Of a stretch of 64,000 bases of DNA, positions 1 through 64,000 are shown piece after piece (position 1 is the stretch's first letter; each line of letters begins with the position of its first letter). The translations under genes were made by a program, and so were the position numbers. The notes beneath the pieces are model-generated. The model did not search any database and was not told where the DNA came from. It saw only the letters and a program-made list of their open reading frames with translations. The DNA lies in assembly GCF_006547065.1 (NCBI RefSeq), contig NZ_CP041243.1, positions 2,495,001-2,559,000 of the forward strand, written 5' to 3'. This DNA comes from Brevundimonas sp. M20. GTDB taxonomy: Bacteria; Pseudomonadota; Alphaproteobacteria; Caulobacterales; Caulobacteraceae.

Positions 1-205
1 AGGCCAGACCGGCGAAGAAGACCAGCACTGCGGCGATCACCGCGATCACGGCCACGGCGGCAGCGGTCACGACGGCCAGCACCGCCCCGATCGCCATCGC
101 GACCATGGTGGCGATCAGGCCGAACAGCCACACCACCGGTCCCAGCAGTCCGTTGGACGGACGACGGGCGGCGGCGCCGAAGAGCAGGGGGTCGGAAGGG
201 GTCAT
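1..205 (-). CDS. Hydrophobic membrane protein, N-terminal part only
   Basis: The first 68 residues are visible and the rest lies beyond the left edge. After a short polar start (MTPSDPLLFGAAARRPSNG) the protein is almost entirely hydrophobic, rich in Ala and Val, enough for two membrane segments around residues 20-43 and 45-68. No family is recognisable from this fragment. No clear Shine-Dalgarno precedes the ATG, and the sequence is low in complexity. It reads in the same direction as sppA, which starts upstream of it at position 2103, and could share its transcript. The call of a membrane protein rests on hydrophobicity alone. Confidence 0.5.
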   Translation of the reverse strand, partial: MTPSDPLLFGAAARRPSNGLLGPVVWLFGLIATMVAMAIGAVLAVVTAAAVAVIAVIAAVLVFFAGLA

Positions 206-321
206 TGGGTCACCAGTTGGGGCGCTGCGAACAACGCCGGACTCCCAATGTCGGTCCACAGGCCCGCGCGGTCAATGCGCCCACGCTTCACAGGCGAGTG
301 TCCGGCCACGCCCGCCCCCGC

Positions 322-2103
322 TCAGTAAGGCTGATCCGCCAGCACCGACGCGCCCGAGGCCCGTTGACGCTCCACTTCGATGCGACGAACCGCCGCTTCG
401 GCCTCGGGGTCGTTCATGACCCCGCCGATGCCCACCAGCACCCTCGCCGCCTCGCTCGACACGCCGAAAGCCTTCGACAGGGCCTCCCACGGCGAACCGG
501 CTTCCGGATAGCGCTTGAACCGCACATCGGTATCCGCGGAGATGTCGGCCAGCGACTTGGCCTTGGCGATGGCCTCTTCCAGACCGCCCAGTTGATCCAC
601 CAGCCCGATGTTCAGCGCCTGCGCGCCGGTCCACACCCGCCCGCGCGCGATCTCGCGCACCCGCGCGGGCGGCAGACGGCGCCCGGCCGAAACGCGGGCG
701 ATGAACTCTTCATAGGTCCGGTCGATCTGGGCCGCGAAGGCGGCGCGCTGACTGGGGGTGAATTCCTGCGACGGCGACATCGCGTCGGCATAGTCGCCGC
801 CGATGCTCAGATGGCGCATGTCCACGCCGAACCGGCCCAGGGCGTCGGACAGCACGAACTTGCCGCCGTACACCCCGATCGAGCCGGTCAGGGTCGAGGG
901 CTGGGCCACGATCCAGTTGGCTTCCGAGCTGATCCAGTATCCGCCCGAGGCCGCATAGTCGCCCATGGACACCACCACCGGCTTGCCCGCCGCCCTGGCC
1001 GCGCGCACGGCGGCCAGGATCTGTTCCGAAGCTTCCGGCGATCCGCCCGGCGACGAGACGCGGAAGACGATGGCCTTCACGTCCTTGTCCTCGATGGCGT
1101 CATAAATCGCCTTGGCCGTGACGTCCGAAGCGATGGAGGCGCCGCCGCCGAACGGGCTGCCGCCGTTGTCGCGGCCGGTCAGGATCGCCCCCTCGCCGCC
1201 GACGATGGCGATGGCGTCGCGGCCCGATCCGCCGCGTTCGCCCACGCTCCCGGCATAGGTGTGGAAGTCCATGATCTCCGCGCCCTTGCCCGCGCGGCGC
1301 TTGATCTCGGCCTCGGCCTCCTCGACCTGACCGATCTTGTCGATCAGCCTGCGCTGCAGGGCTTCCTGCGCCGACCACGGCCCGGCCTCGATGGCGGCCT
1401 TCAGCTGTTGCGGGGTCTGGCGACGGTCCTGCGCGGCATGGGCCAGCGCGGTGTCATAGATGGAGGTCATCCACGCCGTCATCGCCTCGCGGTGGGCGTC
1501 GGTGAAGTCGCTCTGCGTATATTCGTTGACCGCGTTCTTGTACTCGTAGCGCTGCTCGAACTGGGCCTCGACGCCGTATTTGTCGAACGCCCGGCCCAGG
1601 AACATCGCCTCGGCCGAGAAGCCCGTCAGCTGGAACCCGGCGGTGTTCTGCATCCACAGCTCGGACGCCGAGGCCCCGACCATATAGCTCGACACCGTCG
1701 TCCCGACCGGCTGGAAGCCCTGGCTGTGCGCGATCACGATCTTGCCCGAACCGCGGAAGCGACGGATCGCCTGACGGATTTCATCCGCCGCCGCCGGCGT
1801 CGTCCCGCCTTCCGGCAGACGGATCAGCAGGGCCTTCACCTTGTCGTCCGCCTGGGCCTGCGCGAGCGTGTCGACGATCTGCACGGTCGACAGCCCGCCG
1901 CCCCCGAACACCGCGAATGGATTCGTCGGCGTCTGGTCGCTCAGTCCCTCGCGCAGGTCCAGCTCCAGCACCGTATTGCCCGGCACGGGCTCCTTGGCGC
2001 TCACCGAGGCCACGACGATGCTCAGGAAGACAAGCGGCAGGACGACGAAGAACAGCAGCAGCGCGGCGAACACGCCGCCCATGGTCAGGAAAAATTGCTT
2101 CAT
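322..2103 (-). CDS. sppA: Signal peptide peptidase SppA, 67K type
   Basis: A membrane-anchored serine protease that degrades signal peptides left in the membrane after secretion. The 593-residue length fits the long, two-domain bacterial SppA. One membrane anchor spans about residues 8-33. The second domain carries the nucleophile motif GDYAASGGYW with Ser386, and the first domain carries the likely general base Lys189 in YKNAV, matching the Ser/Lys dyad split across the two halves in the E. coli enzyme. The ATG follows no strong ribosome-binding site but lies immediately before the hydrophobic anchor. It is divergent from panD. Confidence 0.96.
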   Translation of the reverse strand: MKQFFLTMGGVFAALLLFFVVLPLVFLSIVVASVSAKEPVPGNTVLELDLREGLSDQTPTNPFAVFGGGGLSTVQIVDTLAQAQADDKVKALLIRLPEGGTTPAAADEIRQAIRRFRGSGKIVIAHSQGFQPVGTTVSSYMVGASASELWMQNTAGFQLTGFSAEAMFLGRAFDKYGVEAQFEQRYEYKNAVNEYTQSDFTDAHREAMTAWMTSIYDTALAHAAQDRRQTPQQLKAAIEAGPWSAQEALQRRLIDKIGQVEEAEAEIKRRAGKGAEIMDFHTYAGSVGERGGSGRDAIAIVGGEGAILTGRDNGGSPFGGGASIASDVTAKAIYDAIEDKDVKAIVFRVSSPGGSPEASEQILAAVRAARAAGKPVVVSMGDYAASGGYWISSEANWIVAQPSTLTGSIGVYGGKFVLSDALGRFGVDMRHLSIGGDYADAMSPSQEFTPSQRAAFAAQIDRTYEEFIARVSAGRRLPPARVREIARGRVWTGAQALNIGLVDQLGGLEEAIAKAKSLADISADTDVRFKRYPEAGSPWEALSKAFGVSSEAARVLVGIGGVMNDPEAEAAVRRIEVERQRASGASVLADQPY

Positions 2104-2327
2104 GGGGTCGACACGTCGTCTCAGGCGCGGGCCGGGTCATGGCCACATTTTGACCATAGAACGGCAGGGCTTGCGGTCAAATGAACGTCTCGTCACGGGC
2201 GAATGCGCCGCAGCACATTCATGGTGCGCTGCCGAAAGCGTGATTGATGCGCCGCGCTGAAATCCCTATATCAGCCGCCTGCGAGCGGGGGCCTATCGCC
2301 CCGCGTTGTATTCGGACCGCGCTCCCC

Positions 2328-2681
2328 ATGCTGGTCACGCTTATGAAGGCCAAACTTCACCGCGCCACGGTGACCCAGGCCGACCTCGACTACGAGGGCT
2401 CCATCGCCATCGACATGGACCTGCTGGATGCGGCGGGCATCTTCCCGCACGAGCAGGTGGATGTGCTGAACATCACCAACGGCGCCCGCTTCACCACCTA
2501 CGCCATCGAGGCCCCGCGCGGCTCGAAGGTCATCGGCGTCAACGGCGCCGCCGCCCGTCTGGTGCAGAAGAACGACAAGGTCATCGTCGTGACCTACGGC
2601 CAGCTGCCGTCCGAAGAAGCCCGCCAGTGGTCGCCCAACGTCGTCCTGCTGGACGACGACAACAACATCAAACACGCCTGA
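2328..2681 (+). CDS. panD: Aspartate 1-decarboxylase (pyruvoyl-dependent)
   Basis: Makes beta-alanine from L-aspartate for pantothenate and coenzyme A synthesis. The proenzyme is 117 residues. It contains the self-cleavage site Gly24-Ser25 in [10 protein letters not shown], where Ser25 becomes the pyruvoyl group, then [11 protein letters not shown] and VNGAAARL, all typical of PanD. The start chosen aligns [12 protein letters not shown] with the usual PanD N-terminus. An upstream ATG at 2244 would add 28 unrelated residues, and an ATG at 2343 is possible but would shorten the conserved first strand. A hairpin follows the stop. Confidence 0.95.
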
Positions 2682-2706
2682 ACCGTCAAAGGCGCTCCAA
2701 AGGAAC

Positions 2707-2729
2707 GTCGACGGCTGCTCGCCGTCGAC
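2707..2729 (+). repeat. 9-bp inverted repeat downstream of panD
   Basis: GTCGACGGC, five bases, then GCCGTCGAC: a perfect stem that starts 25 bases after the panD stop. No T-run follows, so it is not a classic intrinsic terminator. It may protect the 3' end of the panD transcript or assist Rho-dependent termination. Confidence 0.5.
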
Positions 2730-2786
2730 CCGCTCGCCCTTGACCTTCGCCCCTTCGCGGCCTCCCCTCCCCTTCGGAGGAAGCTC

Positions 2787-3062
2787 ATGATCCAGACCAT
2801 TTCCCGCCTGCGCTGGGTGCTGTACGGCGGCTATCTGCTGGCGGCGACGCTGGCGCTGATGATGGCGTTCACGCCGGGACTGGCCCTGCTGGGCCTGCCG
2901 CCCGAGCGGATCACCTTCGTCCCCGCCATGATCACCGGCGCGCCCTGGAGCCTGCCGCTGTTTCTGGTCAGGCTCGACTCGGTCACCACCCTGGCCATCA
3001 CCATGGTCGCCAACCTGCTGAACGTGGCCATCGGCCTGATGCTGGCGAAGTCGGGGGACTGA
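2787..3062 (+). CDS. Small membrane protein, unknown function
   Basis: 91 residues with three likely membrane segments (about residues 9-30, 38-62 and 66-88) separated by short loops. A strong ribosome-binding site (GGAGGAAG) lies 5 bases before the ATG, which supports it as a real gene. I do not recognise the family. It follows panD by about 105 bases with a hairpin between, so it probably has its own promoter. Base composition matches the neighbours. The call rests on the ribosome-binding site and hydrophobic pattern. Confidence 0.65.
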   Translation: MIQTISRLRWVLYGGYLLAATLALMMAFTPGLALLGLPPERITFVPAMITGAPWSLPLFLVRLDSVTTLAITMVANLLNVAIGLMLAKSGD

Positions 3063-3063
3063 G

Positions 3064-3195
3064 GGTGGGTGATTGGTGATTGGGTGATTGGCGGATCGCG
3101 GCCGAGGATCACCTGCGGCGACCTTGTGCCCAAAAGCGAATGGCTGGCGACCGGCCACGACCATCGCCGCATCCAATCACCAGCCACCAATCACC
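3064..3195. repeat. TGATTGG repeats forming an imperfect inverted repeat
   Basis: Three copies of TGATTGG (3070, 3077, 3085) lie just after the small membrane protein gene, and two complementary copies, CCAATCA (3173, 3187), lie about 90 bases on, before the convergent end of the SIMPL gene. Together the arms could fold into a long imperfect stem between two convergent genes. It could act as a terminator or be a mobile palindromic element. Confidence 0.6.
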
Positions 3196-3219
3196 TGTCA
3201 GGCGCCGACGTTCGCCGCC

Positions 3220-4020
3220 TTACCGCGCCAGATCGTACACACCCGTGATATCGATCCGCACCGTCAGCTCACCGGCCGAGATCGGGGTCATGTCGGAGGC
3301 GCCTTCCATCCGCGCCATGGCGTACATCGGGCGCGGCGGTTGCGGGGCGTAGCCGCCGCCCTCGGTCAGCGAGCGGATGCCACCCAGCGGCGTGCCCAGA
3401 GCCTGCGAATACAGGGCCGCCTTGGCCTGCAGGTTGCGCACCGCGATCTGGCGCGCCTGATTTTCAGCCGCCGAGGGGTCCTTCAGGCCGAAGCTGATGC
3501 CGTTGATCTGGTTGACCCCGGCGGCCACCACGGCGTCCGCCGTCGAGCCGACCCTGGTCAGGTCATTGATGATCACCGTCACCTGATTTGAGGCCTGGTA
3601 GCCCCGCAGACGCGGCGGGTTGTTCTCGACGTAGTCATACTGCGCCGACAGGTTCAGGCCCGAGGTCTGGACGTCCCGCTCATTGATCCCGGCGCGGCGC
3701 AGGGCGGCGATGACCTGATTCATCCGCGCGGCGTTCTGGGCCATCGATTCGGCGGCGGTCGGAGCCTCCGTCACGACGGCGAAAGTGATCGTCGCCATGT
3801 CCGGGGTCGCCTTGACCTCGCCATAGGCCGACAGGTTCAGGCTCGGGCGTTCCGTCACCGCCTGGATGGTCAGCGGCGCGCCGCCGTTCGGCTGCGACTG
3901 GGCGTGGGCGACGGGGGCGCCGGCCAGCAGGGCGGCCGCGGCCATCAGGGCGCCGCCCATCATCAGGGCGCGGTTGGAGACGGCGGGCATCGCGGCGGCG
4001 ACAGCGGCGGGGCGGTTCAT
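3220..4020 (-). CDS. SIMPL domain (DUF541) periplasmic protein
   Basis: 266 residues. A long basic N-terminus and hydrophobic stretch end in AGAPVAHAQ, a signal peptide cleaved near residue 41. The mature part matches the SIMPL/DUF541 family: LNLSAYGEVKATPDMATITF near the start, VQTSGLNLSAQYDY, and a closing ELTVRIDITGVYDL. Family members are periplasmic or outer-membrane-associated beta-rich proteins linked to stress tolerance, with no settled biochemical role. An internal start at the double Met around residue 20 would give a more usual signal peptide length, so the exact start is uncertain. Confidence 0.88.
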   Translation of the reverse strand: MNRPAAVAAAMPAVSNRALMMGGALMAAAALLAGAPVAHAQSQPNGGAPLTIQAVTERPSLNLSAYGEVKATPDMATITFAVVTEAPTAAESMAQNAARMNQVIAALRRAGINERDVQTSGLNLSAQYDYVENNPPRLRGYQASNQVTVIINDLTRVGSTADAVVAAGVNQINGISFGLKDPSAAENQARQIAVRNLQAKAALYSQALGTPLGGIRSLTEGGGYAPQPPRPMYAMARMEGASDMTPISAGELTVRIDITGVYDLAR

Positions 4021-4240
4021 CGGAGAGGCTCCATGAGAGACGAGGTGTCGTTGCGAACACCTTCATCGGCGTCCGTGTTCCAACCATGGCCGTTCCCGCC
4101 TGAACGGCCGGTCAGGGACCATTGGCAGAAACCGTTCATCTGCGTGACATCGCCGACAGATCGGCGGCGAAGGCGCGGCGCGGACGCCGTCATCGCCCCT
4201 GCGGACCGGATGACGCCAACCGGGCGCGTGCGACGAGCGC

Positions 4241-4269
4241 TTGGCAACCGCCTCCCCCGCCTGCTAGGC
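4241..4269 (+). promoter_or_regulatory. Likely housekeeping promoter of the tRNA gene
   Basis: TTGGCA at 4241-4246 and GCTAGGC at 4263-4269 match the Caulobacter-type pattern (TTGAC-like -35, GCTANA-like -10). Their spacing is suitable and they sit 20 bases before the mature tRNA 5' end. Inferred from sequence only. Confidence 0.5.
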
Positions 4270-4288
4270 GAAACCCTCCTCGCTCCGG

Positions 4289-4361
4289 GGGCCCGTAGCT
4301 CAATGGTTAGAGCCGACCGCTCATAACGGTCTGGTTGGGGGTTCGAGTCCCTCCGGGCCTA
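4289..4361 (+). tRNA. tRNA with CAT anticodon (Ile2 or elongator Met)
   Basis: A full cloverleaf can be drawn. The acceptor stem pairs GGGCCCG with CGGGCCT, leaving a G1-U72 wobble at the end. The D arm contains GCTCAATGGTTAGAGC. The anticodon stem GACCG/CGGTC holds loop CTCATAA, and the T arm holds TTCGAGT. The anticodon is CAT. Initiator tRNA is unlikely because the 1-72 mismatch and the three G-C pairs below the anticodon loop are missing. The short D loop resembles tRNA-Ile2, whose C34 is changed to lysidine, but elongator Met is not excluded. CCA is not encoded: the sequence after the discriminator A is CTC. Confidence 0.9.
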
Positions 4362-4495
4362 CTCGGGGCCATCCCCCCATGATCAGCCCGCCTCAAGCAG
4401 GGCGTCGAGGCTCGGAAAGCCTCCTTCCGGCCGTATGGAGCGACAGACCAGAGCCAACCGCCGTTCAATCGCCGGACCGCAACTCGTCTTCACCC

Positions 4496-5992
4496 TCACC
4501 GCCTCCAGAAGCCGCCGCCCCCGCCCCGGCTCCACCGATCCTCCCCGCGATAGCGCTCGTCCTGCACATAGCGGCCATCCCGGTCGTACCAGCCGTCGCC
4601 GTTCTGGTAGTCGTCGTAGCCGTCCAGCGAATAGCCGTCGTCGTAGTAGTCGACGCCCAGCATGCCGTCCTCCTGGCTCCACCAGCTGCGCGGGTACGAG
4701 CCGTGGGCGCATTCCCAGCCCTCGCCCGGACGCCAGTAGGGCTCGTACCGGCCGCGATAGCGGTCGCGGAACTGCGGGCGGCAGACATATTGCGACCAGA
4801 CGCGGTTGCCGCTGGCCTGCACATTGGCGCGCGGCTCGCGATAGATGACGTCGCGGACGCCCGCGAAGACGTTGTTGGTCACCACCGCATTGCCCGCGGC
4901 GGCGGCCACCCCGACCGCCGAGGCGCGGATGCGGCTGTCGCTCAGACGCAGTTCACCGCTGTACAGCACCACGCCCTTGTCCGAGCGGCAGACCCGGCTG
5001 CCGCTGATGGCGACCGAGGCCCCCTCGACCACCACGCCCTCGACGAAGCCGCACACGGCGGTGTTGCTGATCTCGACCCGGCCATAGTCCCGCCCGGCGC
5101 GCACGATCACGCCGATGCTGCGCGGGCCGAAGGCGTTGGGCGCATTGGTCCCCAGAATGGTCGTGGCGTTCAGGACCGACGGCGGACCGGCCGTCGGGGT
5201 GATCTCCACCCCCGACTGCGAGCCCGAGATCACGGCCTCCCACAGGTTCAGGGTCGCGCCGTCGGCGACCACCGCCGGGGCGATGGTGCGGGCCTCGATC
5301 ACCGCATTGCGGATGTCCAGCAGGCCGCCGTCGGCATAGATGGCCGTCTCGTCGCCCGCGTGGCGGAAGCCGACCCGGTTCATGACGATCTCGGCGCCGT
5401 AGCCGACGATACAGGCCGCGTCGCCCGCGCGCGGCGAGGCGAACAGCATGTCGCGGATCTCGACCCGCACCCCCGCCGCCACCGTCATGCACGGCAGGCC
5501 GTCCGGCGCCTGCAGCGCGGGCTGGGCGCCGGCCCAGTCGCGCGGGTCAAAACCGCCCTCGCCGATGATGGTCAGCGGCTTGTCGATGTTCAGCCAGCCG
5601 ACGCAGGCGCCGGCGCGTGAGCGGATCACCAGCGTCCCGCCGGGCCGCACCCGGCGCACCGCGTCTTCCACCGCGCCCGATCCGGGATTGCCGCCGCAGT
5701 CGACCAGCACGATCTCCTCCCCGCCCGGCCGCAGCGGCGGCAGGCCGGGCCGCCAGCCCGAATCCCAGTCCGGGCGGTGGCGACGATAGTCATAGCGGTT
5801 GCGGTCCCGGCGCGGGCCCGACGCCCGGGTCGGCGGGTCCAGCAGGACGCCGAAATTGGGCCGCGTCTGGCTTTCCACCCGCGCCGCCGTCTGGGCGTGG
5901 GCCGTGTCCGGCGCACTGACCGTCATCAGGGCCGCGCCGGCGACGATCGCCGCCACGCCGCCGATGAGACCGAAGGGGTTGCGGGTCGTCAT
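4496..5992 (-). CDS. Secreted right-handed beta-helix protein
   Basis: 498 residues. A signal peptide (about 1-33, ending TAHAQ) is followed by an Arg/Pro-rich linker with RRDRNRYDYRRHR, then a parallel beta-helix of NosD/pectate-lyase type from about residue 90 to 400. This region has repeated short strands such as VEIRDMLF, LDIRNAVI, VEISNTAV and LRLSDSRI. The tail from about 405 is dense in Tyr, Asp, Arg and Gly and ends in GGGGGFWRR. Beta-helix proteins of this kind bind or cleave polysaccharide, but no catalytic signature is visible. Two Cys in RAGACVG and ACIVG could stabilise turns. Probably periplasmic or surface-located. Confidence 0.75.
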   Translation of the reverse strand: MTTRNPFGLIGGVAAIVAGAALMTVSAPDTAHAQTAARVESQTRPNFGVLLDPPTRASGPRRDRNRYDYRRHRPDWDSGWRPGLPPLRPGGEEIVLVDCGGNPGSGAVEDAVRRVRPGGTLVIRSRAGACVGWLNIDKPLTIIGEGGFDPRDWAGAQPALQAPDGLPCMTVAAGVRVEIRDMLFASPRAGDAACIVGYGAEIVMNRVGFRHAGDETAIYADGGLLDIRNAVIEARTIAPAVVADGATLNLWEAVISGSQSGVEITPTAGPPSVLNATTILGTNAPNAFGPRSIGVIVRAGRDYGRVEISNTAVCGFVEGVVVEGASVAISGSRVCRSDKGVVLYSGELRLSDSRIRASAVGVAAAAGNAVVTNNVFAGVRDVIYREPRANVQASGNRVWSQYVCRPQFRDRYRGRYEPYWRPGEGWECAHGSYPRSWWSQEDGMLGVDYYDDGYSLDGYDDYQNGDGWYDRDGRYVQDERYRGEDRWSRGGGGGFWRR

Positions 5993-6007
5993 GGGTTCAG
6001 GCCCTCC

Positions 6008-7489
6008 TTAACGGCGCTGCGAACGGGAGACCTGGGCCAGCACGGCCTGCAGGCGTCCCGCCGACGGGCCGAAGCCCGCCAGGGCGGAATCGATGCGGAA
6101 TGCGACGGCCTGGGCCTTGTCCTGATCCGCCACGCCCGAGACGCCGAGCGCGAAATAGCTGGACATGGCGAACTTGGCCTCCGGGCTGCCTTGCCGCGCG
6201 GCTTCCTCGAACCACTTGAAGGCGCGGGCGTAATCGGCCGGAACCCCGATCCCCTCGGCGTACATGACCGCCAGCACCAGTTGCGCCTCGGACGATCCGT
6301 TCACCGCCGCCAGCTGGATCGCCCGCACCCGCTCCAGATAGGACAGCCGCCCTTCCATCGCGTGGCCCAGCATGGCCTCCAGCGTCTCGATCTGCCGCTT
6401 GGACAGGTCCTCGGGCCGCTGCGGCGCGGTCTCGACCACGCCCAGATACCGCAGGGCGCGGCCCACATGAATGAAGGGCAGCTCGCTGGCCATGCGGCCC
6501 AGCGCATATTCATTGGCGTCGCCGCGCGGACGGCTTTCGTCCGAGAAGGGCACCCCCGACTGCGGCGCGCTGTTCGGATAGAATTCGAACGGCGGCGTCC
6601 ATTGCCGCGCCTTCACCTCGACGAAGCGCTGGTACTGCGCCCGGTGCGGCGACGACCGCTCGAAGTCGCGCATCAGCACATAGGCGCCCACGTCCCCGGT
6701 CTGCACCGCCAGATAGTTGTACAGATAGGCGTCCACGTCATTGCGCTGGAACAGGCTCAGCGCCGCCGGATAACCGCGACGGTTGCGGTCTCGCCCCGGT
6801 CCCCGACCGCCCTCGCCGCGTCCCCACGCCTCGCGGGCCTCGCGGTTGTCCTCCGGCTCGCCGAACGGGCCGTACAGGCCGTCATGCAGACGGGCCAGGG
6901 TGCGGAAGCCCTCGGCGTCCTGTGTCGACAGCACATAGATGACCCGGTCACGCACCGCCGACCGCTCGTCCACCGTCATATTGCCCAGCAACCGGTCCAG
7001 CTTGCCGTAGGCCTCGTGCCGCTCGAACGCGCGGCAGTCGTCATAGCGCGACAGCGGGCGCCAGCCGCCCCAGCCGTCGCGTCGGGTGCGGTTGATCGGG
7101 GCGTATCCCTCGTCATTGGCCAGCGCCATCGCCAGCCAGGTCGCCGCCTCGATCGGATCTTCAATGTTCTTGTCGGTCGCGCGCACCGCCGAATAGCGCG
7201 CGCCCAGTTCCAGCTGGGCGAAGAAGTCATTCTGGAACGCCGCGCGACGCAGCACCCGCAGACCGGTCTCCTGGGCGTTGAACTCGCTGCCGCTCATCGA
7301 GGCCGGGCGCGGACAGCTGTTGGACGCGGCGTCGCCGCCGCCCTGCCAGAACCGCACGCCGTCCCGGCCGCACGACGCCATGCCCAGCGCCGCCAGCGCA
7401 AGCACGCCCACCGTGGCCGCGATCGCCACCGGCGCGCGCGAGCCGCGGGAACGCGAGCGTCGTCCGTGTTCGCCTTCCCCGTCCGCCAT
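6008..7489 (-). CDS. Sel1-repeat protein with N-terminal membrane anchor
   Basis: 493 residues. The start at 7489 was chosen because a GAGGGG ribosome-binding site lies just upstream. An in-frame start at 7555 lacks that support. A basic stretch (RRSRSRGSR) precedes one hydrophobic segment at about 19-37 and a Cys (GMASC) that could be lipidated, though the lipobox is poor. The mature part has helical repeats, clearest near the C-terminus: SSEAQLVLAVMYAEGIGV followed by ARAFKWFEEAARQGSPEAKF, a Sel1 pair. Sel1 repeats act as protein-binding scaffolds. The partner is unknown. Its upstream region holds four GTTAAC boxes. Confidence 0.8.
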   Translation of the reverse strand: MADGEGEHGRRSRSRGSRAPVAIAATVGVLALAALGMASCGRDGVRFWQGGGDAASNSCPRPASMSGSEFNAQETGLRVLRRAAFQNDFFAQLELGARYSAVRATDKNIEDPIEAATWLAMALANDEGYAPINRTRRDGWGGWRPLSRYDDCRAFERHEAYGKLDRLLGNMTVDERSAVRDRVIYVLSTQDAEGFRTLARLHDGLYGPFGEPEDNREAREAWGRGEGGRGPGRDRNRRGYPAALSLFQRNDVDAYLYNYLAVQTGDVGAYVLMRDFERSSPHRAQYQRFVEVKARQWTPPFEFYPNSAPQSGVPFSDESRPRGDANEYALGRMASELPFIHVGRALRYLGVVETAPQRPEDLSKRQIETLEAMLGHAMEGRLSYLERVRAIQLAAVNGSSEAQLVLAVMYAEGIGVPADYARAFKWFEEAARQGSPEAKFAMSSYFALGVSGVADQDKAQAVAFRIDSALAGFGPSAGRLQAVLAQVSRSQRR

Positions 7490-7546
7490 AAACCCCTCGC
7501 ACACCCACCGGGCGTCTCCGCCCCCCGACGAGCCGGAATCAGGCCC

Positions 7547-7616
7547 GTTAACCAAGTTCGTTAACCATTGCGGGACTGCGACAGTCCGGGCCAGTTAACA
7601 TCCTGTCAAGGTTAAC
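7547..7616 (-). promoter_or_regulatory. Cluster of four GTTAAC boxes, possible CtrA-type control
   Basis: GTTAAC occurs at 7547, 7560, 7594 and 7611 in the gap between the divergent Sel1 and methionine-sulfoxide-reductase genes. TTAACCAT at 7561 equals the half-site described for Caulobacter CtrA, and a CcrM-type GAATC lies at 7536. The TTAA pairs are not spaced by the ideal 7 bases (9 and 13 here), so CtrA binding is a guess. Confidence 0.4.
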
Positions 7617-7783
7617 GCTGTTTTGCGACAAAGCGTTGCCGCATCACGGCCATTTTGTGCCGTAGCAGGAGTTTTCCACCGAAATCAGCGCCTTGCGAAT
7701 GCCCCTCAAAGGCGAAACACCGGCCTCGCATCCGCTCCGGCCTGCGCCTATATGCCTGCGACGTCCCGCCGGAGTTTGCCCTG

Positions 7784-8284
7784 ATGTCCTACGTCGCCCG
7801 CGACGACCGCCCCGCCGACAAGGCCGCCCGCTATGCGGAGGTCGAGGCGGAAATCCTCGCCGTGCTGGACGGAGAGCCGAACCGCGTCGCGCGCATGGCG
7901 ACCGTCTCCTCCATGCTGGCCGACGCCTTCCCGGCCTTCTTCTGGACCGGCTTCTATGTGGTGGACGAGACGAAGACCGACGAACTGGTGGTCGGTCCCT
8001 ATCAGGGCACGCTGGGCTGCCTGCGAATCGCCTTCGGTCGCGGCGTATGCGGAACCGCCGCCGCCACCCGGACCACCCAGATCGTCGATGATGTCCACGC
8101 CTTCCCCGGCCACATCGCCTGCGACGCCCGTTCGGCCAGCGAGATCGTGGTCCCGGTCCTCGACGCCTCGGGCGCCCTGATCGCTGTTTTCGATGTCGAC
8201 GCGACCGTTACGTCCGCTTTTGACGCAACCGACCGCTATGCTCTGGAACAGCTGATGGCCAGGGTGTTCGCCGGGACCGCCTGA
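7784..8284 (+). CDS. msrC: Free methionine-(R)-sulfoxide reductase (GAF type)
   Basis: Reduces free L-methionine-(R)-sulfoxide in the cytoplasm, part of oxidative damage repair. 166 residues forming one GAF domain. The three family cysteines are present as Cys79 (GTLGCLRIAF), Cys89 (GRGVCG) and Cys113 (GHIACDARSASE), with the same spacing of 10 and 24 residues as in E. coli YebR/fRMsr. The chosen ATG gives the normal length. A start at 7655 would add 43 unconserved residues. It is divergent from the Sel1 gene and followed by unusual repeats. Confidence 0.95.
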   Translation: MSYVARDDRPADKAARYAEVEAEILAVLDGEPNRVARMATVSSMLADAFPAFFWTGFYVVDETKTDELVVGPYQGTLGCLRIAFGRGVCGTAAATRTTQIVDDVHAFPGHIACDARSASEIVVPVLDASGALIAVFDVDATVTSAFDATDRYALEQLMARVFAGTA

Positions 8285-8294
8285 ACCGTCTGCC

Positions 8295-8428
8295 CCGTCT
8301 ATCCCGTCCATGCGGCGATAGACGGTCTCGCGGAGCGTCCTCCGGCCAGTTCTTTTGTTTTCGTTGCGTTTTTTCAAAACGCGATAGACGGGATAGACGG
8401 CATAGACTGTTTTTTAAAACCGTCTATC
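8295..8428. repeat. Iterated GATAGACGG palindromic repeat
   Basis: Five exact copies of GATAGACGG lie between two genes. Three are on the plus strand (8317, 8383, 8392) and two are complementary (CCGTCTATC at 8295 and 8420). A decayed copy, CATAGACTG, is at 8401. They make two stems: 8295-8303 with 8317-8325 (9 bp), and 8381-8391 with 8420-8430 (11 bp). The loop of the second is T-rich. It could be a mobile palindromic element or a structured transcript end. Confidence 0.7.
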
Positions 8429-8431
8429 GCC

Positions 8432-8458
8432 CGCACTATTCGCACTGTTCGCACTCGT
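8432..8458 (+). repeat. Three tandem 9-bp CGCACTnTT repeats
   Basis: CGCACTATT, CGCACTGTT and CGCACTCGT run head to tail directly before the ribosome-binding site (GGAGAG) of the SDR gene. The 9-bp phase is close to one helical turn, as expected of a small operator. Function unknown. Confidence 0.55.
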
Positions 8459-8478
8459 TTTTCCGCCGGAGAGTCTCA

Positions 8479-9156
8479 ATGTCTGACCGCGTGATCCTTG
8501 TGACCGGAGGCCACGGCGCCCTCGGCTCCGCCGTCGTTCAGGCGGCTCTGGCCGACGGACTGAAGGTGGCCATCATTGACCACGCCCGGGGCCATGCGGT
8601 TCCCGAGGGCGTGCTGGAGCTGGGGGGCGTCGACCTGACCGACCCCGCCGAGGCCGCGCAGGCGATCAACGCCGCCGCCGACCACTTCGGCCGCCTCGAC
8701 GCCCTGCTGAACATCGCCGGCGGCTTCGTCTGGCAGACCACCGACGACGAACAGCCCGCGTGGGAGAAGATGTTCGCCCTGAACCTCTCGACCGCCCTGA
8801 ACGCCAGCCGCGCCGCCCTGCCATGGCTCAAGGCCTCGCCGGAGGGCCGGATCGTCAACGTGGGCGCCAACGCCGCCATCAGGTCCGCCGCGGGCATGGG
8901 CGCCTACGCCGCGTCGAAGGCGGGCGTTCACCGCCTGACCGAAAGCCTGGCCGAGGAACTGAAGTCCACCGCCGTCACGGTCAACGCCGTCCTCCCCTCG
9001 ATCCTCGACACCGCCCAGAACCGCGCCGACATGCCCGACGCCGACCCGTCGAAGTGGGTCGCCCCCGCCGACCTCGCCCGCGTCATCTTGTTCCTCGCCT
9101 CCCCCGAAGCCCGGGCGGTGACGGGGGCGCTTCTGCCCGTCACCGGGAAGGTTTGA
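8479..9156 (+). CDS. SDR oxidoreductase resembling dihydropteridine reductase
   Basis: 225 residues of a short-chain dehydrogenase. The NAD(P)-binding motif TGGHGALG is at residues 9-16, NIAGG at 78-82, and the catalytic pair Tyr143/Lys147 is in YAASK. The usual catalytic Ser, 13 residues before the Tyr, is Ala130 in GANAAIRSAAGMGAY. This and the later stretch VLPSILDTAQNRADMPDADP closely follow animal quinonoid dihydropteridine reductase, which also lacks that Ser. The substrate is therefore probably a pterin-like or quinonoid compound, though this is inferred. The ribosome-binding site GGAGAG fixes the start. The lyase gene follows after 11 bases, so the two are likely co-transcribed. Confidence 0.85.
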   Translation: MSDRVILVTGGHGALGSAVVQAALADGLKVAIIDHARGHAVPEGVLELGGVDLTDPAEAAQAINAAADHFGRLDALLNIAGGFVWQTTDDEQPAWEKMFALNLSTALNASRAALPWLKASPEGRIVNVGANAAIRSAAGMGAYAASKAGVHRLTESLAEELKSTAVTVNAVLPSILDTAQNRADMPDADPSKWVAPADLARVILFLASPEARAVTGALLPVTGKV

Positions 9157-9167
9157 GCCCCGGGCGT

Positions 9168-9989
9168 ATGAGATCCGCCCTCTTCCTCCCCGCCGGCAAC
9201 CCGCGCGCCATCCAGAAGGCCCGCACGCTGGACTGCGACGTCGCCATCCTCGACCTCGAGGACGCCGTCGCGCCGGAGATGAAGGCCGACGCCCGCGCCG
9301 CCGCCGTTCAGGCGCTCCGCGACGGCGGCTTCGGCCCGCGCCTCGGCGTCCGCATCAACGGGCTCGACACCCCGTGGGGCGCCGATGACCTCACGGCCCT
9401 GTCCGACGCGGGCGTCACATTGGTCGTCGCGCCCAAGGTCGATGACGCCGACGCCGCTCGCGCCCTGACCGCCGCCCTGCCCTCCGATGCCGTCCTCTGG
9501 GCCATGATCGAAACGCCCCGCGCCCTGCTGAACCTGAGCGCCATCGCTGCAACCCCGCGGCTGGAGGCCCTGATGCTGGGGGTCAACGACCTCGCCGTCG
9601 GCCTGCGCACCAGCCCGGCGCCGGACCGTGAGCCGCTCAAGCCATGGCTGGCCGCCACCGTCGCCGCCGCCCGCGCCCACGGCCTGCTGGCCCTCGACGG
9701 CGTCTACAACGCCTTCACCGACGCCGAAGGCTTCGCCGCCGAATGCGCGCAAGGCCGCCTCTATGGCTTTGACGGCAAGAGCCTGATCCACCCCTCCCAG
9801 ATCGCCCCGGCCAACGCCGCCTTCGGCCCGTCAGAGGCCGAAATCGCCCACGCCCGCGCCATCGTCGCCGCCTTCTCCGCCCCCGACGCCAAGGGCAAGG
9901 GCGCGATCCGGGTGGATGGCCGCATGGTCGAACGCCTGCATCTTTCAGAAGCCGAACGTGTTCTCAGCCATCTCGACCGGGGCCGCTGA
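9168..9989 (+). CDS. HpcH/HpaI aldolase, CitE-like CoA-ester lyase
   Basis: 273 residues. It opens with MRSALFLPAGNPRAIQKA and LDCDVAILDLEDAVAPEMK, the N-terminus of citrate-lyase-beta-like enzymes. Arg/Glu/Asp active-site segments follow (VRINGLDTPW, MIETPRALLN, GVNDLAVGLR) and the family C-terminus GKGAIRVDGRMVE is present. Such enzymes cleave or form malyl-CoA, citramalyl-CoA or related esters using Mg2+. No citrate lyase alpha or gamma genes are nearby, so it is probably a stand-alone CoA-ester lyase. The start directly after the SDR stop removes a long spurious extension. Confidence 0.88.
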   Translation: MRSALFLPAGNPRAIQKARTLDCDVAILDLEDAVAPEMKADARAAAVQALRDGGFGPRLGVRINGLDTPWGADDLTALSDAGVTLVVAPKVDDADAARALTAALPSDAVLWAMIETPRALLNLSAIAATPRLEALMLGVNDLAVGLRTSPAPDREPLKPWLAATVAAARAHGLLALDGVYNAFTDAEGFAAECAQGRLYGFDGKSLIHPSQIAPANAAFGPSEAEIAHARAIVAAFSAPDAKGKGAIRVDGRMVERLHLSEAERVLSHLDRGR

Positions 9990-10085
9990 CGGGCCTATCT
10001 AGTCCGTCCAGAAACAGAACGCGCAGGCGCCCCCTCAAGAAGCGTGGCGCCGCGCGCCGAGCGTTAGGGGCGCTTAAGGAAACCT

Positions 10086-11207
10086 ATGACCCACGCCGTC
10101 ATCGCCGCCACCGGCCTGTTCACGCCGGACCAGTCGATCTCCAACGAAGAACTGGTGGCCGCCTACAACGCCTACGCCGACCGCTTCAACGAGCGCCACA
10201 GCGCCGAGATCGCCGAGGGCGACGTCGCGCCCCTGACCCACTCCTCGGTCGAGTTCATCGAGAAGGCGTCCGGCATCAAGTCGCGCTTCGTGCTGGACAA
10301 GGCGGGCGTCCTCGACCCCGAGCGCATGGCCCCGAACATCCCCGAACGCTCGAACGAGGAACTGTCGGTCCTCGCTGAAATGGCCGTGAAGGCCGCTCGG
10401 GACGCCATCGCCGCCTGGGGCAAGCCGGTCAGCGAGATCGGCGCCGTCCTGTGCGCCGCCTCCAACATGCAGCGCGCCTATCCGGCCATGGCCATCGAGA
10501 TCCAGCAGGCGCTGGGCATCGAGGGCTTCGCCTTCGACATGAACGTGGCCTGCTCCTCGGCCACCTTCGGGCTCAAGACGGCGGCGGACTTTATCGCCTC
10601 CGGCTCGGTGAAGGCCGTGCTGATGGTCAATCCGGAAGTCTGCTCGGCCCACCTGAACTTCAAGGATCGCGACAGCCACTTTATCTTCGGCGACGTCGCC
10701 ACCGCCGTCATCATCGAGTCGTCCGATCAGGCCGCCCCCGGCGGTTGGGACATTCTCGGCACGCGTCTGAAGACCAGCTTCTCGAACAACATCCGCAACA
10801 ATTTCGGCTTCCTGAACAACGCCGCCCCCGAAGGCATCGGCGCCCCGGACAAGCTGTTCGTCCAGCAAGGACGAAAAGTCTTCAAGGACGTGGTGCCGAT
10901 GGTCTCGGACATGATCGTCGATCATGCGGGCGAGCTGGGCCTCGACCCCACCGGGCTGAAGCGGATGTGGCTCCATCAGGCCAACATCAACATGAACCAG
11001 TTCATCGGCCGCAAGGTGCTGGGCCGCGAGCCCGAGCCGGGCGAGAACGTCATCATCCTGGACGAGTACGCCAACACCTCGTCCGCCGGTTCGATCATCG
11101 CCTTCCACCTGCACCACGACGGCTTCGCCCCCGGCGACACCGGCCTGATCTGCAGCTTCGGCGCCGGCTACTCCGCCGGCACGGTCTTCGTCCGCAAGCG
11201 CGCCTGA
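10086..11207 (+). CDS. Beta-ketoacyl-ACP synthase III-like enzyme, long form
   Basis: Condensing enzyme of the FabH fold. 373 residues, about 55 longer than E. coli FabH. The catalytic triad is visible as Cys156 (NVACSSATFG), His297 (WLHQANIN) and Asn330 (EYANTSSAG). The extra length lies in the first 90 residues. FabH starts fatty-acid synthesis from acyl-CoA and malonyl-ACP. Longer relatives can use medium-chain acyl-CoA, so this may feed degradation products back into synthesis rather than being the main FabH. No other fatty-acid genes adjoin it, so it is given no gene symbol. Confidence 0.85.
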   Translation: MTHAVIAATGLFTPDQSISNEELVAAYNAYADRFNERHSAEIAEGDVAPLTHSSVEFIEKASGIKSRFVLDKAGVLDPERMAPNIPERSNEELSVLAEMAVKAARDAIAAWGKPVSEIGAVLCAASNMQRAYPAMAIEIQQALGIEGFAFDMNVACSSATFGLKTAADFIASGSVKAVLMVNPEVCSAHLNFKDRDSHFIFGDVATAVIIESSDQAAPGGWDILGTRLKTSFSNNIRNNFGFLNNAAPEGIGAPDKLFVQQGRKVFKDVVPMVSDMIVDHAGELGLDPTGLKRMWLHQANINMNQFIGRKVLGREPEPGENVIILDEYANTSSAGSIIAFHLHHDGFAPGDTGLICSFGAGYSAGTVFVRKRA

Positions 11208-11215
11208 CGACAAAA

Positions 11216-11282
11216 TTGCGATCAATTCGCAAAATCGTCAGACAGCCAGCCATCTGCGATTGATTCTGCAAATCGTTCGCAG
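11216..11282 (+). promoter_or_regulatory. Fur-box-like dyads upstream of the TonB receptor
   Basis: TTGCGATCAATTCGCAA (11216-11232) and CTGCAAATCGTTCGCAG (11266-11282) both fit a 7-3-7 dyad of the form TTGCGAA-nnn-TTCGCAA. A weaker match, CTGCGATTGATTCTGCA, overlaps at 11254-11270. The same pattern occurs before two other genes in the window. The alphaproteobacterial Fur or a related regulator is the likely binder, consistent with an iron-uptake gene downstream. Confidence 0.6.
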
Positions 11283-11287
11283 TAATT

Positions 11288-11316
11288 GCCCCGCCTGTTC
11301 ATCAAGCGGGGCTTTT
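11288..11316 (+). terminator. Hairpin with T-run directly before the TonB receptor start
   Basis: GCCCCGC (11288-11294), an 11-base loop, GCGGGGC (11306-11312), then TTTT. This looks like an intrinsic terminator for the FabH-like gene, yet it lies after the Fur-like dyads and only two bases before the ATG of the receptor, so it would also be in the receptor's leader. Confidence 0.6.
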
Positions 11317-11318
11317 CC

Positions 11319-13574
11319 ATGCGTACCCTCCTCCTCTCCGCCGGGCTCGCCGCCCTGACCGTCGCCGCCGCGCCCTCGGCCATGGCCCAGACCACCGGGT
11401 CGCAGGAGGCCGCCCAGCTGCCCCCGGTCAGCGTTCTGGCCACTCGCACCGAGACCCGCACGGACGAGGCCCCGGCCACCGTCACCGTCATCACCGCCGC
11501 CCGGATCGAGGCCGAGCTGGCCACCGACATCAAGGACCTGGTCCGCTTCGAGCCGGGCGTCAGCGTCGTCAGCCAGCCCCAGCGCTTCGGCGCCGCCCTC
11601 GGCACGACCGGCCGTGGCGGCAACGAGGGCTTCACCATCCGCGGCATGGGCGGTGATCGGGTCCTGATCGTCGTCGACGGCGTCCGCGTCCCCGACGGCT
11701 TCACCTTCGGGGCCCAGAGCGTCGGTCGCGGCGGTTACTCGGACCTCGATCTGATGAAGTCGGTCGAAATCCTGCGCGGCCCTGCCTCGGCCCTCTACGG
11801 CTCGGACGGCGTCGCCGGCGCGGTGGCCTTCACCACCCGCGACCCAGCCGACCTGCTGCGTGACGGCCAGACCTTCGGCGCCCGCGCCCGCGTCGGCTTC
11901 AACTCGGCGGACGAGAGCACCACGACCTCGGGCGTCATCGCCGGTCGCGTCGGCGCCTTCAGCGGCATGGTCGGCTGGACCGGCCGCGACGGCGAGGAGA
12001 CCGAGACCCAAGGCAAGATCACCGGCGAAGAGACCGTCATGGTCGGCTCCACGCCCTCGATCGTCTATTCGAACCGCACCGTCGCCAACCCGATGGAGTT
12101 CAGCTCCGACGCCTGGCTGGCCAAGCTGGTCTGGGACTTCGCGCCGGGCCAGAGCCTGCGCCTGTCCTACGACAGCTACCGGTCGGAGATGGACGCCGAT
12201 GTTCTGAGCGGCCGCACCACCCGCACCCTCGCCGCCCCGCCGACCGCCGCCACCGCCGTCCTCGGCCTCACCGCCCACGACACCACCGAGCGTGAACAGT
12301 TCCAGCTGGCCTACCGCCTGAAGGACGTGCTTGGCTTCGACAGCGGCCAGTTCACGGTCTACCAGCAGGACTCGACCACCCGTCAGTTCACCGCCGAAGA
12401 CCGCGTCGGCACGGACCGCACCCGGGACAACACCTTCGACAACGAGGTGTTCGGCCTGTCGGGCGACCTGACCCGTACCTTCGGTTTCAACCGCATCACC
12501 GTCGGCGGCGACTGGTCCGAAACCACCCAGCAGGGCGTCCGCTCGGGCGCCGTGCCCCCGGCTGGCGAGACCTTCCCCACCAGCGCCTTCCCCAAGACCG
12601 ACTTCACCTTGGGCGGCCTGTTCATCCAGGACGAGATCAGCCTTCTGGACGGCGCCCTGAAGATCATCCCCGCCGTTCGCTGGGACACCTTCGAGCTGAG
12701 CACCGCCAACGATCCGCTGTACCCGGGGCCGCGCGCCGACCAGTCGGACGACCATTTCTCGCCCAAGCTGGGCGTGGTCTGGTGGAGCAACGACCAGTTC
12801 GGCCTGTTCGCCAATTGGGGTGAAGGCTTCAAGGCCCCGACCCCGAGCCAGGTGAATAACTACTTCGCCAACCTGGCCTTCGGTTACGCCTCGGCTCCGA
12901 ACCCCGACCTGAAGCCGGAAACCAGCCAGAGCGTCGAGTTCGGCGCCCGCTTCCGCAACCTGTCCCTGCTGGGCGGGACCTTCGCCGGTCAGGCCGTGGT
13001 CTTCCAGACCGACTACTCGGACTTCATCAGCCAGCAGGTCGTCTCGGGCGCCGGCACCCCGGCTGATCCGATGGTCTATCAGTGGATCAACTTCACCGAC
13101 GTCGAGATCAAGGGCTTCGAAGCCCGCGCCGACGCCTGGTGGGACAACGGCGTCAGCGCCCGCTTCGCCTTCGCCTATGCCGAGGGGGAAACCACCAGCG
13201 CCGGTGTGACCACCCAGCTGTCGACCATCGACCCGATCAAGGTCGTCTTCGGTCTGGGCTACGATGAACCGGCCGGTCGCTTCGGCGGCCAGCTGATCAC
13301 CACCTGGTCGGACGCCAAGGACGTGGCCGACACCGATGGCCTGAGCTGCTACGCCGCCGGCTGCTACGTCGGCGACGACTTCGCTCTGGTCGACCTGACC
13401 GCTTACTGGAACGTCAACGAGCAGGTCACGGCCCGCATCGGCGTCTTCAACCTGCTGGACGAGAAGTACAGCTGGTGGAGCGACGTCCGGGGCGTCGCCG
13501 CCTCATCTGCGGTCAAGGACGCCTACACCCAGCCGGGCCGCAACATCGGCCTGTCGCTGGCCTTGCGGTACTGA
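11319..13574 (+). CDS. TonB-dependent outer-membrane receptor, haem/transferrin family
   Basis: 751 residues. Signal peptide MRTLLLSAGLAALTVAAAPS with cleavage after AMAQ, then a TonB-box-like LPPVSVLATRTE. The plug domain (about 45-165) includes GFTIRGMGGDRVLIVVDGVR and VEILRGPASALYGSDGVAGA. A beta-barrel follows and ends in an aromatic strand (NIGLSLALRY). The early VTVITAARIEAEL and the overall length fit the TonB-dependent haemoglobin/transferrin/lactoferrin receptor family, so haem or an iron complex is the probable ligand. Fur-like dyads upstream and the DUF6607 gene downstream support an iron role. The ATG was chosen for the signal peptide. An in-frame start at 11286 precedes the hairpin. 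Confidence 0.92.
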   Translation: MRTLLLSAGLAALTVAAAPSAMAQTTGSQEAAQLPPVSVLATRTETRTDEAPATVTVITAARIEAELATDIKDLVRFEPGVSVVSQPQRFGAALGTTGRGGNEGFTIRGMGGDRVLIVVDGVRVPDGFTFGAQSVGRGGYSDLDLMKSVEILRGPASALYGSDGVAGAVAFTTRDPADLLRDGQTFGARARVGFNSADESTTTSGVIAGRVGAFSGMVGWTGRDGEETETQGKITGEETVMVGSTPSIVYSNRTVANPMEFSSDAWLAKLVWDFAPGQSLRLSYDSYRSEMDADVLSGRTTRTLAAPPTAATAVLGLTAHDTTEREQFQLAYRLKDVLGFDSGQFTVYQQDSTTRQFTAEDRVGTDRTRDNTFDNEVFGLSGDLTRTFGFNRITVGGDWSETTQQGVRSGAVPPAGETFPTSAFPKTDFTLGGLFIQDEISLLDGALKIIPAVRWDTFELSTANDPLYPGPRADQSDDHFSPKLGVVWWSNDQFGLFANWGEGFKAPTPSQVNNYFANLAFGYASAPNPDLKPETSQSVEFGARFRNLSLLGGTFAGQAVVFQTDYSDFISQQVVSGAGTPADPMVYQWINFTDVEIKGFEARADAWWDNGVSARFAFAYAEGETTSAGVTTQLSTIDPIKVVFGLGYDEPAGRFGGQLITTWSDAKDVADTDGLSCYAAGCYVGDDFALVDLTAYWNVNEQVTARIGVFNLLDEKYSWWSDVRGVAASSAVKDAYTQPGRNIGLSLALRY

Positions 13575-13590
13575 GCCTTCTTCCGGATAA

Positions 13591-13607
13591 CGAGAATGAC
13601 TCTCATT
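13591..13607 (+). promoter_or_regulatory. Fur-box-like dyad before the DUF6607 gene
   Basis: CGAGAATGACTCTCATT differs at one position from the core GAGAATGATTCTC of classical Fur boxes and contains GAATGA-CTC-TCATTC as a perfect dyad. It lies 17-33 bases after the receptor stop and 15 bases before the DUF6607 start, so it could give that gene its own iron control. Confidence 0.6.
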
Positions 13608-13622
13608 CAACGGACCCGTCAC

Positions 13623-14636
13623 ATGCGCCGCGCCCTGTTGCTCACCACTGTCCTGTCCGCCGCCCTCGCGGCGTCCGCCCCGGCCCTTGCCGAAGTCGCC
13701 CCAATAGCGAACCCGGGGGCGGCCGCGGTCACCACCCCGGCGACCAGCCAGTTCGAGCGGGATCGCCAGTCGATCCTCGCCCAGGCCGGCCAATGGCGGG
13801 TCCGGTTCGACATGCGGGAGAACGTCAGCTTCCGCGCCGGCTATGAGCCGCTGGAGGAGAAGCTGTCCGCCGGCAACGAGATCGTCCGCGTCGTCCATGA
13901 CGACGGCGCCCGGATCAGCCTGCAGCACATCCTCGTCATCAGCGATGACGCGGGCAACCACATGGTCATCAAGCACTGGCGTCAGGACTGGGTCTATGAG
14001 CCCGAAACCGTCCTGACCTACGCCGGTCCGAACCACTGGGTCCTGACCCCGGTTTCGGCCGACGAGCGCCGGGGCGCCTGGTCCCAGACCGTCTGGCAGA
14101 CGGACGACAGCCCCCGCTACGGCGGCGTCGGCCGCTGGAGCTATGACCATGGCCGGTCGGAGTGGACCTCCAACCCGACCTGGCGTCCGCTGGCCCGCCG
14201 CGACGCGGTCCGCGACCCGATCTACGACCGCTATCTGGGCACAAACCGCCACGCCCTGACACCGGAAGGCTGGGTCCATATCCAGGACAATGTGAAGATG
14301 GGTCCGGCCGAGGGCGAAGGGAGCGAACCCGTCGCCATCGTCCAGGAAGACGTCATCAACACCTACCGCCGCGTCGACAACTATGACCCGACGCCCGGCG
14401 ACGCCTACTGGGCCGCGACCAGGGACTACTGGGCCGGCGTCCGGGCCGCCTGGGACGAGGTCGCTGTCCGCAACGGCGGCATCTGGCTCGAGGAAGAAGC
14501 CAACCGCGGCGCCGTCACCGGCAAGCCGCTGATGGACTGGGCCGACGAAATCCAGGCCGGAACCCTCACCACCGACGCCGCCATCGCACGGGCGCGTGAA
14601 CTGATCGGCCGCGCCACCGTGGCCCCGGCGTCGTAG
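13623..14636 (+). CDS. DUF6607 family secreted protein
   Basis: 337 residues. The signal peptide is MRRALLLTTVLSAALAASAP, cleaved after ALAE. The mature protein is rich in Trp and Tyr with recurring WRVRFDM, HWRQDWVYEPE, HWVLTPVSADERRG and RWSYDHGRSEWTSNPTWRPL, which I recognise as the DUF6607 family. Members are often found beside haem-type TonB receptors. Their function is not established, and a haem- or iron-handling role in the periplasm is an inference from context. The ATG at 13623 gives a proper signal peptide. An earlier ATG at 13596 lies inside the Fur-like dyad. Confidence 0.82.
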   Translation: MRRALLLTTVLSAALAASAPALAEVAPIANPGAAAVTTPATSQFERDRQSILAQAGQWRVRFDMRENVSFRAGYEPLEEKLSAGNEIVRVVHDDGARISLQHILVISDDAGNHMVIKHWRQDWVYEPETVLTYAGPNHWVLTPVSADERRGAWSQTVWQTDDSPRYGGVGRWSYDHGRSEWTSNPTWRPLARRDAVRDPIYDRYLGTNRHALTPEGWVHIQDNVKMGPAEGEGSEPVAIVQEDVINTYRRVDNYDPTPGDAYWAATRDYWAGVRAAWDEVAVRNGGIWLEEEANRGAVTGKPLMDWADEIQAGTLTTDAAIARARELIGRATVAPAS

Positions 14637-14666
14637 CCGAACCGTTCACGCGAAACGGGGGGGGAA

Positions 14667-14699
14667 GGGGGGACGCGGTACGGCGTCCCCCCCTTTTTT
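14667..14699 (+). terminator. Intrinsic terminator after the DUF6607 gene
   Basis: GGGGGGACGC (14667-14676), a 6-base loop, GCGTCCCCCC (14683-14692), then a run of six T (14694-14699). It closes the receptor/DUF6607 unit and abuts the end of the convergent gene. Confidence 0.9.
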
Positions 14700-16333
14700 C
14701 ATGCCCGCTGCAACCAGCCGCGATAGCGAACCAGCCGCCTCAGCAAGGGGGCGTTGATCGTAACGTCGAAGACGAAGCGGCCCTGCTCATCGACCTCCTC
14801 TAACGCGACGGCCGAGGGGCCGAGAGCCTTCGGCAGCGGGATCGGCCCCAGCCGCCAACCGATAACCTGATAGATCAGCCGCCCGCCTTCCGGCGTCAGG
14901 CTCAGGTCCATGCTGACCGGCCCGAACCCCTCGCGCACCACGCCGCCCAGCCGGGCGTGCGACAGGACGCTGGCGAAGCGGTGTCCGCCGATCCGGCGTC
15001 GCCAGATCGACCGCTCCCCATCTGCATCGATGGCCACCTCGGCCTCGCAGTCCGCCTGCGCCTTCGGGAAGCCGACGATCCGGGCGACCAGCGCCGCCAG
15101 CGGCCCTGATGCGCCCTCCGTCATCGCCCTGCCCCGCCACACCGACCGCCCCGGCGTCTCATGCAGCGCCCGGACGGGTTCGGGCAGATCGTCAAAGGCC
15201 GGGCCGATGGCGCGGGGATACAGGCCGCGCTCCACGACCACTTCGGTCGCCAGCCTGTGTGGTGACATCTCCTGTGTGATCGCTTCCAGAGGGAGGACGC
15301 TGACACAGGCCCTCGCCCCCGGCGTAACCCGCCCGGCGATGATGGCGCGGATCACGGCCAGTGCGGGCAGGCTGGGCGTCACCGGCCCTTCCCCCGGCTC
15401 GGCGACCAGCCGCCACACCGCGCGCACGGCCCGCCCCTGCCCGTCCACGCCGAGCGCCTGCACGCGCATGGCGCCGCGATCAGATCCGCTCACGGAATGC
15501 AGGCTCGCCAACGCCAGCAGAGGTCTGGCCAGCGGCACGGGGTTTAACCGGAACAGGCTGACCAGCCGGCCCAGCAGCCACGCCTCGAGATGAAGGGGCC
15601 AGGGCTCCATGCCGGCCAGAAACAGCGCTCGGTCGCGGGGCCGGAACCGCTGGGGGAACAGATCAAGGTCCGGCGTCTCGCACAGCGACACTGAGCGCCG
15701 CCCCGCCGCCCCGAAGTCCCGCCGGTACAGCCCGCTCCAGCCGCGCCGGGTCGTCCATGCCCCATCCTCGAACACCCGCACGGGTCGGCCCATCCACGAC
15801 AGGATGGCCTGCATGACCGAAAGCCCCTTGGGCGCCCGCGCGCCGGGCGAGATGGCGGCCTCCACGGACACGACCTCCCGCCAGCCTTCGGTCAGATGAT
15901 CCAGCACGGCGTTGGACAGGGCCGGGGTCGAACTACACCCGGTCAAGGCGACCACGCCCGCCGCTCTCGCCGCCGCATCCAGCGCAGGGAAGGCGGCGAC
16001 GAAGTCCCGCCCGTCGGCTAGATCGACATAGTGCAGGCCTGCGGTGATGGCCGCCCGCGCCGTCGTCGGCTGCGCACCCTGAAACGGCCCGGCCATGTCG
16101 GCGACGATACTCGCGCCGGTCGCCGTCAGTTGCTCGGGGCTCAGGGTCGCGGTGTCCAGAACAGCGACCTCGACCGAAGCGCCCGAGAACGCCTTCCGCA
16201 GTCGCGCGGCCAGCGCCTCGGCCCGTTCCCGGCTGCGCCCCGCCACGACCAGACCGAAGCCGTGCCGCAACAGCCCCTCGGCCAGCCGCGAGCCGAACAC
16301 CCCACCCGCGCCGATCACCAGAACCTTGGTCAT
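14699..16333 (-). CDS. Saccharopine-dehydrogenase-like Rossmann protein fused to DUF4166
   Basis: 544 residues. The N-terminal half starts with the dinucleotide motif GAGGVFGSRLAEGLL and VVAGRSRERAEALAA, typical of the saccharopine dehydrogenase NADP-binding fold. It then has VADMAGPFQG and VALTGCSSTPALSNAVLD. The C-terminal part from about residue 370 (HETPGRSVWRGRA to the end) matches DUF4166. No real saccharopine dehydrogenase substrate site is evident, so lysine metabolism should not be assumed. It starts one base inside the stop of the DCC gene (TAATG), so the two are translationally coupled and probably cooperate. Confidence 0.82.
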   Translation of the reverse strand: MTKVLVIGAGGVFGSRLAEGLLRHGFGLVVAGRSRERAEALAARLRKAFSGASVEVAVLDTATLSPEQLTATGASIVADMAGPFQGAQPTTARAAITAGLHYVDLADGRDFVAAFPALDAAARAAGVVALTGCSSTPALSNAVLDHLTEGWREVVSVEAAISPGARAPKGLSVMQAILSWMGRPVRVFEDGAWTTRRGWSGLYRRDFGAAGRRSVSLCETPDLDLFPQRFRPRDRALFLAGMEPWPLHLEAWLLGRLVSLFRLNPVPLARPLLALASLHSVSGSDRGAMRVQALGVDGQGRAVRAVWRLVAEPGEGPVTPSLPALAVIRAIIAGRVTPGARACVSVLPLEAITQEMSPHRLATEVVVERGLYPRAIGPAFDDLPEPVRALHETPGRSVWRGRAMTEGASGPLAALVARIVGFPKAQADCEAEVAIDADGERSIWRRRIGGHRFASVLSHARLGGVVREGFGPVSMDLSLTPEGGRLIYQVIGWRLGPIPLPKALGPSAVALEEVDEQGRFVFDVTINAPLLRRLVRYRGWLQRA

Positions 16334-16758
16334 TACAGGAAGCGTTTCCGGTCTTCTGGCGAAGGGATCATACAGGCATCGGTCCGCCCGAAGATCGCAT
16401 AGCGATTGCGGGCGATCAGATCATAGACGGGGTTCCGCAACAGGCGCGGCACGACCTTCAGTCCCCTGAACGCCATCATCCCCGGCAAGGCGCCCAGCAC
16501 CGTCAACGCCGCGTCAGACTTGAAGTGAATTCGCCCGTTCAGGACCACGGCGTTCGTCTGCGGCGCCTCCGGGTCGATCCCGTACCGCACCGCCAGCGCC
16601 TGACCGGCCTCCGACTGGATCGGCAGGAAGCGGAAGCGCTTCTCGGTGTCACGGTTGATCACAAACCGCACCCAGCGCGAACAGAAGATACAGACCCCGT
16701 CGAACAGGATCAGGCCGTCAGGTTCGTCAGGAGCGGGCTGGGGCGACCAACGGGTCAT
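16333..16758 (-). CDS. DCC family (DUF393) thiol-disulfide protein
   Basis: 141 residues. Asp20 followed by Cys23 and Cys26 in FDGVCIFCSRWVRF is the DxxCxxC signature that names the family. Later conserved pieces are FRFLPIQSEAGQAL and VLNGRIHFKSDAALTVL. The fold is thioredoxin-like and a redox function is predicted, but no substrate is known. It is the first gene of a two-gene unit with the DUF4166 fusion downstream. Confidence 0.9.
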   Translation of the reverse strand: MTRWSPQPAPDEPDGLILFDGVCIFCSRWVRFVINRDTEKRFRFLPIQSEAGQALAVRYGIDPEAPQTNAVVLNGRIHFKSDAALTVLGALPGMMAFRGLKVVPRLLRNPVYDLIARNRYAIFGRTDACMIPSPEDRKRFL

Positions 16759-16800
16759 GGAGTGACAGTGGGCCTCTCGGTGAAGCTTCTCAAGGCGACG

Positions 16801-17187
16801 TCAAGCCGCCGCCACGGCCTCGATCTCGACCAGCCAGCCCTCTTCGAACAGGCCGGTGACAATGACCGTCAGCGCCATCTGCCGCCCGCCGAGCCGACGC
16901 AGGCGCACTTCGCGGTTCGGCAGGGCGTATGCCCGGTCAGACAGATAGGTCGTGACCTTCACCAGATTATCCAGCGTCATTCCCGCCGCGCGCAGCTGGG
17001 TCTCGACATTGTCCCAGACCTGTTCGCACTGGCCGGTGAAGTCCGCCGCCAGCGAGCCGTCCGGGGCGACCGGGATCTGGCCGGACAGGTAGAGCCAGCG
17101 GGTCGCCCCGCCGACTTCACAGGCCTGCGCATACTCGCCCTCCGCCGGCGGCGAGCCGTCGCCGGTCAGAGGGCGGATGGACAGCAT
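16801..17187 (-). CDS. RidA/YjgF/YER057c/UK114 family protein
   Basis: 128 residues, the usual size. LYLSGQIPVAPDGSLAADF and the long helix DFTGQCEQVWDNVETQLRAAG followed by LVKVTTYLSD are RidA-family hallmarks. RidA hydrolyses reactive enamine/imine intermediates such as 2-aminoacrylate. The conserved Arg near residue 105 appears in NREVRLRRLGG rather than the standard R-A motif, so this is a RidA-like subfamily whose activity is not assured. The ATG overlaps the stop of the peptidase gene upstream by one base (TGATG), indicating translational coupling. Confidence 0.87.
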   Translation of the reverse strand: MLSIRPLTGDGSPPAEGEYAQACEVGGATRWLYLSGQIPVAPDGSLAADFTGQCEQVWDNVETQLRAAGMTLDNLVKVTTYLSDRAYALPNREVRLRRLGGRQMALTVIVTGLFEEGWLVEIEAVAAA

Positions 17188-18851
17188 CAGCGGCGCGCCG
17201 CGTCCGAGCGGGCGCGGACCTGACCAAACTCCGACGACGGCTTCCAGCCGGGCCATTCGTCGCTGTTCGCGAGGTCCAGACCCAGATGGTACAGCAGGGT
17301 CAGGTTCTCGACCGCCGAGGTGAAGTTCAGGTCGGCCGACCATTCGTCCGACGGCTTGTGGTAGTCGGCGCCGAACTTGGCGCGCCAGGCGGCCTCACCG
17401 GTCTCGCGACCGCCCTCGACCCAGTCCCAGCCGTGCCAGGGCATGATCGCCGGCACGCCCGCGCGGGCGAACGGGAAGTGATCCGACCGGTAGTAGAAGC
17501 CCTGCTCCGGCATGCCGTCGTCGGAGACGTAGCGGCCCAGCGGCGCCGCCAGAGCCTGCAGGCGATCTTCCAGATCATTCTGGCCCTTGCCGAAGATCGG
17601 CACGTCACGGGTCGAACCCGACAGCGGCAGCATGTCGATGTTGATGTCGGCCACGGTGGTCTCGAGCGGATAGACCGGGTCGGCGACATAGCCGTAGGCG
17701 CCCAGAAGCCCCATCTCCTCGGCCGCCATGTGGGCGAAGATGATCGAGCGCTTCGGACGCGGCGCGCGGCTCAACTGACGGGCCATCTCGACCACGCCGA
17801 CGGTGCCGGACGCATTGTCCCAGGCGCCGTTGAAGATCTTGTCGTCACCCGGGGTTTCCGGATGCTGGGCCTCGCCGCCGACGTGATCCCAGTGCGCCGA
17901 ATAGATGATCGTCTCGTTCGGACGCTCGGTCCCCGGGATTTTGGCCAGCAGGTTGTGGGTGACCAAGGTGTCGATGGTCTCGGACACATCGACCGACAGG
18001 CTGACACCGTTCAGCGCCACGGCCTTGAACGTCCCGCTGCCGGTGTTGGCGAAGCTGTCCATGCCCAGACCGGCGGCCGAGGCCATGGCGAAGGCGGTGT
18101 CGTGGTTGATGGCGCCGGAGAACTCCAGATCCGCCGCGCCCGGCGTCAGGGTGCGGGTGCGGTTGGCGCCGCGCATCATGCCCTGCCACTGGGGCGAGGA
18201 CGCCGGCTGGGCGATCAGGGTGATGACCCCCACCGCCCCACGGCGGAAGGCCTCGTCCGCCTTGTATGCGCCCGACTGGTAATTGGTGGTGTACTGACCG
18301 TTGAACAGCTCGCCGTCCGGCTCGCCCGGGATGACCACCACGACCTTGCCGCACACGTCGAGGTCGCCGTAGTCGTCCCAGTTCCGCTCGGGCGCCGTAA
18401 TGCCATAGCCGGCGAAGACCACGCCCGCGTTGCGGATCGCGGCGCGGCCGTCATTGGTCACGGCGCGCAGGGTGATGTCGGTTCCGACGGTCAGGGCGTG
18501 CGACTGGCCGTCCGGGCCGGTCCAGCTGGACGTGCCGCCCGTGACGGGGGTGTAGCGCTTCAGCGCGACCGGTTGCAGCCATTGGCCGTTCGGACCGCCG
18601 GGCTCCAGCCCCATGGCCTCGTACTGGGCCTGCAACCAGGCCAGCGTCAGTCGCTCGCCCTCGGTGCCGGGATAGCGGCCCTGGAAGGAGTCGTCGCTGA
18701 TCGTGCGGATGTCGCTGCTGATCCTGTCCGCCGAGAAGGCGGGCTCGACCGCCGCCGTGCCGCCGGCGCCCGCCGTCGCGCAGGCCGACAGCAGCAGCCC
18801 CGCGGACAGGACGGCGGCGATCGCCGAACCGCTCTTCAGTTTGCGAAACAT
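17187..18851 (-). CDS. M28 family zinc aminopeptidase, lipoprotein
   Basis: 554 residues. The lipobox LLLSAC puts a lipidated Cys at 24, so the enzyme sits at a membrane facing the periplasm. A PA domain (about 130-290) precedes the M28 catalytic domain. Predicted zinc ligands are His320 and Asp346 (AHWDH, WDNASG), Glu379 after catalytic Glu378 (AAEEMGLLG), Asp406 (NIDM) and His498 (ADYHKPSDEW). It would release N-terminal residues from peptides entering the periplasm. The start was moved from 18887 to the Met preceding the lipoprotein signal. A paralogue lies just upstream and RidA is coupled downstream. Confidence 0.93.
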   Translation of the reverse strand: MFRKLKSGSAIAAVLSAGLLLSACATAGAGGTAAVEPAFSADRISSDIRTISDDSFQGRYPGTEGERLTLAWLQAQYEAMGLEPGGPNGQWLQPVALKRYTPVTGGTSSWTGPDGQSHALTVGTDITLRAVTNDGRAAIRNAGVVFAGYGITAPERNWDDYGDLDVCGKVVVVIPGEPDGELFNGQYTTNYQSGAYKADEAFRRGAVGVITLIAQPASSPQWQGMMRGANRTRTLTPGAADLEFSGAINHDTAFAMASAAGLGMDSFANTGSGTFKAVALNGVSLSVDVSETIDTLVTHNLLAKIPGTERPNETIIYSAHWDHVGGEAQHPETPGDDKIFNGAWDNASGTVGVVEMARQLSRAPRPKRSIIFAHMAAEEMGLLGAYGYVADPVYPLETTVADINIDMLPLSGSTRDVPIFGKGQNDLEDRLQALAAPLGRYVSDDGMPEQGFYYRSDHFPFARAGVPAIMPWHGWDWVEGGRETGEAAWRAKFGADYHKPSDEWSADLNFTSAVENLTLLYHLGLDLANSDEWPGWKPSSEFGQVRARSDAARR

Positions 18852-18945
18852 GGTGAGACTCCCATCCCCAAAATCGATGGCGCGCACCTTAGGGCGGCCC
18901 CGAAAGACCGCCCCTTACTTTTTTGTCATCTAATCCGGAAGCGGA

Positions 18946-20592
18946 TTAACGCCGCTGATCCGCCGTCGCGGCGCGGGCCGGACCGAACTCGGAGCCATCT
19001 TTCCACTGCGGCCACTCGCGGCTGTTCGCGAGCGCCGAGCCGACCGTGTAGAGCACCTGCAGGTCCTCGACCTGACCGCGCAGGTCCCAGTTCGGCGACC
19101 ACTCGTCCGCCGCCTGATGGTAGCGGCTGCGGCCATACTCCGAGCGGCTGGCCTGGCGCTCGGCGATGGGCTCGTCACGGAAGTCGCCGCTGGAGCCGCC
19201 GTAGGTCATCGGCACGCCGCGCTTGGCCAGCGGGAAGTGGTCCGACCGGAAGTAGCCGCCCGAGGCCGGGTTGGCGTCCGGCAGGATGCTGCGTCCCTGG
19301 CTCTCGACCACGGCGCCGATCCGCTCATCGAGGTCCGACTGGCCGTAGCCCGTGATGCCGTAGCGGGTCACCCGGCCATAGACGTTCATCGAGTCGACGT
19401 TGAACCCGCCCACGGTCGTGGCCAGCGGATAGACCGGGTTGGAGGCGTAATACTCCGAGCCCAGCAGGCCGCTTTCCTCGGCGGTGAAGCTGATGAAGAC
19501 GATCGAGCGTTCCGGGGGCGGCCCCGATCCGAAGGCGCGGGCCAGTTCCAGCAGACCGGCGGTGCCGGTGGCGTTGTCGACGGCGCCGTTGAAGATGGTG
19601 TCGCCCTCGGCGTCCGGAGCGCCGACGCCGATGTGATCCCAGTGGGCGGTGTACAGGACGGTCTCGTCGGGGTGGGTCGTACCCGGCAGCCGGGCGATGA
19701 CATTGTGCGTCGTCACCTGGGTCGAGGCCACGTCATACGTGCCGCTGAAGGTCGCGCCGGGCAGTTCGACAGGCCGGAAGTCGCGGCTGCGCGCGGCGAC
19801 CTTCAGGGCCTCGAAGTCCAGACCGGCGCGGCGGAACAGGTCCACGGCCACGTCGCGCTGGATCCACGATTCCATCGGTACCCGCTCGGCGGCGGCGTTC
19901 TGACGGACGATGTCGAACTGCGGGCCCGACCAGCTGTTGGTCACGGTGGCCCAGCCATAGGAAGCCGGGGCGGTTTCGTGGACGATGATCACGCCCGCCG
20001 CGCCCTTCCGGGCCGCCTCTTCGTACTTGTAGGTCCAGCGACCATAGTAGGTCATGGCCCGGCCGCCGAAGGTGTTCAGCTCGGGCGCCTCGAAGTCAGC
20101 GTCGTTGACCAGAACAACGATGACCTTCCCACGGACATCGACGTCCTTGAAGTCGTTCCACTGACGCTCAGGCGCATCGATGCCGTAGCCGACGAAGACC
20201 AGCGGCTTGTTCATCAGGTGAACATGGTCGCCCGGCAGACGGGTCGAGATGACGATCTGCTGGCCCTGCGTCAGCGGAATGCTCTCGCCGCCGACGCTGA
20301 AGCCCGCGCGGATGTTCGAGGCGGTGAAGCGGTTCAGGGTGACGTCCTGCGTCCACTGCCCGTTCGGCCCGCCCGGCTGCATCCCGGCGGCGGCGTACTG
20401 GGCGCTGAGGAAGTCGATGACCTTCTGTTCCGCCGGCGTGGCGATGCCGCGGCCCTCGAAGCTGTCATCGGACAGAACGCGGGCGTCTTCCGAAAGGCGC
20501 TCGGTGCTGAAGGTCGGTGTCTGGGCGCTGACGCCCGTCGCGGTCAGCAGGGCGCCGGCGACCATCGCGGCAACGGAAACGGACAGACGCAT
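18946..20592 (-). CDS. M28 family zinc aminopeptidase, secreted paralogue
   Basis: 548 residues. The signal peptide is MRLSVSVAAMVAGALLTATG, cleaved after VSAQ, with no lipobox. Zinc and catalytic residues parallel those of the downstream paralogue: His317 (AHWDH), Asp339 (VDNATG), Glu372/373 (TAEESGLLG), Asp400 (NVDS) and His492 (SRYHQAADEW). The two genes share organisation throughout, including the C-terminal NSREWPQWKDGSEFG against NSDEWPGWKPSSEFG, so they arose by tandem duplication. The start was set at the signal peptide. The longer frame from 20712 overlaps the preceding gene. Confidence 0.93.
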   Translation of the reverse strand: MRLSVSVAAMVAGALLTATGVSAQTPTFSTERLSEDARVLSDDSFEGRGIATPAEQKVIDFLSAQYAAAGMQPGGPNGQWTQDVTLNRFTASNIRAGFSVGGESIPLTQGQQIVISTRLPGDHVHLMNKPLVFVGYGIDAPERQWNDFKDVDVRGKVIVVLVNDADFEAPELNTFGGRAMTYYGRWTYKYEEAARKGAAGVIIVHETAPASYGWATVTNSWSGPQFDIVRQNAAAERVPMESWIQRDVAVDLFRRAGLDFEALKVAARSRDFRPVELPGATFSGTYDVASTQVTTHNVIARLPGTTHPDETVLYTAHWDHIGVGAPDAEGDTIFNGAVDNATGTAGLLELARAFGSGPPPERSIVFISFTAEESGLLGSEYYASNPVYPLATTVGGFNVDSMNVYGRVTRYGITGYGQSDLDERIGAVVESQGRSILPDANPASGGYFRSDHFPLAKRGVPMTYGGSSGDFRDEPIAERQASRSEYGRSRYHQAADEWSPNWDLRGQVEDLQVLYTVGSALANSREWPQWKDGSEFGPARAATADQRR

Positions 20593-20668
20593 GCTCGGGA
20601 CACCCTCAGCCTTTTGAACAGGGTGCGGACCGTAGGGCGCCCGATCCGGGCTGTCGATCAGGCCGGGC

Positions 20669-21244
20669 TCACTGCGGCGACACGGCGCCTGCGCCGGGCC
20701 AGTCCGTGTCACCGACGCGGGTCAGGCGCAGTTCGATGAAGCGACGGGGCGGCTGGCCTTCAGCGACATAGTCCCCGACCTCGTGCCAGGTCCCGTCGCG
20801 CACGGTCGCCACGTACCGGATCTTCGCATTGGGTCCGGCGGGCATCTCCCAGCGAAAGCCGTCCCCGGTCAGTTCGAACGGGTACTCCCCGGTGTAACCA
20901 TTGGCGTAGCTCCGGAAGCTGTACTTCCCGGCCCGCTCGTCCCACGACAGGATCGCGAAGGCGTTGAACTGGGTCGTGCCGTCGGCGGCGTATCCCCGCC
21001 CCTCGATCAGCTTGACCGAACCGCCCAGCAGCGGACCGACCCGCTCGGTCTGGGTCAGGACCGTGGTGTGACCGGGCATGGTGGTCGTCGCCGTGCCGCG
21101 CCACTCGCCGTTCAGAAAGTCGAGCGCTCCGACCCGCTCCCGTTGAGCATCGCTACCGGCGGGCTGCTGGGTCTGGGCGACGGCGGGCGGGGCGGCCAGC
21201 AAACTCAGGGCCATCAGGACGGGGGCAAGGGAAAGGCGGGGCAT
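20669..21244 (-). CDS. Secreted protein, possibly lipocalin-like (DUF1579-type)
   Basis: 191 residues with signal peptide MPRLSLAPVLMALSLLAAPP and cleavage after AVAQ. The mature part starts LDFLNGEWRGTATTTMPG and continues through GSVKLIEGRG, FNAFAILSWDERAGKYSFRSY and WHEVGDYV. This pattern of antiparallel strands is like DUF1579 or related lipocalin-fold proteins. The family assignment is tentative and no function can be stated. It precedes the M28 pair in the same direction at about 75 bases, so it may be the first gene of that unit. Confidence 0.65.
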   Translation of the reverse strand: MPRLSLAPVLMALSLLAAPPAVAQTQQPAGSDAQRERVGALDFLNGEWRGTATTTMPGHTTVLTQTERVGPLLGGSVKLIEGRGYAADGTTQFNAFAILSWDERAGKYSFRSYANGYTGEYPFELTGDGFRWEMPAGPNAKIRYVATVRDGTWHEVGDYVAEGQPPRRFIELRLTRVGDTDWPGAGAVSPQ

Positions 21245-21330
21245 GGAAACCTCCGTGAACCTCGAAGCCGCTTTATGAGACAGGAACCCCCAATTTCGCA
21301 ACACAACGTTTGGTCACGACCGCGACAATG

Positions 21331-21360
21331 AAAAACCCGCCGGAGCGAGGCTCCGGCGGG
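21331..21360 (-). terminator. Intrinsic terminator of the bc1 operon
   Basis: Read on the minus strand: CCCGCCGGAGC, a 3-base loop, GCTCCGGCGGG, then TTTTT. It starts 30 bases after the petC stop and ends the petABC transcript. Confidence 0.9.
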
Positions 21361-21389
21361 TCGGTCATGTCAGCCTGTAAAGCGGTCGC

Positions 21390-22265
21390 CTAGTGGGCGA
21401 CGCCCTTCCAGATGCGGCGGTACGACAGATAGGTCACACCGGCGAACAGCAGAAGGAAGATCAGGGTGCCGACGCCGGCGCGCTTGCGCGCGACCTGCTT
21501 CGGATCCGAGGCCCAGGCGATGTAGGCGGCCACGTCCTTGGCGTAGTTCTCGACGGTCGGCGCGGTGCCGTCGTCATAGGTCACCTGACCGTTCCGCAGC
21601 GGGTTGGGCATGGCGATGAAGCCACCCGGCGGCACGTGAGCGCCTTCCGCGACGAACGGGGTCAGGTCGCCGGCCATGTACTCGTTGTAGTTCTGGCCCG
21701 GACGGATCTGCAGGCCGGCCGGCGGCGCCTTGTAGCCGGTCAGCAGCGAGTAGATGTAGTTGGCGCCGCCGTGACGGGCCTTGGCCATCACCGACAGGTC
21801 GGGCGGAGCCGCGCCGCCGTTCGCGGCGGCCGCGGCCGTCGCGTTCGGATACGGATTGGGGAAGCGGTCGGCGGCGGTGCCGTCGCGCATGATCGGCTCA
21901 CCGGTTTCGGTGTCGATGTCCGCGATCTGCACTTCCTTGGCCAGAGCCTTGACGAAGCGGTTCTCGGCCGCGCTGGCCTGACCCGCCTCATAGAAGGGAC
22001 CGCCCGGTTCCGCGAGCGTGCGGAAGTGCATCAGGTCCATGCTGTGGCAGGAGGCGCAGACCTCGCGATAGACCTTGTAGCCGCGCTGCAGCTGGCCCTG
22101 ATTGAAGGCGCCGAACGGACCTTCGAACGAGAAGCCGCCGTCGCGCAGGGCGTGGCCGCCGCCGCCCGCCGCGAGGGCGGGACCGGAGGACAGGGTCAGG
22201 CCGGCCGCCGCGGCGATCAGGACCAGGGTCTTCTTCATGGAGCGCATCGGAGTCTTGAGGGTCAT
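21390..22265 (-). CDS. petC: Cytochrome c1 of the bc1 complex
   Basis: 291 residues. The haem-binding motif is CASCH (Cys70, Cys73, His74), with the likely axial Met in GGFIAMPNPL. A C-terminal membrane anchor (GTLIFLLLFAGVTYLSYRRI) holds the haem domain in the periplasm. The signal sequence is KKTLVLIAAAAGLTLSSGPA, ending LAAG. It passes electrons from the Rieske centre to cytochrome c. The exact start is open: the Met at 22265, 8 bases after the cytochrome b stop, is used here, and Mets at 22247 and 22238 would also leave an intact signal peptide. Third gene of petABC, followed by a terminator. Confidence 0.96.
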   Translation of the reverse strand: MTLKTPMRSMKKTLVLIAAAAGLTLSSGPALAAGGGGHALRDGGFSFEGPFGAFNQGQLQRGYKVYREVCASCHSMDLMHFRTLAEPGGPFYEAGQASAAENRFVKALAKEVQIADIDTETGEPIMRDGTAADRFPNPYPNATAAAAANGGAAPPDLSVMAKARHGGANYIYSLLTGYKAPPAGLQIRPGQNYNEYMAGDLTPFVAEGAHVPPGGFIAMPNPLRNGQVTYDDGTAPTVENYAKDVAAYIAWASDPKQVARKRAGVGTLIFLLLFAGVTYLSYRRIWKGVAH

Positions 22266-22273
22266 GTGCACTA

Positions 22274-23572
22274 TCAGCCCTTCTGCTCTTCGGCGCCCGA
22301 CAGAACGGGTTCCGAGATGGTCGCAGGGATCGGCAGCGGCTTCTCCTTCAGACCCACCAGCGGCAGGATCACCAGGAAGAAGGCGAAGTAGTACAGAGTC
22401 GCGAAGCGGGTCAGCCACAGGTAGCTGTTCAGCTTGCCGTCAACCAGGGTGAAGCTCGGCATGCCCGGGATGACCTGGGCGTCCGGCAGCTGGGCGCCGC
22501 ACCAGCCGAGGATCAGACCGACCGCGACGAAGATGAGGAAGAAGACCCGCATCGTCGGACGGTAGCGCATCGAGCGCACCTTCGAGCGATCCAGCCAGGG
22601 CAGGACGAACAGCACGCCGATGGCGCCGAACATCGCCAGCACGCCGCCGAACTTGTCGGGGACAGCGCGCAGGATCGCGTAGAAGGGCAGCATGTACCAC
22701 TCGGGCACGATGTGCGCCGGCGTCTGCAGCGGGTTGGCCGGGATGTAGTTGTCGGCGTGACCCAGGGCGTTCGGCATGAAGAAGACGAACGTCGCGAACA
22801 GCATCAGGAACAGGATGATGGCGAAGCCGTCCTTGACCGTGAAGTACGGGTGGAACGGGACCATGTCCTTCTTCTGACGGTCCTTCGGGATCAGGATGCC
22901 GACCGGGTTGTTCTGACCGGCGTGGTGCAGGGCCCACAGGTGCAGAACCACGCAGCCCGCGATCACGAACGGCAGCAGATAGTGCAGCGAGAAGAAGCGG
23001 TTCAGCGTCGCGTTATCGATCGCCGGGCCGCCGCGCAGCCAGATCAGGATCGGCTCGCCGATGCCGGGGATCGCCCCGATCAGGTTGGTGATGACCTCAG
23101 CGCCCCAGTAGGACATCTGGCCCCACGGCAGGACGTAGCCGAGGAAGGCGGTGGCGATCATCAGGAAGAAAATCACGCAGCCGACGATCCAGATCATTTC
23201 CCGCGGCGCCTTGTAGGAGCCGTAATACAGGCCCCGCAGCATGTGCAGGTAGACCGCCACGAAGAACATCGAGGCGCCGTTGGCGTGGGTGTAGCGGATC
23301 AGGTCGCCGCCGTTGACGTCACGCATGATGCGCTCGACCGAGGCGAAGGCCAGTTCCGTGTTGGGCACATAGTGCATGGCCAGCACGATGCCGGTCGCGA
23401 TCTGGGTCGCGAGGCAGAGGGCCAGAATGCCGCCGAAGGTCCACCAGTAGTTCAGGTTCTTCGGGGTCGGCAGCGACATGTAGTCCGCACCGAAGCGGAC
23501 GATCGGAAGACGCGTGTCGAGCCATTTCTCGACGGCGGTCTTGGGGACGTAGGTGGATTCGTGATCGCTCAT
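22274..23572 (-). CDS. petB: Cytochrome b of the bc1 complex
   Basis: 432 residues with eight to nine membrane helices. The quinol-oxidising and haem-ligand regions are plain: [39 protein letters not shown], and the cytochrome b signature [13 protein letters not shown]. It carries two b haems and both quinone sites of the complex in the inner membrane. It sits between the Rieske gene (17 bases upstream) and cytochrome c1 (8 bases downstream). The length is normal for alphaproteobacteria, where petB is not fused to petC. Confidence 0.98.
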
Positions 23573-23589
23573 CGTTCTCTCGTACGTCC

Positions 23590-24123
23590 TCAGCCGATCT
23601 TGATGCGGGTGTCGGACACGAACTCGTATTCCGGCACGACGAGGTTCAGCGGCGCCGGGCCCTTACGGATACGGCCCGAGGCGTCGTAGTGCGAGCCGTG
23701 ACAGGGGCAGAACCAGCCGCCGTAGTCACCGGTGCCGAAGGTCGGGACGCAGCCCAGGTGGGTGCAGTTGCCCAGGACCACCAGATACTGGCCGTGGCCT
23801 TCCTTGGTGCGGGCGCTGTCGGGTTGAACCGGCTTGCCCTCGTTCGGTTCGGCCTGAAGCTTCTGCAGCTCGGCCGCCGAACGGTAGCGGACGAAGACCG
23901 GCTTGCCCTGCCACTTGATCACGACCTGCTGGCCTTCCTGGACCTTGGTCATGTCGAATTCGATCGACGCCAGAGCCAGGGTGTCAGCCGCCGGGTTCAT
24001 CTGGTTGATCAGCGGCCAGACGACCATGGCGCCCGCGCCGACGGCGGCAGCGCCGGCTGCGATGTGGATGAAGTCCCGGCGGGTGGCGTCGCCGCCTTCG
24101 CCTTCAACGACCGATTCGGCCAC
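23590..24123 (-). CDS. petA: Rieske iron-sulfur protein of the bc1 complex
   Basis: 177 residues. The 2Fe-2S ligands are Cys120/His122 in [10 protein letters not shown] and Cys139/His142 in [10 protein letters not shown], with Cys125 and Cys141 as the stabilising disulfide. The N-terminus [20 protein letters not shown] is a twin-arginine type membrane anchor, as usual for bacterial Rieske subunits. The start codon is GTG, supported by GAGGAG seven bases upstream and by the normal family length. First gene of petABC. Its upstream region is shared with the divergent trmL. Confidence 0.97.
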
Positions 24124-24237
24124 GTGTCACTCCTCATACGCCGCATTCCACGCCCGAAGCGGAGCGTGGTGGAACGGCATGGATGCTTTAGCGGAAACCC
24201 GATCAACCCGCCCCGATCCGACTTTGCGGCGGTTCGA

Positions 24238-24261
24238 CGCAAGTGGCTGACGCCACTTGCG
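24238..24261. promoter_or_regulatory. Perfect 10-bp inverted repeat between petA and trmL
   Basis: CGCAAGTGGC, TGAC, GCCACTTGCG. It lies 115 bases from petA and 59 bases from trmL in a divergent control region. There is no T-run on either side, so an operator is more likely than a terminator. The regulator is unknown. Confidence 0.5.
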
Positions 24262-24319
24262 AAACGGTCGCAAAATGAACCGCGACAAGCCCCCGGGCCG
24301 CGCGTATGAGGGCTCTAGA

Positions 24320-24769
24320 ATGCGTCTCGTCCTTTTTCAACCAGCCATTCCGCAGAACGTGGGCGCCAGCATCAGGCTGAGCGCCTGTTTCGGCGTTGAA
24401 CTGCACATAATCGAACCCACCGGCTTCCGTTTCGACGACCGGGCGATGAAGCGCGCGGCGCTGGACTATGGCCCGCTGAGCCATATGACGCGGCACGCGG
24501 ACTGGGAGGCTTTCCAGAAGGATCGCGCGCCGGGACGGCTGGTCCTGTTCACGACGAAGGGGGCGACGCCCCTGTCCGACTTCACGTTCAAGACCGACGA
24601 TGTGTTGCTCTTCGGCAGCGAACCGACCGGCGCGCCGGACTATGTGCATGACGCCGCTGATGAGCGGGTGGTGATTCCGTTGAAGGCCGGGGCGCGGTCG
24701 CTGAACCTGTCGGTCTCGGCGGGGATCGCGCTGTTCGAGGCTCTGCGGAAGACCGGCGGCCTCCCCTGA
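24320..24769 (+). CDS. trmL: tRNA (cytidine/uridine-2'-O-)-methyltransferase TrmL
   Basis: 149 residues, a minimal SPOUT methyltransferase that methylates the ribose of wobble base 34 in tRNA-Leu. Visible signatures are LFQPAIPQNVGASIRLSACF at the N-terminus, LLFGSEPTGAP, and the knot segment RSLNLSVSAGIALFEALRKTG. The start at 24320 gives the standard length. An in-frame ATG at 24257 would add 21 unconserved residues. It uses S-adenosylmethionine as donor in the cytoplasm. Confidence 0.95.
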   Translation: MRLVLFQPAIPQNVGASIRLSACFGVELHIIEPTGFRFDDRAMKRAALDYGPLSHMTRHADWEAFQKDRAPGRLVLFTTKGATPLSDFTFKTDDVLLFGSEPTGAPDYVHDAADERVVIPLKAGARSLNLSVSAGIALFEALRKTGGLP

Positions 24770-24828
24770 GGCCCCGACCCTGACGCGTCTGGACGCGCGA
24801 GGCGGAACAGCCAATACAATCGTCGGTC

Positions 24829-25629
24829 ATGATCGACCGTTTCCGCCTGCCTCTGGACTTTGACGTCGCGCCCCTCCTCGCGGACCTGTCGGCCCTCTCG
24901 GGTGCGGGCTGGCTCCCGCATTTCAACACCGGCTTCTATGACGGCGACTGGAGCGGGGTCGCCCTGCGCGAGCCCGTCGATGGGAACGGCGGCCTTGTCG
25001 CCACCGGCCGGACTTTCAGCGACACGCCGCTGATGGAGCTTTGCCCGGCCGTCCGTGAGGTGCTGGCGGCGCTGAAGTGCCCCCTGAGGTCGGTCCGCCT
25101 GCTGCGATTGGGGGCGGGCGCGACAATCCGTGAGCATCGCGACTATGATCTGGGTTACGAGCAGGGCGAGGCGCGGCTGCATGTGCCGATCCTGACCAAC
25201 CCGGACGTGGCCTTCCACCTGAGGAACCGTCAGGTCGAGATGAAGCCGGGCGAGACCTGGTATCTGGACCTGAGCCAGCCCCACCGGGTCTTGAACGGCG
25301 GCGCGACTGACCGCGTGCATCTGGTGATCGACGTGGCGGTGAACGATTGGCTGTGCGGCCTGGTCCCGTTCGAGGACGACGATCCCTTCCGCCCCTCCCC
25401 GCCCCTGATCGACGCTGAGACGGCGGCGAGCAATCTGGAGCGCTTCCGCGTCCGGGTCGCCGCGGAGCCGGGCCTGCACGCTATCCTGCGCGACACCACC
25501 GACCGCGACCTGTTCGTCGAGGAGGCGATCCGGCTGGGCCTGGAGCACGACCTGCCCTTCACCGCCGATGTGGTCCGTTCGGCCCTGGCGGAGGAACGCC
25601 GCCGATGGAACGAACAATGGATGAAGTGA
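24829..25629 (+). CDS. Aspartyl/asparaginyl beta-hydroxylase domain protein
   Basis: 266 residues. The Fe(II)/2-oxoglutarate hydroxylase domain covers about residues 30-175. His103 and Asp105 in IREHRDYDLGYEQGEARLHV, and His152 in LSQPHRVLNGG, are likely iron ligands. Arg162 (TDRVHLVIDV) probably binds 2-oxoglutarate. The C-terminal third (about 185-266) is helical and unrecognised. Members hydroxylate Asp/Asn side chains of proteins or small molecules. The gene overlaps the next gene by 25 bases, which suggests that hydroxylation and sulfation act on one target. Confidence 0.87.
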   Translation: MIDRFRLPLDFDVAPLLADLSALSGAGWLPHFNTGFYDGDWSGVALREPVDGNGGLVATGRTFSDTPLMELCPAVREVLAALKCPLRSVRLLRLGAGATIREHRDYDLGYEQGEARLHVPILTNPDVAFHLRNRQVEMKPGETWYLDLSQPHRVLNGGATDRVHLVIDVAVNDWLCGLVPFEDDDPFRPSPPLIDAETAASNLERFRVRVAAEPGLHAILRDTTDRDLFVEEAIRLGLEHDLPFTADVVRSALAEERRRWNEQWMK

Positions 25630-26582
25630 CCCCCCTGGACGGCTGGTTGCCCGGCCGCATCTTCTGGGACGACGCCGACGTCGAAGCCTCGGTCGTGGAG
25701 TGGATCTGGTGCGACAGCCCGCGCTTCACCGAGGCCTTTCTGGATGACACCTTCACCCGACTGATGCGCCACCCGGCCAACACCCTGTTCCGGCGACGCA
25801 CGACACTGGCGGGGCTGGAGGCTTGGGCGAAGCGATCACCCGGCATCCCGCCGACAGGCTTCATCTTCCACGTCTCGCGGTGCGGCTCGACCCTGCTGGG
25901 GCGCCTGCTGGGTGAACTGGACGGCGCGCTGATCCTGTCGGAGCCGGGTCCGGTGGACAGCCTGATCCGCGCCGGAGAGCGGCTGGACCGGGAACGTCAG
26001 ATCACGCTGCTGAGGGCCGTGGTCAGCGCGCTGGGTCAGGCGCGGGCGCCGGGACAGGATCGGCTGTTCCTCAAGATGGACGCCTGGAACACGCTTCATC
26101 ACGGCCTGATCCGCGAAGCCTACCCGACCACGCCCTGGGTGTTCCTGTATCGCGATCCGGTCGAGGTTCTCGTGAGTGCTCTGAACCAGCGCGGGGTGCA
26201 CACCGTGCCCGGCCTGCTGCCGGGCCGCCTGTTCGGAATCGAGGCGGAGCCTGATCCCGACGCCTATGCCGCAAGGGTTCTGGGGGCGATCTATGAGGCT
26301 GGAATCGAGGCGCTGGCGGCCTCACCCGGCCTGCCGGTTAACTATGCGGACCTGCCCGGCGCCGCATGGGAGGCAGTGGCCGGGCATTTCGGGATCACCC
26401 CGACGCCGGAGGAGATCCCGCGCCTGACCGCCCAGTCCGGACGCGATGCGAAGAGAGGCAACCAGCCCTTCACCGCAGACTCAGCGGCCAAGCGCAACGC
26501 GGCGCCCGACGCGCTGAAGGCCTTGGCGGAGCGCTGGATGCGCCCCGCCCATGATCGTCTGGAAGCCCTGCGGACCGCCTGA
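25605..26582 (+). CDS. Sulfotransferase-like P-loop protein
   Basis: 325 residues. FIFHVSRCGSTLLGRLL (residues 86-102) matches the 5'-phosphosulfate-binding loop of PAPS sulfotransferases. YRDPVEVLVSALNQRG, around 180, fits the 3'-phosphate motif. The N-terminal 80 residues (LDGWLPGRIFWDDADVEASV) are an unfamiliar extension. It would transfer sulfate to a hydroxyl. The ATG lies inside the upstream hydroxylase gene, behind GGAGG 10 bases before it. A second ATG at 25617 is possible. The hydroxylase may create the acceptor hydroxyl, but this is an inference from gene arrangement. Confidence 0.82.
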   Translation: MERTMDEVTPLDGWLPGRIFWDDADVEASVVEWIWCDSPRFTEAFLDDTFTRLMRHPANTLFRRRTTLAGLEAWAKRSPGIPPTGFIFHVSRCGSTLLGRLLGELDGALILSEPGPVDSLIRAGERLDRERQITLLRAVVSALGQARAPGQDRLFLKMDAWNTLHHGLIREAYPTTPWVFLYRDPVEVLVSALNQRGVHTVPGLLPGRLFGIEAEPDPDAYAARVLGAIYEAGIEALAASPGLPVNYADLPGAAWEAVAGHFGITPTPEEIPRLTAQSGRDAKRGNQPFTADSAAKRNAAPDALKALAERWMRPAHDRLEALRTA

Positions 26583-26583
26583 C

Positions 26584-27843
26584 CTATTCCGGCGCGCCGC
26601 CATCGAAGGCCGCGAGGCTGGGACGCTCGCTCCGCTTGCTCGCCGCCACCGCCTCGACCGAGCGCATGACACGCAGGACGTTCTCCCCCGCCAGCTTGCG
26701 GATGTCGGCCTCGGTCCAGCCGTTCGCCATCAGGGCGGCGAGGATGCGGGGATAGGCATCCACGCCGTCCACTCCATCCGGCAGGGCGTCGACGCCGTCG
26801 AAGTCGCCGCCCAGACCGACATGGTCGATCCCGGCGACGTCGCGCACGTGCTGGATATGGGCCACCACGTCGGCGACGCCCGCGCGCGGAACCGGGTTGG
26901 CGGCGGTCCATGCCGCCATTCCGGCGGTGACCGCGGCCGGGTTGCCCGGGTTGAGCGACTTCAGTCGCGCGTCCTCTGCGGCGCGGGCGGCGCTCCAGGC
27001 GCGAACGGTCTCGTTGATGAAGCCCGGCACGAAGGTGACCATCACCACGCCGCCGTTCTGCGGCATCAGGCGCAGGACATTGTCAGGGACGTTGCGGGCA
27101 TGCCCCGTCACAGCGCGCGCCGATGAGTGGGAGAAGATCACCGGGGCCTCGGACACGCGGATGGCGTCCAGCATGGTGTCTTCTGACACGTGGCTGAGAT
27201 CGACCATCATGCCGAGGCGATTCATCTCCTTGACCACCTGCTCGCCGAAGGGAGACAGGCCACCCCACTTGGGCGCATCCGTCGCGCTGTCAGCCCAGGT
27301 CGTGGTCTTCGAGTGGGTCAGGGTCATGTAGCGGACCCCGGCCTCGTGGAACTCGCGCAGCAGGCCCAGCGAGTCGTCGATCGAGTACCCGCCCTCGATC
27401 CCCATCAGGCTGGCGATCCGGCCACGCCGATGGATGCGGACGATGTCGTCGGCGGTCGTGGCCAGCTCAAACACCTCGGGATGGGCCGCGACCATGCGGC
27501 GGACCACATCGATCTGCTCCCACGTCGCGACGGCCGCATCGGGCGGGGTCAGGCTGGCGGGCACATAGACCGACCAGAACTGGCCGCCGACGCCCCCGGC
27601 GCGCAGGCGCGGAATGTCGGTGTGCAGGTCCGTCGAGGCGTGAAGATCGTGGGTCAGATCAACCGCATAGGGGTCGCTGCCGTGCCCCTGACGCAGGGCC
27701 CAGGGCAGGTCGTTGTGGCCGTCGATCAACGGCGTCCGTTCAAGGATGCGCCGCGCCTGGACCTCGCCGGGACTGGTCTGGGCCATCGCGGGAAGCGCGA
27801 CGGCGGACAGGGCGGCGGCGGCCAGAAGGACGGTGCGGAACAT
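26584..27843 (-). CDS. Membrane dipeptidase, family M19
   Basis: 419 residues. Signal peptide MFRTVLLAAAALSAVALPAM with cleavage at AMAQ, so the enzyme is periplasmic. The dinuclear zinc site of renal dipeptidases is visible: His43 and Asp45 in LIDGHNDLPW, Glu in LMGIEGGYSI, His in VDLSHVSEDT, and His in IFSHSSARAV. DHVGLGGDFDG is the usual substrate-site Asp. Such enzymes split dipeptides, including D-amino-acid ones. It ends two bases after the convergent sulfotransferase and probably works with the two M28 peptidases in peptide use. Confidence 0.95.
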   Translation of the reverse strand: MFRTVLLAAAALSAVALPAMAQTSPGEVQARRILERTPLIDGHNDLPWALRQGHGSDPYAVDLTHDLHASTDLHTDIPRLRAGGVGGQFWSVYVPASLTPPDAAVATWEQIDVVRRMVAAHPEVFELATTADDIVRIHRRGRIASLMGIEGGYSIDDSLGLLREFHEAGVRYMTLTHSKTTTWADSATDAPKWGGLSPFGEQVVKEMNRLGMMVDLSHVSEDTMLDAIRVSEAPVIFSHSSARAVTGHARNVPDNVLRLMPQNGGVVMVTFVPGFINETVRAWSAARAAEDARLKSLNPGNPAAVTAGMAAWTAANPVPRAGVADVVAHIQHVRDVAGIDHVGLGGDFDGVDALPDGVDGVDAYPRILAALMANGWTEADIRKLAGENVLRVMRSVEAVAASKRSERPSLAAFDGGAPE

Positions 27844-27944
27844 CGGCGAACTCTCCGGAAACGGGACCGTGACAGTGGCAGAGCGACAGCGAGGGTCAAC
27901 GGCGACACTTTCGTCCGGCGCGCGGGCGGCCTAGTGAAGCCGCC

Positions 27945-28820
27945 ATGACCGACGCCGCCGATCCCCTCGCGCAGAAGAAAGCCGCCGCCCGCCAGTGGTT
28001 CGAGACCCTGCGCGACCGCATCCACGCCGGGTTCGAGGCGCTGGAGGACGCGGCGCCTGCTGATCTTTTCACCGGCGAGCCCGGCCGCTTCGTCCGCACG
28101 TCGTGGGACCGCAAGGAAGGCGGTGGCGGCGTCATGGGCATGATGCACGGCCGCCTGTTTGAAAAGGTCGGCGTCCACGTCTCTACCGTTCACGGGACCT
28201 TCCCCGCCGACTATGCGAAGTCGGTGCCCGGCGCGGCGGAAGACCCACGCTTCTTCGCCACCGGCATCAGCCTGATCTGCCACCCGGTCAGCCCGCGCGT
28301 ACCGGCGGTGCATATGAACACCCGCTTCATCGCCACGACGAAAAGCTGGTTCGGCGGCGGCGGCGATCTGACGCCCGTGCTGGACGTGGACCGCCATCAG
28401 GATGCGGCGGACACCGTCGCCTTCCACGCCGCGATGAAGGCCGCCTGCGACGCCCACGACCCGAGCTGGCATCCGAAGTTCAAGGCCTGGTGCGACGAGT
28501 ATTTCTTCCTGCCCCACCGGAACGAACCGCGCGGCACCGGCGGCATCTTCTATGACCACCACGACAGCGGCGACTGGGACCGCGACTTCGCCTTCACCCG
28601 CGATGTCGGCGAGGCCTTCCTGGACGTCTATTCGCGGATCGTCTCGGGCCGGATGACCGAGGCCTGGACAGCGGATGAACGTGAGGAACAGCTGGTCCGG
28701 CGGGGCCGCTACGTCGAGTTCAACCTGCTGTACGACCGCGGGACCATGTTCGGCCTGAAGACAGGCGGCAACGTCGACTCGATCCTCAGTTCCATGCCGC
28801 CCGTGGTGAAGTGGCCGTGA
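27945..28820 (+). CDS. hemF: Oxygen-dependent coproporphyrinogen III oxidase
   Basis: Decarboxylates coproporphyrinogen III to protoporphyrinogen IX with O2, in haem synthesis. 291 residues, normal for HemF. Signature stretches include [20 protein letters not shown], the metal/substrate site [38 protein letters not shown] and [19 protein letters not shown]. The presence of HemF, not the anaerobic HemN type, in this window agrees with an aerobic life style. It is divergent from the dipeptidase gene. No iron-response dyad was seen upstream. Confidence 0.98.
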
Positions 28821-28824
28821 GCGG

Positions 28825-29415
28825 CTAAAGCCCCGTCGAAAGATATTGCGCGAGGAACCAGGTCTCCCGGGCCACGAACGGCGCCTGGGTCCGCCAGGTG
28901 CGATACCGGCTGGTCCGCGTCGGCGACGGCTCGACCGTCAGTCCCAGCCGCCGCGCAATGATCGTGGACCGGCGCATATGCAGGGGATCGGAGACCAGCA
29001 GGACCGTCCGCACGCCCCGCGCCTCCAGTATAGGCAGGGAGAAACGCAGGTTCTGGATGGTGGTGCGTGATCGTGTCTCGACCGCGATGTCCGCCGCCGT
29101 AACACCGTGTGCGATCAACCAGTCGCGACCGGCTTCGCCTTCACTGAGCGCGTCTCCGGGGCCACGCCCGCCGGTGACCACGACAAGACGCACCCGCCCG
29201 GCATGATAGAGCCCGGCGGCATGACGGAGCCGTTCTTCGAACACGGGCGTCGGGGTTCTGTTCGCAACCGCGGCGCCCAGCACCATAGCCGCATCCGCAG
29301 ACGCACTTGAGGTCTGGTCTGCATACCGGGTGATCGAAAGCGCCAGTCCGGCGCCCGCCACGACCACGATCAGGAACGCCACGGCCGACAGCGCGCGCCA
29401 AAGCCGCCGCAACAT
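28825..29415 (-). CDS. YdcF family (DUF218) membrane-anchored protein
   Basis: 196 residues. One N-terminal membrane helix (about 9-29) precedes a DUF218 domain: ADAAMVLGAAVANRTPTPVF, LVVVTGGRGPGDALSEGEAG, VETRSRTTIQNLRFSLP and VLLVSDPLHMRRS. DUF218 proteins such as SanA and ElyC affect cell-envelope integrity. The biochemical activity is unsettled. The ATG at 29415 has GAGG just upstream. A TTG at 29427 overlapping the kinase stop is the alternative. It follows the histidine kinase gene by 8 bases, hence one operon. Confidence 0.9.
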   Translation of the reverse strand: MLRRLWRALSAVAFLIVVVAGAGLALSITRYADQTSSASADAAMVLGAAVANRTPTPVFEERLRHAAGLYHAGRVRLVVVTGGRGPGDALSEGEAGRDWLIAHGVTAADIAVETRSRTTIQNLRFSLPILEARGVRTVLLVSDPLHMRRSTIIARRLGLTVEPSPTRTSRYRTWRTQAPFVARETWFLAQYLSTGL

Positions 29416-29423
29416 ACCGCGCC

Positions 29424-31919
29424 TCAAGCCGCCTCGGCCTGTTCCTCGCCTTGCAGGGCGGCGCCGATGGCGTCGAACAGGCTGGCGAGTGTGACCGGCT
29501 TGGTCAGGTGGCCGTCGGCGCCCGCCTGACGGCCCGCCTCGACGTGTTCGGCCATGGCGTTGGCGGTCAGCATGATCAGCGGCGTGCGCGTCAGCCCCTG
29601 CTCTATCTCGACTGCGCGGATAGCGCGTGTGGCGGTCAGGCCGTCCATGACCGGCATCTGCATATCCATCAGCACCAGATCGAAGCCGCCCTCGCGGAAG
29701 GCGTCCAGCGCCTGCTGACCATCCTCGACCGCGACCATCTCTATCGCCGTCGCGGCCAGCATGATCTCGATCACCTTGCGGTTGGCGGGGTGATCGTCGG
29801 CCAGCAGGATGCGCAGCGGGGCGGCCGAGACGTCGAGCGTGTCACTGTTCGCGGCGGGTTCGACCGCCACCGCCTCGGCGGCGGGCAGTGGAATGTCGAA
29901 CCAGAAGGCCGCGCCTTCGCCCGGTGCGCTTTCGCAATCCAGCGATCCGCCCATCAGATCGACAAGCGCGGTAGAGATGGCGAGGCCCAGTCCGGTGCCG
30001 CCGAAGCGGCGGGTGATCGACCCGTCGGCCTGCTGGAAGCGCACGAAGATGCGGCTCTTCTGCTCGGCATCGAAGCCCACGCCGGTGTCACTGACCCGGA
30101 ACAGGGCGCGCCCGTCGCCGGTCGCCTGAACCGCGATGGAGACGGCGCCCTCGGCGGTGAACTTCAGGGCGTTGGAGACGAGGTTGTTCAGCACCTGACG
30201 CAAACGGACCGCATCGCCCTCGACGAAACCGGACAGGGCCGGATCGAAATCGACATGCAGGGCCACGCCCTTGTCCTCGGCCTTGACCCGCCACAGGGCG
30301 GCGACATCGCCGACGGTCTGCTCGAGATCAAAGGCGACGGGCTCCAGCGTCACCTGACCGGACTCGATCTTGGCGGTGTCCAGAATGTCGGACAGCAGGC
30401 GTTCGAGGGTCGCGCCGGACGAGCGGATGAGTTCGACCATCTCGTGTTCCTGCGGCTGCAGATCACGACGCGCGAGGGAGTCGGCCATGGACACCACGCC
30501 GTTCAGCGGGGTGCGGATTTCATGGCTCATGTTCGCCAGAAACTCCGACTTGGCCCGGTTGGCGTCCTCGGCCCTGCCCCGCGCCTGACGCAGGTGACCG
30601 GCCTGCCGCCACAGCCAGGCGACAGCGCCGACGGCGCACAGCATGAACAGCACGGCGATGATGGTGATCGCCAGTTGCAGCCGGGTGTTGGCCCCGGCGG
30701 TTTCCAGCTGACGACGGCGTTCGACCAGCTGCTGCTGCATGTTTCCGGTGACCTGATGGACCCCGGCGCTGAAGCTGCGGGCGGCGTCGGTTTCGCCAGT
30801 CAGCATGTGGGCGCGCAGGATGCCGAAGGCTTCCTCGGCACGTCCTTCGGCGAACAGCACCTCGGCCTCGACGTGGTCCACCTCGGACTGCTCGCCCGCG
30901 CCGACCTCGATCTGGCGCAGCTTCTGCAAGTCCCGACGAGCTGCGGCGGTCTGGCCCAGACGCGCCCGGGCGATGGCTCTCAACGGCAGGGCGTCGCGAG
31001 CGAGGAAGGCCGCATCGCCCAGATCTTCGCCATAGGGCGCCAGGCAGGCCAGCACGTCCCCAGGCGACTGCAGGGCATTCGCCACGGTGGCGCACAGGCT
31101 GGCGTCGTAGACCTTCAGCGTCTGCAGGTCGGAGCGCTGGGCCAGACGGGTATGGGCGGCGAAGTAGCGTTGGGCCCGGTCCGTCGCACCGACCGAAACC
31201 GCCATCATGGTCAGGTTGTAGAGGCTGTCGAAATCCGGGCGGGGATAGGCGGGATCAGAGTAATCGATCTCGAACTTGCGGAAGGCGTCGGCGGCGCCCT
31301 CGACATCGTTGAGGTCCTTCAAACCCATGCCCGCCACTTCCCAGATGCCCGCCCGGGCCGTGTCGGCGAAGGGATCGGCGTCAGGAATATCCGCCTCGGC
31401 GCGGGTCAGGATCTGAAGCCCCTCGCCGATCCGGGCATGGTCGATGAGCCACAGCGCGGTCAGTCGGGTGGCGTGGGCGCGCACGAACCAGTCCCGGCCC
31501 GCGGTCGACATCCGACGCATCTCGGCGGCGACGGCGCCGTCGCCCTGGTCATAGCGGACCGTCAGGGCGTTCAGGTGTGCTATGTCGATGTACCGCAGGT
31601 CATTCTGCCGACGGGCCGCCTCGGCCAAACGCCGGTTCCAGACCAGCGCGCGGTCGAACTCGCCCTGATTCAGGATCGTCCAGGTGACGTGGTAAAGCCG
31701 GTTGAGACCTTCGCGGTCATTGCGCCGCATGGCCTCGCGACCGAAATCCTCCAGCGCGGCGAAGCTGCTGGAGGCCGCCCGGCGCTCCACGAAGTCGGCC
31801 AGCCGCAGCGCATCCTCGACCCCATGGGATGCGGGGGCGTCATGCGCGCGCGCGGGCGCCGGCACGCCGATCAGGGCGATCAGAACAGCGACAACGAACG
31901 CGAACCGGGACAACGACAT
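29424..31919 (-). CDS. Hybrid sensor histidine kinase with C-terminal receiver
   Basis: 831 residues. The signal peptide (1-26, ending RARA) is followed by a periplasmic helical-repeat region, TPR-like, up to about 410, e.g. AEVLFAEGRAEEAFGILRAH. One membrane helix spans about 414-438. HisKA has phospho-His466 (FLANMSHEIRTPLNGV). The ATPase domain has VLNNLVSNALKFT, DTGVGFD and GGTGLGLAIS. The receiver domain carries Asp752 in LVLMDMQMPVMDG. No partner regulator is adjacent, so output must pass through a phosphotransfer protein elsewhere. The input signal is unknown. The start at 31919 was chosen for the signal peptide. Confidence 0.95.
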   Translation of the reverse strand: MSLSRFAFVVAVLIALIGVPAPARAHDAPASHGVEDALRLADFVERRAASSSFAALEDFGREAMRRNDREGLNRLYHVTWTILNQGEFDRALVWNRRLAEAARRQNDLRYIDIAHLNALTVRYDQGDGAVAAEMRRMSTAGRDWFVRAHATRLTALWLIDHARIGEGLQILTRAEADIPDADPFADTARAGIWEVAGMGLKDLNDVEGAADAFRKFEIDYSDPAYPRPDFDSLYNLTMMAVSVGATDRAQRYFAAHTRLAQRSDLQTLKVYDASLCATVANALQSPGDVLACLAPYGEDLGDAAFLARDALPLRAIARARLGQTAAARRDLQKLRQIEVGAGEQSEVDHVEAEVLFAEGRAEEAFGILRAHMLTGETDAARSFSAGVHQVTGNMQQQLVERRRQLETAGANTRLQLAITIIAVLFMLCAVGAVAWLWRQAGHLRQARGRAEDANRAKSEFLANMSHEIRTPLNGVVSMADSLARRDLQPQEHEMVELIRSSGATLERLLSDILDTAKIESGQVTLEPVAFDLEQTVGDVAALWRVKAEDKGVALHVDFDPALSGFVEGDAVRLRQVLNNLVSNALKFTAEGAVSIAVQATGDGRALFRVSDTGVGFDAEQKSRIFVRFQQADGSITRRFGGTGLGLAISTALVDLMGGSLDCESAPGEGAAFWFDIPLPAAEAVAVEPAANSDTLDVSAAPLRILLADDHPANRKVIEIMLAATAIEMVAVEDGQQALDAFREGGFDLVLMDMQMPVMDGLTATRAIRAVEIEQGLTRTPLIMLTANAMAEHVEAGRQAGADGHLTKPVTLASLFDAIGAALQGEEQAEAA

Positions 31920-31955
31920 GCTGCTCCGTCTTCGCACACATTTCTTGAGTAAGGT

Positions 31956-32645
31956 TTACGGCTGGAAGAACGCCCGTATCCAATCGCTGACCAGCGCCCG
32001 GTCGTCGGGCTCCCTCAGACTTTCCAGAGCCCGATCAACCAGCGCGCCGTCGATCCGTCCCCGCCGCCCGGCGGTCAGGTCCGAAGCGAAGCCCGGGGTG
32101 AACTCCGGGTGCCCCTGGAAACTGATGGCCGCATCGCCCCACGCCAGACCTGCATAGGGCGTGAAGTCACTACGCAGCGTGACGCGCGCGTGGTTGGGAA
32201 CCGCCACGACCTGATCCTGATGCGAGACCGGAATGGCCACCGTGGCAGCGGCGGGCTGCATCCACTCCGCCCCATCGGTCACCTGATAGCGGTGCAGACC
32301 GACGCCCCAGCCGCGCTCCGACTTCTCGACACGTCCGCCGAGCGCCTTCGCCATGGCCTGATGTCCGAAGCAGACGCCGACCAGCCGGGTCCGCCCGTGG
32401 GCAGCCCGGATCCATTCGAGCAAATCGCCGATCCAGGGATCGTCTTCGTACACGCCCGCCGCCGAGCCGGTGATGATCACCCCGTCGAAGCCATACGCGT
32501 CAGGCCATTCCCCGCGCTGCACGTCGAACACCGTGGTCTCGAACGCTTCGCCCAGCAGTGTCCCGAACATGGTCGGATAATCGCCGTGGGCCGGAGCCAG
32601 TTCGGGCGGCGGCGCGCCGGTCTTCAGGATGGCGATACGGGTCAT
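31956..32645 (-). CDS. Class I glutamine amidotransferase-like protein
   Basis: 229 residues with a GATase-1 fold. The nucleophile is Cys92 in LVGVCFGHQAMA, and the His/Glu pair is in ISFQGHPEFTPGF, so the catalytic triad is complete. It stands alone with no synthetase domain. Related stand-alone proteins (GMP-synthase-like, YfeJ, gamma-glutamyl hydrolases) act on gamma-glutamyl compounds or are of unknown role. The start at 32645 (MTRIAILKTG) begins the first strand directly. The longer frame from 32720 has a non-conserved N-terminus. Confidence 0.88.
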   Translation of the reverse strand: MTRIAILKTGAPPPELAPAHGDYPTMFGTLLGEAFETTVFDVQRGEWPDAYGFDGVIITGSAAGVYEDDPWIGDLLEWIRAAHGRTRLVGVCFGHQAMAKALGGRVEKSERGWGVGLHRYQVTDGAEWMQPAAATVAIPVSHQDQVVAVPNHARVTLRSDFTPYAGLAWGDAAISFQGHPEFTPGFASDLTAGRRGRIDGALVDRALESLREPDDRALVSDWIRAFFQP

Positions 32646-32775
32646 GCGGCTCTCCATTGGCCCAGCGATATGGCGCGTCGGGCCTGCCGGGCAAGATCGC
32701 CGCGCGACCGGAAAGCGCACCCCTTTTTGATGTCAGGCGTACAAAGCTGAAGCAAATCCGGGTTAGAGGGCGCCC

Positions 32776-33078
32776 ATGTCTGATGCCGATCCCGTCGTCC
32801 TGATCAACGTCTATCGCTGCGCGCCCGAAAAGCAGGCTCTGCTGATGGAGCATCTGGCGGTCATGGTCGCCGCCCAGCGCGGCGCGGAGGGGTTTGTCTC
32901 CGCCACCCTGCACAGGGGGCTGAACGGCAAGGTTGCCGCCGTTCACGCCGTCTGGCGCTCCCGCGAGGACTGGAAAGCCATGGCGCGATCACCCGAAGTG
33001 GTCGCGGCGATGGAGCCGATCATGGCCATCGCCACCTTCGAGCCACACCTCTATGAGCCCGGCGAAGTCATAGAATAG
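32776..33078 (+). CDS. Antibiotic biosynthesis monooxygenase (ABM) domain protein
   Basis: 100 residues, one ferredoxin-like ABM domain: VVLINVYRCAPEKQALLMEH, then AQRGAEGFVSATLHRGL, and VHAVWRSREDWKAMARSPEV. Small ABM proteins are often dimeric and may degrade or scavenge reactive aromatics. No antibiotic cluster is nearby, so the family name should not be taken as function. A GAGGG sequence lies shortly before the ATG. It ends four bases before the convergent rlmJ gene. Confidence 0.85.
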   Translation: MSDADPVVLINVYRCAPEKQALLMEHLAVMVAAQRGAEGFVSATLHRGLNGKVAAVHAVWRSREDWKAMARSPEVVAAMEPIMAIATFEPHLYEPGEVIE

Positions 33079-33082
33079 GCGG

Positions 33083-33901
33083 TCAGGCCATCCAGACCTC
33101 GGCCTTGGCCCCGGCGTCACCCAGCGTCGCGGCGACCCAGTCGCAGACCTGACGCGCCGCCTCCTCCGCGCCCGCGGGCGGGTTCAGGATGACCATGGCG
33201 CAGCCGTTCATCTTCATCGGATTGGTCAGGGGACGCAGACGGGCCTCGGCCACCAAGACCCGCTTGGCCCCGGCCTCATCCAGCCGGCGCAGGAAGCCGT
33301 CGAAGGTCTCCATGTCCTTCAGCGGGGTCCAGACCGCGACCATGGAGCGGGGATCGGCGCGGACGATCGCGGCGGCGGTATCGGCGGCGCGGATGTAGTC
33401 GTCCGGCCGTTCAAAGGGCGGATCGATCAGAACGAAAGCGCCCGGCGACCGCGCCGCCTCGGCGCGCGCCTGATCATAGCCGTCGCCGCCCCGCGCCGAC
33501 GCCTGCGGGAAGGGGGTGAGCGCCTCGGTCAGCAACTCGAGCACCGGCGGGTTCAGCTCGAACCCGACATAGCGGTCATCGCGGTCCAGACGCCGCGCGA
33601 CCAGCAGGGGCGAGCCCGGGTAAAGATTTGCCCCGCCATGCGGGTTCAACTCCTTCACCGCCCGGGCCAGCGCTTCGATAAGCGGTGGGCGCTTGTCGGC
33701 GGCCATCAGACGAACGATCCCGGCTTCGGCCTCCTTCGACCGCACAGCATCGCCGGCGAGGTCATAGACGCCGGCGCCCGCATGGGTGTCGAGCACCGTC
33801 ACAGCCCCTGTGGCGCGACGGCGTTCCAGAAGCCAGAGCACCAGGGCGTGCTTGACCAGATCAGCGAAATTTCCGGCGTGGAAGCTATGACGATAGTTCA
33901 T
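33083..33901 (-). CDS. rlmJ: 23S rRNA (adenine-2030-N6)-methyltransferase RlmJ
   Basis: 272 residues. The N-terminus MNYRHSFHAGNFADLVKHAL is a nearly diagnostic RlmJ sequence. The SAM-binding region includes VLDTHAGAGVYDL, and the catalytic motif is IDPPFERPDDY, a DPPF motif of N6-adenine methyltransferases. It modifies A2030 of 23S rRNA before ribosome assembly is complete. Single gene, convergent with the ABM gene and divergent from the topoisomerase. Confidence 0.96.
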   Translation of the reverse strand: MNYRHSFHAGNFADLVKHALVLWLLERRRATGAVTVLDTHAGAGVYDLAGDAVRSKEAEAGIVRLMAADKRPPLIEALARAVKELNPHGGANLYPGSPLLVARRLDRDDRYVGFELNPPVLELLTEALTPFPQASARGGDGYDQARAEAARSPGAFVLIDPPFERPDDYIRAADTAAAIVRADPRSMVAVWTPLKDMETFDGFLRRLDEAGAKRVLVAEARLRPLTNPMKMNGCAMVILNPPAGAEEAARQVCDWVAATLGDAGAKAEVWMA

Positions 33902-34044
33902 ACGCCTGCCCTCCGCTTCCCTGCGCTTCGGGTCAAGAGGAACCCGCCGTTCGTGGCCCCGTTGGGATACGCCATGATCCGCCGCCCCGTCCTTTCAGAC
34001 CCACAGCGCCCGGCGTTGATACGCGACGACGCGGAGGCCCCGGC

Positions 34045-35034
34045 GTGACGGACATCGCGGTTCCAGAGGGTCTGACATGGTGTTCCGACGAGAACACCGG
34101 CCTGTCCCGCAGAAAGTCGGGGCTCGGCTTTCGCTATCTGGACCAGAGCGGAAAGACGATCCGCGACCCGAAGATGTTAGCCCGCATTCGGGCGCTCGCG
34201 ATCCCCCCGGCCTGGACCGACGTGTGGATCTGCCCCCGCGCCAATGGCCACATTCAGGCGACAGGGCGGGATGCCCGAGGTCGCAAGCAGTACCGCTACC
34301 ACTCCGACTGGAGCCGTCACGCAGCGGAGAGCAAGTTTGATCGCCTGCCCGCCTTCGCGCGAAAGCTGCCGAAGTTGAGGGCGCGGGTTGAGGCCGATCT
34401 GGCGAAACGGGGCGTGACCCGGGACAAGGTGCTGGCAACGGCTGTGCGCCTGCTGGAGCTCACCCTGATCCGGGTCGGCAATGCCCAGTACGCCCGTCAG
34501 AACCGCTCATATGGTCTGACCACCCTGAACAAACGTCATCTGGAGATGGATGGAGCGGCCCTGACCTTCGCGTTCAAGGGCAAGAGCGGGGTGGAGCATG
34601 AGGTCAGGGTTCGAGACCGGCGGCTGGCGGCTGTGGTGCGGTCAATCCGCGACCTGCCCGGCCAACAGTTGTTCAAATACCGGGATGCGGAGGGCCATCT
34701 GTGCGCGATCACTTCGGACGATGTGAACGCCTATATCCGCGAGGCCGTGGGCGAACAGTTCTCGGCCAAGGACTTCCGAACCTGGGCCGGGACGGTTTCG
34801 GCGGCAAGGGCGCTGCGGGACACCGAGCCGCCGACCTCGCCGACGGATGCCAGGCGCAAGGTCACCGTCTGCGTGAAGGCGGTGGCCGGTCTGCTGGGCA
34901 ATACGCCCACCGTCTGCCGGTCGTCCTATGTCCACCCCCGCGTCTTCGAGATGTTCGAAGCCGGCGAACTGAACGCCCTGCCCGGCCCCGAGGCCAAGGG
35001 GTTCGAGACAGCCCTCATCCGGTTCCTGCGCTGA
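34045..35034 (+). CDS. DNA topoisomerase IB (poxvirus-like)
   Basis: 329 residues. A eukaryotic/poxvirus-type topoisomerase that relaxes supercoils through a 3'-phosphotyrosine link. N-terminal domain: GLGFRYLDQSGKTIRDPK and IPPAWTDVWICPRANGHIQA. Catalytic domain: LIRVGNAQYARQNRSYGLTT (active-site Arg), KGKSGVEHEV (active-site Lys), TWAGT, and the nucleophile Tyr295 in CRSSYVHPRV. The start is GTG at 34045 with GGAGG upstream. No early ATG exists in frame. Such enzymes occur patchily in bacteria, often on single-gene transfers, but base composition here does not stand out. Confidence 0.95.
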   Translation: MTDIAVPEGLTWCSDENTGLSRRKSGLGFRYLDQSGKTIRDPKMLARIRALAIPPAWTDVWICPRANGHIQATGRDARGRKQYRYHSDWSRHAAESKFDRLPAFARKLPKLRARVEADLAKRGVTRDKVLATAVRLLELTLIRVGNAQYARQNRSYGLTTLNKRHLEMDGAALTFAFKGKSGVEHEVRVRDRRLAAVVRSIRDLPGQQLFKYRDAEGHLCAITSDDVNAYIREAVGEQFSAKDFRTWAGTVSAARALRDTEPPTSPTDARRKVTVCVKAVAGLLGNTPTVCRSSYVHPRVFEMFEAGELNALPGPEAKGFETALIRFLR

Positions 35035-35037
35035 CAG

Positions 35038-35496
35038 TCAGGCGGTTTCCCAGTAACCGCGGCTGCGGGCGCTTATCGGCGCGCCCTTGGCCTCCACCTT
35101 GGCGAAGATGGTGGCGCGGAAGCCGTCGGCGGCCTGATCACTGCGCAGCCGCCGCAGGGAGCGAATAATCCGGGTGATGCGCAGATGGTTATGATCCTCG
35201 GCTTTGAGCCAGTGATCGTGGCGCATGTAGAAGAGGCGAAGCCGGTCCGTCGCCGCCGCGAGGGTGATCTGGGCCATGCCCGACCGGGCGATGGCCGCGA
35301 CCTCGTCTTCCGAAAGCACCGGAGAGCCCGGCACGGCCGACGACGGCTCGGTCAGCGGGAAGACCCACTGGATGAAGTCGTGGCTTTGCTCAATGCCCGC
35401 GTCGTCGAGCCCGAGTATCTCGAAGATGGTGCGCCCGTGCGCATCGGTCCCCGCCCCCTCAAGGAAGGCGAGGACGGGAAAAGACGCCTCGGTCAG
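35038..35496 (-). CDS. Opioid growth factor receptor-related (OGFr_N) protein, CTG start
   Basis: 152 residues if started at CTG 35496. The stretch SHDFIQWVFPL (about 38-48) is the central OGFr_N motif, and RGRT-type HGRTIFEILGLDD before it and LRLFYMRHDHWLKAEDHNHL after it fit bacterial OGFr_N proteins. A GTG at 35334 would drop the motif, and no ATG or GTG exists between it and the stop codon at 35514-35512. CTG with GAGGGGG eight bases before is the best start. It follows tdh by 23 bases, so it belongs to kbl-tdh-OGFr. The family's function in bacteria is unknown. Confidence 0.75.
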   Translation of the reverse strand: MTEASFPVLAFLEGAGTDAHGRTIFEILGLDDAGIEQSHDFIQWVFPLTEPSSAVPGSPVLSEDEVAAIARSGMAQITLAAATDRLRLFYMRHDHWLKAEDHNHLRITRIIRSLRRLRSDQAADGFRATIFAKVEAKGAPISARSRGYWETA

Positions 35497-35519
35497 GACC
35501 GCCCCCTCAGTTCACGCCC

Positions 35520-36572
35520 TCAGGCGCTCTTGTCCCAGTTGAGAACGACCTTGCCGGACTGACCCGAGCGCATGGCCTCGAATCCCTCACGGTAGTTCTC
35601 GAACGACATCTGGTGCGTGATCAGGGGCTGGAGGTCCAGACCCGCCTTCAGCAGGCCCAGCATCTTGCGCCAGGTCGTAAACATCTCGCGGCCATAGACG
35701 CCCTTGATGGTCAGAGCCTTGAGGATGATCTGGCCCCAGTCGGTCTCCATCGGCTTCGACGGAATGCCCAGCAGAGCCATGCCGCCGCCCATGATGAGGG
35801 TGTCGACGCACTGCTTGAAGGCGATGGGGGAGCCGGACATTTCCAGCGCCACGTCGAAGCCGACCTTCAGGCCCAGCTCGTGCATGACGTCCTTCAGGTC
35901 TTCCTTGGTGGTGTTCACCGTGCGGACACCGGGGGCGACCTTCTGGGCCAGGTCCAGACGGAAGTCGTTGATGTCGGTCAGCACGACGGTGCGCGCGCCG
36001 GCGTGGCGGGCGACGGCGGCGGCCATCATGCCGATGGGGCCTGCGCCGGTGACCAGAACGTCCTCGCCCAGCAGATCGAACTGCTGCGCCGTGTGCACGG
36101 CGTTGCCGAACGGATCGAGGATCGAGCCGATCTCATAGGGCACGTCGTCCGGCAGCTCGATCACGTTGAAGGCCGGGGCCACGACGAACTCGGCGAAGGC
36201 GCCCTGACGGTTCACGCCGATGCCGCGGGTGTCCGGGTCGAGATGGAAGTGGCCGGCGCGGGCCGCTTCGGAGTTCAGGTCGATGACGTGGCCTTCAGCC
36301 GAGACGCGCTGGCCGACCTTCAGGCGGCGATCCACGTCCTTGCCGATGGCGACAATCTCGCCGGCGAACTCGTGGCCGGTGATCATCGGAACGGGGACGT
36401 TCTTCTGCGACCACTCATCCCAGTTCCAGATGTGGATGTCGGTGCCGCAAACGGCGGTGCGCTTGACCTTGATCAGCACGTCCTCGTCGCCCGGCGTCGG
36501 GATCGGCGCGTCGATCAGCTCAAGGCCGATCTCGGGTTTCGTCTTGGCCAGGGCCTTCATGGTGTCGGTCAT
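35520..36572 (-). CDS. tdh: L-threonine 3-dehydrogenase
   Basis: Oxidises L-threonine with NAD+ to 2-amino-3-ketobutyrate, which Kbl splits. 350 residues, medium-chain dehydrogenase. Catalytic zinc site: Cys42, His67, Glu68 in AVCGTDIHIWN and GHEFAGEIV. NAD site: VLVTGAGPIGMMAAAVARHA. The four Cys that bind structural zinc in E. coli Tdh are absent. The aligned segment HVIDLNSEAARAGHFHLD carries Asp98, Ser101, Ala104 and Asp112 instead, with length kept. Activity can survive without that zinc in some relatives, but stability may differ. It overlaps the kbl stop by one base (TGATG). Confidence 0.95.
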   Translation of the reverse strand: MTDTMKALAKTKPEIGLELIDAPIPTPGDEDVLIKVKRTAVCGTDIHIWNWDEWSQKNVPVPMITGHEFAGEIVAIGKDVDRRLKVGQRVSAEGHVIDLNSEAARAGHFHLDPDTRGIGVNRQGAFAEFVVAPAFNVIELPDDVPYEIGSILDPFGNAVHTAQQFDLLGEDVLVTGAGPIGMMAAAVARHAGARTVVLTDINDFRLDLAQKVAPGVRTVNTTKEDLKDVMHELGLKVGFDVALEMSGSPIAFKQCVDTLIMGGGMALLGIPSKPMETDWGQIILKALTIKGVYGREMFTTWRKMLGLLKAGLDLQPLITHQMSFENYREGFEAMRSGQSGKVVLNWDKSA

Positions 36573-37762
36573 CAGATCACTCCCAATTCCTTGCCGGCCG
36601 TCGTGAACGCCGCGACCACTTGATCAATCTGTTCGAAGGTGTGCGCCGCCGACATCTGGGTGCGGATGCGGGCCTGGCCGCGCGGAACCACCGGGAACGA
36701 AAAGCCGATGACGTAGACGCCCAGCTCCAGCAGGCGGGCGGCCATGTCCTGGGCCAGCTTGGCGTCGCCCAGCATCACAGGGATGATCGGGTGTTCGCCC
36801 GGCTGCAGGGTGAAGCCCGCCTCGGTCATCGCCTTGCGATAGCGCGCGGCGTTGGCGAACAGCTGTTCGCGTAGCTTGTCGCCCTCCTCGCCGGCGGCGA
36901 TGCGGATGGCCTCCAGCGAAGAGCCGCAGACGGCGGGGCTGAGGGCGTTGGAAAACAGGTAGGGCCGGGCGCGCTGCTTGAGCAGGGCCACGACATTCGA
37001 CTTCGCGCAGATGAAGCCGCCCATGGCGCCGCCCAGCGCCTTGCCGAAGGTGCCGGTGACGAAGTCGACCTCGACATCGTTCCAGGCGAAGGAGCCGCGT
37101 CCCTGCGGGCCGAGGAAGCCGGTGGCGTGGCAGTCATCGACCATGATCAGGGCGTTGTACTGGTCGGCCAGCGCCCGGATGTCCTTCAGCTTCGCGATAT
37201 AGCCGTCCATGGAGAAGGCGCCGTCGGTGGCGATGATGATCTCTTTCGCGCCGTCGGCGCGCGCCTGCTTCAGCTGGGCCTCCAGATCGGCCATGTCCGA
37301 GGTTGCGAAGCGGTAGCGCCTGGCCTTGCACAGGCGCACGCCGTCGATAATCGAGGCGTGGTTCAGGCTGTCGGAGATGATCGCGTCGTCGGCGCCGAAC
37401 AGGGGCTCGAAGATGCCGCCGTTGGCGTCGAAGGCGGCGGCGAACAGGATGGTGTCCTCAAAGCCGAGGTAGTCGGCGATGGCCCGCTCCAGCTCCTTGT
37501 GGATTTCCAGCGTGCCGCAGATGAAGCGGACCGAGGCGGTGCCGGCGCCCCACTTCTCCTGCGCGCGGATGCCCGCCTGCGTCACCCGCTCATCCCCGGC
37601 CAGGCCGAGGTAGTTGTTGGCGCAGAAGTTCAGGACATCGCGCCCGGCGACCTTGATGACCGGCCCCTGTCGGGAGGCGATCACGCGCTCGGGCTTGGTC
37701 AGCCCCTGGGCGTCGATGTCGGCGAGTTCCGCGGAGACGCGGTCATAGAAGGTCGCTGTCAT
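36572..37762 (-). CDS. kbl: Glycine C-acetyltransferase (2-amino-3-ketobutyrate CoA ligase)
   Basis: 396 residues, PLP-dependent alpha-oxoamine synthase. It splits 2-amino-3-ketobutyrate with CoA into glycine and acetyl-CoA. Signatures: FCANNYLGLAGDERV, NHASIIDGVRLCKA, MVDDCHATGFLGPQGRG, and the PLP lysine in TGTFGKALGGAMGGF. The ATG at 37762 (MTATFYDRVSAELADIDAQG) matches the family. A longer frame to 38008 is not conserved. Translationally coupled to tdh, so threonine catabolism is one unit feeding glycine to the Gcv system encoded about 7 kb away. Confidence 0.98.
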   Translation of the reverse strand: MTATFYDRVSAELADIDAQGLTKPERVIASRQGPVIKVAGRDVLNFCANNYLGLAGDERVTQAGIRAQEKWGAGTASVRFICGTLEIHKELERAIADYLGFEDTILFAAAFDANGGIFEPLFGADDAIISDSLNHASIIDGVRLCKARRYRFATSDMADLEAQLKQARADGAKEIIIATDGAFSMDGYIAKLKDIRALADQYNALIMVDDCHATGFLGPQGRGSFAWNDVEVDFVTGTFGKALGGAMGGFICAKSNVVALLKQRARPYLFSNALSPAVCGSSLEAIRIAAGEEGDKLREQLFANAARYRKAMTEAGFTLQPGEHPIIPVMLGDAKLAQDMAARLLELGVYVIGFSFPVVPRGQARIRTQMSAAHTFEQIDQVVAAFTTAGKELGVI

Positions 37763-37802
37763 GCGCGCTCCGCTACGCCGAATCCGCGCACTATTGAACC
37801 CC

Positions 37803-38717
37803 CTAAACGGTGGGCTCCGGCGCGGGCGTGCCCTCGGGGACCAGAGGACGGATCGGGCTGACCCGCACGCGACCGCCGCAGGGAGCGAAGGCGAGGTCCA
37901 GCGAGGCCGCCGAGGTGTCGCCCGGCGCGGTGACCCGGATTCGGGCCACGTTCGGACAGCTGGTCTGGCCCTGCGCCTCGTTCGGCACGACGTTCCACGC
38001 CAGTTCAAAGGCCGCCCTGGCCTGCGGAGCCAGCACGACGGGCGCGGGCGCCTGACCGGCGCTGAAGTAGCTGCCGGGGCTCTGCTCGCTGCGAATGGCG
38101 GTCAGGTTGCGGCCCTGACGATCCTGCAGGACCACGCCCGGATAGCCGGTCAGGCTGCAGGCCGTGCCGCCGATGTTCTGGACGCCGATATTGGTGACGC
38201 GATTGCCCGCCCCGGCGTCGCCGCCCTCGTTGGACAGCTTCAACTGGGGCCCCCGGCAGGGCGCGGCGGCGGGAAGAACGCCGCCCGGCGCGGGCTCCGG
38301 CGTCGGCACGGGCCCGGTCACCATCGGACCGGGAGACGGACGGCTGCACCGCTCCAGCACCGCGGCGCCGACTTCCTCGTTCGGTCCCAGACGGCTGAGG
38401 GTCGCGCTCTCCGTCCCGTCGCGGTTTGCGGTCCACCATTCGACACCCGCGCCGACATAGCGGGCGCCGGACGCCGCCTGCACGGAACGCAGCACATAGG
38501 TCTGGCCCTTGTAAGCGAGCTGGGCGGAGGCGGCGTCGGGATAGATGACGTTGACCGGCTGGCCGCTTTCGCAGGCGTAGCTGACCGGGGGTGTGGTCTG
38601 CGCGGTCGCGGCGGGCGCGCCGGTCACCGGCGCGGGCGGCGATTCGGCTTCCTGCGTACAGGCCGAGACGGTCAGGGACAGAACGGAGACGACGGAGACG
38701 GCGGCGGTCAGACGCAT
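37803..38717 (-). CDS. Lipoprotein with MliC-like and DUF4232 domains
   Basis: 304 residues. Lipobox LTVSAC places the lipidated Cys at 20. Residues about 44-105 (SYACESGQPVNVIYP to GVEWWTANRDGTESAT) resemble MliC/PliC, inhibitors of C-type lysozyme. After a Pro-rich linker (PGPMVTGPVPTPEPAPGG) residues about 150-285 match DUF4232: CRGPQLKLSN, VTNIGVQNIGGTACSLTGYP, then SYFSAGQAPAPVVLAP. The protein is probably surface- or periplasm-facing at a membrane. The MliC part suggests protection of peptidoglycan from lysozyme. DUF4232 has no assigned role. The start was set at the lipoprotein signal. Confidence 0.83.
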   Translation of the reverse strand: MRLTAAVSVVSVLSLTVSACTQEAESPPAPVTGAPAATAQTTPPVSYACESGQPVNVIYPDAASAQLAYKGQTYVLRSVQAASGARYVGAGVEWWTANRDGTESATLSRLGPNEEVGAAVLERCSRPSPGPMVTGPVPTPEPAPGGVLPAAAPCRGPQLKLSNEGGDAGAGNRVTNIGVQNIGGTACSLTGYPGVVLQDRQGRNLTAIRSEQSPGSYFSAGQAPAPVVLAPQARAAFELAWNVVPNEAQGQTSCPNVARIRVTAPGDTSAASLDLAFAPCGGRVRVSPIRPLVPEGTPAPEPTV

Positions 38718-38792
38718 GAGGTTCCCTTTCCCGATCGGAGGGTTAACGCCAACGAACGGCAAAGGCTCCGCTTGTGCAAACCGGTCTAAGCT

Positions 38793-38938
38793 CGACCGAC
38801 CCCTCCACCATGCTTCGCCTCCGGCTCGCACGGTCCCCCTCCCCAGCTTCGCTGGAGAGGTGAGTGTTCGCGTTCACCTCTCCACGGAGTGGGGAGGTGG
38901 CTCGACGGCGAAGCCGGAGAGACGGAGGGGTCAGGTCG
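38793..38938. repeat. Large imperfect palindrome with GGAGAGGTGA core
   Basis: The outer arms CGACCGACCCCTCC (38793) and GGAGGGGTCAGGTCG (38924-38938) pair, and the inner arms GGAGAGGTGA (38854) and TCACCTCTCC (38874) form a perfect 10-bp stem. CTCACCTCTCC-type arms recur at 54177 and 54340. It lies upstream of the DUF4232 gene and reaches the last codons of ispH. It looks like a dispersed palindromic element of this genome. Confidence 0.7.
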
Positions 38939-39902
38939 TCAGAACACGCGGCAGCTTGAAGGTCACGGTCTCGCGGGCGCCGTCATCCTCAACCACATCG
39001 GCGTCGAAGCGGTCGCGGACGGCCTGAACCAGATCCTCGATCAGGCGCTCGGGCGCCGAGGCTCCGGCGGTGATGCCCAGCGTCGACACGCCGTCCAGCC
39101 AGCTCCAGTCGACATGGCCCGCGTCATCCACCAGGCGGGCGTCCTTCGCCCCCGCCTTGATCGCCACCTCAACCAGCCGGACCGAGTTGGATGAGTTCCT
39201 GGACCCCACCACCAGAACCAGATCGCACCCCTCGCCGAGGCGTTTGACGGCCTCCTGACGGTTGGTGGTGGCGTAGCAGATGTCTTCCTTGTGAGGATCG
39301 GGCAGTTCGGGGAACCGGCGCTTGAGCGCGCCGAGGATTTCGGCGGTGTCATCCACGGACAGGGTCGTCTGGGTGGCGTAGGCCAAGGGGGCGTCGCCGG
39401 GACGCTGGAACGCCTCGGCGTCCTCAACCGTCTCGATCAGGCTGATGGCTCCGGCCGGAAGCTGGCCCATGGTGCCGACCACCTCCGGGTGGCCCGCATG
39501 GCCGATCAGAATGATGTGGCGACCGGCGGCGTGATGGCGCTCGGCCTCGACGTGGACCTTCGACACCAGCGGGCAGGTGGCGTCGAGATACAGCATCTCC
39601 CGCGACCGCGCGGTTTCCGGCACGGACTTGGGCACGCCGTGGGCGGAAAAGACCACCGGCCGGTCATCCGGGCAGGCGTCCAGTTCCTTGACGAAGACCG
39701 CGCCCATCTCGCGCAGCCGCTCGACCACATGCCGGTTGTGCACGATCTCGTGGCGGACATAGACCGGCGCGCCGTACTTCTCGATGGCGCGTTCGACGAT
39801 CTGGATGGCGCGATCCACCCCCGCGCAGAAGCCACGCGGGGTGGCCAGACGGACGGTCAGCGGACGCTTTTCGGCCGGTCGGATCGGCTGGTGCACGGTC
39901 AT
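38931..39902 (-). CDS. ispH: 4-hydroxy-3-methylbut-2-enyl diphosphate reductase
   Basis: Last step of the non-mevalonate isoprenoid pathway, giving IPP and DMAPP. 323 residues. The three iron-sulfur Cys are in [12 protein letters not shown] (Cys26), [12 protein letters not shown] and [14 protein letters not shown]. The proton-relay Glu lies within [13 protein letters not shown] surroundings, and [14 protein letters not shown] is the SxN motif. It has a 15-residue N-terminal extension ahead of the first strand. The same pathway's first enzyme, Dxs, and the downstream prenyl synthase are encoded near 55-58 kb in this window. Confidence 0.98.
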
Positions 39903-40052
39903 GGGCGGGAACCTAGTCGCTCGGACCGCTCGCCGCCACCGTCGTTTCCGTGCGCGGCGGGTTTGCCGCGCCTCTGTTTAGCCGCTATCAGCGGCAAGCG
40001 TGCGGACGGCGTCGGGCTGTCGCCGCCTCCTCGTGATCTGGAAGAGCATTTG

Positions 40053-40739
40053 ATGCGTCGCGTCCTGAAGGTTTCCCTGGCCTCGGCTCTTGTCGCCGCC
40101 ACCGTGTCGAGCATTGCTCCCGCCGCCGTCGCGCAGACGTCGTCGCGACCCGGCGGTCCGCAGCAACAGCAACGCCCGGAAGCCGGCGAGCAACAGACCG
40201 GCGCCCGCCGCGCCCGCATCGCCCCGCTGCGCCGTCGTTCGGCCGCGGGCCCTTGCCCCTATGTGAAGGTGCTTTACGACGCCGCCCGCTATGTCGAGAT
40301 GACAGGGGACCGCGTCTCCGCCGCCAATGTCGCCTACACCGGTGAAATCGAGGGTCTGGTCGCCGACTGCACCTATGACAGCGACTCGCCCATCACGGTT
40401 CAGACCCGCGTGCTGTTCAACCTGGGTCGGGGGCCGCAGGCGCAGGGCGCCGGTCGCACCTATCGTTACTGGATCGCCGTGACCGAGCGGAACACCGCCG
40501 TGCTGGACAAGGTCTATTTCGACCTGCCGGCGAACTTCGAGAACGGCCAGAACGTCACCAGCGTCAGCCAGGACAACACCATCGTGATCCCGCGCGCCTC
40601 GGCGAGCACCAGCGGCGATCACTTCGAGATTCTGGTCGGCTTCGACGTGACGCCGGAGATGGCCGAGTTCAACCGCTCGGGCAGCCGCTTCCGCATCACG
40701 GCAGGCACCCCTGAACCGACCGCAGCTCCGGCCCAGTAG
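40053..40739 (+). CDS. Secreted protein of unknown function, Gln/Arg-rich N-terminus
   Basis: 228 residues. Signal peptide [20 protein letters not shown] with cleavage after AVAQ, then a low-complexity stretch ([15 protein letters not shown]) and a basic patch ([12 protein letters not shown]). The folded part starts at [18 protein letters not shown] and has alternating strands with two conserved-looking Cys (PCPY and DCTYDS). I do not recognise the family. GGAAGAG precedes the ATG. It ends one base before argS, so they are likely co-transcribed, although that does not imply a related role. Confidence 0.7.
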
Positions 40740-40740
40740 A

Positions 40741-42543
40741 ATGACCGATCTCAAGACGGAACTGGGCGAAGCGGTCGTAGCCGCCTTCGCCGCCGAAGGC
40801 GTGGACGCGGCGCTTGCGCGGGTCACCCCCTCTGACCGGCCCGATCTGGCCGACTTCCAGTCCAACGGGGCGCTGGCCGCCGCCAAGGCGCTGAAGGCCA
40901 ATCCGCGCGAACTGGCGGCCAGGGTCGCCGCGCGACTGGAAGGCGATCCGCGTCTGGCCTCGATCGAGATCGCCGGACCGGGCTTCATCAATCTGAAGGT
41001 CGCGGACGCCGCGCTTGCGAAGCGCGCCGAGAACGTCGCCGCCGACGCCGAGCGTGCGGGCGCCGCCGTCGTGGATGAGGCGCGCAAGGTCGTGATCGAC
41101 TACGGCGGGCCGAATGTCGCCAAGCCGATGCACGTCGGCCACCTGCGCAGCGCCATCATCGGTGAAAGCCTGAAGCGACTGTTCCGCTTCCGCGGCGATG
41201 AAGTCACCGGCGACGCCCACTTCGGCGACTGGGGCTTCCAGATGGGCCTGCTGATCGTCGCCTGCGGCGATGAGGGTCTGGCGGACGCCTTCATGGTCGA
41301 GGGTGATGGTCCCTTCCCGGCGGAAAGCCCCGTCACGTTGGCCGATCTGGACCGGCTGTATCCACTGGCCGCCGGCAAGGCCAAGGAAGACCCCGCCTTC
41401 CGAGACCGGGCCCGCAAGGCGACGGCGGAACTGCAAGGCGGCCGTCCCGGCTATCGCGCCCTTTGGCAACATTTCGTGGCGGTCAGCCGCGAGGCCCTGA
41501 AGCGCGAGTACGGCGATCTGTCGGTCGATTTCGACCTGTGGAACGGCGAGAGTGACGCCGATCCGCTGATGCCCGAGATGCTGGAGCATCTGAAGGCCAC
41601 CGGCCTGCTGGTCGAGGATGACGGCGCGCAGGTCGTGCACGTCGCCCGCCCCGGCGAGACCCGCAAGAAAAAGTTGCCCGACGGCTCGGTCATCGAGGCC
41701 CCGTCGCCCCCGCCCCTGCTGGTCATCAGCTCGGAAGGCTCGGCCATGTACGGCACGACCGATCTGGCGACGATCCTGGACCGCAAGAAGGCCATCGGCC
41801 CGGACCTGGCGCTGTACGTCGTCGATGAACGTCAGGCCGAGCATTTCGAACAGGTGTTCCGCGCCGCCTATCTGGCCGGCTACGCCGCCGACAAGTCGCT
41901 GGAGCATCTCGGCTTCGGCACAATGAATGGTCAGGACGGCAAGCCCTTCAAAACCCGCGCCGGCGGCGTCCTGAAGCTGCGCGACCTGATCGATCAGGCG
42001 ACCGACAAGGCCCGCGAGCGGCTGAAGGAAGCGAAACTGGGCGACGACCTGTCACCCGACGAGTTCGAGGCCATCGCCCACAAGGTCGCCATCGCGGCCC
42101 TGAAGTTCGCCGACCTGTCGAACGCCCGGACCACCAGCTACGTCTTCGACCTCGACCGCTTCATGAGCTTCGAAGGCAAGACCGGCCCCTATCTGCTGTA
42201 TCAGGCGGTCCGCATCCGTTCACTGCTGCGCAAGGCGACCGATCAGGGTCTGGCGCCCGGCGCCATCGTCATCGGCGAACCGGCCGAGCATGATCTGGCC
42301 CTGACACTGGACGCCTTCTCGCAGGCGACGGTCGAAGCCTACGAGAAGCGCATGCCACACGTCGTGGCCGAGCACGCCTATCGGCTGGCCCAGTCGTTCT
42401 CGAAATTCTACGCGGCCTGCCCGGTGCTGATCGCGCCGGACGAGGCGACCAAGGCCTCGCGTCTGGCGCTGTCGAAAGCGGCGCTGGACCAGCTGGTGAT
42501 CGCCCTGCGTCTTCTGGGAATCGACACGCCGGAGCGGATGTAG
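40741..42543 (+). CDS. argS: Arginyl-tRNA synthetase
   Basis: 600 residues, class I. The HIGH motif appears as [20 protein letters not shown] after GPNVAKPM. An N-terminal Add-1 domain (about 1-100) and a C-terminal DALR anticodon-binding domain (about 480-600, ending [22 protein letters not shown]) flank the catalytic core. [14 protein letters not shown] and the FKTRAGG segment, which stands in place of KMSKS in this enzyme, are visible. Follows the preceding gene with a single base between stop and start. Confidence 0.98.
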
Positions 42544-42572
42544 GCTAAGTTTCTCCCGCAAGGAGAAGTCTC

Positions 42573-43580
42573 ATGTCGCTCGACGCCTACATCGCCGGTC
42601 TGCCCAAGGCCGAACTGCACCTTCACATCGAGGGCTCGCTGGAGCCCGAGCTGATGTTCGAGCTGGCGCAGCGAAACGGCGTCTCGATCCCGTTCGACAG
42701 CGTCGAGGCCGTGCGCGCGGCCTATGACTTTTCGAACCTGCAGGACTTCCTCGACATCTATTACGCCGGGGCCAACGTCCTGCTGACGCGCAAGGATTTC
42801 GAGGATCTGGCCTTCGCCTATTTCCAGCGCGCGGCGGCGGACAATGTGCGCCACGCCGAGATCTTCTTCGATCCCCAGACCCACACGGACCGCGGGGTCG
42901 CGTTCGGCGTGGTGGTCGAGGGCCTGATCGCAGGCATGGACCGGGCGAAGACAGAGTTGGGCGTCACGTCCGGCCTGATCCTGTCGTTCCTGCGCCACCT
43001 GACCGAGGAAGAGGCTTTCGCCACGCTGGAGATGGCCAGACCGTATCTGCACCACTTCATCGGGGTCGGACTGGATTCGTCCGAGGTCGGGCATCCGCCG
43101 TCCAAATTCCAGCGCGTCTTCGCCGCCGCCCGCGATCTGGGCCTGAAGCTCTGCGCCCACGCCGGTGAGGAAGGCCCGCCCGCCTATGTGCATGAGGCGC
43201 TGGACCTGCTGCACATCGACCGCATGGACCACGGCAACCGCTCGATGGAGGACGAGAGCCTGATCCAGCGGCTGGCGAAGGAGCAGATGACCCTGACCGT
43301 CTGCCCGCTGTCGAACCTCAAGCTCTGCGTCGTCAACGACCTGAAGGACCATCCGGTCCCCGAGATGCTGCGTCGCGGCCTGCACGTCACCCTCAACTCG
43401 GACGACCCGGCCTATTTCGGCGGCTATGTGAACGCCAACTACGCCCGGCTGGCCGAGGCCGTGGGCCTGACCCGCGAGCAGGTGACGCAAATGGCGATCA
43501 ACAGCTTCGAGGGGAGCTTCCTGCCGGACGCGGACAAGGCAGCGCGGATCGCCGAGGTGAAGGCTTACGAAGCGGCCTGA
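42573..43580 (+). CDS. Adenine deaminase (adenosine deaminase family)
   Basis: 335 residues, TIM-barrel zinc hydrolase of the Add family. Zinc ligands are in KAELHLHIEGSLEPEL, LCAHAGEEGPP and TLNSDDPAYFGG. VRHAEIFFDPQTHTDRG and the early EGSLEPELMFELAQRN are typical of the bacterial/fungal adenine deaminase branch (like yeast Aah1), not true adenosine deaminase, so conversion of adenine to hypoxanthine is the more likely reaction. A strong AAGGAGAAG site precedes the ATG. It lies 29 bases after argS in the same direction. Confidence 0.9.
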   Translation: MSLDAYIAGLPKAELHLHIEGSLEPELMFELAQRNGVSIPFDSVEAVRAAYDFSNLQDFLDIYYAGANVLLTRKDFEDLAFAYFQRAAADNVRHAEIFFDPQTHTDRGVAFGVVVEGLIAGMDRAKTELGVTSGLILSFLRHLTEEEAFATLEMARPYLHHFIGVGLDSSEVGHPPSKFQRVFAAARDLGLKLCAHAGEEGPPAYVHEALDLLHIDRMDHGNRSMEDESLIQRLAKEQMTLTVCPLSNLKLCVVNDLKDHPVPEMLRRGLHVTLNSDDPAYFGGYVNANYARLAEAVGLTREQVTQMAINSFEGSFLPDADKAARIAEVKAYEAA

Positions 43581-43694
43581 CTTATCAAGCGTCACCGTTC
43601 ATAGTGAGTTCAGATACCGGAGGTCATGTGTTCGAAGCCGGACACAACCGGGACAGTCTGCGGCGCCATCGCCGTGTTCAAGTGGGGGACTTCA

Positions 43695-44156
43695 ATGATC
43701 AAACGCCTTTCCGTGCTGGCGCTCGCCGCCGCCCTGACCGCCACCGCCGCGCCCGCCGTCGCGCAGGACGCCAGCCAGAACGCCAATTTCGGCGCGCGTC
43801 GCCTCTCGGCCGGCTTCACCCCGGACCCGTACTCCATCGACGTCGTCGCGGGCGGCAGCATCGACGCGTCGCGTCTGGGCGGTTCGTGCGTGGGCAAGAT
43901 CAGCAACGCCCCGGACTTCGAACTGACCTACTCCGCCGGCGGCCTGCCGCTGGCCTTCCGCACCCGCTCGGGCGAGGACACCACCCTGGTGATCAACGGC
44001 CCGGACGGCCGCTGGTACTGCGATGACGACAGCTGGGGCGACGGCGACGCCCAGGTGATTTTCCGCAATCCGCAAAGCGGCGTCTACGACGTCTGGATCG
44101 GCACCTATGGCGACAGCCCGGCCTCCGGCGCCCTGATCATCACGGAAACGCCGTAA
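43695..44156 (+). CDS. Secreted beta-sandwich protein, PPC-like
   Basis: 153 residues. Signal peptide MIKRLSVLALAAALTATAAP cut after AVAQ. The mature part (FTPDPYSIDVVAGGSIDAS, ELTYSAGGLPLAFRTRSGED, TTLVINGPDGRWYCDDDSWG, VYDVWIGTYGD) resembles bacterial pre-peptidase C-terminal (PPC-like) beta-sandwich domains standing alone. Two Cys (GGSCVG, WYCDD) may form a disulfide. Such small secreted proteins have no assigned role. A start at 43626 would lack a signal peptide. An intrinsic terminator follows. Confidence 0.72.
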   Translation: MIKRLSVLALAAALTATAAPAVAQDASQNANFGARRLSAGFTPDPYSIDVVAGGSIDASRLGGSCVGKISNAPDFELTYSAGGLPLAFRTRSGEDTTLVINGPDGRWYCDDDSWGDGDAQVIFRNPQSGVYDVWIGTYGDSPASGALIITETP

Positions 44157-44185
44157 GGCATCGTTCGGGATTTCGATCAGAAAGA

Positions 44186-44214
44186 AGCCCTCGGCCCTAC
44201 GCCGGGGGCTTTTT
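44186..44214 (+). terminator. Intrinsic terminator before the glycine riboswitch
   Basis: AGCCCTCGGC (44186-44195), a 5-base loop, GCCGGGGGCT (44201-44210), then a T-run. It separates the secreted protein gene from the gcv operon. Confidence 0.9.
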
Positions 44215-44272
44215 GCTGCGGGCAACCCCATACCCGCGCTTGACTTGGCCCCGGAGTCGGGGTCTTGGAACC

Positions 44273-44465
44273 CTGCTCTCGCGGGAGAGACCGGGGCTGT
44301 CACGGCAGGCCCGGAGCCGAAGGCGCAACCGCCCCGGAAACGCTCAGGCAAAAGGACCGCGAAAGCGCACGGACGCTGGAAAGTCGCACGAGTTGCGCGC
44401 CGACGGAGCAAGGCGGCCAAGGCCGCCGGAATCTCTCAGGCTTCAGGACAGCGGGGGCGCGAGGA
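44273..44465 (+). promoter_or_regulatory. Tandem glycine riboswitch upstream of gcvT
   Basis: Two aptamers in series. The first (about 44273-44367) has CGGGAGAGACCGGGGC, GCCGAAGGCGCAACCGCC and GCTCAGGCAAAAGGACCGC. The second (about 44368-44465) has CACGGACGCTGGAAAG, CGACGGAGCAAGGCGGCC and TCTCAGGCTTCAGGACAGCG. The repeated CTCAGGCnnnAGGAC elements are the core of the gcvT motif. Binding of glycine would switch on the downstream glycine cleavage genes. No clear terminator hairpin was seen between aptamer 2 and the gcvT start 46 bases on, so control may act on translation. Confidence 0.92.
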
Positions 44466-44510
44466 CGGCGGAGCTTTCCGCTTCAACACGCGACCCCGAG
44501 AGTCTGGACC

Positions 44511-45623
44511 ATGACCGATCAAACCCTGAAGACCACGCCCCTGAACGCCGCGCACCGGGCCCTCGGCGCCCGCATGGTCGGCTTCGGCGGCTATGACATG
44601 CCGGTCCAGTACGAGGGCGTTCTGGCTGAACACCGCTGGACCCGTGAACACGCCGGTCTGTTCGATGTCTCCCACATGGGCCAGTGCAAGATCACCGGCG
44701 AAGACGCCATCGCCCAGTTCGAGCGCTTCGTGCCCGGTGACTATGCGATCCTGAAGGCGGGCAAGCAGAAGTATTCGCTGCTGCTCAACACCGATGGAGG
44801 CATCATCGACGACCTGATGGCCGGCAAACCTGACCACGACGGCCTCTTCGTCGTCGTCAACGCCGGTAACAAGGACGAGGATTTCGCCTTCTGGGAAGCC
44901 AACCTCGAAGGCGACGCCCAGCTGACCGTGCTGGACCGCGCCCTGATCGCCATTCAGGGGCCGGAAGCCGCCGAGGTCATGGCCAAACATGATCCGGTCT
45001 TCGGCGACTTCGGCTTCATGGATTGCGCCCGCCTGATGATCTTCGGCGTGGACTGCTACGTCTCTCGCTCGGGCTACACGGGCGAGGACGGCTACGAGAT
45101 TTCGGTCCCGGCCGCCGACGCCGAGCGCATCTGGAACCTGTTGCTGGAAGACGCCCGCGTGAAGCCCATCGGCCTCGGCGCCCGCGACAGCCTGCGCCTG
45201 GAAGCCGGCCTGCCGCTGCACGGCCACGACATTGACCCGACAACGAGCCCGGTCGAGGGCGCGCTGACCTTCGCCCTGTCCAAGTCGCGCAAGGAACGCG
45301 CTGACTTCAACGGCGCCGAGCGCGTCCTCAAGGAACTGGCTGACGGCCCGAGCCGCGTCCGCGTCGGCCTGAGCGTCAAGGAAGGCGCCCCGGCCCGTGA
45401 GGGCGCCGAGATCGCTGACGCTGACGGAAACGTCATCGGCAAGGTCACCTCGGGCGGCCCCTCGCCGACCTTGGGTCGCAACATCGCCATGGGCTATGTG
45501 CCTCCGGCCTACGCTGAACTGGGTACGGACCTGAAGGTCATCGTCCGGGGCAAGGCCGCCGCCGCAGAAGTCATCGCCATGCCGTTCGTGGCGCAACGCT
45601 ATTACCGCAAACCCAAAGCCTGA
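44511..45623 (+). CDS. gcvT: Glycine cleavage system T protein (aminomethyltransferase)
   Basis: 370 residues. Transfers the aminomethyl group from the lipoyl arm of GcvH to tetrahydrofolate, giving 5,10-methylene-THF and ammonia. Seen: ALGARMVGFGGYDMPVQYEG near the N-terminus, FDVSHMGQCKITG, LIAIQGPEAAEVM, SRSGYTGEDGYEISV and a C-terminal barrel domain (VGLSVKEGAPAREG). The ATG follows the riboswitch directly. Frames beginning further upstream run through the riboswitch and are not coding. First gene of gcvT-H-PA-PB. Confidence 0.98.
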   Translation: MTDQTLKTTPLNAAHRALGARMVGFGGYDMPVQYEGVLAEHRWTREHAGLFDVSHMGQCKITGEDAIAQFERFVPGDYAILKAGKQKYSLLLNTDGGIIDDLMAGKPDHDGLFVVVNAGNKDEDFAFWEANLEGDAQLTVLDRALIAIQGPEAAEVMAKHDPVFGDFGFMDCARLMIFGVDCYVSRSGYTGEDGYEISVPAADAERIWNLLLEDARVKPIGLGARDSLRLEAGLPLHGHDIDPTTSPVEGALTFALSKSRKERADFNGAERVLKELADGPSRVRVGLSVKEGAPAREGAEIADADGNVIGKVTSGGPSPTLGRNIAMGYVPPAYAELGTDLKVIVRGKAAAAEVIAMPFVAQRYYRKPKA

Positions 45624-45647
45624 TTTGGGGCCTGAGAGGATCAGACC

Positions 45648-46013
45648 ATGAAGTTCACCAAGGATCACGAGTGGGTCAGCCTGGACGGTGACATCGCCAC
45701 CGTCGGCATTTCCAAGCACGCCGCCGACGCCCTCGGCGACGTGGTGTTCGTCGAGACCCCGGAGGCCGGCAAGACCGTCTCGGTCGGCGACAGCTTCGCC
45801 GTCGTGGAATCGGTCAAGGCCGCTTCGGACGTCTACGCCCCGGTTTCGGGTGAAGTCGTCGAAGGCAACGCCGCCCTCGCCTCGGCCCCGGAAACCGTCA
45901 ACGCCGACCCGGAAGGCGAAGGCTGGTTCGCGAAGATCCGCATCTCGGACGCTTCGCAACTGGACGCCCTGATGGACAAGGCCGCCTACGACGCCTTCCT
46001 CGCCACCCTCTAA
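45648..46013 (+). CDS. gcvH: Glycine cleavage system H protein (lipoyl carrier)
   Basis: 121 residues. Carries the lipoyl arm on Lys57 in [19 protein letters not shown], the classic lipoylation site. It shuttles the aminomethyl group between GcvP and Gcv[21 protein letters not shown] and [15 protein letters not shown] complete the fold. A GAGAGGA site lies 9 bases before the ATG. It sits 24 bases after gcvT. Confidence 0.98.
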
Positions 46014-46078
46014 GACCCATCGGGCCCTCTGATCAAAAGTCAGAGGGCCTTTGGCCATTCACGGCCCAGGACAAGACC

Positions 46079-47425
46079 ATGCGTTATCTCCCCCTGACGC
46101 CCGACGACCGTACGGCGATGCTCGCCACCATCGGCGCCAAATCCATCGACGATCTGTTCGTGGATGTGCCCGCCGGCGCCCGTCTGGACGGCCCGGTGGA
46201 CCTGCCCCGTGTGGCGGGCGAGCTGGAGGTTGAACGCGCCCTGTCGGCCATGGCCAACAAGAACGCCTCGGCGGGCTCCGTGCCGTTCTTCTGCGGCGCC
46301 GGCGCCTACAAGCACCACGTCCCGGCAACCGTGGACCACATCATCCAGCGGTCGGAATTCCTGACCAGCTACACCCCCTACCAGCCGGAAATCGCGCAGG
46401 GCACCCTGCAGTACCTGTACGAGTTCCAGACCCAGGTCGCGAACCTGACCGGCATGCCGGTGGCCAACGCTTCGCTCTATGACGGCTCGACCGCCATGGC
46501 GGAGGGCGTGCTGATGGCGACCCGCGTGACCCGCCGCAACAAGGCGATCATCTCGGGCGGCGTTCACCCGCACTACGTCCGCGCGACCGAGACCGTCGTG
46601 CACGCCGTCGGCGTCGAGACCCAGGCCCTGCCCGCCGCCATCGACGCCGAGGCCGCCGTGATCGACCAGATCGGCCCGGACACCGCCTGCGTCGTCGTCC
46701 AGACCCCGAACGTCTTCGGCGCCGCAACCGACGTGACCAGGATCGCCGAGGCCGCCCACGCCGCCGGCGCCCTGCTGATCGTCGTGGTGACGGAGGCCGT
46801 GTCGATGGGCCTGCTGAAGTCGCCCGGTGAAATGGGCGCCGACATCGTCGCGGCCGAGGGCCAGTCGATCGGCAACGCGCTGAACTTCGGCGGCCCCTAC
46901 GTCGGCCTGTTCGCCACGCGCGAGAAGCTGATCCGCCAGATGCCCGGCCGCCTGACCGGCGAGACCGTGGACGCCGACGGCGAGCGCGGCTTCGTGCTGA
47001 CCCTGTCGACCCGCGAGCAGCACATCCGTCGCGACAAGGCGACGTCGAACATCTGCACCAACTCGGGCCTCTGCACCCTGGCCTTCACCATCCACATGAG
47101 CCTGCTGGGCGAGACGGGCCTGCGGAAGTTGGCCCTGCTGAACCACGAGAAGGCCGTGGCCACCCGCGACGCGCTGGCCGCCGTCCCGGGCGTGGAAATC
47201 CTGACCCCGCGCTTCTTCAACGAGTTCGCGATCAAGCTGCCGAAGCCGGCCGCCGAGGTGGTCGACACCCTGGCCGCCCATCATGTGCTGGCGGGCGTGC
47301 CCTACAGCCGTCTGGCCCCGGACGCCGGCATGGACGACGTCCTGCTGGTCGCCGCGACCGAGACGACCCTGGACACTGACATCAAGCTTCTTGCCGTTGC
47401 ACTCGGCAAGGTGCTGGCGGCCTGA
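46079..47425 (+). CDS. gcvPA: Glycine dehydrogenase (decarboxylating) subunit 1
   Basis: 448 residues, the N-terminal half of the P protein, split into two genes as in many bacteria. Decarboxylates glycine together with subunit 2 using PLP held by that partner. Seen: [60 protein letters not shown] and [14 protein letters not shown]. The GcvH stop lies 65 bases upstream and subunit 2 starts 14 bases downstream. Confidence 0.98.
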
Positions 47426-47439
47426 GCGGAGACAAGACG

Positions 47440-49023
47440 ATGAGCACCATGAACACCGTCGGCCGCCCGACCACGCCGAACGAAGTCACGACGAAGCCCG
47501 CCACCCTGACCGGCGGCCGCGGCCTGCTGCAGAACGAAGCCCTGATCTTCGAGGGCGACGGCTGGGGCAAGACCGGCGTCGACCTTCCCGAGCCCAAGGG
47601 CTCGGCCTCCGACCTCGGCGATCTGGTCCGCAAGGATCCGATCGGCCTGCCCGGCCTGTCGGAACCGGAAGCCATGCGCCACTATGTGCGCCTGTCGCAG
47701 AAGAACCACGCCATCGATTTGGCCATCTATCCGCTGGGCTCGTGCACGATGAAGCACAACCCGCGTCTCAACGAGAAGATGGCCCGCCTGCCCGGATTCT
47801 CGGACATCCATCCGCTCCAGCCGATCTCGACGGTTCAGGGCGCGCTGGAGCTGATGGACCAGCTGTCGCACTGGCTGAAGACCCTGACAGGCATGCCTGC
47901 CGTCGCCCTGTCGCCCAAGGCCGGCGCCCATGGCGAACTGTGCGGCCTGATGGCCATTCGCGCGGCCCATGAGGCCAAGGGTGAGCACGAGCAGCGCCGC
48001 AAGGTTCTGGTCCCCACCTCGGCCCACGGCACCAACCCGGCGACAGCCGCCTTCGTCGGCTATTCGGTGGTCGAAGTCGCCCAGACCGATGACGGTCGCG
48101 TGGATGTGGCCGATCTGGCCTCGAAGCTCGGTCCGGACGTGGCCGCCATCATGGTGACCAACCCGAACACCTGCGGTCTGTTCGAGCGCGACATCCTCGA
48201 GATCAGCCGCCTGACGCACGAAGCGGGCGCCTATTTCTACTGCGACGGCGCCAACTTCAACGCCATCGTCGGCCGGGTGCGCCCGGGCGATCTGGGCGTC
48301 GACGCCATGCACATCAACCTGCACAAGACCTTCTCGACGCCGCATGGCGGCGGCGGGCCGGGCGCGGGTCCGGTGGTGCTGTCGGAAGCGCTCGCGCCCT
48401 TCGCCCCGGCTCCGTGGGTTGTCCACGACGACAACGGCTATCGGCTGGTGGAGCGCGAGGAAGACGAGGCCCCGCAGGCCTTCGGTCGTCTTTGCGCCTT
48501 CCAGGGCCAGATGGGCATGTATGTCCGCGCGCTCAGCTACATGATGAGCCACGGCTCGGACGGCCTGCGTCAGGTCGCCGAGGACGCCGTGCTGAACGCA
48601 AACTACATCAAGGCCCGCCTGTCGGACCTGATGAGCCCGGCTTTCCCCGACGGCCCCTGCATGCACGAGGCCCTGTTCGACGACGAATGGCTGAAGGGTA
48701 CGGACATCACGACGCTCGACTTCGCCAAGGCGATGATCGACGAGGGCTTCCACCCGATGACCATGTATTTCCCGCTGGTCGTCCACGGGGCCATGCTGAT
48801 CGAGCCGACCGAGACCGAGTCCAAGGCCGAACTGGATCGCTTCATCGAGGCGATGCGTCTGCTGGCCGGCGCCGCCCTGGAAACCAAAGATGGGGCCGGC
48901 GACGTCGACCGATTCAAGGGCGCGCCCTTCCACGCCCCGCTGCGTCGTCTGGACGAGACCCGCGCCGCCCGCTCGCCGGTGCTGCGCTGGACCGCGCCGG
49001 AAGGCTCGAACCAGGCGGCCTGA
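47440..49023 (+). CDS. gcvPB: Glycine dehydrogenase (decarboxylating) subunit 2
   Basis: 527 residues, the PLP-carrying half of the P protein. The cofactor lysine is Lys296 in HINLHKTFSTPHGGGGPG. Other signatures are YPLGSCTMKHNPRLNEKMA, LSPKAGAHGELCGLMAIRAA, ATAAFVGYSVVEV and MTNPNTCGLFE-like VTNPNTCGLFERDI. Together with subunit 1 it releases CO2 from glycine and loads the aminomethyl group onto GcvH. Last gene of the operon. A hairpin without a T-run follows its stop. Confidence 0.98.
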   Translation: MSTMNTVGRPTTPNEVTTKPATLTGGRGLLQNEALIFEGDGWGKTGVDLPEPKGSASDLGDLVRKDPIGLPGLSEPEAMRHYVRLSQKNHAIDLAIYPLGSCTMKHNPRLNEKMARLPGFSDIHPLQPISTVQGALELMDQLSHWLKTLTGMPAVALSPKAGAHGELCGLMAIRAAHEAKGEHEQRRKVLVPTSAHGTNPATAAFVGYSVVEVAQTDDGRVDVADLASKLGPDVAAIMVTNPNTCGLFERDILEISRLTHEAGAYFYCDGANFNAIVGRVRPGDLGVDAMHINLHKTFSTPHGGGGPGAGPVVLSEALAPFAPAPWVVHDDNGYRLVEREEDEAPQAFGRLCAFQGQMGMYVRALSYMMSHGSDGLRQVAEDAVLNANYIKARLSDLMSPAFPDGPCMHEALFDDEWLKGTDITTLDFAKAMIDEGFHPMTMYFPLVVHGAMLIEPTETESKAELDRFIEAMRLLAGAALETKDGAGDVDRFKGAPFHAPLRRLDETRAARSPVLRWTAPEGSNQAA

Positions 49024-49035
49024 TACCCCATGTCG

Positions 49036-49058
49036 CCCCTTCCCCGCCGGGGAAGGGG
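49036..49058. repeat. 11-bp inverted repeat after gcvPB
   Basis: CCCCTTCCCCG and CGGGGAAGGGG face each other with one base between (realistically a 10-bp stem with a tight loop). No T-run follows. It may protect the gcv transcript end or be one of the palindromic elements of this genome. Confidence 0.6.
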
Positions 49059-49093
49059 CTGACGCCGCTCGGGCGGCGCACCAGGTCTGTGCG

Positions 49094-50020
49094 ATGCACT
49101 GGACCTCTGAAGACATCCCTGATCTCACCGGCAAGCTGGCCATCGTCACCGGAGCGACCGGCGGGCTGGGGCTGGAGACCACGCTGACGCTGGCCGGCAA
49201 GGGCGCCGAGGTCGTGCTGGCGGGCCGAAACCCTGCCAAGGGGGCAGGCGCCCTCGCCGTGATCCGCAAGGCCGTCCCTCACGCCTTGATCCGGTTCGAG
49301 CCCGTCGATCTGGCCGACCTGTCTTCGGTCAACGCCTTCGCGGACCGGATTCTGGCCGCGGGCCGCCCCGTCGACATCCTGATCAACAACGCGGGCGTCA
49401 TGGCCCTGCCGATTCGGCAGACAACCGTGGACGGGCATGAAATGCAGTTCGGGACCAACTATCTGTCCCACTTCGCCCTGACAGCCCGGTTGCTGCCCCG
49501 GCTGAAGGCGGGGCGGGCGCGCGTGGTCCAGTTGGCCAGCATCGCTCACAAGGGCGGACGCATCCGGCTGGACGACCTGAACCACAGTCAGGGCTACCGT
49601 CCGTGGCCGGTCTATCAGCAGTCCAAGCTGGCCATGCTGATGTTCGCCATCGAACTGCAACGGCGCAGCGATGCAGAGGGGTGGGGCCTGACCAGCGTGG
49701 CGGCTCATCCCGGCTTTGCTCGCAGGGACCTGATCGCCAACGGCCCGGCGCAGGGCGGCGGCAGCCTGTTCGGCGCTGTGACGCGACTGCTGGAGCGCCT
49801 TGTCAGCCATTCGGCCGCCGAGGGAGCCCTGCCGATCCTGATGGCCGCCACCAAGCCCGATGTGACGCCCGGCGGCTACTACGGCCCGCAGGGGTTCATG
49901 GACCTGAAGGGCCCGCCGGGGCGGGCGGCGGTTCGCCCGCAGGCGCTGGACAGGGCGGTGGCGGCGCAACTGTGGGCCCGGTCAGAGGCCCTGACCGGCG
50001 CGGCCTTCCGTACCCGGTGA
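49094..50020 (+). CDS. SDR oxidoreductase, retinol-dehydrogenase-like
   Basis: 308 residues. N-terminal DLTGKLAIVTGATGGLGLET holds the TGxxxGxG cofactor motif, followed by NNAGVMALP and the catalytic pair in VYQQSKLAMLMF (Tyr-x3-Lys), with Ser in VVQLASIAHKGG. The pattern GTNYLSHFALTARLLPRL and the length fit the WW-domain oxidoreductase/retinol dehydrogenase branch. The substrate is unknown. The start MHWTSEDIPDL aligns with the family. Frames extending upstream run through the gcvPB end and the hairpin. Confidence 0.88.
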   Translation: MHWTSEDIPDLTGKLAIVTGATGGLGLETTLTLAGKGAEVVLAGRNPAKGAGALAVIRKAVPHALIRFEPVDLADLSSVNAFADRILAAGRPVDILINNAGVMALPIRQTTVDGHEMQFGTNYLSHFALTARLLPRLKAGRARVVQLASIAHKGGRIRLDDLNHSQGYRPWPVYQQSKLAMLMFAIELQRRSDAEGWGLTSVAAHPGFARRDLIANGPAQGGGSLFGAVTRLLERLVSHSAAEGALPILMAATKPDVTPGGYYGPQGFMDLKGPPGRAAVRPQALDRAVAAQLWARSEALTGAAFRTR

Positions 50021-50132
50021 TTTCTCCCGCAAATGCGAAGCACGGCAAAGTGAACGCCGGTCTTCGCAGGAGGCGTATGCTCAACCTCGCGTTATCAAGA
50101 ACCGAAACAGGCGTTGGGAGGCGCTGCTGGTC

Positions 50133-50600
50133 ATGATGTCACGCGTACAAAAGGGTTTGGTCGCCGGTTTCGCGGCCACAGTCGCCGTTTCGATTCTGGA
50201 GGCCATCAACATGGCCTTTGGACACTGGGCGGTCAGTTTTCCCCAGCTTCTGTCTGTCATGCTGAAGGCGCCGGACAATCCGGTCGTCGGTTGGATCGCT
50301 CACATCGTCGCCGGGACGGTGGTGCTGGGGCCGCTGTTCGGCATCCTGTGCCCCCGATTGCCGACGGATACGCCTGAGTCCAAGGGCATCCTCTTCGCGG
50401 TCGGCGCCTTCATCCTGATGGGCCTGTTCCTCGCGCCGATGATGGGCGTGGGCACGTTCTTCATGCGCGCCGGCTTCGGCACCCTGGCCTGGATGATCGC
50501 CACCCACGCCCTGTTCGGGATCGTGATGGGCAACGTCTACGGACGGCTGGTGCGGCGCGACAAGCAGCATCTGGCGGCCGACGCGGTCGCTGTTCACTGA
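50133..50600 (+). CDS. DUF6789-like inner-membrane protein
   Basis: 155 residues with four membrane helices (about 8-28, 55-75, 88-107 and 112-138). GLVAGFAATVAVSILEAIN at the start, GWIAHIVAGTVVLGPLFG in the middle and ATHALFGIVMGNVYGRLV near the end match my memory of the DUF6789 family, whose role is unknown. Two adjacent ATGs are possible starts. GGGAGG lies 12-17 bases upstream. A bidirectional terminator separates it from the convergent ATP synthase operon. Confidence 0.7.
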   Translation: MMSRVQKGLVAGFAATVAVSILEAINMAFGHWAVSFPQLLSVMLKAPDNPVVGWIAHIVAGTVVLGPLFGILCPRLPTDTPESKGILFAVGAFILMGLFLAPMMGVGTFFMRAGFGTLAWMIATHALFGIVMGNVYGRLVRRDKQHLAADAVAVH

Positions 50601-50650
50601 CCAGGAAAAAGGCCCCGCCGGATCGATCCGACGGGGCCTTCTATTCCTGG
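50601..50650. terminator. Bidirectional terminator between DUF6789 gene and atpF
   Basis: The stem AAGGCCCCG (50609-50617) pairs with CGGGGCCTT (50632-50640), flanking a self-complementary CGGATCGATCCG. Outer arms CCAGGAA and TTCCTGG extend it. An A-run on the left and a T-rich stretch on the right fit termination in both directions, though the plus-strand T-run is broken. Confidence 0.75.
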
Positions 50651-50747
50651 CTGCGGTCAGAAGGCTCCGCCTTCCCGACCCGACGCGGCCTAGGGCTTCG
50701 CGCATGCCCGGCGTTCAAGGAGCGCGTCGCCGAGCGGTTGCGCCCTT

Positions 50748-51263
50748 CTAGTTCAGCCGCGTGCCCAGTTGGGCGATAGCGGCGTCAAGCAGCGGATCGG
50801 TGCTCTGGCCGGCCAGCCGGGCGGTCAGGATGTCTTCGGCGGCCTTGGCGGCCAGATCGGCGGCGGCGGCCTTCACCTCGGCGGTGGCCTGGGCCTCGGC
50901 CTGGGCGATACGGCGCTCGGCCAGAGCCTGACGGCGGGCCAGCGACTCTTCCAGCTTCACCTTGGCTTCGGCTTCCAGACGACGGGCGTCGTCCTCGGCG
51001 GCCTTCAGCATGGCGGCGGCCTGGGCTTCAGCCTCGGCCTTCTCGGCGCGAATCTGGGCCAGCAGGGCTTCGGCTTCGGCGCGCAGACGGGCGGCCTCGT
51101 CCAGCTCGGCCTGAATGGTGTTGGCCTTGAGGTCCAGCTGGGCGGCGATCAGCTTGGGAACGCCGGCCCAGACGAGGATGCCGAAGAACAGGATCAGACC
51201 GATGGCGACCCACAGTTCCGGGTTGCCGACATTGTACATGTGCGGGTCGAGGAAGTGAGGCAT
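50748..51263 (-). CDS. atpF: ATP synthase F0 subunit b
   Basis: 171 residues. One N-terminal membrane helix (about 17-36, VAIGLILFFGILVWAGVPKL) and a long, charged, Ala-rich coiled coil (residues 45-150) that forms the peripheral stalk. The start overlaps the stop of the b' gene by one base (TGATG), so equal amounts of b and b' can be made. Last gene of the F0 operon, facing a bidirectional terminator. F1 genes are not in the window, as in other alphaproteobacteria where F0 and F1 are separate. Confidence 0.96.
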   Translation of the reverse strand: MPHFLDPHMYNVGNPELWVAIGLILFFGILVWAGVPKLIAAQLDLKANTIQAELDEAARLRAEAEALLAQIRAEKAEAEAQAAAMLKAAEDDARRLEAEAKVKLEESLARRQALAERRIAQAEAQATAEVKAAAADLAAKAAEDILTARLAGQSTDPLLDAAIAQLGTRLN

Positions 51264-51820
51264 CAGGCGGCTCCCTTGCCGGCGGCGGCCAGCTCGGCGG
51301 CCGTGGGGGCCTTGCCGGTCAGGCGCTCGACGATGGCCGAGGCGGTGTCATTGGCGATGGCGCCGACGTTTTGCATGGCGGCGTCCCGGGTCTTGCCGAT
51401 GGCGGCTTCAGCTTCGGCGATACGGGCCGAGACAGAGGCTTCCTCGGTCGCCTTGCGAGCCGCGGCCTCGGTGGCGATGCGGTCGGCGGCGGCCTGGGCG
51501 GTGGCGCGCGACTCGGCGCGGGCGCGGGCGACGTCCGCCTTGGCGGCTTCGGCCTGTTCAGCCGCTTCCGCCTGCACCTTGCGGGCGGTGGCGACGGCGC
51601 CGGAAATGGTGTCGGCCCGTTCGTCCATCACGCGGCGGATGCGCGGCGCGAAAACCTTGCTGATCAGCAGGTACAGGACGACGAACAGAACCAGCAGGTA
51701 GGCGATCTGCCCGAACCAGTGCTGGGTTTCGAACTGCGGCAGGCCGCCTCCGCCGCCGTGGCCTTCGGCCTCGGTCGTCGCGTGAGCGTCGGCGTGCGGG
51801 TCAATCGGGGTGGTGGCCAT
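51263..51820 (-). CDS. atpF': ATP synthase F0 subunit b' (second b-type subunit)
   Basis: 185 residues. An N-terminal His/Gly-rich stretch (HADAHATTEAEGHGGGGG) precedes a membrane helix (about 37-56, AYLLVLFVVLYLLISKVFAP) and a coiled coil. b and b' heterodimers form the stalk in photosynthetic bacteria, chloroplasts and most alphaproteobacteria. RIRRVMDERADTISGAV just after the helix is typical. Located between atpE and atpF. A conspicuous stem-loop lies upstream of the start. Confidence 0.95.
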   Translation of the reverse strand: MATTPIDPHADAHATTEAEGHGGGGGLPQFETQHWFGQIAYLLVLFVVLYLLISKVFAPRIRRVMDERADTISGAVATARKVQAEAAEQAEAAKADVARARAESRATAQAAADRIATEAAARKATEEASVSARIAEAEAAIGKTRDAAMQNVGAIANDTASAIVERLTGKAPTAAELAAAGKGAA

Positions 51821-51851
51821 CAGGAGTCCGTTTGGTCTGGAAAAGGCGACG

Positions 51852-51889
51852 ACGGCGGAACGGACCTGCGGGTCCGCTCACGCCGCCGT
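51852..51889 (-). promoter_or_regulatory. Nested stem-loop between atpE and the b' gene
   Basis: The inner stem CGGACC/GGTCCG with loop TGCG lies inside an outer stem ACGGCGG/CCGCCGT. On the minus strand it follows atpE and is followed by TTTT after 7 bases. It may stabilise or partly terminate the transcript so that more c subunit than b is made. Confidence 0.55.
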
Positions 51890-51907
51890 TTCAGCGTGAT
51901 CGCTGGA

Positions 51908-52132
51908 TCAGCCCAGCCAGGCCAGGATGCCCAGAACGAAGGCCAGGATGCCCAGGGCTTCGACCAGGGCGGCGCCGACGAACAGGTTGCCGACTTGCGA
52001 GGCGGCGGCCGACGGGTTGCGCAGGGCGCCGGCCAGGAACTGGCCGAAGATGTTGCCCACGCCGATGCCAGCGCCGAGCATGCCCAGGGTGGCCAGGCCG
52101 ATACCGAAGTACTTGAAGGATTCGGCTTCCAT
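51908..52132 (-). CDS. atpE: ATP synthase F0 subunit c
   Basis: 74 residues, two membrane helices joined by the polar loop [10 protein letters not shown], forming the rotating c-ring. The proton-binding carboxylate is Glu58 in [13 protein letters not shown]. The glycine-rich first helix ([20 protein letters not shown]) packs the ring. The N-terminus [10 protein letters not shown] is typical of alphaproteobacteria. Between atpB and the b' gene. Confidence 0.98.
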
Positions 52133-52185
52133 GATGAGTTTCCTATTCAGTCAGGGTTGGTTTGGAAGGAAGACTGGGCGGGCTT

Positions 52186-52977
52186 TTAGTGGCCGTGGCC
52201 CAGGTTGACCACATCGTTGAGATAGATGCTGGCCAGAACGGCGAAGACGAAGGCCTGCAGGAAGGCCACCAGGAACTCCAGGGCGGTCAGACCGACCACC
52301 ATGCCCATCGACAGGGCGGCGACCGGCAGACCCAGCAGGCCCATGCCGCCCGCGGCGGCCAGGGCGCCCATCGAGACGACGAAACCGGCGAAGATCTTCA
52401 GCGCGATGTGGCCGCCCAGCATGTTGCCGAACAGACGAAGCGCGAGGGTGACCGGACGCAGCAGGAAGGAGAGGAACTCGATGAGGCCGACCACGGGGCG
52501 AATGGCGACCGGCGCGCTGGTCGGCCAGAACAGCAGGAAGAACCCCAGACCGTGCTTGGCGAAACCGATGCCGATCACCAGCAGGATCGTCAGCAGGGCG
52601 AAGGTGCCGGTGACGGCCAGCTGCGAGGTCGCCGTGAACGTCAGGAACATGCCCAGCAGGTTCATGCCGAGGATCAGCATGAACAGGGTGAAGACGAACG
52701 GGAAATACTTGCGGCCTTCGTGACCGATGATCGAGTCGGTGACGCCGTTGACCAGACCGAACAGCTGCTCGCCCGCAGCCTGCATACGGCCCGGAACGAC
52801 CTTGGCGTTGGAGGTCACCAGCGCGAGGAAGCCGACGACCAGCAGGAAGGCCAGGGTCATCGCGACGTGCGAGTTGGTCACGGCGAGATGCACCGTGCCG
52901 ACGACCGGCAGGGTCACTTCACCGAAGTCCAGACCCGGAAGGGCGTGAATCTCGAACTGTTCGATCGGATCGGCCAC
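52186..52977 (-). CDS. atpB: ATP synthase F0 subunit a
   Basis: 263 residues with five to six membrane helices. The stator arginine lies in LALRLFGNMLGGHIAL, and VGLTALEFLVAFLQAFVFAV is the last conserved helix. The start is taken as GTG 52977 because (M)ADPIEQFEIHALPGL is the normal family N-terminus, and GAGGAG stands 10 bases upstream. An ATG at 53001 would add eight basic residues and overlap atpI by 20 bases. It provides the proton half-channels next to the c-ring. Confidence 0.96.
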   Translation of the reverse strand: MADPIEQFEIHALPGLDFGEVTLPVVGTVHLAVTNSHVAMTLAFLLVVGFLALVTSNAKVVPGRMQAAGEQLFGLVNGVTDSIIGHEGRKYFPFVFTLFMLILGMNLLGMFLTFTATSQLAVTGTFALLTILLVIGIGFAKHGLGFFLLFWPTSAPVAIRPVVGLIEFLSFLLRPVTLALRLFGNMLGGHIALKIFAGFVVSMGALAAAGGMGLLGLPVAALSMGMVVGLTALEFLVAFLQAFVFAVLASIYLNDVVNLGHGH

Positions 52978-52981
52978 GCGC

Positions 52982-53344
52982 CTATCGCTCCTCGTCTTCA
53001 TCGTCGAACGGAATGGATTTGGGTTCCACACCGGCCGCTTTTGCCTGCGCCATCAGCCGATCGGCTGTGCGACGCGCCATGTAAATCGACAAGGCGAAGC
53101 CCAGAAGGACACCGCCAATGATACCCCAGGGTCTGGTTCCGAAGAGCCAGTCCGCCCCGAAGCCGACCGCCAACCCCAGAAACACGCCGCCGAACAGGTC
53201 AGCGACGATCTTCCAGGCCTGATTGGCCACCGCCATGCCCGCGATCTCCGAAGAGGTCGGCGGCGCATTGCGCGTCTCCAGTTCGGATGCGCTCTTGGTG
53301 AGACGAGCGATCGCCTCTTCGCGCGATTCCGGTGGCAGGGACAT
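52982..53344 (-). CDS. atpI: ATP synthase accessory protein AtpI/AtpZ
   Basis: 120 residues. A charged N-terminus (SREEAIARLTKSASELETRN) and two membrane helices (about 49-67 and 75-92: [19 protein letters not shown] and GIIGGVLLGFALSIYMARR) fit the AtpI family that assists c-ring assembly and ion uptake. First gene of the F0 operon. Its stop lies 4 bases before the atpB GTG. The start at 53344 was preferred over 53413, whose added residues are unrelated to the family. Confidence 0.93.
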   Translation of the reverse strand: MSLPPESREEAIARLTKSASELETRNAPPTSSEIAGMAVANQAWKIVADLFGGVFLGLAVGFGADWLFGTRPWGIIGGVLLGFALSIYMARRTADRLMAQAKAAGVEPKSIPFDDEDEER

Positions 53345-53399
53345 GTGGGCCTCAGCGCTCCGACGGGGATGCCGGAGGGGGTCTGAATTCGGCGCGGAA

Positions 53400-53426
53400 C
53401 CTATAGGCGACACCCCCGCAGGTCAA
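53400..53426 (-). promoter_or_regulatory. Likely promoter of the F0 ATP synthase operon
   Basis: On the minus strand TTGACC (53426-53421) precedes CCTATAGG (53408-53401) by about 15 bases, matching the TTGAC/GCTANA style of Caulobacter housekeeping promoters. It lies 57 bases upstream of the atpI start. Confidence 0.5.
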
Positions 53427-53581
53427 GGCGGCTTGGGATTGCCCCAGGTCCTTGAAATTCCGCACGATTATTTCTCCCGAAACGAGGCGTGGCGAACGGT
53501 CGCTGCGCCGGGGCCGGATTCGGGGATCGGGCGTGGCTTTCGGATTGCGGAAGACCGTTGAGGCCGTCGGCGCGGGTTCAC

Positions 53582-53621
53582 CACAACGAACACAACGGAG
53601 GCACAACGAGCACGACGGGAC
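53582..53621 (+). repeat. Tandem 20-bp repeat, two diverged copies
   Basis: CACAACGAACACAACGGAGG is followed at once by CACAACGAGCACGACGGGAC, identical at 16 of 20 positions. It lies in the gene-free stretch. Confidence 0.6.
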
Positions 53622-54176
53622 CGGGGCAGGGATGACAAGCATGCGGTCTCGCCCCGCCGCGAACGCGGCAGGTCGAGCGGGAAGGGTGCGGGACGCCGGG
53701 CCTCGCCCGGTGTGTGGTGTTTTGTTTTACCGTTTCGACGAGAGCGACGTCCCGCGCAGCCGTTTTCCACACGCCCTCCGGCTGGCGGCCTTTGCTTGGG
53801 GCCTTGCCGGATCACCGCCGGGATCATTGCTGACCCCGACGCGGGGCGGACTTCGACCGTTCAGAGACGCCAGCGGTCCGCTTCCAACAGCGCGCGGAGA
53901 GCAAGCGGGCAGGATCCATCCCTGCCCTCGAGGGCCCCCGCACTCTCCTTCGCGCGGGCTTCATCGCTCGGCCACAGCCCGCCGTCGTCGAGAAGCGTGG
54001 ATCCGACGCCCTCCCCATCGACGGGATGCGGGTATTGTGGGGGCTGTTCCAGCTACGGCGGGAGAATGACGCTGGGGATTTAAAATCCGAGGCAGGATCA
54101 GAGACTTGGGGTGTGAGGATGCGCGGGCTGAACGTGAACTCCTCCGTATCTTTGAAGGATGGAGTGCGGCGCCTCA

Positions 54177-54210
54177 CCTCTCCATCGCCCGCTTCAAGGC
54201 GATGGGGAGG
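54177..54210. repeat. CCTCTCCAT palindrome, copy 1
   Basis: CCTCTCCATCGCC, 8-base loop, GGCGATGGGGAGG: 12 of 13 bases pair. It is preceded by CTCA, giving the CTCACCTCTCC arm shared with 38793-38938 and 54340. Confidence 0.75.
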
Positions 54211-54339
54211 ACAGATCGCGCAGCGATCAGGAGGGGGCGGCGCGGGCGTTTGACGGTTGGCCGCCGACACCGGTGTTCGAGGCGTCTTCTGCCGACACCG
54301 AGCCGCCCTCTCCTGACCGTCGCTGCCGCGCCGGTCTGT

Positions 54340-54371
54340 CCTCTCCATTCGCTTGAGGGCGAATGGAGAGG
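54340..54371. repeat. CCTCTCCAT palindrome, copy 2
   Basis: CCTCTCCATTCGC, 6-base loop, GCGAATGGAGAGG: a perfect 13-bp stem, followed by TGAGG. It has the same outer arms as copy 1 with a different inner half, as expected of compensatory change. It lies just after the end of the methyltransferase gene. Confidence 0.75.
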
Positions 54372-54409
54372 TGAGGTCGAGAGATGCGCGGCCGACTGTG
54401 TACCCCCCC

Positions 54410-55261
54410 CTACCGCCGCGCGGTCACCACCCAGCCCGCGCCGTCGATGACGACGCCTTCGGGGGTCAGGCGGTTGCGGTAGGTGTCGCGGACGGCGGCG
54501 ACGGCGCGACCGCGGACGTCGTCGGGCTGGTCCTTGAGGGCGCGTTCCAGCGGGCCGACCTTCACGGCGTTGGCGACGGCGTCCTCGACCGCCTCATCGG
54601 GCGTTTCGCCGACGCCGAACAGGACCGGGTGATCACAGGCGACGATGCGGACTTCGGAGAAGCCCGCCCCGGTCAGGATATGCTCGACCCGGGCCGGGTC
54701 GCCGAAGGAGAAGGGCCCGGGCGCTTCCGGATCAACAGGCGCGGGCGGCGGGACGATGCCGCGAATGGCCGTCATCGGCAGACGGGTCCAGTCGTTTTCC
54801 CCTGCCCGCCGCCAGCAGACGAAGGCCAGACGGCCATCTGGCTTCAGAGCGGTTCGCAGATTGCGAAAGGCCGCCACCGGGGAATCGAAGAACATCACGC
54901 CGAAGCGCGAGACGATCAGGTCGTGGATGGAGTCGAACCGACGGGTCGCCGCATCGGCCAGCAGGAATTTCACCGGGGGCTCCTGCTCACCCGCCAGTTC
55001 TCGCGCACGATGGATCAGGGCCTGCGAGATATCGACCCCGGTGACGCGTCCGTCGGGCGCGACCTGCGCCGCGAGATCGAGGCTGGTCGCCCCGGCGCCG
55101 CAGCCGACATCCAGCACGCGCTCGCCCGGTCGGGCCTGGGCGGCGAGCCTGAGCGTGTCACCATAGGGGGCCAGCATCCGGTCCAGCCGGACCTGATTCT
55201 CGACCCAGCGATCACCACTGACTCCGTTCCAGTCGAACGGGCGGGCGGCTTCGGCAGACAT
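54410..55261 (-). CDS. Class I SAM-dependent methyltransferase
   Basis: 283 residues. SAM-binding motif I is RVLDVGCGAGATSLDLA, followed by VTGVDISQALIHRARELA and SRFGVMFFDSPVAAFRNL, and LKPDGRLAFVCWR at the post-motif. The overall pattern resembles UbiE/ArsM-like small-molecule methyltransferases. The substrate is unknown. A Fur-box-like dyad lies 37-53 bases upstream of the ATG, suggesting iron control. It is transcribed in the same direction as dxs, which ends 72 bases upstream. Confidence 0.88.
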   Translation of the reverse strand: MSAEAARPFDWNGVSGDRWVENQVRLDRMLAPYGDTLRLAAQARPGERVLDVGCGAGATSLDLAAQVAPDGRVTGVDISQALIHRARELAGEQEPPVKFLLADAATRRFDSIHDLIVSRFGVMFFDSPVAAFRNLRTALKPDGRLAFVCWRRAGENDWTRLPMTAIRGIVPPPAPVDPEAPGPFSFGDPARVEHILTGAGFSEVRIVACDHPVLFGVGETPDEAVEDAVANAVKVGPLERALKDQPDDVRGRAVAAVRDTYRNRLTPEGVVIDGAGWVVTARR

Positions 55262-55297
55262 GGGGCATCGCTCCTGACCTGTGGTCAGAAGGATTTA

Positions 55298-55314
55298 TTG
55301 CGAACCATTCTCAA
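55298..55314 (-). promoter_or_regulatory. Fur-box-like dyad before the methyltransferase gene
   Basis: TTGCGAACCATTCTCAA is a 7-3-7 dyad (on the minus strand TTGAGAA-TGG-TTCGCAA). It resembles the dyads before the TonB receptor and the DUF6607 gene. It sits between the dxs stop and the methyltransferase start. Confidence 0.6.
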
Positions 55315-55333
55315 TTTCAAGGGTGTGCGGCGA

Positions 55334-57244
55334 TCAGGCCCGGACGGCGCGGGTCGTCTCGACGCCGAGCGCCTGCAGGGCGGCGGCGGCGATGTGGTCG
55401 GCGTTGAGACCGGCCTGGGCGTACTGAAGCTCGGGCTTGTCCTGATCCTGAAAGACGTCCGGCAGGTGCAGGGTGCGGATCTTCAGGCCCGCATCCAGAG
55501 CGCCCTTCGAGGCCAGCATCTGGAGCACGAAGCCGCCGAAGCCGCCCATGGCGCCCTCCTCGACCGTGATCAGGGCCTCATGCTCGCGGGCGAGACGCAG
55601 GATCAGTTCCTCGTCCAGAGGCTTGGCGAAGCGGGCGTCGACCACGGTGGCGGAAACACCGCGCGCGGCCAGCAGATCGGCGGCCTTGAGGGTTTCCTGA
55701 AGACGGGTGCCGAGCGACAGCAGGGCGACCGCCGTGCCCTCGCGCACCACCCGGCCCTTGCCGATCCGGAGCGGGGCGGCCAGTTCCGGAATCTCGACGC
55801 CGACACCGTCGCCGCGCGGGTAGCGGAAGGCCGAGGGGCGGTCGTCGATCTCAAGGCTGGTGGCGATCATGGCGGCCAGTTCGGCCTCGTCCGAGGCGGC
55901 CATCAGGACCATGCCCGGAAGCGCGCCCATGAAGCCGATGTCGAAGGAACCGGCATGGGTCGAGCCGTCAGCGCCGACCAGACCGGCGCGGTCCATGGCG
56001 AAGCGGACCGGCAGGGACTGGATCGCCACGTCGTGGACGACCTGGTCGTAGCCGCGCTGGAGGAAGGTCGAATAGATGGCGCAGACCGGCTTCATCCCGT
56101 CGGCGGCGAGGCCCGCGGCGAAGGTGACGGCGTGCTGCTCGGCGATGCCGACATCGTAGGTCCGCTCGGGGAAGGCGGCGCCGAACAGGTCCAGCCCGGT
56201 GCCGGACGGCATGGCGGCGGTGATGGCCACCACGGTGGGATCGACCTGCGCCCGCTTGATCAGCTCCGTCCCGAAGACCTTGGTGTAGCTGGGGGCGTTG
56301 GAGACCGGCTTGGACTGCTTGCCCGAGACGACGTCGAACTTGACCACCGCGTGCAGCTTGTCGGCGCTGCTCTCGGCCGGGGCGTAGCCCTTGCCCTTTT
56401 GCGTGACGACGTGGACCAGCACCGGGCGGTCGGTGATGGCGGCCGCGTTCTTCAGGATCGGCACCAGGTTGTCCATGTCGTGCCCGTCGATGGGACCGAC
56501 ATAGTAGAAGCCCAGCTCCTCGAAGAAGGTGCCGCCGACGACCATGCCGCGGGCGTACTCTTCCGCCTTGCGGGCGGCTTCCTTGAACGGGCGCGGCATG
56601 TGCTCGACGAACTTCTTGCCGATGTTGCGGACCTGACGGTAGGCGCCGCCCGAGACCTGACGGGCCAGATAGGCGCTCATCCCCCCGACCGGCGGGGCGA
56701 TCGACATGTCGTTGTCGTTCAGGATCACCATCAGCTGGCCGTTGGTGGCCTCGGCGGCGTTGTTCATGGCCTCATAGGCCATGCCCGCCGAGATGGAACC
56801 ATCGCCGATGACGGCCACCACCCGGTTGCTTTCGCCCTTCTGATCGCGCGCGGCGGCGAAGCCGAGCGCGGCTGAGATGGAGGTCGAGGCGTGGGCCGCG
56901 CCGAAGGGGTCGTATTCGCTCTCGGAGCGCTTGGTGAAGCCGGACAGGCCGCCGCCCTGACGCAGGGTGCGGATGCGGTCGCGGCGGCCGGTCAGGATCT
57001 TATGCGGATAGCACTGATGGCCGACGTCCCAGATCAGGATGTCCTTCGGCGTCTCGAAGACGTGGTGCAGGGCCACGCTGAGCTCAACCACGCCCAGCCC
57101 CGCGCCGAGGTGTCCGCCGGTCACGGAGACGGCGTCGATGGTCTCGGTGCGGACCTCGTCCGCCAGCTGCTTGAGCTGGGCGATGTCGAAGTTCCGCATG
57201 TCGGCGGGGAACTTGACCTGATCGAGCAGAGGGGTGTCGGGCAT
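55334..57244 (-). CDS. dxs: 1-deoxy-D-xylulose-5-phosphate synthase
   Basis: First enzyme of the non-mevalonate isoprenoid pathway, joining pyruvate and glyceraldehyde 3-phosphate with thiamine diphosphate. 636 residues. TPP/Mg site: [19 protein letters not shown] and [15 protein letters not shown]. The transketolase-like centre has [21 protein letters not shown] [20 protein letters not shown] and [20 protein letters not shown]. The catalytic His is in [19 protein letters not shown]. It follows ispA by 116 bases in the order xseB-csaA-ispA-dxs, close to the common alphaproteobacterial arrangement. Confidence 0.98.
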
Positions 57245-57360
57245 TTCGGGAGAGGAACCTAAACCTTCAGTCTTCCAACACGCTGTAGCCTGTTTCGCTG
57301 CGTGTCTGGTCGAGGCGGTCTGAAAAATCGGTGCAGCACCGGTGCAGGAAAGAAGCCCTA

Positions 57361-58290
57361 TCAGGACCGGCGCTGAAGCACAAAGTCCACGCTGGCCTTG
57401 AGGATATCCGCGTCGGGGCCGAAGACGTCCAGATGAGCGCGGGCCTGGTCGGCCAGGTGCGCGACCCTGTGCCGCGCCTGCTCGACGCCGAGCAGGGTGA
57501 CGAAATTGGTCTTGCCCTGGGCCGCGTCCTTGCCCGCCGCCTTGCCCAGAATGTCCTCGTCGCCCTCGACGTCCAGCAGGTCGTCGACGATCTGGTAGGC
57601 CAGACCGATGTCGTGGGCGAAGCTGGTCAGGGCCTGACGGTGGACCTCGCGGGCGCCGGCGATGATCAGCGGGATCTCGAAGGCGAAGGTGAACAGGGCT
57701 CCGGTCTTGAGCCGCTGCATCCGGGCGACGCCGCCCAGATCGTCGCGGACACCCAGCAGGTCGATCATCTGGCCGCCCGCCATGCCGCGCGCGCCCGACG
57801 CCATCGACAGCCGCGCCGCCAGCTCGCAGCGGATGGCGGGATCGTCGTGGGTGTCCTCGTGCAGGATGATGTCGAAGGCCGCCGTCTGCAGGGCGTCACC
57901 CGCCAGAATGGCGGTGGCCTCGTCATAGGCGATGTGCACGGTGGGACGGCCCCGACGCATGTCGTCATTGTCCATCGCCGGCAGGTCGTCATGGACCAGG
58001 CTGTAGGCGTGGACACATTCCAGCGCGCAGGCGGCGCGCAGGACGGGCCGCTCCTCGATATCGAACAGGGTCGCCGCTTCCAGCGCGAAGAAGGGGCGCA
58101 GCCGCTTGCCCGGCCCCAGCGCCGCATAGCGCATGGCCTCGGTCAGGCGGGATTCGGGGCCTTCGGCGCGGGGCAGCAGCTCATCGAGGGCGACGGTGAC
58201 CAGATCGGCGATCTCGGCGACCCGGTCGATGACGCCCTGCTCGGGCGAGTTGGCGGCCAGCCCGGGCTGATGAGGCGGCGTGTGGCTCAA
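57361..58290 (-). CDS. ispA: Polyprenyl (farnesyl) diphosphate synthase
   Basis: 309 residues, all-helical prenyltransferase. The first Asp-rich motif is [20 protein letters not shown] (two extra residues inside DDxxxxD, as usual in bacterial FPP/GGPP synthases) and the second is [17 protein letters not shown]. It chains IPP onto DMAPP/GPP. Farnesyl versus longer product cannot be decided from sequence alone. The start is TTG at 58290, overlapping the csaA stop by four bases (TTGA) and supported by GGGAGG six bases upstream. The next in-frame Met is deep inside the protein. Confidence 0.94.
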
Positions 58291-58646
58291 AACAGCCTCC
58301 CGCCCACGGGGACCTCGCGGTCGACCCCGACCAGCACCACGGCGCCGTTCTCGTCCGGGAAGCCGAGGGTCAGGACTTCCGACATGATCGGCCCGATCTG
58401 GCGCGGCGGGAAGTTGACGACAGCGGCGACCTTGCGACCCTCCAGCTGTTCCAGCGTGTAGTGGACCGTGATCTGGGCCGAGGACTTCTTCACCCCGATG
58501 TCCGGGCCGAAGTCGATGGTCAGCTTGTAGGCGGGCTTGCGCGCTTCCGGAAAGGGCTCGGCCTTGAGGACCTGACCCACCCGGATATCGACCTTCATGA
58601 AGTCATCGAAGCCGATGGTTTCGGCGCGATGTTCCGTGGCGGACAT
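58287..58646 (-). CDS. csaA: tRNA-binding-domain chaperone CsaA
   Basis: 119 residues, a single tRNA_bind (OB-fold) domain: [60 protein letters not shown] and [14 protein letters not shown]. CsaA is a secretion-related chaperone that can bind peptides and tRNA-like structures. It is sandwiched between xseB and ispA with overlapping stop/start codons on both sides, so it is translated as part of that unit, although no shared function is obvious. Confidence 0.93.
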
Positions 58647-58891
58647 CAGTCGAACGACGCGGGTTCGGCGCCGCGTGGCTGGCCGTCAGGGCCGACCACG
58701 ATCTTCTCGACGCGCAGCTGGGCGGCCTTGAGCCGGGCCTCGCAGTGAGCCTTCAGGCGCGCGCCCTCCTCGTACAGGGCGATCGATTCCTCGAGCGGCG
58801 CCTGTCCCGACTCCAGCTTCTGGACGATCTGTTCCAGACGCTGGAGGGCGTCTTCAAAGCTGAGGTCGGCGGGGATCTGGGTGTCGGTCAT
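58646..58891 (-). CDS. xseB: Exodeoxyribonuclease VII small subunit
   Basis: 81 residues. LSFEDALQRLEQIVQKLESG, then PLEESIALYEEGARLKAHCE, is the XseB signature: a short two-helix protein that coats the large subunit of the single-strand-specific nuclease. It shares one base of its stop with the csaA start (TGATG). xseB next to ispA and dxs is a conserved arrangement. The large subunit is not in this window. Confidence 0.97.
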   Translation of the reverse strand: MTDTQIPADLSFEDALQRLEQIVQKLESGQAPLEESIALYEEGARLKAHCEARLKAAQLRVEKIVVGPDGQPRGAEPASFD

Positions 58892-58966
58892 CGGGCTTCC
58901 ACAAGAGAACCTCTTCCTTAGTCAGACGACCCCGGAACGGCAATGGAGCGAAACCCGGTTCCGCAT

Positions 58967-58997
58967 AACCTTGTTATAGGATACACACGGCAAGGTT
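58967..58997 (+). promoter_or_regulatory. Inverted repeat flanking a TATAGG box, possible operator
   Basis: AACCTTG (58967) and CAAGGTT (58991) are perfect 7-bp arms 17 bases apart, with TATAGGATA between them, 22 bases before the lipoprotein ATG. A regulator bound here would cover the promoter region. No matching -35 box was found. Confidence 0.45.
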
Positions 58998-59018
58998 GAC
59001 GCATTGCGGGGGAGCGCC

Positions 59019-59993
59019 ATGAGAACTCTACTTCTGGTGACGGGGCTGTGCGCAGGAATGGCCGCCTGCGCGTCCGTGCCGCGCGAGCAGGCGAAACAGC
59101 TGGCTCGCAGCGGGGCGGAGGTTTCGGACCTGGCGGCGAAAGAGGTGCGAGACCTGTCCGGTCGACTGGATCGGCAGGAAGAGATGATGGTCTTCACGGC
59201 GACATGGGAAACCTGCGCCGCGCAGGCCGCGAACACGCCATGCGATCCGGTGGAGCAAAGCGGGGCCAACGCCGCCGAGGTCGACAAGCTGATCCGCGCG
59301 ATCAATCTGCGGGCCTCGGCCCTCACCGCGCTGGCCGACGCCTACCGGGCGCTGGAGCAGGAAGCCGCTTATGACGCCGAGGGCGCGACGGAGGCGGTGG
59401 TCGGACGACTGACCACCAGCGTGAACGCCTATGCGAACCTGATCCAGCCGGGATCCGGGACGCTGATCACCGCGCCGGTCGGAGCCGCCGTCGCGCAAGG
59501 CGCAGGACTGCTGGCGGCGGACCGGCAACGGGGTCGGCTGCGCGACGGCAGCGCCCGCATCCGCGCCGCGGTCGCCCTGTTGCGGCAGTCGCTGGGTGGG
59601 GAGGTGCGGCTGTTCAACGCCCTGTCCGGCGCGTTCGCCCAACAGGAAGGCGCCGCCATCGAGGCCCTGTATGATGCGGGCCTGATCGCGCGGGCGCCCC
59701 TTCTGGCGCCGATGGCGACCGATCTGGGCGTCGCCCTGACACCCGGGGCGGAGCAGATTCTGGCCGGCGACACCCGGGCGCGGGGCGCGGCGCTGGCCTT
59801 CGTGCGCGGACAGGCGAACGACCGGGTCCGACTGCAGGCCGCCCGCTATGACGCCATTCTGAGGACCCTCGCCAAGCTTGAGGCGGCCCACACCGATTTC
59901 GAGACCTTGGGCGGGGCCGACATCGCCGACCTGAACCGGGCCATCACCGACATCACCGCCCTGATCCCGGCGCCGAAGGAGGACGCGCAATGA
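59019..59993 (+). CDS. Lipoprotein of unknown function
   Basis: 324 residues. Lipoprotein signal MRTLLLVTGLCAGMAACASV with the lipidated Cys in MAAC. The mature part is predicted mostly helical and Ala-rich, with an early paired segment (LARSGAEVSDLAAKEVRDLS) suited to a coiled coil, two further Cys (WETCAAQAANTPCDP), a hydrophobic hairpin-like stretch (GSGTLITAPVGAAVAQGAGL), and long helices to the end. I do not recognise the family. GGGGGAG precedes the ATG. The 4-base overlap (ATGA) with the next gene implies a joint function. Confidence 0.8.
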   Translation: MRTLLLVTGLCAGMAACASVPREQAKQLARSGAEVSDLAAKEVRDLSGRLDRQEEMMVFTATWETCAAQAANTPCDPVEQSGANAAEVDKLIRAINLRASALTALADAYRALEQEAAYDAEGATEAVVGRLTTSVNAYANLIQPGSGTLITAPVGAAVAQGAGLLAADRQRGRLRDGSARIRAAVALLRQSLGGEVRLFNALSGAFAQQEGAAIEALYDAGLIARAPLLAPMATDLGVALTPGAEQILAGDTRARGAALAFVRGQANDRVRLQAARYDAILRTLAKLEAAHTDFETLGGADIADLNRAITDITALIPAPKEDAQ

Positions 59994-60343
59994 GCACGCA
60001 CGAAGATCGTTTCGCCCTGACCGCCCAAGCCTATTCCGACGCCTGGAACGCCCGCAAGGAAGACCGCAAGGCCTGCAACGGCGACACGACGAAGCTGAAG
60101 GCGATCAACGCCAATCTGGACGGTCTGCACACCGAAATGCTGCGGGCGGCGAACGCCTGGCTGGCGCAAACCGGACCGGATGTGGAAGCCGCCTTCAAGG
60201 CGGCGCAGGACGCCAAGGCGGCCGTGGACAAGGCGCGTCAGGACGCGGTGGACATCGTGACCCGACTGGGCCTGTTTTCCGATCTTCTGAACAGCGTGAA
60301 AACGTTGGTGGACAAGGCGATCAAGGCCACCGAGGACGCCTGA
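59990..60343 (+). CDS. Small helical partner of the upstream lipoprotein, unknown
   Basis: 117 residues, no signal peptide and no Cys pair, so cytoplasmic unless exported by another route. It is almost wholly helical with heptad-like charge spacing (FALTAQAYSDAWNARKEDRK, FKAAQDAKAAVDKARQDAVD) and probably forms a coiled-coil bundle. No family recognised. Its ATG overlaps the lipoprotein stop, so the two are made together. A cytoplasmic protein paired with a periplasmic lipoprotein is unexpected and may mean the prediction of location is wrong for one of them. Confidence 0.75.
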   Translation: MSTHEDRFALTAQAYSDAWNARKEDRKACNGDTTKLKAINANLDGLHTEMLRAANAWLAQTGPDVEAAFKAAQDAKAAVDKARQDAVDIVTRLGLFSDLLNSVKTLVDKAIKATEDA

Positions 60344-60347
60344 GACG

Positions 60348-60965
60348 TCAGGGCGTCGGCATCTCGACCCGGCGGGCCGATACGATGGGCACGCGGGGGT
60401 CCAGCATCTGGCCGCGCATCACGCCCTCGCCCGCGGTCGGAGATTTGGGCGCATCGAGAATGGCCAGAACCACATCCATGCCCTCGACCACCCGCCCGAA
60501 GACGGCGAAGCCCGGATTGTCGGGCGCCATCTTGCCCGCGTCGAGCGAGGACAGGTCGCCGACGATGACGAAGAAGTCGCCGGTCGCCTGCCCCGGGGCG
60601 CCCGCCGCCATGGAGACCGCGCCGTTGACGTGGCTGAGGCCGGTCTGGCTGGTCGACTCGTGGGCGATGGGCGGACGGGTGCGGTTCGGCAGGCCGCCGG
60701 TCCCGCCCTGCACCAGACCATGGCCGGGCGCGACGGTCATGCCGCGATAGAAGGCCGAGTCGTCGAACCGGCGCTCATCGGCATAACGGACGAAGTTGGA
60801 CGAGGTGATCGGCGCGCGCGGATCGGTCTCGATCACAATGCGCCCCATGCCGGTCTCCAGCGCGATCCGGACCGGGGCGACCGCCGGGTCCTGGGCGAAG
60901 GCGGGAGGAGCGCCGAAGGCGAGCGTCACACCGATCAGACCGAACAGAAGGGCACGACGGATCAT
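60348..60965 (-). CDS. Periplasmic cyclophilin-type peptidyl-prolyl isomerase
   Basis: 205 residues. Signal peptide MIRRALLFGLIGVTLAFGAP cut after AFAQ. The cyclophilin fold follows: VRIALETGMGRIVIETDPRA, NFVRYADERRFDDSAFYRGM, VNGAVSMAAGAPGQATGDFF and FAVFGRVVEGMDVVLAIL. Some catalytic-site residues differ from PpiA (the usual FxRVI segment reads FYRGMTV), so activity may be weak. It would fold proline-rich proteins in the periplasm. Convergent with the small helical partner gene. Confidence 0.9.
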   Translation of the reverse strand: MIRRALLFGLIGVTLAFGAPPAFAQDPAVAPVRIALETGMGRIVIETDPRAPITSSNFVRYADERRFDDSAFYRGMTVAPGHGLVQGGTGGLPNRTRPPIAHESTSQTGLSHVNGAVSMAAGAPGQATGDFFVIVGDLSSLDAGKMAPDNPGFAVFGRVVEGMDVVLAILDAPKSPTAGEGVMRGQMLDPRVPIVSARRVEMPTP

Positions 60966-60983
60966 CCGGAGCTCCTTGAGGCG

Positions 60984-61661
60984 TCAGCGCTTCTCGTACC
61001 GGCGCTGCGACCAGTACCGGAAGCCCTGATTGTGGACGAGCGCCCAGCCGTTGGCCTTCAGACGCTTGCCGACCATGTGGTTGAAATAGCCATGGGCCAG
61101 AACCAGCACGTCCTGCCCGGAGGCGGCGCGGGCGATCAGCACCTGGGCGGCTTGTTCGGCGCGAACCTCGGCCTCGCGGCGGGTTTCCTGTCCTTCGTGG
61201 TGATCGAAGGCATGCCACCAGAAGCGGGCGACGACGCCCCAGTATTTCGGCGGCAGCTTGAACCAGGAGGGGAAGCGCGGCGGCGGCAGCGGCGCCTCGA
61301 TGAACAGGGCGTCGGTCAGTACTTCCTTGCCCGCGGCGGCGGCGGCGGCCGTTTCCTGCGCGCGGGGGCGGGTCGAGGCGTAGATGGCGCCCGCGCCCTC
61401 GGCGGTGGCCAGCAGACCCGGCGGCGGCGTCTGGCCCGCGCGCAGGCCGCCGATCTCATACTTCGCCCACCATTCGCGGTACTGATCCGAGGTCAGGACG
61501 CATTTGCGCGACAGGGCCGGCTCGCCGTGACGGGCCAGGGTGATCGCCCCCGGCCGCACGACGCCCCGCGCGGCTCGTCCGCTTTCAGCGGACGGCACGG
61601 GCTGGGTCGTTGCTGACGCGGGAGTATCAACCAAGGATGAGTCTCTGGCGGCGGAGGGCAT
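60984..61661 (-). CDS. Histidine phosphatase superfamily protein
   Basis: 225 residues. The phospho-His motif is LARHGEPALSRK (RHG), with the second catalytic His in LVLAHGYFNHM and a central Arg/Glu region in YASTRPRAQETAAAA. This fits the phosphoglycerate-mutase-like branch. A roughly 45-residue N-terminal tail is low in complexity and unconserved-looking. The substrate is unknown. The ATG at 61661 was chosen over a TTG at 61676. Neither has a strong ribosome-binding site. It runs in the same direction as the cyclophilin gene and 18 bases before it. Confidence 0.87.
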   Translation of the reverse strand: MPSAARDSSLVDTPASATTQPVPSAESGRAARGVVRPGAITLARHGEPALSRKCVLTSDQYREWWAKYEIGGLRAGQTPPPGLLATAEGAGAIYASTRPRAQETAAAAAAGKEVLTDALFIEAPLPPPRFPSWFKLPPKYWGVVARFWWHAFDHHEGQETRREAEVRAEQAAQVLIARAASGQDVLVLAHGYFNHMVGKRLKANGWALVHNQGFRYWSQRRYEKR

Positions 61662-61937
61662 GATCTGCGGAGGCAAGCCTTTGGCGAACCGTCCTTATTC
61701 CTCCCCGAAATCTGTACGTGGGCGCCCGCGAAACGGATCGCCGTCACAGGTGGTAACCGCCCGCGAGCGATCAGACAACCTTCACACCGTCGCATCAGAC
61801 GGTGATGTGGATAACGGCTGTGTCAGTCTCGTGAAATCTCCACCGCCCTCGGCCCGAAGCCCCGGCGATACAGACCGGACCAGCCTGCCCTGAAACAGGA
61901 CCGTTCGGCCATCGGCAAGCTCGCACTGGACGGTTTC

Positions 61938-61953
61938 CCCCGCTAAGGCGGGG
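61938..61953 (+). promoter_or_regulatory. Hairpin covering the ribosome-binding site of the GNAT gene
   Basis: CCCCGC, TAAG, GCGGGG. The right arm supplies the GGGGA ribosome-binding sequence and ends three bases before the ATG at 61956, so the fold would hide the translation start. Confidence 0.5.
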
Positions 61954-61955
61954 AC

Positions 61956-62483
61956 ATGACCGAGAGCATCATCCGCCCCGCCCGTAACGAAGACGCCCAG
62001 CCTCTGGCCGATCTGGGCCACGAGACCTTCATCGACACCTTCGTGACCGGCTTCGGCATCCCCTATCCCGAGGCGGACCTGACGGCGTTTCTGGACGCCA
62101 GCTTCAATGCGGAGACGATCCGGACGAAGCTGGCTGAGCCGGGCGCGGCCTGGTGGGTGGCGGAAAGGGAGGGCGAACTGCTGGCCTTCGCCAACACGGG
62201 ACCGAACACCCTGCCCCACCCCGATGGCCGCGCCAGCCATGCCGAACTGCGGCGGCTGTACGTGTCGAAGGCCGCGCAGGGGCTGGGCCTCGGGACGAAA
62301 CTGCTGGCCGTCTCGCTGGAGTGGATGGAAGCCAACACCGACGGCCCGCTCTGGATTGGTGTCTGGAGCGGCAATCTGAAGGCCCAGAAACTGTACGCCG
62401 CCTACGGGTTCGAGAAGGCGGGCGAGTACCAGTATCCGGTGGGGTCATGGCTGGATGACGAGTTCATCCTGCGGCGCGGATAG
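61956..62483 (+). CDS. GNAT family N-acetyltransferase
   Basis: 175 residues, one GNAT domain: IIRPARNEDAQPLADLGHET at the start, then RRLYVSKAAQGLGLGTKLLA (the acetyl-CoA pyrophosphate loop QGxGxG-like) and GVWSGNLKAQKLYAAYGFEK. It transfers an acetyl group to an unidentified amine. The start fits the family. A stable hairpin over the ribosome-binding site suggests post-transcriptional control. Confidence 0.92.
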   Translation: MTESIIRPARNEDAQPLADLGHETFIDTFVTGFGIPYPEADLTAFLDASFNAETIRTKLAEPGAAWWVAEREGELLAFANTGPNTLPHPDGRASHAELRRLYVSKAAQGLGLGTKLLAVSLEWMEANTDGPLWIGVWSGNLKAQKLYAAYGFEKAGEYQYPVGSWLDDEFILRRG

Positions 62484-62534
62484 ACGCGGACGTTACGGCA
62501 TGGCTTGATCGTCTCCTGTTTTCCGGGGGACGCC

Positions 62535-63185
62535 ATGCTGGCTCGTTTGACCTTTATCGCCGCGCTGGCCTTCGCGCCGGTGGCGATGGCGCAGGATGCC
62601 CCGACAGAGGGTGGAGCTCAGGTCCGTCGCTCGACGACCCGGACGCAGGCGCAGGCCCTGATTGATCGTACAGGCTATCCCGATCTGTTCGAGAACCAGA
62701 GCAGCGACACGCGACTGATCATTCGCCACAAGGCCAGCGGCCTGATCTGCGACTATTCGCCGGAAGAGAAGAACAACAGCCTCATGCTGTTTCCCGGCCT
62801 TCCCGCCGGAGATGATGTCGGCTGCAACGCCGACGCCGGCAATATCTACATGACCTATTATGCGACCCGTTACGGCCCGGGTGTTTCGGTACAGCAGGCC
62901 GCCACGGACACTGCCGCGGGAATCCGGAACCGCTTCTCGGACGCCCGCCCCTATGAAGGTCCGGTGGTGCAGGTCACCGCGCCCGAAGGCGTCGGCGAAC
63001 AAATCTATCTCGCCTACATTGTCGGACAGGGCGACCGGGCGCTGCACGCCCAGGCCCGGCTGGCGAAGGTCGGCGAATGGATTTTCAAGCAGCGCATGAC
63101 CACGCCCGAGAGCCTCGCTCTCGGCGCCGAAGTGATGCTCACCACCGGTCGCTGGACCACCGTACTCGAGGCCGCGACCGACTGA
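62535..63185 (+). CDS. Secreted protein of unknown function
   Basis: 216 residues. Signal peptide MLARLTFIAALAFAPVAMA, cut before QDAPTEG. The mature part has VRRSTTRTQAQALIDRTGYP, RLIIRHKASGLICDYSPEEK, GDDVGCNADAGNIYMTYYAT and IYLAYIVGQGDRALHAQARL. Two Cys (ICDYS, GCNAD) may pair. I do not recognise the family. The ATG has GGGGGA upstream. A start at 62505 would break the signal peptide pattern. It ends three bases before the convergent hydroxylase gene. Confidence 0.75.
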   Translation: MLARLTFIAALAFAPVAMAQDAPTEGGAQVRRSTTRTQAQALIDRTGYPDLFENQSSDTRLIIRHKASGLICDYSPEEKNNSLMLFPGLPAGDDVGCNADAGNIYMTYYATRYGPGVSVQQAATDTAAGIRNRFSDARPYEGPVVQVTAPEGVGEQIYLAYIVGQGDRALHAQARLAKVGEWIFKQRMTTPESLALGAEVMLTTGRWTTVLEAATD

Positions 63186-63188
63186 CCT

Positions 63189-64000
63189 CTACTCCCAGGT
63201 CGAAACCGTCGGGGAGTAGGCGTCCAGCGCCTCAAGGGTCGTGGAGACGAGGACGCGTTCTTCCTCGGTCAGCTCCGGTCGCCAGATGTCGAAGATGAGC
63301 ACCACGCGGGTACGGTCGCTGGTGTTGAGCGCTTCGTGTTCGATGGTGTCGTCGAAGGCCCAGCCCTGGCCGCGCCGCCACTCACGCACCTCGTTGCCGA
63401 CACGGAATTTGCAGCCTTCGGGCACGATCAGCGGCAGGTGGCAGGTCAGGCGGGTGTTCACGAAGCCGGTATGGGGCAGGATGTGGGCCCCGGCCTTCAG
63501 CTGCGAGAACATGACCTGCGGCGATCGCGCGGCGACCCGGCAAAGGGGCGCGTCAGACAGGGCCGCCATGGTCAGGGGACAGCGCGCCGCGTTCGGCGTC
63601 TCGGCTCCGTCGCGCCAAAGGAAGCAGGCGCTCCAGTCCATGCTGTCGACCAGCGGATAGTCGGTGCGCGAGGGCAGGTCGGACACCGTCTGCAGATAGG
63701 GCGAGAAGGCCGCATCCTCGGCCAGCACCGTCTCCAGCTCGCGGGTCATGTCGTCCGTGGCCGCCTCGACCCGATCCATCCAGGGGAACATGTCGCGGGG
63801 ATAGAACTGGGTGTTGGGCAGCTCGGGGAAGAAGAAGGCCTGCGGCTGCTGGAAATAGGGCTGGCGACGTCCGGTCACGATATCGAGCGCATGGGTGAAG
63901 CGGGCGCTGGAGCGGCCTTCGACATAGCCGGACTGCCGCAGCTCCTCCCGCAGGTGATCCGCCATGCCGGCGACGAGACGCCTCTGAATCGCCTTCGCCC
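63189..64000 (-). CDS. Aspartyl/asparaginyl beta-hydroxylase, C-terminal part (cut by edge)
   Basis: At least 270 residues are visible, and the frame continues past the right edge. The stretch AKAIQRRLVAGMADHLREEL upstream of the first Met looks coding, so the Met at 63965 is probably not the start and an N-terminal helical-repeat region may precede. The hydroxylase domain has PHTGFVNTRLTCHLPLIVPE (first iron His) and FDDTIEHEALNTSDRTRVVL (second iron His and 2-oxoglutarate Arg). Unlike the hydroxylase at 24829, no Asp follows the first His. The substrate is unknown. Confidence 0.85.
   Translation of the reverse strand, partial: AKAIQRRLVAGMADHLREELRQSGYVEGRSSARFTHALDIVTGRRQPYFQQPQAFFFPELPNTQFYPRDMFPWMDRVEAATDDMTRELETVLAEDAAFSPYLQTVSDLPSRTDYPLVDSMDWSACFLWRDGAETPNAARCPLTMAALSDAPLCRVAARSPQVMFSQLKAGAHILPHTGFVNTRLTCHLPLIVPEGCKFRVGNEVREWRRGQGWAFDDTIEHEALNTSDRTRVVLIFDIWRPELTEEERVLVSTTLEALDAYSPTVSTWE

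Follow-up and report, generated by a model that had tools for sequence, protein, structure and literature searches.

Hydroxylation and sulfation of ribosomally synthesized chains are already known, and the two enzymes considered here have folds of known families. Human AspH (PF05118) beta-hydroxylates Asp and Asn residues in proteins and uses a metal center with two histidines. L-Proline cis-4-hydroxylase and type II proline 3-hydroxylase (PDB codes 4p7w and 1e5r) act on a free amino acid. A direct precedent for beta-hydroxylation at a C-terminal residue is CanE, reported to modify the C-terminal Asp of canucin, the canucin A lasso peptide (PMC8498205). On the side of sulfation, tyrosylprotein sulfotransferases (TPSTs) and the methanobactin enzyme MbnS are described as placing sulfate from PAPS on the hydroxyl of a peptide or protein (PMC3621798). 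The clusters with SxtN/SxtO and CyrJ/CyrN/CyrI are reported to combine a sulfotransferase with an APS kinase, and the cyr cluster also has a hydroxylase (PMC2885083). Finally, Nif11-type leaders (PF07862) are described as leader segments of RiPP precursors (PMC2887384). Here we describe a bacterial gene pair in which these themes meet, and propose a substrate family and a residue for it.

The overlapping hydroxylase and sulfotransferase genes

The window, a stretch of 64,000 nucleotides, belongs to the genome of Brevundimonas sp. M20 (G000), a single contig of 3.3 Mb. Its forward strand carries the genes for Hyd (24829..25629; 266 amino acids), a member of the Asp/Asn beta-hydroxylase family that is predicted to use Fe(II) and 2-oxoglutarate and ends in a Nif11-like module, and ST (25605..26582; 325 amino acids), a PAPS-type sulfotransferase. 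With the ATG at 25605 as the start of ST, the genes overlap by 25 bases (25605..25629), and a GGAGG at 25590-25594, within the Hyd gene, lies 10 bases upstream of that ATG; the overlap and the internal ribosome-binding site noted in the initial annotation are thus both in place. A second in-frame ATG at 25617, the start used in the nearest relatives (321 amino acids), would leave an overlap of 13 bases. Among 43 other loci, longest-ORF starts give an overlap of 13 or 25 bases in 27; another 12 have a longest ST ORF that begins deep inside Hyd, where the apparent overlap need not be the real one. The flanking genes, which include a SpoU-family methyltransferase upstream (24257..24769, forward strand), an M19 membrane dipeptidase downstream (26584..27843, reverse strand) and a Rieske protein, lie outside the system. 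At a locus of the same genus (L047, genome G372), the pair is bordered on both sides, in the same places, by proteins whose beginnings resemble those of the methyltransferase and the dipeptidase.

Hyd matches PF05118 across residues 65-169 (58.5 bits against a cut-off of 22.6, E 9e-16), and its catalytic double-stranded beta-helix domain occupies residues 1-172 (24829..25344). H103 and D105 of the H103-R-D105 segment (25135..25143), which we take to be the first two metal ligands, H152 (25282..25284), presumably the third, and R162 (25312..25314), a probable ligand of the 2-oxoglutarate carboxylate, are invariant in 45 aligned rows. Judged by these residues, the Fe(II)/2-oxoglutarate site is present, with an H-x-D...H arrangement rather than the two-His center of AspH. 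The structure model (mean pLDDT 93.7) retrieves L-proline cis-4-hydroxylase as its best Foldseek match (5e-14) and AspH as a further one; the two proline hydroxylases are likewise the closest solved sequences, the closest of all acting on free proline. The fold comparison speaks for the catalytic part, since its rows (VIA-align) span mostly that part and barely cover the Nif11-like one. The NCBIfam model for nonproteinogenic amino acid hydroxylases, TIGR04531, gives 19.2 bits, far below its cut-off of 300.

ST matches PF13469 (29.9 bits against a cut-off of 27, E 8.2e-7), and its model (mean pLDDT 94.6) has a sulfotransferase fold, for which the top Foldseek matches are the tyrosylprotein sulfotransferases (6.6e-6), the CurM and Ols domains being further neighbors. 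The 5'-PAPS loop FHVSRCGSTL (residues 88-97; 25866..25895) and the 3'-phosphate motif RDPVEVLVS (residues 183-191; 26151..26177) are both intact: in 44 aligned rows FHxSRCGST (88-96) is invariant at every position but V90, as are R183, P185 and S191 of RDPxxxxxS, along with E187 and V188. A defective PAPS site, which the initial annotation had named as grounds for abandoning its idea, is hence not what the sequence suggests, and both enzymes look active by their motifs. The means of making PAPS are also at hand, as the genome encodes an APS kinase (PF01583, E 2.6e-63), and in some Pseudomonas an APS kinase gene lies immediately upstream of the pair.

Each protein had been thought to carry an unrecognized extra region. 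For ST this does not hold, as its N-terminal part contains residues invariant in the 44 aligned rows (W14, P16, W33 and P57) and is family-wide rather than an add-on. For Hyd it does: the last 70 residues form four helices in the model, and the module they make up (residues 196-265; 25414..25623) is Nif11-like. PF07862 is detected in 23 of the 45 aligned Hyd rows at E up to 0.01, and the window Hyd itself gives no match to it at E up to 1; since the region aligns with that of the matching rows, we regard the Hyd C terminus as a diverged Nif11 member by homology. The same matches in aligned relatives led us to reject the idea that the region is specific to this species. A profile of the Hyd C terminus also matches the N terminus of other sulfotransferases (hhalign 98.7%, E 3.3e-16), so the module occurs on either enzyme. 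It is not a RiPP precursor, as neither a Gly-Gly site nor a core peptide comes after it, the chain ending directly past the nearly invariant W260 and W264. That such a module holds the two enzymes together, as first surmised from the extra regions, is possible.

Conserved pairing, gene fusions and the collar partner

With a carrier defined by a Hyd match at E up to 1e-50 (farther PF05118 relatives, e.g., in G004, G306 and G350, being counted as lacking Hyd), Hyd is found in 5 of 131 Brevundimonas genomes, 36 of 198 genomes of the Pseudomonadaceae-type family f48 and 4 of 199 genomes of family f9, a group of alphaproteobacteria presumed to be sphingomonads. In all 43 examined loci with a full-length Hyd (two of which, L004 and L116, are the same contig), ST lies directly downstream on the same strand, being split between frames in G1003. 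This order holds for every one of the 5 Brevundimonas and 36 f48 carriers. The arrangement in f9 differs, the two genes being divergent or, in G249, 10 kb apart rather than in tandem. A shorter Hyd of about 190 amino acids, without the C-terminal module, adjoins ST in five loci, in four of which (L051, L055, L057 and L084) ST has about 80-115 residues before the matched part, and in the fifth (L054) 46. In L053, L056, L058 and L059 we saw no ST adjacent to Hyd; in L056 (G249) an ST lies about 10 kb from Hyd, adjoining a collar gene of the kind described below.

The pair also occurs as natural fusions. A search with Hyd and ST joined recovered 81 new proteins; Hyd precedes ST in 50 of the 60 that hold both enzymes and follows it in the other 10. 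The Nif11-like module is present in 41 proteins from this search, in 39 of them mid-chain in Hyd-first proteins. One fusion (P0054) has the order Nif11-ST-GNAT and ties ST to the GNAT of the collar operons. Related pairs or fusions also appear under names from Verrucomicrobiota and Acidobacteriota, so the system may be wide. A plasmid collection gave 7 and 4 matches, all distant, and the Diaphorobacter and Azospirillum loci among them were inspected. We reject chance neighborhood as an explanation, given ST after Hyd in 43 of 43 loci and the 60 fusions. The pair thus travels together far beyond close relatives, as the initial annotation had proposed to check, and by these sequence criteria Hyd and ST are a dedicated two-enzyme system. 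The joint reaction that had been put forward is very likely, as the conserved pairing, the intact PAPS site and the fusions all point to it.

When clustered, the neighbors of the pair include GNAT, HlyD, M50-HlyD export-type, DUF6916 and giant Ig-like proteins, together with short proteins of the phage-tail-collar family (PF07484). The last, which we call collars, are leaderless proteins labeled “tail fiber” or MdpB-like; we know of no clear role for such proteins outside phages. Both GNAT and collar genes lie in the fetched stretch in 30 of 36 f48 loci. The setting is different in some Pseudomonas, where genes for an APS kinase, a TolC-like protein (assigned by eye) and a giant Big_12 protein precede the pair, and in three such genomes (G184, G427 and G1136) the collars lie elsewhere in the genome. 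Giant proteins stand beside the pair in many loci, with Big_12 domains in both of the two tested, from Pseudomonas-type loci. The genome of strain M20 has three collars, at 0.52 Mb (522 kb) and 3.09 Mb (3091 kb), all outside the window and not beside the pair; GNAT and DUF6916 genes adjoin the collar at 3.09 Mb.

A genome-wide search of the three families, with the carriers G061, G257, G258, G267 and G374 set aside, found collars in 22 of 131 Brevundimonas, 47 of 198 f48 and 31 of 199 f9 genomes, and in every one of the 45 Hyd genomes covered (5/5, 36/36 and 4/4, respectively). In Brevundimonas, the overlap of Hyd with collars has a probability of about 9e-5, calculated by hand as if the genomes were independent, which they are not. 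The search for a constant third gene, which the initial annotation had recommended, hence leads to the leaderless phage-tail-collar family, whose place as the third partner is well supported by this co-occurrence. Two other candidates were discarded. The terminal Asn of DUF6916 proteins does not track the pair, an FN end occurring with it (four loci) and without it (two loci); and the giant Ig-like proteins do not appear to be carriers of a PSRN end, their C termini reading EMQA in the five Pseudomonas loci inspected.

The last residue of the collar proteins

The terminal residue was compared within Pseudomonadota, after dropping nine fused or fragmentary rows (among them the only fetched collar of a Brevundimonas genome, G699); the collars of G713, G720, G729, G733 and G033 (E 4e-8 to 2e-17) and one further place each in G016 and G789 were left unfetched. 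In Hyd genomes, 68 of 69 collars end in Asn, within the pattern ...[FY]P[SAT][RQF]N-COOH, the single departure (G1126) being frame-broken; in genomes without Hyd, the figure is 38 of 93. When only collars linked to a GNAT gene (no more than 4 kb away) are counted, genomes whose collars all end in Asn number 44 of 45 with Hyd and 2 of 15 without. Of these two, G1063 has ST in place with Hyd broken across two frames, and G848 is a genome in 120 contigs, with the collar close to the edge of one of them. The most clear-cut comparison comes from six f48 operons without Hyd or ST (G993, G224, G403, G1101, G1106 and G1137), which keep HlyD, M50-HlyD, GNAT and collar genes and, in five of the six, DUF6916: their eight collars end in Asp (six), Gln (one) and Asn (one).

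When every well-filled column of the collar alignment was tested for association with Hyd, with collars taken as independent, the terminal column ranked first of 166 in f48 (2e-10, next 1e-7), first of 171 in Brevundimonas (3e-9, next 8e-6) and first of 172 in the HlyD-operon subset (1.2e-6, next 1.7e-3). In f9 the strongest associations are with other columns, the terminal one falling outside the leading group. On the collar tree, an average of 4.9 of 7 independent pairs on supported branches change in the expected way and none in the opposite way; this tree-aware sign test is borderline (median p 0.06). Asn ends also occur without the pair. In f9 genomes lacking Hyd, 29 of 43 collars end in Asn, 27 of these in genomes without a linked GNAT, and collars at four f9 loci with no GNAT nearby (L226, L229, L232 and L236) begin like Sec signal peptides. 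GNAT-linked collars with an Asn end are further found without Hyd in G848 (1 of 1), G993 (1 of 2) and G008, G1054, G1066, G1109 and G934 (1 of 3 each), and those without a linked GNAT in G1111 (2 of 3) and G789 (one). A stretch of an Azospirillum plasmid encodes ST, PqqD, asparagine synthase, GNAT and collars without Hyd; its three collars end in PSRN, PVRA and VNPN and speak neither for nor against. Hence, an Asn end can be expected where Hyd is present, but it is no predictor of Hyd. Covariation of this kind supports the C-terminal Asn as the modified residue, and is indirect support for hydroxylation of Asp/Asn in a protein by Hyd.

From the pairing, fusions, module shuffling, active-site motifs, collar co-occurrence and terminal-residue covariation seen in the sequences, we infer a chemistry with a step order and an exact atom, as well as a function for the module and a biological role. 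With confidence barely above even, we propose that Hyd and ST carry out a two-step tailoring of collars. Hyd would hydroxylate the beta-carbon of the C-terminal Asn, and ST would then place the sulfate of PAPS on the new hydroxyl, so that a single residue gains both groups and the product would be heavier by 96 Da. The Nif11-like module, on whichever enzyme it stands, presumably grips the collar tail or keeps the enzymes together. One guess at the role is that the sulfate provides a charged fiber tip for surface binding. A C-terminal residue retains a free carboxylate and would in this respect resemble the free amino acids used by the closest solved relatives of Hyd. As to whether the product is a protein or a small molecule, which had been left undecided at the outset, the predicted Asn-ending substrate favors a protein.

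How much of this is carried by the terminal residue itself can be questioned, as 2-oxoglutarate enzymes and sulfotransferases commonly recognize a motif near the site they modify. The pair might thus act elsewhere in the collar chain, with the C-terminal Asn serving as a docking signal or being kept for another reason, and the retention of that Asn even where the preceding R is replaced by Q or F would suit such a role. Yet in the HlyD-operon subset no other column comes close to the terminal one (the 1.7e-3 and 1.2e-6 given above), and the operons without the pair mostly show Asn replaced by Asp; we therefore consider this unlikely, without dismissing it. Less probable again is a division of labor in which Hyd acts on the C-terminal Asn of the collar and ST sulfates a Tyr, Ser or Thr of the collar or of the neighboring giant Big_12 protein. 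The tyrosylprotein sulfotransferases as closest folds of ST and the giant genes adjoining the pair in many loci are what one would expect from it; one substrate is instead favored by the occurrence of fusions in either order and by the Nif11-like module common to the two enzymes. The sulfate could, alternatively, be a means rather than an end. Sulfation serves as activation in the CurM and Ols sulfotransferase domains, and a beta-sulfo-oxy-Asn might be displaced or eliminated to give a C-terminal beta-lactone, a dehydro-residue or a covalent cross-link, with the DUF6916 protein, the giant Big_12 protein or the cell surface as a conceivable partner. In that case the tips of the collars would have chemical reactivity or a covalent anchor, an outcome that we regard as improbable.

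Two readings would make the collars irrelevant, and we give little credence to either. Were the pair to tailor a RiPP or lasso peptide, with a small peptide as the real substrate and the collars as bystanders, the company it keeps in L051, L055 and L084 would find an explanation: there it occurs with genes for PqqD, a B2-type protease, asparagine synthase and HPr-kinase-like proteins, in varying completeness (identified by profile in L051 and by sequence, in part, in L055 and L084). Nif11 is, moreover, a known leader fold (PMC2887384), and CanE is a lasso hydroxylase (PMC8498205). However, one crude pattern retrieved no convincing lasso precursor in those three loci; such genes were not seen, by eye and without profiles, among the listed neighbors of the Pseudomonas-type and Brevundimonas loci; no core peptide stands behind the module; and collars are present in all 45 carriers. 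In the window, an inspection by eye of the ORFs at 20-32 kb recognized no asparagine synthase, B2 protease or PqqD. A small-molecule pathway, in which a free amino acid would receive first the hydroxyl and then the sulfate, is similarly doubtful: it draws on the resemblance of Hyd to free-amino-acid hydroxylases, i.e., L-proline cis-4-hydroxylase as the best solved relative and the weak TIGR04531 match of 19.2 bits, whereas the SpoU methyltransferase, Rieske protein and dipeptidase on the flanks are hardly the genes of such a pathway, and the pair tracks a residue of a protein.

Relation to described systems

Word searches of open-licence literature returned, in titles and abstract openings, no Nif11-hydroxylase, no protein hydroxylase-sulfotransferase pair and no modification of tail-collar proteins; nor did they return this combination of enzymes, the shuffling of the module between them, the substrate family or the prediction of a terminal residue. 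The initial claim that no pathway of this kind had been described thus stands for proteins within those searches, and has to be relaxed for small molecules, for which the reported cyr cluster is a precedent (PMC2885083). Should the proposed two-step tailoring of collars be right, it would constitute a dedicated hydroxylate-then-sulfate modification of bacterial protein C termini, with the substrate family and residue named. It would also give a context to PF05118, PF13469, PF07862, PF07484 and DUF6916 proteins, which are often annotated as hypothetical or as tail fibers.

CanE is reported to act on the Asp of a lasso precursor peptide (PMC8498205), whereas the predicted target here is the Asn of a collar protein, and the available part of that account mentions no sulfotransferase partner. 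TPSTs and MbnS resemble ST in their use of PAPS, but their described targets are Tyr or Thr, and the accessible text names no hydroxylase partner for them (PMC3621798). The Sxt and Cyr clusters parallel the APS kinase-Hyd-ST order of some Pseudomonas, and the cyr cluster with its hydroxylase parallels the Hyd-ST pair itself; they differ in working on small-molecule scaffolds, with CyrI and CyrJ reported as proposed to act at different carbons (PMC2885083). The module of Hyd is homologous to the described Nif11-type RiPP leaders (PMC2887384), differing in that it is fused to enzymes and has neither a Gly-Gly site nor a core peptide. The proline hydroxylases differ from Hyd in having a free amino acid as the substrate. 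AspH shares the fold of Hyd and the beta-hydroxylation of protein Asp/Asn, and Hyd stands apart from it in having no TPR domain, in ending with a Nif11-like C terminus and in its predicted site, which is terminal rather than internal.

C-terminal ends of collar neighbors and of Sec-like collars

The DUF6916-type proteins encoded next to the collars (short phage-tail-collar proteins, PF07484) terminate in FN-COOH in all 11 cases in which the end was seen, a count that covers DUF6916 proteins from outside the Pseudomonas-type loci and holds whether the hydroxylase is present or absent; examples are those at positions 6987-7298 of locus L126 and 13355-13648 of L083. Separately, the collars with a Sec signal peptide-like start in four alphaproteobacterial loci (L226, L236, L232, and L229) carry a PSRN or PPRN C-terminus, and no hydroxylase was found near them.

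A second PF05118 protein and frame-broken genes

The window encodes a second PF05118 protein (63189-63965, minus strand; 149.7 bits across 63276-63755), in which HTG takes the place of the HRD motif. It has the appearance of an ordinary AspH/LpxO-type oxygenase, and no connection to the hydroxylase-sulfotransferase pair is apparent. Among the fetched loci, the frame is broken in the hydroxylase of L207 (genome G1063), the sulfotransferase of L108 (G1003), and one collar of L099 (G1126), reflecting either genuine decay or assembly error.

Giant Ig-like proteins and lasso-type genes

Genes for giant Big_12 Ig-like proteins, one of which has an N-terminal DUF4347 domain, adjoin collar or pair genes in L109 (11202-17000) and L003 (2-2836); these proteins are possible secretion or display partners. 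In L051, L055, L084, and an Azospirillum plasmid stretch (L253), collar, GNAT, and DUF6916-like genes adjoin lasso-type genes, namely those for asparagine synthase, PqqD, a B2-type protease, and an HPr-kinase-like protein, the set being incomplete in some. Judged by gene neighborhood in these four loci, it is as if tail-collar proteins and lasso-type machinery were linked in alphaproteobacteria.
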